From a virus, in the IMG/VR virus record IMGVR_UViG_3300036883_000008, positions 1 through 24,088 of that record: a DNA stretch of 24,088 bases; one strand, 5' to 3'. Below, piece after piece: positions 1 through 24,088 of the stretch. The notes under the pieces were generated by a model. It ran no database searches, was not told the origin of the DNA, and was given only the letters and a program-made list of their open reading frames with translations. Positions within the stretch are counted from its first letter, which is position 1. The number at the start of each line of letters is the position of its first letter. The translations under genes and the position numbers were made by a program.

Positions 1-34
1 GCGCGGGGTGACGCAGTTCTGCGGTAATGCTCAT
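1..34 (-). CDS. Start of a gene running off the window, downstream of the major capsid gene
   Basis: An ATG at 34-32 is preceded by an AGGAG ribosome site (plus-strand ctcct at 41-45) at normal spacing. Eleven codons are visible (MSITAELRHPA) before the window ends. By position this is the gene after the major capsid protein, where head completion or connector genes usually lie, but nothing in eleven residues identifies it. It begins just past a transcription terminator, so it receives either read-through or a promoter I cannot see. Confidence 0.55.
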   Translation of the reverse strand, partial: MSITAELRHPA

Positions 35-56
35 TGTGCTCTCCTAGCAGGCTCTC

Positions 57-87
57 AAAAAAGAAGCCGAGGCAAGATACCCCGGCT
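57..87 (-). terminator. Rho-independent terminator after the major capsid gene
   Basis: Read on the minus strand, AGCCGGGG (87-80) pairs with CCTCGGCT (72-65) across a 7-base loop, giving an 8-bp GC-rich stem with one G-T wobble. A run of six T residues (62-57) follows. This is a textbook intrinsic terminator. It lies directly downstream of the capsid stop codon and of a copy of the 14-bp palindrome, and just before the ribosome site of the next gene, so it probably limits read-through from the very highly expressed capsid gene. Confidence 0.8.
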
Positions 88-97
88 CCTTTCGGTT

Positions 98-111
98 TGC
101 AATTGATTGCA
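98..111. repeat. 14-bp palindrome copy 1, TGCAATTGATTGCA
   Basis: G-centred variant of the dispersed palindrome. It begins four bases after the capsid stop codon and sits between that stop and the terminator hairpin. Confidence 0.85.
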
Positions 112-115
112 CGGA

Positions 116-1123
116 TTAGACCGTGGCGATGTTCTCGTATTCGACGATCGCCTCGGTCTCCTCGATCTGGAAGGCGATACGAGCCGTCAGGACGATAATG
201 TAGACGCGGGCGCTGATGTCCTTGTCAAACTCCATGCTGACCTGACGCTGGATGCCGAAGATCAGGTTGAGCGGATCGGTATAGAGGCCGTTGCTCTCGG
301 GCATCAGAGCGACCGGCACCACGGGCGAGCCGTAGGCGAAGGTCGGGCTGGTGCCTTGGGTCATCTGGTCGCCCAGCGCCGTGCCACGGTCCGCGAGGGT
401 GTCGCGATATTCGGTCTCGTTGTTCACCGAGACGAAGTGGTTCAACGCGGCCTTGTTGCGCTGATACTGCGTCGGCATGGTTTTCAGGCCATACTTGAAG
501 ATGCTCTTCGAGATCGAGCCGCCGCCAGCGTCATAGACGTTGCCGAGGGTGTTGGCCTTCTTGAGCCAACCGTCGAACTGGCTCAGGTAGGCTTGGTCGT
601 CGCTGTCCGCGCCGTTCGTGTAGTTGGTGTCGGCGAGCAGCGCGAGCTCTTCCATGTCGAGCGCGGCGCGTTCGGCGATCAAGTCAATGATCGTCTGACG
701 CAAGCCAGCCGGACCGGTGTTCGGCAGCTCGTTGGTCGCCGTGGTGGCGCGCTCGATGTTGTCTTCCATCACGTCGTAGGGGATGCGCACTTCGGCGATC
801 TGCTCCGACGTGGTCAGCTCGATCTGTTCGGTCGTCGGCTTGGCGCGACCGCCGAGGCCGGTCGACAGGCCGTTGGCGGCGTTCTGCGGCAGGGCAGTCG
901 CCGAGGTCGCCTTGCGCAGGATGCGCGAGCCGAAACCGATTTTGTTGATCTTGCGGATGGGCGAGACCATTTCGATCACGCGGCAAACGCGGATCAGCGT
1001 CGGCTGCTTGATCAGCTTGCGGATGAACGCCGCGCCCTGTTCGGGCGAGAGCTCACCGCCGTTGGACTGGAGGTCCGCGATGGCGATGTCGGCCTTGCGG
1101 AGGAGGCTGCTGTTGCTGGACAT
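116..1123 (-). CDS. Major capsid protein, HK97-fold family
   Basis: A 335-residue protein that forms the shell of the head. The C-terminal third has the pattern usual for one group of phage coat proteins: a segment like NLIFGIQRQVSMEFDKDISA, then a strand-rich end (RVYIIVLTARIAFQIEETEA) matching the P-domain and E-loop return strands of HK97-fold capsids. No cleaved delta domain is obvious, although residues 1-60 are helical and could be removed by the prohead protease encoded upstream. The ATG at 1123 follows GGAG at slightly long spacing. The order protease, scaffold-like protein, capsid is the standard head cassette and supports the call. A terminator and a palindrome copy follow. Function is inferred from family pattern and position. 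Confidence 0.85.
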   Translation of the reverse strand: MSSNSSLLRKADIAIADLQSNGGELSPEQGAAFIRKLIKQPTLIRVCRVIEMVSPIRKINKIGFGSRILRKATSATALPQNAANGLSTGLGGRAKPTTEQIELTTSEQIAEVRIPYDVMEDNIERATTATNELPNTGPAGLRQTIIDLIAERAALDMEELALLADTNYTNGADSDDQAYLSQFDGWLKKANTLGNVYDAGGGSISKSIFKYGLKTMPTQYQRNKAALNHFVSVNNETEYRDTLADRGTALGDQMTQGTSPTFAYGSPVVPVALMPESNGLYTDPLNLIFGIQRQVSMEFDKDISARVYIIVLTARIAFQIEETEAIVEYENIATV

Positions 1124-1161
1124 TTTCTTTGGTCTCCGTTTCAGTTTGAGCTGCTGTCCGC

Positions 1162-2934
1162 TTACGCGGTCCTGCGGGCATATGCGGTATCGAGGAGCGG
1201 CGGGGCCGAGCCGCGATCGGACTTTTGCGTCCGGGCGGGTTCATCATTCGCCGCGTCGCCGAACACGGTGCCGTTGAGAGCCGCGTCGGTCTTCTTCGCC
1301 ATGGAGGCCACGCCATCGACGCGCTGGTCGATCTTGGCCACCTTGTCGTTCACGGTCGCGAAACCCTTCTCCATGCTCTTGGCGAGCGCCGAGATGGCCT
1401 TCATGACCGGATCGTCAGACTTGTAGGTCTGGACGTCCTTTTCCTGCGCGCCGGCCCCGGAGATGCTCTCCTCCTCTTCCTGCACGGGGTTCTTGCCCTT
1501 CTTGCCGACGTTGCGTTCGGCTTCGGTTTTCGTCGTCGGGGCCTTGGCTTTCGCGGGAACCCCGTTCATGTCGAGCGTCGCCGCGCCCGGGCGGCCGGTG
1601 TTCTTGGAGCCGCGCTGATCGTCGGCGGTGCCGCGAGCGTTGGCCGCTTCACTGTCGGCGGGCGGTTCCGCAGCGCCTTCGCCGGCCGCGCTTTCACCGG
1701 TCATCACGGTGTCGTCATCGCCGTCGCCATCGCAGTCAGCGTCGAAGCTGTTGCGCGTGGTCGAGCCCTTGGGGGGCTTCTCGGCGTCGTTACCGCCTTG
1801 CCCGTGCCACGTGCTCTTCTTGGTCTTGGCCTTGGCTTTCGCCGGAATGTCGCCCTGCGCGCCGTTGGAGCTGTCGTCGTCGTCCTGCTCGCAGCCAGCG
1901 GCCTTCTTGGTCGGAGCCTTCGCCTTCGCGGGCAGGCCCGTGTCCGTGCCAGAGGTCTTGCCGCCCGGCTTGGCGTTGACTTCGGTATTCTGCTCGTCGT
2001 CGGCGGTCGCGCGCGGATTGGTCTCCGTGCCCTTGCCCATTTCAGCGCCCGCGCCCGTGCCGTTCTTGCCAGCGTCGTCCTTCTTGGCCGGCATCAGCGG
2101 GTCCTTTGCGCCGGGGTCGCCCTCGTCGTCGAGTTCCTTGCCGTCGGACGACTTCATGGTCGTCTTCTTGCCGCCGTTGGCGTTGTCGCCCTGATCGTCG
2201 CCAGTTTCCTGATCGTCGTCGGTTCCGCCGCCGTCATTGTCGTCATCGTCCTGATCGTCGGCGTCCTGCTCGTCGCCATCGTCCTGCGGCTTGGAAGCCT
2301 TCAGGAGCGCGGCGTCGGCCTTCATCGCCTTCTCGGGCAGGCCGGAAACCAGCGTCGAGACGTGATCCTTGAACTCGTCGATCGCGCTCTCGATCTCGCT
2401 GGACGCGCCCTTCGGGTCCTTGGAGCCGTCCATGATGTTGGCGATGGTGTTGCGGAGGCTGTCGAACGCCGCCGAAACCGAGGAGGCGAACGAGTTCGTT
2501 GCGTGCACGGACTTGAAGTCCTTGCTGTCGAAATCGTAACCCTGAAACGCCTTCTTGAGGTTGCTGACGACGAGGGCGAAGTCATCGTTCATCTTCAGCA
2601 GCATGACGCCTTCATGGTCGCCGGCCGCCTTGTAGATGACGGTGCCTTCCGCGCCGTCCGACTTCTTGACGAAGTTGCCGTAGGGAATGTCGGCGGCCTT
2701 CATCACCGCGCGAATGGCCTTCAGGTCCGCTCCCTTGCGCGCGACGACGCCAACCACGGCGGGAGCCGTGTCGGCCTTGCGGAAAAGCGAGCGACCGATC
2801 TTGTGGAGGTCGATCATATCTTGGTCCCCTTTGGTGATCCGAAACGGGATGCGGTTCGCGCCCCGCTTCACCAGCGAAACGAAACTCACGTCCGTGTCGG
2901 TCAGCTCGGTCGCCTTAATTTGAAATGTTGGCAT
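1162..2934 (-). CDS. Acidic scaffold-like head assembly protein
   Basis: A 590-residue protein between protease and capsid genes, the usual scaffold position. The N-terminus (residues 10-36, TDTDVSFVSLVKRGANRIPF) resembles proteins found next to XkdF-type proteases. Residues 40-215 look globular. From about 217 the chain becomes low in complexity, with an Asp/Gly/Asn run near 217-255, Lys/Ala/Gly/Glu-rich stretches, and three PAKAKA units each followed by Thr/Lys. The last 90 residues include a predicted coiled coil (around MKAISALAKSMEKGFATVND), the sort of helical tail that scaffolds use to bind capsid. The start at 2934 follows GAGGGAG at good spacing and overlaps the end of the protease gene by 20 bases. 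Scaffold is an inference from position and composition, and a decoration or chaperone role is possible. Confidence 0.6.
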   Translation of the reverse strand: MPTFQIKATELTDTDVSFVSLVKRGANRIPFRITKGDQDMIDLHKIGRSLFRKADTAPAVVGVVARKGADLKAIRAVMKAADIPYGNFVKKSDGAEGTVIYKAAGDHEGVMLLKMNDDFALVVSNLKKAFQGYDFDSKDFKSVHATNSFASSVSAAFDSLRNTIANIMDGSKDPKGASSEIESAIDEFKDHVSTLVSGLPEKAMKADAALLKASKPQDDGDEQDADDQDDDDNDGGGTDDDQETGDDQGDNANGGKKTTMKSSDGKELDDEGDPGAKDPLMPAKKDDAGKNGTGAGAEMGKGTETNPRATADDEQNTEVNAKPGGKTSGTDTGLPAKAKAPTKKAAGCEQDDDDSSNGAQGDIPAKAKAKTKKSTWHGQGGNDAEKPPKGSTTRNSFDADCDGDGDDDTVMTGESAAGEGAAEPPADSEAANARGTADDQRGSKNTGRPGAATLDMNGVPAKAKAPTTKTEAERNVGKKGKNPVQEEEESISGAGAQEKDVQTYKSDDPVMKAISALAKSMEKGFATVNDKVAKIDQRVDGVASMAKKTDAALNGTVFGDAANDEPARTQKSDRGSAPPLLDTAYARRTA

Positions 2935-3592
2935 TGAGCACTCCCTCAACGAACGAGAAGCGATGCGTGTGGTGGTCGGCCTTCTCCGTGACCGTCCCAC
3001 GCGAAATCTGGTGAACGTGCCCGTTCGGTCCCGGGTCCGTGTAGCCGCCGAGGAAGTTGCCATCCGCGTCGAACTTCACGGTGAAGGTGTGAGTGTGTCC
3101 CCGAACGTCGTCGGTCTCGCCCTTGAGCAAGTCTGGCATCTCGACCTCGAAGACCGCGTCGGTTCGAACTCCGATGCCGTCGAGGGAGAAGCCGTTCAGC
3201 TCCCCGGACTTGACCAACCCCCATGTCGTGGGGTCGGGAATTTTCACGCCAATAACCCAGCTGTCAGGAAGAAACGTCGGGTCGTCTTTGCGGGCGATGA
3301 AGCTCTCGACGACATAGGAGCCGGAAGGGTCCTGCGAATGGTTAACGTCGATGTTCGACGTAAGGCCCTTGCGCATGAAGCCGTAGCCCATCTTCTTGAT
3401 CTCCTCGGCCGACATGAAGTCGCCTTGGCTGTCAGGAAAACCGGGGGCGTAGACTTCCCCGAAAACGACCTGCTCTTCTTGGTCGAGCTTCTTGATCAGG
3501 ATGCCGTTAGCGGTTTCCGCCACCTTGCGCGCATGGTTGACGGCGCGGTTATCGCGCTTCGCCAACCTAACAAGCCGGGCATTGGACGCCAC
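2915..3592 (-). CDS. Prohead serine protease, XkdF-like
   Basis: A 225-residue maturation protease acting inside the prohead on scaffold and capsid. The family core is visible: VVFGEVYAPGFPDSQGD (about 42-58), the probable catalytic histidine in IDVNH (residue 85), a strand with WVIGVKIPDP (112-121), and the nucleophile serine in LNGFSLDG (residue 136). This order, FGEVYAP, then DVNH, then GFSLDG, is typical of the XkdF-type prohead proteases. The C-terminus is His-rich (HTHTFTVKF, HVHQIS, HHTHRF) and may bind metal. I chose the GTG at 3592, preceded by GGGGA eight bases upstream. A TTG at 3655 in frame would add residues that do not look conserved. Two palindrome copies lie in the 118-base gap upstream. 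Confidence 0.85.
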   Translation of the reverse strand: MASNARLVRLAKRDNRAVNHARKVAETANGILIKKLDQEEQVVFGEVYAPGFPDSQGDFMSAEEIKKMGYGFMRKGLTSNIDVNHSQDPSGSYVVESFIARKDDPTFLPDSWVIGVKIPDPTTWGLVKSGELNGFSLDGIGVRTDAVFEVEMPDLLKGETDDVRGHTHTFTVKFDADGNFLGGYTDPGPNGHVHQISRGTVTEKADHHTHRFSFVEGVLNANISN

Positions 3593-3663
3593 GTATTTGG
3601 TCCCCTGATCATTTCGCCTGAGCCGGGAATTTACACAGGGCTGACCGGGGCTCAATGGAATTG

Positions 3664-3677
3664 TGCAATTAACTGCG
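3664..3677. repeat. 14-bp palindrome copy 2, TGCAATTAACTGCG
   Basis: Variant copy with AAC in the right half and a terminal G. It lies in the gap upstream of the protease gene, 42 bases from copy 3 start to start, which makes this the only pair of copies inside one gap. The rest of the gap (3593-3663) has no clear promoter or terminator. Confidence 0.75.
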
Positions 3678-3705
3678 CAACGTGGAACAGGCTTTAGACC
3701 AGCCG

Positions 3706-3719
3706 TGCAATTAATTGCG
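3706..3719. repeat. 14-bp palindrome copy 3, TGCAATTAATTGCG
   Basis: Near-perfect palindrome. The TAA stop codon of the MuF-type gene (3711-3713) lies inside it, so the gene ends within the site. Confidence 0.8.
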
Positions 3720-5738
3720 ATCTAGCGGCGCGGTGCTGTCATCGGAAGTGCCGGCGTCGAAAGCGACGTTCGAGCTGTCGGGCTTGATGTCGTTATAGTC
3801 CTGCGCCCGGTCGGCGCGCTGTTGCGCCTTGCGCTTCTTCTTGCCAGCGTTGGGGCCGTAATTGTCCTCGGCGGCCTCGGGCGTATCGTCCTTGGTGACG
3901 CCGTTCGCCTTCTTCCACTTGGTCAAGAGCGCCTCGGCCTTGTCGTAATCGCCGTCGTCATAGGCGTCGTCGATCTGCGAGAAAGCGTCCGGGTCGGTCA
4001 CGTCGAACCGTTCCCAGCCGAGAGCGTCGATCTCGTCCTGCGACCATATGTCCTTGGCGGTGTCCATCGCTTCGTCGGCGGCGGCGTCGGCGTCAGCCTG
4101 CTCGTCGGCTTCCTCGGCGATGCTCAGGGTTGTCTCGTAATCCCCGGCGTCGAACGCCTCGCGGGCCTGATCCTTGAGGTCCTCGTCCTCGATCTCGTCG
4201 ATCGCGGCGTCGAGCTCGTCGACCCGTTCACCTTCCCACGCTGTATCGGCCTCGACCGCGTCGGCCGCGTCGGATAGCCCGTCGATGGTCAGCGTCGTGA
4301 GCTTGTCGTCGTCTTCCTCGTCACGCGGGCCGCCGAGCGGGACGTTCTCGGAGACCTCGCCAACCTGCACGAGCATCCCACGACAACCCGGATGGAACGG
4401 CGGCGAGCCGTAGCCCGCGCCCTGCATCTCGCCCGGGTCCATGTCGTAAAGGTCTTTCAGCCCGGCCTTGCTCTGCGAGGGCCACGGCGAGATGGTCTTC
4501 AGCTCCTGCGGGTCGCTGGTCGAGAGCGCCTGCAACAGCCGGCCGTATTCGTTCTGCACCCGGAAGGTCTTGCCGTGCATGTATTGGCAAACCGGGCAGG
4601 TCTTGGTGTCGAGGACTTCGTTGATCTGATATTCGTCGACGCCACTCTTGGTCGCCTCGGCGAGGAAGCCGAACGAGACCAGCCGCGAGGTCGTCAGGTT
4701 CGCGCCGACGTCGATCGCCACTTTGCCGCCGTTCAGCACGGCGTCGTTGAGCATCTCGTGAAGGGCCTTCTCGGCCTTGCGCAGTTCGGTCTCTTCAAGA
4801 TCGTCGGCCCAGCCGGGCTTGATCTCTTGAAAAATCTCCGGGCCGAAGACCAGCGGGCCGCGATAAGGCTCGACCGGATGATCCGGCAGCTCGCCATAGC
4901 TGATCGTGACGTGTGGCTGGTATTCGTCGAAGTCAAAGCTCGCGCCGTCCTCGCGGAACGCAGCGTGATCGCGTTGCAGCTCGTCGCTGTCGAAGGTCAG
5001 CACGATGGCCTCGCCGAACACGGCGATCTCGCGGTCGCCCGCGTGCTCGGGCACGTCCAGCCGGCCCTCGGCGGGTTCGATGGCGTTCCAGTCGACCAGC
5101 GCCTTGCTGTAGCAAACGGTGACGTGCATGTCCTCTTGCGGCAGGACGGTCTTGAAGCCCTGCGTCAGCGCCCAAGCGTGTAGCTCCTGTGCGTTGACGA
5201 GGTCGCGGCGGACGTAGAGCGTCTTGAGGTCGCCCTTCTTGGTCTTCTTGCGCTTGCCCCCCTGATCGGGCTCCATCAGACCGCCAGTCTCTTCGAGCTG
5301 CTCTTCGGAGATGTCGTCCTTCTGGAAATGGGTCGTCTCGTCCTTCTGCTGGAGCTTGGTGATCATCGCGTGCAACTGATTGCGCACGTAATCGGCAGCG
5401 TCCTGTTCGACCATGGTCTCAAGCTGGTCGAGCGCGGTCTGCATCTCCTTGGGCAGCGGATCGCCTTGGGCAAAGGACGTGGCCTTGACCGAGCCGGCGA
5501 CATGATGCGCCCCGAACAGCATGGCGGCGACCGCCATCTCATGCAGCTTCGGTCGAACCTCCGTCACGACGCCTTGGAGGGTGAGCTGATCGGCGAGCGC
5601 GTGCGCGCCGGCCCAATCACGTTTCTCCACGAGCTCGTTGACCTTGCCCATGATCTCCTTGGCCAGCGCGTCCCATTGGACGTGCATCGCCGAGGCCATG
5701 GTCTTCTCAATCGCGATGAAAGCCTGAGGCAGCGGCAT
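3711..5738 (-). CDS. MuF-type minor head protein with an Acb1-like 2H phosphodiesterase domain
   Basis: A 675-residue multidomain protein. Residues 1-130 are helical. Residues about 168-300 form a 2H phosphodiesterase domain: KTLYVRRDLVNAQELHAWAL leads into the first H-x-T motif (HVTVCYS, His205/Thr207), and DEYQPHVTISYGELP holds the second (His276/Thr278). This layout and the preceding GAS-x-DF-x-EYQPH context match the Acb1 group, which cleaves cyclic oligonucleotides used in CBASS immunity. Residues about 330-460 carry the MuF-like head domain, with the C-P-V-C pair (381/384) and PPFHPGCRG (449-453) forming its cysteine/histidine signature. The C-terminal 200 residues are acidic with repeated D/E/A helices. 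Position next to the portal fits a MuF protein, some of which enter the host with the DNA. Activity on cyclic nucleotides is inferred. Confidence 0.8.
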   Translation of the reverse strand: MPLPQAFIAIEKTMASAMHVQWDALAKEIMGKVNELVEKRDWAGAHALADQLTLQGVVTEVRPKLHEMAVAAMLFGAHHVAGSVKATSFAQGDPLPKEMQTALDQLETMVEQDAADYVRNQLHAMITKLQQKDETTHFQKDDISEEQLEETGGLMEPDQGGKRKKTKKGDLKTLYVRRDLVNAQELHAWALTQGFKTVLPQEDMHVTVCYSKALVDWNAIEPAEGRLDVPEHAGDREIAVFGEAIVLTFDSDELQRDHAAFREDGASFDFDEYQPHVTISYGELPDHPVEPYRGPLVFGPEIFQEIKPGWADDLEETELRKAEKALHEMLNDAVLNGGKVAIDVGANLTTSRLVSFGFLAEATKSGVDEYQINEVLDTKTCPVCQYMHGKTFRVQNEYGRLLQALSTSDPQELKTISPWPSQSKAGLKDLYDMDPGEMQGAGYGSPPFHPGCRGMLVQVGEVSENVPLGGPRDEEDDDKLTTLTIDGLSDAADAVEADTAWEGERVDELDAAIDEIEDEDLKDQAREAFDAGDYETTLSIAEEADEQADADAAADEAMDTAKDIWSQDEIDALGWERFDVTDPDAFSQIDDAYDDGDYDKAEALLTKWKKANGVTKDDTPEAAEDNYGPNAGKKKRKAQQRADRAQDYNDIKPDSSNVAFDAGTSDDSTAPLDRN

Positions 5739-5917
5739 TAGAAAGCCCCGTTTCCGGGGCAGTCCTTACCCTTCTGCTTGCTGGTGGCCTTTGCCCCCTG
5801 CTTCTCCGTGCTCTTGTTCTTGTCGCGGAGATGGGGCGGCGGGGCGGCGTCCTCGGGCTTGGCGTATTGGCCCCTGTGGTCGCGCCCCCATTTCTGGAGC
5901 CGGGTGAAGTAGCTCAT
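5738..5917 (-). CDS. Small basic protein of 59 residues between portal and MuF-type genes
   Basis: This short gene starts MSYFTRLQKWGRDHRGQYAK, and its ATG at 5917 has an excellent AAGGAGG site four bases upstream. Its TAA overlaps the ATG of the next gene (TAATG), so translation is coupled. The product is hydrophilic and rich in Lys, Arg, Gln and Pro, with no membrane segment and a single cysteine near the end (KDCPGNGAF). I do not recognise a family. Small proteins in this position in other phages are usually uncharacterised. The strong ribosome site, tight packing and stop/start overlap support it as real. Confidence 0.75.
   Translation of the reverse strand: MSYFTRLQKWGRDHRGQYAKPEDAAPPPHLRDKNKSTEKQGAKATSKQKGKDCPGNGAF
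5745..5760 (-). other. GC hairpin with GAAA tetraloop at a translational junction
   Basis: On the minus strand GCCCCG-GAAA-CGGGGC forms a 6-bp perfect stem closed by a GNRA-type tetraloop, followed by TTTC and the TAATG junction between the 59-residue gene and the MuF-type gene. The U-run is too short for a good terminator. I read it as an RNA structure placed where the next gene's ribosome site should be, which could couple its translation to the upstream gene. Confidence 0.4.
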
Positions 5918-5926
5918 GGGGCCTCC

Positions 5927-7927
5927 TTAATGGGAGTGGTCGTGGTGATGGCCCGCCATGACGGCGAGGGCACACCCGGCCAGCTCCTTGAGGCCGTCCG
6001 GGTCGAGAGAGGCGTCGACGAAGCTGAGCTGCGCCACGGCGTCATCGAACGCGCCGCGCGCGGCCTCGTCGAGCAGCCCGATGATTTCGAGGTTTTCAGC
6101 GAGGACCGGGTAGTCGCGCTTACGCATGGCGGTCATCGTCTCAAGCGCCAGCTGCGCGACGTGCATCCCTTCCGCCTTGCGCGCGGGAGCGCCGACCGGC
6201 GTCGATTTGGCGTTCGTGCCGGAAACGGGCGGGGCGGCTGGAGACTTCACGGGCTTGCCGGTCTGGTCGCCGGGGCCGGGAGACGGCGGGGGAGAGCCGG
6301 GGGCCTTCTGCTGTGTCGCGCCGGGGGCGAGCGGGGTAACAGCGCCCTGCTGCATGGCTCCAGCGAGGGTTCCGCCCGGGCGCAAGCCGATCGAGCCCTG
6401 CGGCCCCGAGGACGAGCTCATGAAGTCGTTGTGGTTCTTGTTCTGTTCGGCGACCTGCTGCGTCTTCAAACGGGTAGAGACCTTGAGATGGGTGCCGGTG
6501 ACGTCGTTCACTTCCGTGATCACGTCCTCCATCTCGACTTGGTTCGTGCCCATCGCGACCTCGATGCCTTGCAGCTTGAGGGTCGCGTCCTCGATCACGA
6601 GCGGCTTGGAGCGCAGGCTGTAGCCGTCAAAGCCCATCGACGGCAGCAAGCGCACGGAGATCATCTCGTCGAACTCGTCGCGCTCGGGCTTGAACACCTG
6701 CGCTTCGGCCACCGTGTAGCTGGCGAAGGCGGTCGCGAACGAATAGTCGCCAGCCTGACCAACGAAGATCGGCGGCAGGCGGAAGGAACGGCGGACGCGA
6801 AGCTCGCACTTCTCGTCGTATTTCTCGAACATGCTGTCGGCTTGGCGTTCGGAGCCGAAGCGTTCGACGGTGACGCGCGCCTGCGGCGTGTTCTCCAAGG
6901 AGCCGCCCGAAGGCTCGACTTCGAGCACGCGCATACGATTATTGCGTCTGGCCTCGCCGGTCGACATTTGCTCGATCGCCTTGCGGGTCTCGGCCTGCAA
7001 CGTGCCGCCCTGCAACAGGATCATCACGGGCGGGACGCCGCCGTTGTCAAAGAACTCCAGATTGAACTCCTCGGCCTTGCGCGAGCCGAGCACCGAGGGG
7101 GTTTGGTTCACCCACAACGGGATGCCGTAAGGCGTGTGGCTGTCGGGCAGGGTGATGAAGTGCATGATCTCCGTGCCGCGCATGTTCGCCGGCAGGCGCT
7201 GGCCCTGCGGAGCCCAAACGGCCGTCTTCTTATGGAGATCGCGCTTGGAGCCGAACTCCTTGAAATACATCAAGCTGACACCGTTCACGAGCTGGCAGTA
7301 ACGCCGCTCGCGGGTCATGGTCTTGATGGTGACAGGCTTGCCGCCGCGAATGACGGTCTGGTCGACGGGCACGGCGTCGTCGAGGCGCAACATGCGCATC
7401 ATCTTGGCGTCAACCCAACGGAAGAAAACGATCTCGTCCTGCGGGTTGCGGAGGATTTCGATGTAGGCGTTGCCGGTCCGGTGCAAATCGCGGCGCAGCT
7501 TCTTGCGAATGGTCGTGAAGGACATGCCCGGCCAAGGCTGGGCGAAGAACTCGGTCAGGGCGTCGATTTTGGTGTCGTCGTCCTTGTCGTCGGCCTCCTC
7601 GTCGTCAGCCTCGAAGCTGTAGCCGGTGCCGTCGATGTTCGTGACCATGGCCTCAATGCAGGGGCCGAGGGTGTTGTTCTCTTGGCTCAGGCGGTCGAGG
7701 GTCCGCAGCACATAGGGCGGCTGGACGATGCCTTGGTCGCGGGTCGCGCCGACGTAGAGCTGCTGATACTCGTCTTCCGGCTCGAAGGCGTTTGGCTGGA
7801 CGGCGTTGCCCTCGGGATTGTAGCCGCCCGGGCCGAGGTCCTTTAGGAGCCGCCCCGGGGTGTTGTCCGCCTTGTTCAAAGCCGTGAATTTATAGACCTG
7901 CGCGGTCTGCTTGTCTTCGGCCGCCAT
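5927..7927 (-). CDS. Portal protein, PBSX-type
   Basis: A 666-residue protein forming the dodecameric portal at one head vertex, through which DNA is packaged and ejected. Family features include an N-terminal region with ENNTLGPCIEAMVTNIDGTG, the segment HRTGNAYIEILRN with FFRWVDAKMMR, HFITLPDSHTPYGIPLW, then GSRKAEEFNLEFFDNGGVPP and a helix-rich wing with LPPIFVGQAGDYSFATAFAS. The C-terminal 200 residues are Pro/Gly-rich and then helical, ending HHHDHSH, a possible metal-binding tail. I chose ATG 7927 because GGAG lies five bases upstream; an earlier in-frame start would run into the palindrome in the gap. The stop TAA is followed at once by the ribosome site of the 59-residue gene. Confidence 0.88.
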   Translation of the reverse strand: MAAEDKQTAQVYKFTALNKADNTPGRLLKDLGPGGYNPEGNAVQPNAFEPEDEYQQLYVGATRDQGIVQPPYVLRTLDRLSQENNTLGPCIEAMVTNIDGTGYSFEADDEEADDKDDDTKIDALTEFFAQPWPGMSFTTIRKKLRRDLHRTGNAYIEILRNPQDEIVFFRWVDAKMMRMLRLDDAVPVDQTVIRGGKPVTIKTMTRERRYCQLVNGVSLMYFKEFGSKRDLHKKTAVWAPQGQRLPANMRGTEIMHFITLPDSHTPYGIPLWVNQTPSVLGSRKAEEFNLEFFDNGGVPPVMILLQGGTLQAETRKAIEQMSTGEARRNNRMRVLEVEPSGGSLENTPQARVTVERFGSERQADSMFEKYDEKCELRVRRSFRLPPIFVGQAGDYSFATAFASYTVAEAQVFKPERDEFDEMISVRLLPSMGFDGYSLRSKPLVIEDATLKLQGIEVAMGTNQVEMEDVITEVNDVTGTHLKVSTRLKTQQVAEQNKNHNDFMSSSSGPQGSIGLRPGGTLAGAMQQGAVTPLAPGATQQKAPGSPPPSPGPGDQTGKPVKSPAAPPVSGTNAKSTPVGAPARKAEGMHVAQLALETMTAMRKRDYPVLAENLEIIGLLDEAARGAFDDAVAQLSFVDASLDPDGLKELAGCALAVMAGHHHDHSH

Positions 7928-7964
7928 GTCTGCTCCTGCATCCGCCGCAACATAATCCGGGCGG

Positions 7965-7978
7965 TGCAATCAATTGCA
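7965..7978. repeat. 14-bp palindrome copy 4, TGCAATCAATTGCA
   Basis: G-centred variant read in the opposite orientation to the other copies of that variant. It fills the short gap between the polymerase stop codon and the portal ribosome site. Confidence 0.85.
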
Positions 7979-7980
7979 CA

Positions 7981-10900
7981 CTATGCCGCGAAACTCAACT
8001 TTTTCATATGTGCGAGGTCAGGCCCGGCCTCGGCGTCGGCCGTGAACTGCAACGGCGGTATCCAGCCCATCTCATGCAACGGTAGGTTCGCCATGATCTC
8101 GACGATGCGCGCCGCCCACAACTGATGATCCTGCTCGGGGACGTAGGCGATCAAGGCGTCGTGGATCGTCGCCACCATTTCGATTTCGCCGTTCGGATAG
8201 GCGTCGTCGATCAGCGCCACGGCCCACAACATCATGTCGTTCAAGCAGGACTGGATCGGCGAATTGATCGCTTGCCGTTCGGCCTTGGATTTTACGAACC
8301 GGTCCCAACTGCGGATCATCGGTAGATGACGGATGCGGCCGAGCGGCGAGCGCACCATCTGGCTGACCCTGACGATCTCGCGCTGATTGTCGTGGTAGTC
8401 GAGCAGGCCCGGGTAAAGCTTGAAGAAGGCGTCGCGCATCTTGGTCGCTTCCTCAAGCGTGATCTTGAGGCCGTAAGCCGCCCATGCGTAGGCTTGGAAG
8501 CCCTCGGCCGACATGCCGTAGAGAAGGCCGAAGTTCGCCGGCTTTGCGTTGCCACGATACTTCTCGAACAGCGCGGCGAGGGCCGTGTCCGTATGATCCT
8601 TCCACGTCAGGAACTCCTGAACGTCGACCTGCGCCAGCTTGGCCCCGGTGACGGCGTGGAGGTCGAGCCCTTCGAGATAAGCGTTGATCATGGTCGGCTC
8701 GGGCGCGACGCAGGCCACGACCTTGAGCTCGCCTTGGCTGTAATCGACGGACAAGCAAACCTTGCCCTTAGGCGCGGGATAGCACGCGCGCAGCTTCTTG
8801 GCCCAAGTCGTCTTCTTGGGCAGGGTGTTGTGTACGACAAGACCGTTCGCCACAAACGAGTGGCAATCCTCGATTGTAAGATCGAAAGTTTCCTCTCTAC
8901 CGGCGTAGGTTACGGAGACGACGTGGTCTTCTTCGAAAGCGGTCCAGTCCGCCTCTTCTCCGACGCCAATGCTGCTTCCATAGGGAGACCGACACTTAGC
9001 CGATAATGCAGCATCCCACGCGATATGCCCGCATCCTTCGCCCACTGGGCTTCCGTCTTGGTATGCCCGTTGTGCGTAATAAACTTCGTGATAGCTCTGT
9101 TCGACTGTTGTTGTGTTGGCGTAGCCCATCGGCAATTCGCCTTCGAATACCCTTTCGTGTTGTCTGAACGGTCCAATGACGTGCCCGGAGGGCGAGGCCC
9201 CATGTCTTTCAAAAACGTCTCGAACTTCTCCCACGTTGGATCGTAGTTGATTCCATTCGCGCCGTAGCGGGCATAGTCCTTGCTCCCCGTAGAGGAACAT
9301 CTGTTCTTCATCGCGGTCCAAGAATGATACTCTCGGCTCACTGAGCCTCCCGCTGAGTGCCCGTGTTTCTTTGCGTTCTGGTTTCCAAACAAAGCAGGCA
9401 TCCCCGATCTCCAGTAGGTCCGTCCTAACCCAACCACGTCGCGTCAGTATCGGATGGTTGCCTGTGCAGATTACTTCTACGCCAGACACTGTTCGAACTC
9501 TAAAAACCGGCCGAACACCGTTGCGGTAAACACCTATGACGTTACGCCACGCGCCCGTGTGCGTCAGAACTTTATATCCGTGGCCACCAACTTCAACTAT
9601 TGCATCGAGACGAACAGGTCCGACAGATGTCGTGACCACCGTCTCGCCTACCATGCACTGGATCGCCACGTCCTTGGCCGACAAGCGGCCGGTGTTCGTG
9701 CCGCTCTCATTATCGGCCTCGTCGTTGAAATCGCCCTTGTAGAGCATGAAGGTCGGATGGAACCGGCCGTCGGGCCGAAGGTGCTTCAAGAAGCCGTCGA
9801 CAAAGGTCGAGAGGGTCTTGGACGCGCTGTCGCCCTCGGTCATAGCCGCGACCATCGCCTTGGCGTCCGGGTTGTCGGCGAACTGGCGCAAGTGCGCCTT
9901 GGCCAGCGATGGCTCCTTGGTCTTCTCCGTGACCTCCTTCGGCGTCAGGTTCAGCCCGCGCGGCGAGAAGAAGTATTCCTTCACGATCGAGGGCAGCATC
10001 GGGTTCTTGCCTTGCGCGATCTGCTCCTCGATCCGCTCGCGGTATTTCGTCCGCATCATGGTCGGGAGCAGCGACAGCTGCCGGTCCGTGCTGGCCTTGA
10101 TGACGCCGCGCAGCTCCTCGCGCAGCGCGTGCATCTTCTCCACGTCGACGACGATGCCGTTGCGCTCGATCTTCTCGAAGGCCCGGGCGGCAGGGTGCAA
10201 AATCTTGACGTAGAAGCGGGTCAGCTGATGATCCTCGGTCAGCTCGTCCCGCAAAGTGTCCGCCACCTGATGGCAGGCGTCAGTGTCGCCGCCCGCGTAA
10301 GGCAAGAGATCATCGAGCGGGATGTCCTCCATCTTGCCCTTGTCGTATTTGCTGTTCAGGTCGTCGTCATAGCCGCCCATGGACGTATAGACCTTGGCGT
10401 GCAAGTTGAGGCTGTTCGAACGGTTCTCGTCTAGGATGGAGCCGACCAGCAGCGTGTCGAACTTGAAGTTCGTGCAGTGGATGCCCCACTTCGTCTCGAT
10501 CCATACGAGGTCGAATTTGAGGTTCGCGCCGCGCAATTTGACCTTGGGCGAGGTTAGGAGCCAGTTGATCTGCTCGAACAGCGACGGCCCGCTGTTAGGG
10601 ATGGGGACCGGCGTCTTCGACGAGTGCAAATACAGGACGGCGGAGTGACCCGCCTCGACCGTGAACGAGATCGAGACAAGGTCTCGCTCGGGATACCACG
10701 GGTAGAGACCCATCGTCTCCGTATCCATGGTGACGTCGACCGGCTTGCCATTAATTGCAAACTTGGCCTCGACCTTCTCGATGATAGGTAGAAAGGTGCC
10801 GACCCACTCATACTTCCCGATCACGGGCTTGAGCCCGCCCGTCGTCATGAGACGGTGCGCCAGACGCACGTCCCAATCCATGACCGCCTTCTTGTCGAAC

Positions 10901-11208
10901 TCGGTCTGCGTCAGCGCCGGGTCGAAGGTCACGAGGTAATGTCCGCCGCTCTCGCGCTTGATCGGGGTCTCCCGCAGCGAATTGAGCGTGCGGCCCTTGT
11001 GCACGATGCCGGCCTTGCGGAGCGTGTCGAGTGGTTTATTGCCGGCCACAAGCACGACGTCGCCCGCGCCCGGTTCGGGCGGGACGGCGAACTCACTCCA
11101 AGGAGCGAAGCTGTGCTTGGGAATGTTGGGGCGGAACGACTTCAAGGATTGCGCGAAGGTGAGGTTGATCAGCTCCTGCTTCGCGGCGGTCCAGAATATC
11201 AGAGACAT
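7981..11208 (-). CDS. Family A DNA polymerase with 3'-5' exonuclease, interrupted by an intein
   Basis: A 1075-residue precursor whose extein is about 798 residues. It replicates phage DNA. The exonuclease motifs are present: MDTETMGL (Asp162/Glu164), ANLKFDLVW (Asn229, Asp233) and YAGGDTD (Asp308). The polymerase motifs are motif A SVDYSQGE (Asp822, Glu827), motif B RGNAKPANFGLLYG (Arg885 to Gly898, with Lys889, Phe893 and Tyr897) and motif C IHDA (His1016/Asp1017). There is no 5' nuclease domain. The intein interrupts just after TGRLSAKDVAIQ, a highly conserved DNA-contact segment, as is usual for inteins. ATG 11208 has GGAGAG eight bases upstream, lying inside the end of the preceding HNH gene. 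A polymerase between terminase and portal is unusual. A palindrome copy lies within codons 151-154 (AING). Confidence 0.93.
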   Translation of the reverse strand: MSLIFWTAAKQELINLTFAQSLKSFRPNIPKHSFAPWSEFAVPPEPGAGDVVLVAGNKPLDTLRKAGIVHKGRTLNSLRETPIKRESGGHYLVTFDPALTQTEFDKKAVMDWDVRLAHRLMTTGGLKPVIGKYEWVGTFLPIIEKVEAKFAINGKPVDVTMDTETMGLYPWYPERDLVSISFTVEAGHSAVLYLHSSKTPVPIPNSGPSLFEQINWLLTSPKVKLRGANLKFDLVWIETKWGIHCTNFKFDTLLVGSILDENRSNSLNLHAKVYTSMGGYDDDLNSKYDKGKMEDIPLDDLLPYAGGDTDACHQVADTLRDELTEDHQLTRFYVKILHPAARAFEKIERNGIVVDVEKMHALREELRGVIKASTDRQLSLLPTMMRTKYRERIEEQIAQGKNPMLPSIVKEYFFSPRGLNLTPKEVTEKTKEPSLAKAHLRQFADNPDAKAMVAAMTEGDSASKTLSTFVDGFLKHLRPDGRFHPTFMLYKGDFNDEADNESGTNTGRLSAKDVAIQCMVGETVVTTSVGPVRLDAIVEVGGHGYKVLTHTGAWRNVIGVYRNGVRPVFRVRTVSGVEVICTGNHPILTRRGWVRTDLLEIGDACFVWKPERKETRALSGRLSEPRVSFLDRDEEQMFLYGEQGLCPLRREWNQLRSNVGEVRDVFERHGASPSGHVIGPFRQHERVFEGELPMGYANTTTVEQSYHEVYYAQRAYQDGSPVGEGCGHIAWDAALSAKCRSPYGSSIGVGEEADWTAFEEDHVVSVTYAGREETFDLTIEDCHSFVANGLVVHNTLPKKTTWAKKLRACYPAPKGKVCLSVDYSQGELKVVACVAPEPTMINAYLEGLDLHAVTGAKLAQVDVQEFLTWKDHTDTALAALFEKYRGNAKPANFGLLYGMSAEGFQAYAWAAYGLKITLEEATKMRDAFFKLYPGLLDYHDNQREIVRVSQMVRSPLGRIRHLPMIRSWDRFVKSKAERQAINSPIQSCLNDMMLWAVALIDDAYPNGEIEMVATIHDALIAYVPEQDHQLWAARIVEIMANLPLHEMGWIPPLQFTADAEAGPDLAHMKKLSFAA
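8827..9657 (-). other. Intein of 277 residues in the DNA polymerase
   Basis: Precursor residues 518-794. All splicing parts are visible: Cys1 (CMVGETVV, block A), T-G-N-H in block B at intein residues 65-68, block F (FDLTIEDCHSFVANG), the C-terminal His-Asn pair (VVHN) and Thr as the first residue after the junction. It should therefore be able to splice as a standard class 1 intein. The middle, intein residues about 86-249, shows no LAGLIDADG or HNH motif in the intein frame. That stretch instead carries a separate endonuclease gene in another frame, so the intein-frame sequence there is probably an untargeted by-product that must only stay free of stops. Confidence 0.9.
8910..9401 (-). CDS. 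HNH-type homing endonuclease nested out of frame inside the intein
   Basis: A 163-residue protein shifted by one base relative to the polymerase frame. It starts MPALFGNQNAKKHGHSAGGS, with GGAG six bases before the ATG at 9401. Conserved features of a phage endonuclease family follow in order: YHSWTAMKNRC (about 26-36), YARYGANGI, then DMGPRPPGTSLDR, then NCRWATPTQQQ, and a C-terminal helix-turn-helix-like part (EAQWAKDAGISRGMLHYRL). The same family is represented by the decayed copy near 13300. It occupies exactly the slot where in-frame endonucleases usually sit in inteins. The family match in this frame, against no match in the intein frame, shows that this frame is the coding one. Cleavage of an intein-free polymerase gene is the expected role but is inferred. 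Confidence 0.85.
   Translation of the reverse strand: MPALFGNQNAKKHGHSAGGSVSREYHSWTAMKNRCSSTGSKDYARYGANGINYDPTWEKFETFLKDMGPRPPGTSLDRSDNTKGYSKANCRWATPTQQQSNRAITKFITHNGHTKTEAQWAKDAGISRGMLHYRLSVGLPMEAALASEKRRTGPLSKKTTSSP
10746..10767. repeat. 14-bp palindrome copy 5 (TGCCATTAATTGCA) within a 22-bp repeat
   Basis: The palindrome variant occupies 10746-10759 inside the polymerase gene, at the edge of the exonuclease domain. It is followed by AACTTGGC, and the whole 22 bases are identical to those at 11691-11712, which overlap the start of the HNH gene next door. Confidence 0.8.
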
Positions 11209-11696
11209 GCGGTAAACTCTCCATCCAGCGGGACGGCGGCATCATTATAAGCCGCGCCTGCCGCTTCCTTTTCAACGAAGAACCCAAGTGAACGCCGAAC
11301 TCCATTCCGCATTATCCGCACACGATAGAGGCCACGGGATGCGTCGTAATGCACGCCCTTCAAGCCGGTGCTGTTGTTTTTTGCCAAACTCCTGTTCGCG
11401 CAATTCTGCTGTTGTGTGGCGTGCCGCAAGTTCGCATAGCGGGCGTCCGTGCGCGTCCGGTTCTTGTGGTCGACCAATTTGGTTGGCCATTTGCCCTCCA
11501 CGTAGAAGACGGCCAATCGTGAGAGCATGTAACGCTTCCCGTCGATCCTGATCTGGCTATAACCGTCGGGTCGAACTGCCCCGGCGACACTACCGACCTT
11601 GACGCGATTGTTCGGCGAGACGCGCCAGCGAAACACCCCGGTCGCGGGGTCGTAATCAAGTAGCTCTAACAGTCGCTCGTGCGTCAAACATGCCAT
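11199..11696 (-). CDS. HNH homing endonuclease with AP2 DNA-binding domain
   Basis: A 165-residue protein starting MACLTHERLLELLDYDPATG. Residues 1-60 carry the family N-terminus (TGVFRWRVS, then YMLSRLAVFYVEGKWP). The HNH core is VDHKNRTRTDARYANLRHAT (about 70-90), followed by an AP2 DNA-binding domain with STGLKGVHYDASRGLYRVRI. It ends LDGEFTACL. The AP2-HNH gene at 20278-20796 is a clear paralog. Its ATG lies inside a palindrome copy and has no obvious ribosome site, so expression may be weak or controlled through that site. The codons for GEF supply the GGAGAG ribosome site of the polymerase, whose ATG overlaps this gene's end by ten bases. Such proteins cut near the insertion site in genomes lacking the gene. 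Confidence 0.85.
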   Translation of the reverse strand: MACLTHERLLELLDYDPATGVFRWRVSPNNRVKVGSVAGAVRPDGYSQIRIDGKRYMLSRLAVFYVEGKWPTKLVDHKNRTRTDARYANLRHATQQQNCANRSLAKNNSTGLKGVHYDASRGLYRVRIMRNGVRRSLGFFVEKEAAGAAYNDAAVPLDGEFTACL

Positions 11697-11712
11697 TAAT
11701 TGCAAACTTGGC
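11691..11712. repeat. 14-bp palindrome copy 6 (TGCCATTAATTGCA) within a 22-bp repeat
   Basis: The palindrome variant at 11691-11704 contains the ATG of the AP2-HNH gene on the minus strand (11696-11694). With the next eight bases it is identical to 10746-10767 inside the polymerase gene. Confidence 0.8.
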
Positions 11713-11719
11713 TCACAGG

Positions 11720-12130
11720 TCACATTGGCTCCCATTTGGTCGTGTTGACGCGGCGATAGGATTTGACGACCGCGCTGCCGAGCAGCTCCAGCGCCTCCCC
11801 GCGCGTCTTCGGTTTCTTCTTGTCCAGCCACGTGTCGAGCTGGTCCATCTTGGCGAGGTTCAGCACGTGGACCGTGCACCTTTGCGGCCCGCTTTCACTG
11901 ATGACGACGAGCAAGGCGAGATTGCCGAGCACGTTGACGGCGGCGAAAATGCACTCGGGCAGCAGCAGCGAGCCGGCGATCTTCGGCTTCAAGGGGAGGG
12001 AGAGGTCGCCAAGGAACATCGCGCGCTCGGCCTTGCCGGATAGCTTGCCGGTCGCGTAATCGAGCTCGACGGTCATCCCGAGAATGTCCGCGACGCTGTA
12101 AAGGTCCGACTTGTTCACTTGAAAGTCCAC
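11720..12130 (-). CDS. Unknown protein, 136 residues
   Basis: The start is a GTG at 12130 with GGGAGG five bases upstream, overlapping the previous gene's end by 16 bases. The sequence (VDFQVNKSDLYSVADILGMT and onwards) has a strand-rich middle (GSLLLPECIFAAVNVLGNLA, ALLVVISES) and a charged, helical C-terminus (WLDKKKPKTRGEALELLG). I see no catalytic motif, signal peptide or convincing membrane segment. It belongs to a tight three-gene run with the two unknown genes upstream, which suggests a shared role. I do not recognise the family. Confidence 0.7.
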   Translation of the reverse strand: MDFQVNKSDLYSVADILGMTVELDYATGKLSGKAERAMFLGDLSLPLKPKIAGSLLLPECIFAAVNVLGNLALLVVISESGPQRCTVHVLNLAKMDQLDTWLDKKKPKTRGEALELLGSAVVKSYRRVNTTKWEPM

Positions 12131-12327
12131 GACAGCCTCCCCCCGTTACGCTTTGCACTCCAACGACCCAAGGTAACGCCAAGATAGGTCGCGACGAAAT
12201 CCTTGCGGTCCGCGCCGTCAGTCGCGACGCGCAGCACGACTGGTTCGTCCGACAAGCCATTGAACAGCGGGTCGGCCTCTAGGAGGTCGCCAACCTTCAA
12301 AGTCAGGAAGTCCTCAACGCTGATCAT
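12115..12327 (-). CDS. Unknown small protein, 70 residues
   Basis: It starts MISVEDFLTLKVGDLLEADP. The ATG at 12327 is two bases after the upstream stop codon, with GGGAG eight bases before it. Alternating hydrophobic and polar residues (VVLRVATDG, FVATYLGVTLGRW, GRLSWTFK) suggest a small all-beta barrel. There is no recognisable motif. It is translationally linked to both neighbours by overlap, so it is probably made in step with them. Confidence 0.7.
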   Translation of the reverse strand: MISVEDFLTLKVGDLLEADPLFNGLSDEPVVLRVATDGADRKDFVATYLGVTLGRWSAKRNGGRLSWTFK

Positions 12328-12328
12328 C

Positions 12329-13183
12329 TCAAGCTCCCTTGATCAGAGCGAGGTTCGGCATGGGCGTATCGAGCGTGACGCCGAGGCCCATCAGGACCGC
12401 GCCGAGCGTCTTGCTCGCGAGCACCATGTCGCCGCCGACGTTCAAGTGAACGCTGGCGTAATCCTTGCCGGCGTTGATGGTTATGCCGGCCTCCGAGATC
12501 GCGTTCTGATGCTTGGCGAGGCCCGGCCCCTCGATCCTGACCGACAAGCTGCCACCTTGGAGGCGGGCCGCGACGCGAATGTCCTTGTTGGCTCCGACCA
12601 TGTAATAGCGCGAGCCCACCGAGGTTCCGCGCACAGGCTGATACATCTTGTCGGCGTCGCGCAGCTTGACCGGGAAGGCGGTCTTGATCGCGTGGAGGTC
12701 GAACACGCCCCACGCCGACGACTGCTCGACGCCCTTAGCGGGGATAACGTGAAGCGGCGGCAGATGCGCCAGCGCGCCCGCGTCGACCATAGTGAGGGTC
12801 GGACCCCAACCCCCGTTCGAGATCGGCGTCTTCTCGATCCCGTCGCCCGGGTCCTCGTGAAGGACTACCATACCCTCGTCGACAATGAGCATCTCGCCGG
12901 CCGCGATCATCAGGTCCTGTATGGCCTTGGCGAGCGCGCCGCTGAGCGTGATCTTCTTCGTCAACGGGAGCTTGCCAGCGTTCAGCTGCTGCAAGTCGTC
13001 GATCGTGACCGGAACCTCTTTCAAGGTTTCCTTGCCGTGGTCGTCGATGAAATAGAAGGTGAACTTGTTAGACTTCAACTTGACGACTACTTGAGACTGA
13101 GCGAGCCAGTCGAAAGCCGACTGATTGATGCCGATCTTCTTGATGGCGCTCATACCATTCAAGGACTTGAAATTCAGAGCCAT
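12329..13183 (-). CDS. Unknown protein, 284 residues
   Basis: It starts MALNFKSLNGMSAIKKIGIN, and the ATG at 13183 has AAGGAGG five bases upstream. This is one of the strongest ribosome sites here, so the product may be abundant. The sequence is mixed alpha/beta, with no transmembrane segment, signal peptide or catalytic motif I can name. Residues 100-125 hold a strand pair (EMLIVDEGMVVLHEDPGDG), and later parts are glycine-rich. Its ribosome site sits within the end of a decayed HNH gene. Expected abundance and the following small genes suggest an early or structural accessory role, but I do not recognise the family. Confidence 0.75.
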   Translation of the reverse strand: MALNFKSLNGMSAIKKIGINQSAFDWLAQSQVVVKLKSNKFTFYFIDDHGKETLKEVPVTIDDLQQLNAGKLPLTKKITLSGALAKAIQDLMIAAGEMLIVDEGMVVLHEDPGDGIEKTPISNGGWGPTLTMVDAGALAHLPPLHVIPAKGVEQSSAWGVFDLHAIKTAFPVKLRDADKMYQPVRGTSVGSRYYMVGANKDIRVAARLQGGSLSVRIEGPGLAKHQNAISEAGITINAGKDYASVHLNVGGDMVLASKTLGAVLMGLGVTLDTPMPNLALIKGA

Positions 13184-13184
13184 A

Positions 13185-13447
13185 TCAACCTCCTTGTTGG
13201 TTGGCTTTCGTAAGTGCTTGTTCAAGGCTCAAGCCTTTAGACAGACGCCGCAGCAACGTCGTTTTCGGAACCCCATAGAGCTTTTCGCCCCATACTTGTG
13301 AAAGCTGACGTGCTTCGGGTTTAAGCAACGCTCAATCATCCGTTTCCACGATATATAGGTGGCCGTAGGCCCTCCTTTTGATGGTCTTGAATGTCCGTGT
13401 TTGAGCACTTTCAAATCCCTCCTTGGACAGCGTGGACACAGCTTCAT
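13185..13447 (-). pseudogene. Decayed HNH-type homing endonuclease with an internal deletion
   Basis: The first frame from ATG 13447 (MKLCPRCPRRDLKVLKHGHS) gives the normal N-terminus of the family, including TYISWKRMIERC and FHKYG. It then leaves the family pattern and stops at 13229. The family's C-terminus continues in the +1 frame: KLYGVPKTTLLRRLSKGLSL followed by EQALTKANQQGG and a stop at 13185. The middle with the catalytic DMG, SLDR and NCRWAT motifs, seen intact in the intein-nested relative, is missing. The gene has therefore lost about 70-80 residues and a frame. A zinc-finger-like CPRC near the start remains. It lies between a palindrome copy and the strongly translated gene downstream. 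Confidence 0.8.
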
Positions 13448-13481
13448 TCTACTCCCCGGCCGCTCGCCGACAACAAGAAAA

Positions 13482-13495
13482 TGCAATTGATTGCA
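13482..13495. repeat. 14-bp palindrome copy 7, TGCAATTGATTGCA
   Basis: G-centred variant in the 65-base gap between the stop of a phosphatase gene and the decayed HNH gene. The bases just after it on the plus strand (CG) are also shared with copies 1 and 13. Confidence 0.85.
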
Positions 13496-13512
13496 CGCGC
13501 CTCGCCGTATAC

Positions 13513-14274
13513 TTACCAAATTCCGCCCTGTCCCGGGAGCGGCGCGAACCTATCCTTGCCCGCGCTCTTGGCGGGAGAATAGTTGACGGTCTTCGACACG
13601 ACCGAGGTCGACCCGCTCTTGTGCCCCTTGGCCTTCTTGATCCCGAACTGATCGGTCAGGAACTTGGTCTGCGTCGCGCTCTCGACCGCCTTGTGGCAGT
13701 AATTCTTGCGCACGTATTCGACCGCGTCCTGCTCGCCGAAGAGGCTGACGAGCGCCGCGAGGAAGGTTCCGGTCCGCCCGTGCCCGCCGATGCAGCCGGC
13801 ATGTATCTTGGCCTTCTTCGCCAGCTGCTTCTTCACCCATTCGACCATCCGCCGAAATTCCTCGGCGTCCTTGGGCACTCCCATGTCGGGAATGAGGAAG
13901 CGGACCTCGTCGCCCTTGATCCAATGGAACTTTTTGTTCATCTCCTTCATCGTGCTATCGAAGCCGATGTAAATGTCGGCGTCCTTGACGATCGGCGCGG
14001 AGCACGAGCCGCCATAGATCACGAACTCCGTCCCGGGCAGCTTGAGCGGCGGGTGGCTCTCATAGCAGCGCGCGAAGCCGCCGCCGAACGACCCGTCGTT
14101 GTAATAGACGCCCTTGTCGTCGTGAAGGTTGTCGTAAATCTTCGAGATCGCCGGATCATTGGCCAGCTTGCGTACCTTCTTCTCGAACTCGCTCCAATCG
14201 TCCACGTGACTGCCCCCCCGACGACCGGAACTGCGGTTCGTAAAGTCCATCGAATTTAACCCCTTGCGCGACAT
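13513..14274 (-). CDS. Tyrosine/dual-specificity-type protein phosphatase 1
   Basis: A 253-residue protein. The C-x5-R-T loop is HAGCIGGHGRTG, giving a cysteine phospho-enzyme and the phosphate-holding arginine. An Asp in IPDMGVPKD, about 35 residues earlier, is a candidate general acid. A conserved pattern, EYVRKNYCHKAVES, follows. The residue before the cysteine is glycine rather than the usual histidine, as in the paralog at 15907-16419, so this may be a phage subgroup. The N-terminal 100 residues are extra relative to the paralog. The C-terminal 35 residues are Ser/Lys-rich and disordered. The start at 14274 has AAGGAGG five bases upstream. The substrate is unknown. Confidence 0.8.
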   Translation of the reverse strand: MSRKGLNSMDFTNRSSGRRGGSHVDDWSEFEKKVRKLANDPAISKIYDNLHDDKGVYYNDGSFGGGFARCYESHPPLKLPGTEFVIYGGSCSAPIVKDADIYIGFDSTMKEMNKKFHWIKGDEVRFLIPDMGVPKDAEEFRRMVEWVKKQLAKKAKIHAGCIGGHGRTGTFLAALVSLFGEQDAVEYVRKNYCHKAVESATQTKFLTDQFGIKKAKGHKSGSTSVVSKTVNYSPAKSAGKDRFAPLPGQGGIW

Positions 14275-14288
14275 GTCGCCCTCCTTGG

Positions 14289-14729
14289 CTAGACGCCCCA
14301 ACAACGCAACCGCCACCGTTCGCGGGCGCTGGTTCGATTACACTCGCGGCAAATGCGTTTGCCGTTATAGATTGCCGTATTCTCGTCCGTGTAGGCGTGT
14401 CCGTGCGGGCAATGCGTCTTATCCCGCTGAAACGCTGAATGATCGTGCACCGCCAGATGGTCAGCGCGCGTCTTGCGCTCCAAATGCTCTGGAAATATGC
14501 ACGGCTTGTTCTCGCAAATGTGGTGCACGTCATCATCACCCGGGTCTTCGACCAGAGCAGCGAACACTAAACGCGCCGCTGGCCAGCACACCCCTTTGAA
14601 CTGCACATACGGCCGATCTTTCTTCCCCGGGTCAAGAACAAGACACTCGCCATCTGGCGTCGCGATCGACAGCAGATGCTTCGCCATCGTGACAATGTCT
14701 TTGGGACGAATGTGCTTGCGGACGCTCAT
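14289..14729 (-). CDS. HNH endonuclease with C-terminal zinc finger
   Basis: A 146-residue protein starting MSVRKHIRPKDIVTMAKHLL, coupled to the previous gene by an ATGA overlap. The HNH core is VHHICENKPCIFPEHLE (about 88-104), with paired cysteines that likely hold a structural metal. The C-terminus has HCPHGHAYTDENTAIYNGKR and ICREC, a C-x-H-x-H plus C-x2-C zinc finger common in phage homing endonucleases. It lies between an unknown gene and a phosphatase and ends 15 bases before the latter's start. No palindrome copy adjoins it, unlike two other HNH genes here. It is probably a free-standing homing endonuclease. Confidence 0.85.
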   Translation of the reverse strand: MSVRKHIRPKDIVTMAKHLLSIATPDGECLVLDPGKKDRPYVQFKGVCWPAARLVFAALVEDPGDDDVHHICENKPCIFPEHLERKTRADHLAVHDHSAFQRDKTHCPHGHAYTDENTAIYNGKRICRECNRTSARERWRLRCWGV

Positions 14730-15805
14730 GCCGCAGCCTTGCGGTGAATGATCTCGATCTCGACGCCCGGCATGACGAGGAACCAGTTCTCGGCGTGCTC
14801 GGCGACCGCCTTAGCCTCGGCTTCCGCTTGAGCCTTGGCTTGCGCCTCAGCCTTGACCTGCGCCTCCTTGGCCTTCTCGGACATGCCGTGCTTATCGAAC
14901 TGGTGCTTCTTCTCGTTCGGATACTTGTGGACGGAACCGAGCGCCTCGACCGTCTCCCAATCGACATAGGCTCCGAGCTTGCCGGGGAACTGCTTGCGCA
15001 ACTCGCCCGTCCTGTTGACCAGCATCGACGGGGCGTAGGCGGCGACCTTGACGTCGCAAAGCACCGCCTCGGGGATTTGCCCCGACCGCTGCACGTCTAA
15101 GATACGGATAAGATTGGGTGAATAATGCCCAAAAAATTCGCCCTTGTTGAAGATCGGGCCGTTATTGTGGCTCAGCGTCCAGATGGTATCGAGCATCATT
15201 TCGGCCGTGAACTCGCCGTCGACGAAGCGCGACAGACAGTCGGTCACGATGCCCCACTTCATGCCGCCGTAACCGCCGTTCCATTTGCAATTATAGAACT
15301 GCCATTTCAAGCAGTCGACATAGGTGCCGATGGTCGCGTTTGGCGGGTTCGTCACGAAGGCGGCCGAGATGCCGCTCTCGCCGCCCTTGATCGACACCGT
15401 GAAGTTCGTGACCGCATCGCCGAACAGCTCTTTCATCTTGGGGGCGTCCTTGGCGAGCGATTGATTGTGCCGGCTCTCGCGGATGCAAATCCACAACAGA
15501 TAATAGAACGCCCGCACGGCCTGCTCGGCCATCTTCTCGTGATAGAGACGGACGAACTCGTTCTCCCAATCGCTCAGGGGCTCCAGAGGCGCGCGGTTCG
15601 CGCCGATCAGCGCCATGCCGTGGTTCAGGCCGTAGAACCAAAGCGCCTCTGTCTCGGGAACCGTGTCCTTGTGCTGGTCCTTGTCGCGGAACGCTTGCAG
15701 CGCGGCGGCGACCTTCGCGCAATGCACGTGGCGCATGTTGCGGTGCGACGTGAGCACTCGCGAGTTGTGGTAGGCCAACGTGTTTTGTGGGTCCGTAAGC
15801 GCCAT
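14726..15805 (-). CDS. Unknown protein, 359 residues, with an Ala/Lys/Glu helix near the C-terminus
   Basis: It starts MALTDPQNTLAYHNSRVLTS, and AGGAGG lies eight bases before the ATG. The body is rich in aromatic residues, with FYYLLWICIRESRHNQSLAK and WQFYNCKWNGGYGGMKWGIV being distinctive, and looks like a folded soluble domain. Residues about 308-340 form a long charged helix of alternating Lys/Ala/Glu units, probably a coiled coil. There is no motif I can name. Its leader resembles that of the PPDK-like gene in promoter-like and ribosome-site parts, so the two may be expressed together. The stop codon overlaps the ATG of the HNH gene. Confidence 0.75.
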   Translation of the reverse strand: MALTDPQNTLAYHNSRVLTSHRNMRHVHCAKVAAALQAFRDKDQHKDTVPETEALWFYGLNHGMALIGANRAPLEPLSDWENEFVRLYHEKMAEQAVRAFYYLLWICIRESRHNQSLAKDAPKMKELFGDAVTNFTVSIKGGESGISAAFVTNPPNATIGTYVDCLKWQFYNCKWNGGYGGMKWGIVTDCLSRFVDGEFTAEMMLDTIWTLSHNNGPIFNKGEFFGHYSPNLIRILDVQRSGQIPEAVLCDVKVAAYAPSMLVNRTGELRKQFPGKLGAYVDWETVEALGSVHKYPNEKKHQFDKHGMSEKAKEAQVKAEAQAKAQAEAEAKAVAEHAENWFLVMPGVEIEIIHRKAAA

Positions 15806-15838
15806 CGCATAAACCTCCTGTTTTCAGCGACTATCTAC

Positions 15839-15866
15839 ATTCTCCCACGAAACCCGGGGAAAACAA
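15839..15866 (-). promoter_or_regulatory. Putative promoter for the 359-residue gene
   Basis: On the minus strand TTGTTT (15866-15861), a 16-bp spacer and GAGAAT (15844-15839) precede the gene by about 35 bases. The leader from here to the ribosome site matches that of the PPDK-like gene over about 57 bases, sharing CCGGGTT, an ATG-x-AG block and GGAGGTT at similar spacing. The -35-like hexamer overlaps the terminator's T-run. The hexamers are weak, so the call rests on the repeated layout. Confidence 0.35.
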
Positions 15867-15899
15867 GGCCGTCAGCGCAATTAATTGCAACAGACGGCC
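15861..15899 (-). terminator. Hairpin terminator with the palindrome in its loop
   Basis: On the minus strand GGCCGTC (15899-15893) pairs with GACGGCC (15873-15867), a perfect 7-bp stem, followed by TTGTTTT. The 19-base loop contains palindrome copy 8, which can itself fold back and extend the stem. Protein binding or folding at the loop could therefore change termination. It lies right after the second phosphatase gene. Confidence 0.6.
15876..15889. repeat. 14-bp palindrome copy 8, CGCAATTAATTGCA
   Basis: Near-perfect palindrome with only the first base changed. It is held between the two arms of the terminator after the second phosphatase gene. Confidence 0.8.
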
Positions 15900-15906
15900 C
15901 GTAGGC

Positions 15907-16419
15907 TTAACGCAGTCCGAACGCCTCGAAGAAGCGATTGCGCCAAGCGGCGACGAACATGTCGCGTGGCAGCGGGCCAACATCGAAATGCTCGACGTAT
16001 TGCTGCTGCTCCTTCGTTTCGACCGCGCGCTTAGAGTAATGTTCGCGCACGTAGCGGACCGGGTCCTTGACGCCAGCGGCCTTGGCCAGCAACGCGAGGA
16101 ACAAGCCCGTGCGGCCCCAGCCGCCCATGCAGCCGACGTAGACGTCGTGACCTTTTAAGGCGACGCGCAGCGTTTCGACGATGACGCGGCGAACCTCGGC
16201 GGCGTCGCGCGGCACCGAGAAGTCCCCGATCGGCAAGTGCAGATCGACCTTCGAGGGGTCGACGCGCTCGGCGCGGACGCAGACACCGAAAGCGCCCTTC
16301 GTCTCATGCGGGAAGAAGTCATACGGCCCGCCCGCGATCTTGACCTTCTTGAACGCGCCGCGCCAACCGAAATTGAGCGGCAGATGCCCGTTCGGTCCAG
16401 CAGCAATATCAAGTCCCAT
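15907..16419 (-). CDS. Tyrosine/dual-specificity-type protein phosphatase 2
   Basis: A 170-residue protein, shorter than phosphatase 1. The active loop is VGCMGGWGRTG (C-x5-R-T). The candidate general acid is the Asp in LPIGDFSVPRD. REHYSKRAVETKEQQQYVEH matches the segment after the loop in phosphatase 1. As there, the residue before the cysteine is glycine. ATG 16419 has GGAGG five bases upstream; an ATG four codons earlier overlaps that site and is unlikely. The gene begins 16 bases after the small gene upstream ends. The two copies probably arose by duplication and may act on different substrates. Protein, nucleotide or RNA phosphate are all possible. Confidence 0.8.
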   Translation of the reverse strand: MGLDIAAGPNGHLPLNFGWRGAFKKVKIAGGPYDFFPHETKGAFGVCVRAERVDPSKVDLHLPIGDFSVPRDAAEVRRVIVETLRVALKGHDVYVGCMGGWGRTGLFLALLAKAAGVKDPVRYVREHYSKRAVETKEQQQYVEHFDVGPLPRDMFVAAWRNRFFEAFGLR

Positions 16420-16434
16420 TTTGCCCTCCATGGC

Positions 16435-16653
16435 TCATGCAGCCTGTTGCGGGTCGAGACGTTCGACCCAAACCACGCTCTGACCTTCCGTGGTCAAAAC
16501 GAAATCGTTGAACCGGCGATTGCCAGCCGCGCCCGTGAAGGGGGCGGACCGCCGCGCCATGCGCGCGAGACGCTTGCTCGTGTCGCCGTAGAGGCCGATG
16601 GCCCGGCCCCGGGCGACAGCGCCTTCGCTCACCTGAAACTCCTTGAACCCCAT
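16435..16653 (-). CDS. Unknown basic protein, 72 residues
   Basis: It starts MGFKEFQVSEGAVARGRAIG. The ATG at 16653 follows GGGGAG by six bases, and the gene overlaps the CsrA-like gene's end by 25 bases. It is rich in Arg and Gly in the middle (SKRLARMARRSAPFTGAAGN), suggesting nucleic-acid binding, and ends with a strand-like stretch (FVLTTEGQSVVWVERL). No family is recognised. Tight overlap with the CsrA-like gene suggests joint expression. Confidence 0.65.
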   Translation of the reverse strand: MGFKEFQVSEGAVARGRAIGLYGDTSKRLARMARRSAPFTGAAGNRRFNDFVLTTEGQSVVWVERLDPQQAA

Positions 16654-16985
16654 ATTTGGCTCCCCTTCGCGAACTTCACGGTCGCCTCGCCGCCGTCGAC
16701 GGGCTCGGGTTTCTCCTCTCCCCGGTAGCGTTCGCCGCGCAAAATCTCGATCTCTCGCGGGGCGTCGATCGCCACCCGGGCAAGACCATTCTGCGGGCGG
16801 TCGCCAGCCGACACGAACACGTCATCGAATATCTCGACGGCCTCCTTGTCCGAGATGCCGAAAACCCGGTCCGTGCGCACGACCCTCAACTCGAACCGGC
16901 GAGGATCGTGGACCTTGTGGACGACGACCTGTTCATCGCCCACGTAGAAGTCCTGACCGACGCGCAGCGAGAGCACTAGGGGCAT
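16629..16985 (-). CDS. CsrA-like RNA-binding protein with an internal insertion
   Basis: A 118-residue protein, against about 60 for CsrA. CsrA's two conserved halves are both visible: LRVGQDFYVGDEQVVVHKV (about 7-25) matches the RVGE-x-(L/F)-x-(I/V)GDE start, and ARVAIDAPREIEILRGERY (69-87) matches CsrA's VRIGVNAPKEVAVHREEIY. The RNA-contacting arginines are kept: Arg8 near the start and Arg83 in the second half. About 32 residues are inserted between them, and about 30 are added at the end. CsrA dimers bind GGA in mRNA leaders and block ribosomes. This protein could redirect host or phage translation, but the insertion might change dimerisation. ATG 16985 follows AAGGAG at spacing nine. A palindrome copy lies directly upstream. 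Confidence 0.7.
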   Translation of the reverse strand: MPLVLSLRVGQDFYVGDEQVVVHKVHDPRRFELRVVRTDRVFGISDKEAVEIFDDVFVSAGDRPQNGLARVAIDAPREIEILRGERYRGEEKPEPVDGGEATVKFAKGSQIWGSRSFR

Positions 16986-17000
16986 AGGGTTCAACTCCTT

Positions 17001-17014
17001 TGCAATTGATTGCA
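17001..17014. repeat. 14-bp palindrome copy 9, TGCAATTGATTGCA
   Basis: G-centred variant filling most of the 39-base gap between the stop of the PPDK-like gene and the ribosome site of the CsrA-like gene. Confidence 0.85.
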
Positions 17015-17024
17015 CAGTTCTAGC

Positions 17025-18923
17025 CTATTTGGCCAGAACTTTGAAGACTGCGTAATCGGTCGGATACGCCGTGTAGCCGCTGCCGACCGTCAGGCCGTCA
17101 AGCTCTTCCGTCTCGTTGACCTTGTTCAGGATGGCGGCGAGGAAGGGCTTTTCGTCTTCGATCTCGCCGAAGCAGTTGGCCAGCAGCTTGTCGCTCTCCT
17201 GCGCGAACTGCGAAGGGGCCGTGGTGTCCAGCTTGATGTAACTGCTGCCGTAATTCCCCTTGATGCCGTGCAACACGGCGTCCAGCGCGTCCGTGCTGCC
17301 CCACCAATGGGCGGCGAAGATGACCTGTGCGTGCCCGACGTCCAGATCGACCGGGGTCGCTTCGGGAACCTCAAGATGAGCCAGCGCGATCCGACCGATC
17401 AGGGCGACTTCCTCGGCGTCCGAGCTGTCGATCACCGGAACGTCCACGTCGACCCACACCTTGCCGGTCGACCCGTCGATCGTGACCTTCTTGGCGTGCT
17501 TCTTCAAGTGATCCATGTCGAGCTCGGTGCAACCGACCACGCAAGCCTTGTCCATCGCGCGGGCGACGACCGCCGCATGGCTGGTGGCTCCCCCGGTCTG
17601 CGTCAGGATGCCGACCGCCTTGGCCATCCCGGCAATATCGTTCGGGCTGGTCTCGTGCGTGATCAGGATACAGAGCTCGCTGCAATTAACTGCATCGTCC
17701 GACGAAAACACAGGCTTGCCGGTCACGACGCCCGGGCAAGCCGGGAGGCCGATCCAATCAGCGTTCAGCTTAAACTTAGGGTCGATCGTCGGGCGACGGA
17801 CGGTCTTGAACTGCTCGACCGTCAGGCGCTTGAAGACCTCGTCGTGCTTGATCACACCAACTTGCCACAGGTCGGCGGCGATCTTGAACGCGGCGCGGGC
17901 GCTGCGCTTGCCGCTGCGGCTCTGGAGGATGAACAGCTTGCCCTGCTGGACCGTGAACTCGACGTCGACCATATCGAGGTAGCTCGCTTCGAGCTTCTCG
18001 CAAACGTGCATCAGTTCGGCATACCAGCCGTAACCGCTGAACTTGTGAAGGTCGAACGGGGTCCTAATACCGGCGACCACGTCCTCGCCTTGGGCGTTGG
18101 TCAGATATTCGCCCATGACGCCCTGCGCTCCGGTCGACGGGTCGCGCGTGAACAGCACGCCCGAGCCGCTGTCGTCGCCCATGTTGCCGAACACCATCGC
18201 CTGCACGTTAACGGCGGTCCCCATGTCCTCGCTGATATTGTTCAGCTTGCGATATTCGATCGCGCGAGGGTTCATCCAGCTATCGAAGACCGCCTTGATG
18301 GCGACCCGCAGCTGCTCCAGCGAATTATTGCTCGGGAACTTGTGACCCTTGTTCTGCTCGAAGGCGGCGAGATAGAGGTCGGAAACGTGCGCCAGCTGCG
18401 ACCCATCGAGATCAGTGTCCTGCTTCGCGCCGTAATGCTGCTTGGCCTTGGCGAGCTGGAACTCGAAGACCTCATGCGGGACGCCGTAGCCGGTCGAACC
18501 GAGCATCTGGATCAACCGGCGCTCGCTGTCGCGCGCGGCGCGATGGCCGATGCGCTCGACCCAAGCCTGCGCGGTTTCAGTCGTCAGGCCGACGTTCAAG
18601 ATCGTGTCCATCATGCCCGGCATGGAAACCGGCGCACCCGAGCGAACGCTGACCAGCGGCATGAAGCCGAACTGCTCGCGCAACCACTCCATGTTCTGGA
18701 CGACTTCTTCCATCAGGCCGGCGATGAAAACGTCCTTGGAGTTCGACGCGCGGTAGGCGTTGCAAATCTCCGTGGTGATCGTGAAGCCGGGCGGCACGTT
18801 CATGCCGTCCTTGGCCATCTTCACGAGCGCAGCGCCCTTGCCGCCGAGGATAGTCTTGGCGGCTTTTTCGTCACCAGTCCACTCGCAAGTAGAACCCGAG
18901 AATTTATAGATGCGTTTGGTCAC
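17025..18923 (-). CDS. PPDK-like protein lacking the PEP/pyruvate domain
   Basis: A 632-residue protein related to pyruvate phosphate dikinase, which is usually about 870-900 residues. The N-terminal ATP-grasp part is complete in outline: GGKGAALVKMAKDGMNVPPG (27-46), SVRSGAPVSMPGMMDTILNV (92-111), QAMVFGNMGDDSGSGVLFTR (241-260) and LFILQSRSGKR (330-340). The phosphohistidine domain has TQTGGATSHAAVVARAM with His449. After about residue 510 the expected PEP-binding barrel is absent, replaced by about 120 residues I cannot place. It should phosphorylate His449 from ATP, but the acceptor is unknown and may not be pyruvate. I chose GTG 18923, with GGAGG five bases upstream, over ATG 18935, which precedes that site. 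It contains palindrome copy 10. Confidence 0.85.
   Translation of the reverse strand: MTKRIYKFSGSTCEWTGDEKAAKTILGGKGAALVKMAKDGMNVPPGFTITTEICNAYRASNSKDVFIAGLMEEVVQNMEWLREQFGFMPLVSVRSGAPVSMPGMMDTILNVGLTTETAQAWVERIGHRAARDSERRLIQMLGSTGYGVPHEVFEFQLAKAKQHYGAKQDTDLDGSQLAHVSDLYLAAFEQNKGHKFPSNNSLEQLRVAIKAVFDSWMNPRAIEYRKLNNISEDMGTAVNVQAMVFGNMGDDSGSGVLFTRDPSTGAQGVMGEYLTNAQGEDVVAGIRTPFDLHKFSGYGWYAELMHVCEKLEASYLDMVDVEFTVQQGKLFILQSRSGKRSARAAFKIAADLWQVGVIKHDEVFKRLTVEQFKTVRRPTIDPKFKLNADWIGLPACPGVVTGKPVFSSDDAVNCSELCILITHETSPNDIAGMAKAVGILTQTGGATSHAAVVARAMDKACVVGCTELDMDHLKKHAKKVTIDGSTGKVWVDVDVPVIDSSDAEEVALIGRIALAHLEVPEATPVDLDVGHAQVIFAAHWWGSTDALDAVLHGIKGNYGSSYIKLDTTAPSQFAQESDKLLANCFGEIEDEKPFLAAILNKVNETEELDGLTVGSGYTAYPTDYAVFKVLAK
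17681..17694. repeat. 14-bp palindrome copy 10, TGCAATTAACTGCA
   Basis: A copy inside the PPDK-like gene (codons for DAVNC, about residues 410-414). The following TCGT is also shared with copy 12, giving 17 identical bases between the PPDK-like gene and the junction before the HNH gene upstream. Confidence 0.8.
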
Positions 18924-18953
18924 TTCAACCTCCATGTATTCCGTGACAACTTC

Positions 18954-18981
18954 ATACTACTTGGAACCCGGAAGAATACAA
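18954..18981 (-). promoter_or_regulatory. Putative promoter for the PPDK-like gene
   Basis: On the minus strand TTGTAT (18981-18976), a 16-bp spacer containing CCGGGTT, and TAGTAT (18959-18954) lie about 30 bases before the GTG start. Spacer length, CCGGGTT and the downstream block as far as GGAGGTT are shared with the leader of the 359-residue gene. The hexamers match the bacterial consensus only partly. It may be a phage-specific promoter or a conserved leader RNA. Confidence 0.35.
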
Positions 18982-18994
18982 GACCAAATCGGCC

Positions 18995-19014
18995 TCATGA
19001 TGCAATTAATTGCA
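18995..19014. repeat. Right direct repeat, with palindrome copy 11 (TGCAATTAATTGCA)
   Basis: TCATGA plus the perfect palindrome at 19001-19014. It repeats the 20 bases at 19441-19460 with two changes. The stop codon and last residues (LQLIAS) of the HNH gene lie in it. Confidence 0.8.
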
Positions 19015-19444
19015 GCGTCTTCGTCCAGCCGCCACGACGTTTCAAACGACGCACGTGATGGGCCGACACGCCATAATCGGCGGCGATAACCGTGGCGGCG
19101 CGCGGGTCTGACACAATTGCCGAGACTTGATCCAAGGTGAGTTTGAGTATGCGGCGCATCTTGCGCTCCCGATCCAAAGCGTTCACCCGATGCGTGCCGG
19201 AGAACAAATGGCCCGGGTTGCAGCAAGGCGGGTTGTCGCAGGAATGGCAGACGATCATGCCGTGGGGAAGCTCATGTTCGCGAGTGAACGCGAACACATG
19301 TGCTCTGCCTACGCGACCGTCGAAACCAAAACGTCCGTAGCCGTCGTCATTGCACGAACCCAACCACGGCCAACAAGCATCGGGTCCACCCGACATGTTG
19401 ACCTTCAACCAAAATCTCGCCTCGGGCTTCGTGTGATTGGTCAT
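18995..19444 (-). CDS. HNH homing endonuclease bounded by direct repeats
   Basis: A 149-residue protein starting MTNHTKPEARFWLKVNMSGG. The HNH_3-type core is AHVFAFTREHELPHGMIVCH with CDNPPCCNPGHLFSGTH and NALDRERK (about residues 48-95). A helix-turn-helix-like end (VIAADYGVSAHHVRRLKRRG) follows. It begins at an ATGA overlap with the upstream gene, and its last codons read LQLIAS. The upstream gene also ends MQLIAS, because both ends lie in copies of a 20-bp repeat. Removing the 446 bases between the repeats would leave the upstream gene whole. The PPDK-like gene follows. There is no obvious ribosome site, so it relies on coupling. Confidence 0.85.
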   Translation of the reverse strand: MTNHTKPEARFWLKVNMSGGPDACWPWLGSCNDDGYGRFGFDGRVGRAHVFAFTREHELPHGMIVCHSCDNPPCCNPGHLFSGTHRVNALDRERKMRRILKLTLDQVSAIVSDPRAATVIAADYGVSAHHVRRLKRRGGWTKTLQLIAS

Positions 19445-19460
19445 GACGCAATTAACTGCA
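19441..19460. repeat. Left direct repeat, with palindrome copy 12 (CGCAATTAACTGCA)
   Basis: TCATGA plus a palindrome variant at 19447-19460. It holds the stop codon of the upstream gene and the ATG of the HNH gene, and repeats 18995-19014 with C/T differences at two positions. Confidence 0.8.
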
Positions 19461-19953
19461 TCGTTCGAGTAGGGTAGAGCCCCATCAGGACGGACTTGCC
19501 AATCAGCTTCTTGGCCTCGGCCACGAGCCGCTGCTCCTCGAACTTCCAGACCGCGCCGTTGCCAGCCGTGTCCTTGCTCTCGTCCTTGAGGTCGTCGATC
19601 AGCAGCAACGAGACGAGCACGGCTTGGTTCTGCTTGTCCTCGATCCGGCCTTCCGAGACGAGCGACAGCGCGAACATGGCGCAAGCGTAGAGCCCGTGGC
19701 GCGGATCATCCGGGGAGAGGTCGCGCAGCAAGGTCACGGCGCAATCGTCGATGCGCTTGGCGAGGCGCGCGATGCTGAGCTGATCGCACTTGGCCAGTGG
19801 CGCGGCGGCGGCCATGTTCAAGCGATGCAGCACGTCAGACCGGAACTCATAGCCGGCCTTCATACACTGCTCAGCCATCAGCACGAGCATATGAGCGGGC
19901 AGGGCGCGCTCGACGACGTCGGCGTCACGGGTCTTGATCTCGTTCGGGTTCAT
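19441..19953 (-). CDS. Unknown helical protein, 170 residues
   Basis: It starts MNPNEIKTRDADVVERALPA with an ATGA overlap on the gene before. It is mostly helical, with LVLMAEQCMKAGYEFRSDVL, LAKRIDDCAVTLLRDLSPDD and a leucine-rich segment (AVLVSLLLIDDLKD). It ends GLYPTRTMQLIAS, where the final five residues are encoded by the repeat shared with the HNH gene next door, so its native end may once have been different. No family is recognised. It forms a pair with the 113-residue gene upstream. Confidence 0.7.
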   Translation of the reverse strand: MNPNEIKTRDADVVERALPAHMLVLMAEQCMKAGYEFRSDVLHRLNMAAAAPLAKCDQLSIARLAKRIDDCAVTLLRDLSPDDPRHGLYACAMFALSLVSEGRIEDKQNQAVLVSLLLIDDLKDESKDTAGNGAVWKFEEQRLVAEAKKLIGKSVLMGLYPTRTMQLIAS

Positions 19954-20291
19954 GGCTGGCTCCGTGTCTTGCGCCGCTTGGTCTTCACAGACTTGAGCTG
20001 CGGCTTCTGGCTGTCAATCTGGTTGCTCACGTCGAGGTAGGGCGTCTCCGCGACGGCGCGGTGCGCGGTGGCGTGAATGTCGAGGAACGGGTCGACGCCC
20101 GTGGTCGAGTGAGCGTCGTCGCGCTCGGGCAGCTCCGTGCCGCCGAGGTCCTGCGCGGTCCGCGTGGCCCAATCGGTCGCGTCGTGGACGGTGACGACAT
20201 AGCCGGCGACGCCGTAGGGCACCTTGGCGCGGTCGAGCTCGTCCGTGAACACGCGCTGGTTCGTGTCGCTTGAGAAGCTATAGCGTGCCAC
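19950..20291 (-). CDS. Unknown protein, 113 residues
   Basis: The likely start is a GTG at 20291 (VARYSFSSDTNQRVFTDELD), with GGGGAG seven bases upstream. The longer reading from further upstream overlaps the HNH gene and is not protein-like there. The N-terminal half is mixed strand and helix (YGVAGYVVTVHDATDWATRT). The C-terminus is strongly basic (KSVKTKRRKTRSQP), suggesting nucleic-acid contact. There is no known motif. Its ribosome site lies inside the end of the AP2-HNH gene. Confidence 0.65.
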   Translation of the reverse strand: MARYSFSSDTNQRVFTDELDRAKVPYGVAGYVVTVHDATDWATRTAQDLGGTELPERDDAHSTTGVDPFLDIHATAHRAVAETPYLDVSNQIDSQKPQLKSVKTKRRKTRSQP

Positions 20292-20796
20292 GATAGAACT
20301 CCCCACGCAATTCCCTAGCGCGCTTTTCGCGGGCCAACGCCGCCTCCTCGAACGTAGAGAACGGACCCATATACTCGCGCTCCCCGTTGGTCTGTATTCG
20401 AGCGTAGATCGTGCCCTTCGTTTGATACACACCAACAAATCCGGTCTGCGTATTAGGGCGAGCTTTAGACGGCGGTTTGTTCCACTCTTGTTGCACGTCC
20501 GTGGCTGGCCTTAGATTGTCCCAATGATTGTTGCCTTTGTCGAGATCGCGATGATCGACCTCATGCTCGGGCCACTCGCCGGTCATGTAGAACCACGCGA
20601 GAATATGCGAGAGGTAGTTGTGCTGATCAACGCGCAAAACCCAATACCCGCGCGTCGAACACCCGGCAATGCTTCCGGCCTTCACTCGACCCTTGTTCAC
20701 GCGCCAAGTCCACAACCCCGTTTCGGGGTCGTAGTGCAAAAGCGTCTTGAGCCGCTCCAGCGTTAGCGTTGAGCTGCCGAACTCATACCGCTTCAT
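20278..20796 (-). CDS. HNH homing endonuclease with AP2 DNA-binding domain, after the large terminase gene
   Basis: A 172-residue protein starting MKRYEFGSSTLTLERLKTLL, overlapping the terminase end by 14 bases. The N-terminal part (YDPETGLWTWRVNKGRVKAG) and LSHILAWFYMTGEWP match the paralog near 11199-11696. The HNH core is VDHRDLDKGNNHWDNLRPAT (about 85-104), followed by an AP2 domain with TGFVGVYQTKGTIYARIQTN. It ends RGEFYRGTL, and the GEF codons give GGGGAG, the ribosome site of the next gene. HNH proteins next to terminases sometimes assist packaging, but the AP2 domain argues for homing here. Confidence 0.85.
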   Translation of the reverse strand: MKRYEFGSSTLTLERLKTLLHYDPETGLWTWRVNKGRVKAGSIAGCSTRGYWVLRVDQHNYLSHILAWFYMTGEWPEHEVDHRDLDKGNNHWDNLRPATDVQQEWNKPPSKARPNTQTGFVGVYQTKGTIYARIQTNGEREYMGPFSTFEEAALAREKRARELRGEFYRGTL

Positions 20797-22699
20797 CGTA
20801 GCTTTCCTTCGGAACCACGCCGCGCGCCTTGCGGATCGTGTCCATATAGGACTGGTCCTTGACGGCGGGCCGCTCGGCCTTGGCGTCGGCGATCGACTTG
20901 GGGATGCGGTTCAGCGGTATCTTGTGGCGCACCCATAGCTCGCGGCGCATGGTGAGCCCGATGACGACGCCGGCCATGCTGTCGGCCACGTCCTTCGAGC
21001 CGTTCGGCGGATGGTCGATCTTGTGCTTCTTGTGGTCGATCTCAAGGCGAACCATCTCCGACTGCGCCTTCTGGTGCTCGGGCGCGAGGATGCGGCCGTC
21101 ATAGAACGCCTGCTTCGTCATGTCGTATGCCCACGTGTCCGTGTCCATCGAGCGGTAGCCGACCATGAAGCCGGCCTGATGCAGGATTTGCATACTGTCC
21201 TTGGACTGGAACTGGTCGAACGAAACGTATTTGAGCGGCAGTTTGAGGTCGTCGCGCAACACATATAGCAAGCGCCTGATCTTGTCGAAAATGATCTCGC
21301 CGCCGCGCGGCGGGCGGACCTCAAGCAGCATGTCGAAACGAATGACCGGGAGCGGCTCCACGTGGTCGCCGCGATTGACGTGCTCGAAGTGCGAAATGTG
21401 GCCGATGCTGACGCCGCAGCTGTCCTTGCTGATCGACAAGTCGATATGGGCGAAGCGCGGCTCGTCCGGGTTGACGATCCGGTCGGGAAGGATTTGCAGC
21501 TTGGTGTCGGCGAAGTCCACGTCGTCACGAGATGCAATTGATTGCACGACGCCGAAACACTTCGCGACCGCGTCCGTGTTCAACATGAAGGGGTGTAGCG
21601 CCTGCGTCGAGACGCCGGCCACGTCGCGCAGCGAGCGCAGCATGTCGTTCTCGAACGAAGCCTTATACTCGGTCGGGATCGCCATCACGAGCGGCTGGTC
21701 CTCGGTCGAGGCGACCTCTTCGTCGAGCAGGATGCGCGGCTTGCGGGTCTCGTCGCCGATGAAGACGCGGAACTTGTCGCCCGTGAACCGCTCGGGCCGA
21801 ATGTCCCACAGGCGCTTGGCATAGACGAAGATGCGCGGGTTCGTGCGCGCCTCGATCTCCTTGACGTCCGTGAACTGACCGGGGTCGTTGCGAGACGAGA
21901 CGAGGCACAACATCCCCGGGAGCGTCCCCTTCTGCATAAAGCGGCTCTCGCGGCGGCGGGCGATCGAGTTGTAATTCTGGACCGCTTGGTCGTATGTCGC
22001 GCCGTCCTTGTTGACCTTCGAGTTCTCGACGACGGCCATGAAGTTGATTTCGTCGATGATGCCGCCAATCACGTTCTGGCCGATCGCGCCAGTGTCTTGG
22101 CCCGACACCGGCTTGACGACGATCCGGTTCGGAAAGCGCATCTCGCTCTCGCGCGACCGGTCGAACGGGAACTGGCGGCGGAAATAGGGCGCGTTGGCGA
22201 GCATGTCGCGGAAGCGCGCATAGTCCACGTCCTTGGCCAGCTTCTCGTTGAGCGACTGGAAAATGACGACGATCTCGGACGAGGGGTCGAGGTCGAACTC
22301 CTCGTGCGGGTTGCGCAGGCACGACAGCTGGTAGAGCTGATAGGCTTGGCTGTAGAGGGCGATGGTCGTCTTGGCGACGCCGATGCCGCCCGTCAGCACA
22401 CTCTCCGTATATTTGCCCGAGTTCATCTCCTCGAACTCGTCCATCACCCTTGGCCAAAGCACGCCGACCTTGTCCATGTAAGCCTTGCTCTCGATGAACT
22501 CGCGCGGCCCGACAGGCGGATATTTGAATTTGGCGAGACGCATGATGGCGTCGCGGCCGGTCGCGGCCTCCTTGATCCACGACAAGACCATGTCGAGGTC
22601 CTCGGGATAGTCGTCGGCGAACTCTTCCAGCAACTGCTGAGCGATGAAGTCGAGGTCCTTATCCGTCACTCGGCTGTATGTCGGACGTCCGGTTTTCAT
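20783..22699 (-). CDS. terL: Terminase large subunit
   Basis: A 638-residue packaging motor and nuclease. The ATPase half has a Walker A-type loop GGIGVAKTT (104-112, Lys110) and Walker B GGIIDEINF (Asp216/Glu217 at 212-220). The nuclease half has acidic residues in RFAHIDLSISKD (Asp420), YVSFDQFQSKD (Asp495) and SKDVADSMAGVV (Asp570/Asp573), the RNase H-like pattern of TerL. The start I use is ATG 22699, with AGGTG just before it, rather than an upstream TTG. It overlaps the small-subunit gene by 41 bases. Palindrome copy 13 lies in its coding sequence (VQSIAS, 385-390), between the ATPase and nuclease halves. Confidence 0.92.
   Translation of the reverse strand: MKTGRPTYSRVTDKDLDFIAQQLLEEFADDYPEDLDMVLSWIKEAATGRDAIMRLAKFKYPPVGPREFIESKAYMDKVGVLWPRVMDEFEEMNSGKYTESVLTGGIGVAKTTIALYSQAYQLYQLSCLRNPHEEFDLDPSSEIVVIFQSLNEKLAKDVDYARFRDMLANAPYFRRQFPFDRSRESEMRFPNRIVVKPVSGQDTGAIGQNVIGGIIDEINFMAVVENSKVNKDGATYDQAVQNYNSIARRRESRFMQKGTLPGMLCLVSSRNDPGQFTDVKEIEARTNPRIFVYAKRLWDIRPERFTGDKFRVFIGDETRKPRILLDEEVASTEDQPLVMAIPTEYKASFENDMLRSLRDVAGVSTQALHPFMLNTDAVAKCFGVVQSIASRDDVDFADTKLQILPDRIVNPDEPRFAHIDLSISKDSCGVSIGHISHFEHVNRGDHVEPLPVIRFDMLLEVRPPRGGEIIFDKIRRLLYVLRDDLKLPLKYVSFDQFQSKDSMQILHQAGFMVGYRSMDTDTWAYDMTKQAFYDGRILAPEHQKAQSEMVRLEIDHKKHKIDHPPNGSKDVADSMAGVVIGLTMRRELWVRHKIPLNRIPKSIADAKAERPAVKDQSYMDTIRKARGVVPKESYDEAV
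21533..21546. repeat. 14-bp palindrome copy 13, TGCAATTGATTGCA
   Basis: G-centred variant inside the terminase gene, about 750 bases before the gene's end. It is read in a different frame from the copies in the polymerase and PPDK-like genes, so it is kept at the DNA level rather than as a shared peptide. Confidence 0.85.
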
Positions 22700-23315
22700 T
22701 AGGCACCTGATCAATGGTCTTCGCGCGGTCCTCGATCAGCGACATCATGCGCTGAGCGAGCATCGTCAAACGGTCGTGGGCTATAGCCTGCCGCGTGAAA
22801 GTCGCACCTTCGGCTTCAATGCTCCCGATGCGCTCGATGACCTTGGGCGTCAGTCCAAGCATCTCGCTTCGCTGTCTCTGAACCTGCAAGATCGTGTTCA
22901 GGATGGACACCGAGATGCGATCATCTCCTTGGTTCTGCAATTTGGACCACAATTCGCTTTCGATCAAGTCCAGACGGTTGAGGCCTTCGCCGCGACTGCG
23001 GGCGTGATCCTGCTGCGTCCCGTTCATCTCCCAACGAGCGTGCACGCGGGCGATGTAACGGTCGGTTGTCTTGAGGTCCTTGATGTTCAGCAAGGTGGTG
23101 AGCTGCCGGCGATTGCGGATGCCCTTCGTCATCAGAATTTCGACGCGAAGCACCTGCTGCTCGTCGTGCAGCTCCTTGTCATCGCCCTCGCGAACGAATG
23201 TCGGGTCGTCGGGGATGGTGATCTTGGGGGGAAGCAGCGCCGCATCGGCCTTGGTGCCGAGCTTCTTGAGCTCGTTCTTGCCGACGGTCTTCTTCCTGAT
23301 CGTGATCCTCGCCAT
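22659..23315 (-). CDS. Probable terminase small subunit
   Basis: A 218-residue protein directly before the large subunit. Its N-terminal 50 residues are basic then acidic. Residues about 60-95 give a helix-turn-helix-like segment (ILMTKGIRNRRQLTTLLNIK, then TTDRYIARVHARW) suited to recognising the packaging site. Residues 110-195 are a helical oligomerisation part (NRLDLIESELWSKLQNQ, TRQAIAHDRLTMLAQRMMSL). The ATG at 23315 has AAGGAGG eight bases upstream. Order, size and helix-turn-helix pattern fit TerS, but these proteins vary widely, so the call relies on position as much as sequence. Confidence 0.65.
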   Translation of the reverse strand: MARITIRKKTVGKNELKKLGTKADAALLPPKITIPDDPTFVREGDDKELHDEQQVLRVEILMTKGIRNRRQLTTLLNIKDLKTTDRYIARVHARWEMNGTQQDHARSRGEGLNRLDLIESELWSKLQNQGDDRISVSILNTILQVQRQRSEMLGLTPKVIERIGSIEAEGATFTRQAIAHDRLTMLAQRMMSLIEDRAKTIDQVPNENRTSDIQPSDG

Positions 23316-23328
23316 CCCCGCTGCCTCC

Positions 23329-24088
23329 TTAGTGCGCCTTGTCGGCGGCCTGCTTCTTGGCCTCCTTGTGCTCGGCGTCCTGCGCGAGCTTGTCGTAAAT
23401 CTTCTTGTGCGCGGCCTGCGCGGCGGCGAGGAGCTGGTCCTTGGGCAGGTGATTGAAGGTCTCGCAGATGATGGCGAGCGCCACGTTGCGGAGCTTGGCC
23501 CCGGCGACGCCCATCGAAGCCTTCATCGCCTGATCGTAATCGGCGACCTCATGACCGACCAGCGCGACCACGTCGTCGCCCATCAGCTTCATCGCCTTCT
23601 TGATCGCGTGCGTGTAGGGGCCGTGCTCGTCTGGCAACAGACCGATGGTGACGGTGATCGGGCGCTCCACGTCCGCCGCCGACAGCTTGACGCCATCGCT
23701 CGGCTTGAAGTCGGGAACCTTGAGCAGTTCGAGCACCGAGGTCTGATCCTCCTCGCCGATACCGGTCATCTTGCGAACGTCGGCGGGCGAGAACTCCTTG
23801 TGAAGGTCGACCAGCAAGCGGGCCAACTTGATCGGGATGTTCTGGCCCCGTAAGTTGTTCATCGACAGGGTCCGCACCTTGGCGGTCTTCTCGTCGAACG
23901 GCACGACGATGATGGCGATGTTCTTGCGGCCGGCGATCTTCGCCGCCTTCCAGCGGTGTTCGCCGTCGACGATCACGAAGCGCCCCTCGGCGACCGGATC
24001 GGGCCGCACGAGGATGGGCTGGTTCATGCCCTCGTCCTTGACCTGCGACACGATGGCCTCGAAGAACTCGGCCTCCATGTCATTCGGG
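23329..24088 (-). CDS. ParB-like protein, N-terminus cut by the window edge
   Basis: At least 252 residues. The reading frame continues upstream of the first ATG as P-N-D, matching the usual start of ParB/Srx domains, so the gene begins outside. Core motifs are EAIVSQVKDEGMNQPILVRP, then FVIVDGEHRWKAAK (the G-E-H-R-x2-A motif that binds nucleotide in ParB). A helix-turn-helix-like segment follows (LARLLVDLHKEFSPADVRKM) and then a long helical tail rich in Lys/Ala/Glu. ParB-like proteins in phages act in partition, transcription control or as nucleases. It sits just before the terminase genes. It is one candidate for binding the dispersed palindrome, which is only a proposal. Confidence 0.8.
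   Translation of the reverse strand, partial: PNDMEAEFFEAIVSQVKDEGMNQPILVRPDPVAEGRFVIVDGEHRWKAAKIAGRKNIAIIVVPFDEKTAKVRTLSMNNLRGQNIPIKLARLLVDLHKEFSPADVRKMTGIGEEDQTSVLELLKVPDFKPSDGVKLSAADVERPITVTIGLLPDEHGPYTHAIKKAMKLMGDDVVALVGHEVADYDQAMKASMGVAGAKLRNVALAIICETFNHLPKDQLLAAAQAAHKKIYDKLAQDAEHKEAKKQAADKAH

Follow-up and report, generated by a model that had tools for sequence, protein, structure and literature searches.

A putative overlapping HNH endonuclease gene within the intein of a phage DNA polymerase, and its recurrence in other inteins

The DNA analysed here (the window) is a 24,088-base phage fragment from IMG/VR. Its minus strand carries a gene for a family A DNA polymerase that is interrupted by an intein, and a second open reading frame lies inside the intein in the +1 frame. 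The features of the locus are as follows.

7981-11208, minus strand: intein-interrupted DNA polymerase family A precursor with 3'-5' exonuclease and polymerase (1075 aa; PF00476 E 4e-52, PF01612 E 1e-13)
9658-11208, minus strand: N-extein, ending ...AKDVAIQ (alignment with intein-less relatives)
8827-9657, minus strand: intein of 277 aa, Cys1 to Asn277, then Thr (TIGR01445, TIGR01443, PF14890; exact empty site in locus L023)
9394-9657, minus strand: Hint N-terminal splicing region, residues 1-88, with Cys1, the TGNH block B and the LEIGD motif (alignment of 12 inteins; AlphaFold2 pLDDT 71-89)
9409-9412, minus strand: GGAG Shine-Dalgarno-like site 7 nt before the ATG, coded by the conserved LEIGD motif of the intein (sequence)
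8910-9401, minus strand: nested gene for a putative HNH endonuclease of 163 aa, shifted to the +1 frame with respect to the intein, ATG at 9401 and stop at 8910 (phrog_3377, AlphaFold2, nine further loci)
8941-9393, minus strand: overprinted stretch, intein-frame residues 89-239, without a family match and mostly predicted to be disordered
8827-8940, minus strand: Hint C-terminal splicing region, FDLTIEDCHSFVANGLVVHN (intein profiles, alignment, AlphaFold2)
7981-8826, minus strand: C-extein, starting TLPKK

The polymerase ORF is free of stops over its 1075 residues and passes through the intein, which corresponds to precursor residues 518-794. The intein was matched by TIGR01445 (E 1e-7), TIGR01443 (E 1e-4) and PF14890 (E 2e-11). 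The class 1 residues Cys1, T65-G-N-H68, H276-N277 and Thr+1 are all present, and residues 1, 65, 67, 68, 276 and 277 are invariant across the 12 aligned inteins. These splicing residues and an in-frame insertion at a conserved host site, missing from relatives, identify a class 1 Hint-type intein, in agreement with the original prediction that all splicing motifs are present. The AlphaFold2 model of the intein frame is fairly confident for the Hint domain, whose best PDB matches are inteins (E 3e-7), and disordered at residues 95-236. Profile searches of the middle of the intein in its own frame gave no match to a nuclease family; the predicted lack of an endonuclease motif there was thus borne out, and the element is not of the fused-nuclease type by this measure. 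A split intein or fractured gene was rejected for the window because intein and polymerase form one ORF.

The nested protein was matched by the HNH endonuclease profile phrog_3377 over residues 17-154 (E 6e-44), and its AlphaFold2 model is confident (mean pLDDT 86). Pfam, including its HNH families, gave no match to it, nor did a PDB sequence search with the HNH profile; Foldseek found no significant PDB fold for the model, the best being the PacI HNH (E 0.39). The profile match, with the GGAG site and the ATG, upholds the earlier claim of a full HNH-type protein one base out of frame. In nine of ten polA loci, a Shine-Dalgarno-like G-rich stretch precedes an ATG at intein residue 86-95, directly after the conserved GD motif, and in most of them the Gly and Asp codons of that motif supply the GGAG or GGGGA. 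The sites in L066, L079, L101, L188 and L194 are G-rich and not perfect GGAG, and L189 has no clear ATG comparable to the start in the other polA loci. Because the Shine-Dalgarno-like site lies inside the GD-motif codons, the splicing domain appears to lend its coding sequence as a ribosome-binding site.

The window fragment is rich in putative homing endonucleases. Four more free-standing HNH_3-type genes (PF13392, one below the cut-off) were observed, as was a truncated ORF resembling the nested HNH family:

11202-11879, 14292-14729, 18998-19570, 20281-20796 and 13232-13519 (minus): the four HNH_3-type genes and the truncated ORF

Separately, the palindrome TGCAATNNATTGCA occurs in the window in 14 copies with at most 2 mismatches, against 0.55 expected by shuffling (positions 98, 3664, 3706, 5371, 7965, 10746, 11691, 13482, 15876, 17001, 17681, 19001, 19447 and 21533). 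Many copies lie at gene boundaries, and the palindrome is perhaps a repeated regulatory site.

A scan of viral contigs with the polymerase C-terminus yielded 79 loci, most of them without an intein. The same arrangement, which the original prediction had proposed to look for in related polymerases, was found in nine other complete inteins at this polA site; all nine have a nested HNH gene that keeps this phase, both frames being free of stops, and they are 30-43% identical in the intein frame. The window HNH as a query alone retrieved few close relatives, and alignments were needed. The nested proteins are of a short type (150-163 aa) or a longer type (about 213-236 aa) whose N-terminal part has a CxC...CGC stretch (L074, L189, L194). 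Identical copies of the window arrangement occur in two other assemblies, L002 and L003. The distribution of the intein is disjunct: L023, whose polymerase is 97% identical to that of the window, has a gap-free empty site, as do the cultured relatives RHph_Y1_11 and RcZahn (FQ-TIPKK or FQ-IIPKK), and the nearest intein sits in a polymerase with a C-extein only 46% identical. The only hit in a scan of genome contigs was a distant Lyngbya intein, which has no nested gene. Trees of the splicing domain, HNH and extein were poorly supported and resolved neither joint nor separate descent.

Other states of the same site were also found. L062 has an intein with LAGLIDADG-like motifs in frame, and L191 has a mini-intein without HNH. 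L190 (1643-2242) retains an internally deleted HNH remnant that is still in the +1 frame, with the intein frame open, and is best read as nuclease decay without intein loss. In L195 (1507-3294 and 3278-5344; identical in L196) the intein is naturally split: the N part ends at a TAG, and the overlapping ATG of the C part is in the +1 HNH phase with GAGGGGG upstream. No HNH is left at this split-intein site in L195 or L196. At another position of the gene, the polymerases of L047, L062, L074 and L101 have a second intein before TGRLS, which in L047, L074 and L101 appears to carry an in-frame HNH-like domain; L074 and L101 have one more upstream, giving up to three inteins per gene.

In a first survey of HNH relatives, zero intein-frame stops were seen only in the nested ones, and the others had 2-25. 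Among 239 distinct HNH ORFs the stop counts were bimodal, with none in 30, one in 1 and at least two in 208; 29 of the 30 stop-free ORFs lie inside inteins, and the exception (L174) is short. The probability of an open frame, P(open), was estimated by drawing synonymous codons anew from the host polymerase while the nested protein stayed unchanged. It was 0.048 for L004, 0.019 for the window and 5e-13 for the AT-rich L197 (34% GC), each value applying to one locus and the loci being treated as independent draws, which they strictly are not. By these measures the open intein frame over the HNH gene is not a product of chance. The bimodal counts and P(open) values of 0.05 to 5e-13 agree with the earlier claim that the intein frame must stay open across foreign sequence.

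The genetic code sets what such openness demands. In the observed phase, an intein-frame stop arises only where an HNH codon has T in its third position and the next codon begins with AA, AG or GA; since T to C is always silent at such codons, these stops can always be removed silently. In the other phase, a TGA is unavoidable wherever Met precedes Lys, Asn, Thr, Ile or another Met. The HNH motif AMKxRC holds such a pair, and at least one forced stop was present in 182 of 238 HNH ORFs; there is none in the other-phase cases SO-1, Jerseyvirus, Vibrio 97.13 and L305. The proposed phase rule is derived from the code, and the sequences compared agree with it.

The comparison of codon-position substitution in both frames, suggested in advance as a check, pointed to selection on the HNH protein. 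Codon position 3 differs most among the nested HNH genes, and between SO-1 and the Salmonella phage BPS11T2 (Jerseyvirus), with 121 substitutions in 247 codons, dN/dS was 0.16 for the HNH frame against 0.68 for the intein frame. The intein frame of this pair has 0 stops and the third frame 22-26. Identity in the intein frame over the overlap is mostly within the expectation from HNH conservation, with a few pairs above it; selection there thus seems to require little more than an open frame.

The arrangement, as far as it can be read from sequence, recurs widely, cultured phages included, and is no singleton. The third intein of L195, at another polA site, has a different HNH in the +1 frame. 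A search with this HNH led to a second intein family (CIAEGxLVLTxxG...VYDILNAGPRHRFTVSGxLVHN), in which helicases as well as several polA sites harbour nested HNH genes; L295 has two such inteins with nested HNH in one gene. The survey total was 29 nested HNH genes within inteins of polymerases and helicases, a number that is no estimate of prevalence because nested HNH proteins served as its seeds. Among 30 host ORFs examined, 23 matched DNA_pol_A and 2 a RadD-like helicase. The arrangement was read directly in phages Sodalis SO-1, Salmonella BPS11T2, Streptococcus Javan255, Caulobacter GB2A, Hamiltonella APSE-1, Gardnerella vB_Gva_AB1 and Vibrio 97.13, and the Dhillonvirus vB_EcoS_PS2 of E. 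coli also has it, with a nested HNH that shares 98% identity with the SO-1 protein. GenBank annotates the nested HNH in APSE-1 and SO-1. For SO-1 gp39 (L364, 2264-3022), "type I self-splicing intron" in the GenBank note looks mistaken, since the polymerase frame runs open through an intein and Rfam gave no intron there.

The main surviving rival to internal initiation is a programmed +1 ribosomal frameshift near intein residue 86, which would yield a fusion of the N-intein with the HNH protein. Phages are known to use ribosomal frameshifting, and in every locus the open HNH frame reaches back a few codons beyond its start. The recurrence of an ATG with an upstream G-rich site near the same intein residue in nine of ten polA loci speaks against a frameshift, as does the poor conservation of the first HNH codons, and we regard this explanation as improbable. 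We give still less weight to the possibility that the nested ORF is the dead relic of an inserted HNH gene and that only the intein works. The deleted remnant in L190 and the absence of HNH in L191 would fit a relic and indicate that an intein can persist without the HNH; against it stand the full HNH genes kept in ten diverged loci, the HNH dN/dS between SO-1 and Jerseyvirus and the third-position bias among nested genes.

A self-splicing intron with an ORF, the open frame being incidental, is suggested by the annotation of SO-1 gp38/gp39 as a type I intron, and HNH genes are commonly intron-encoded. Rfam at the gathering threshold gave no intron match in the window and eight related loci, and a group I intron was ruled out on this result; the N- and C-terminal intein profiles, the Hint fold, the open frame and the conserved intein motifs also make an intron a very remote prospect. 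Nothing spoke for an in-frame intein endonuclease disrupted at its two ends by sequencing or assembly errors, and we give this explanation hardly any credence. Such one-base errors, named beforehand as what would undo the prediction, are contradicted and excluded by the identical copies in L002 and L003 together with the diverged homologues, and the same phase recurs in many unrelated assemblies and in cultured phages.

We favour, with a probability of roughly 0.8, a homing intein whose endonuclease would be an overlapping, separately translated gene and not an in-frame domain. The two frames are open; the steps that follow are suggested by motif conservation, selection and the disjunct distribution. 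Ribosomes in the polymerase frame would make the precursor, from which the Hint domain would splice by the class 1 route (Cys1, Asn277, Thr+1). Other ribosomes would initiate at the internal ATG, guided by the Shine-Dalgarno-like site coded in the GD motif of the intein itself, and release a free HNH protein. In polA alleles that lack the intein, this protein may cut close to the insertion site; recombination repair would then copy the whole element into the cut allele. What is selected is the HNH protein in one frame and, in the other, freedom from stops. We also lean, with less assurance, towards the view that inteins with an overprinted, separately translated endonuclease may form a widespread and recurrently evolved class of mobile elements, in which the nuclease sequence sets the phase and which may be a route to split inteins. 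The C part of L195/L196, starting in the HNH phase, is a pointer to that route.

Inteins are classified by whether an in-frame endonuclease is present. Those described here would be filed as having an odd, unrecognised middle despite a complete nuclease gene; the "intein-containing DNA polymerase precursor" of Salmonella phages is an example. With two separate proteins, the nuclease would be free to act untied from the splicing domain and could be lost without loss of the intein (L190, L191), and this separation may explain the interconversion of contiguous, mini and split inteins. As a search rule, inteins with an unassignable middle should be scanned in the other two frames. The presence of the arrangement in cultured phages of E. 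coli, Salmonella and Streptococcus makes homing by an overlapping gene open to direct test.

Among known systems, the canonical intein of L062 shares the host gene, insertion site and splicing blocks with the window, while its LAGLIDADG-like motifs are in frame and the window nuclease is read in the +1 frame. Fractured genes, in which split inteins are accompanied by a free-standing endonuclease gene, were reportedly described by Dassa et al. in 2009. They resemble the window in having a separately translated endonuclease between the intein halves, and differ in that the host gene is in two ORFs, whereas intein and polymerase share one here. In Pectobacterium phages Ymer, Abuela and Amona (L012-L014), the helicase gene is broken within an intein-like region and its halves flank an overlapping LAGLIDADG gene, a fractured-gene layout. 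SO-1 gp38/gp39 and APSE-1 P45/P46 are like the window in that an HNH CDS is annotated inside an uninterrupted CDS for an intein-containing DNA polymerase. Unlike the window, they represent a different intein family and other insertion sites, are called a type I intron or left uncommented, and in SO-1 the other phase is used.

The nearest published case is the ShiLan element, an out-of-frame HNH insertion in a phage methylase with the host frame open (Arsenault, Gosselin and Gogarten 2025, PMC11855218). It shares with the window the insertion into a phage gene, the open host frame, the HNH in another frame and the disjunct distribution. It has no splicing domains, is thought to stay in the methylase, and no ribosome-binding site was detected in it (PMC11855218), whereas the window has a full intein in a DNA polymerase with a Shine-Dalgarno-like site and an ATG. 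A hidden insertion of the ShiLan type was rejected for the window in view of the intein profiles. The only items to emerge from a full-text literature search were the ShiLan paper and a genome announcement reporting such a methylase. The original view that an intact intein with an overprinted endonuclease is not well described is refined by the ShiLan case, in which an out-of-frame HNH inside a phage gene is already published. A 2025 bioRxiv preprint of the same group on actinobacteriophage inteins of "non-canonical architecture" (10.1101/2025.01.02.630785), cited in PMC11855218, may already describe similar inteins. The present analysis adds the recurrence and the cultured examples, together with the stop-purging test and the phase rule.
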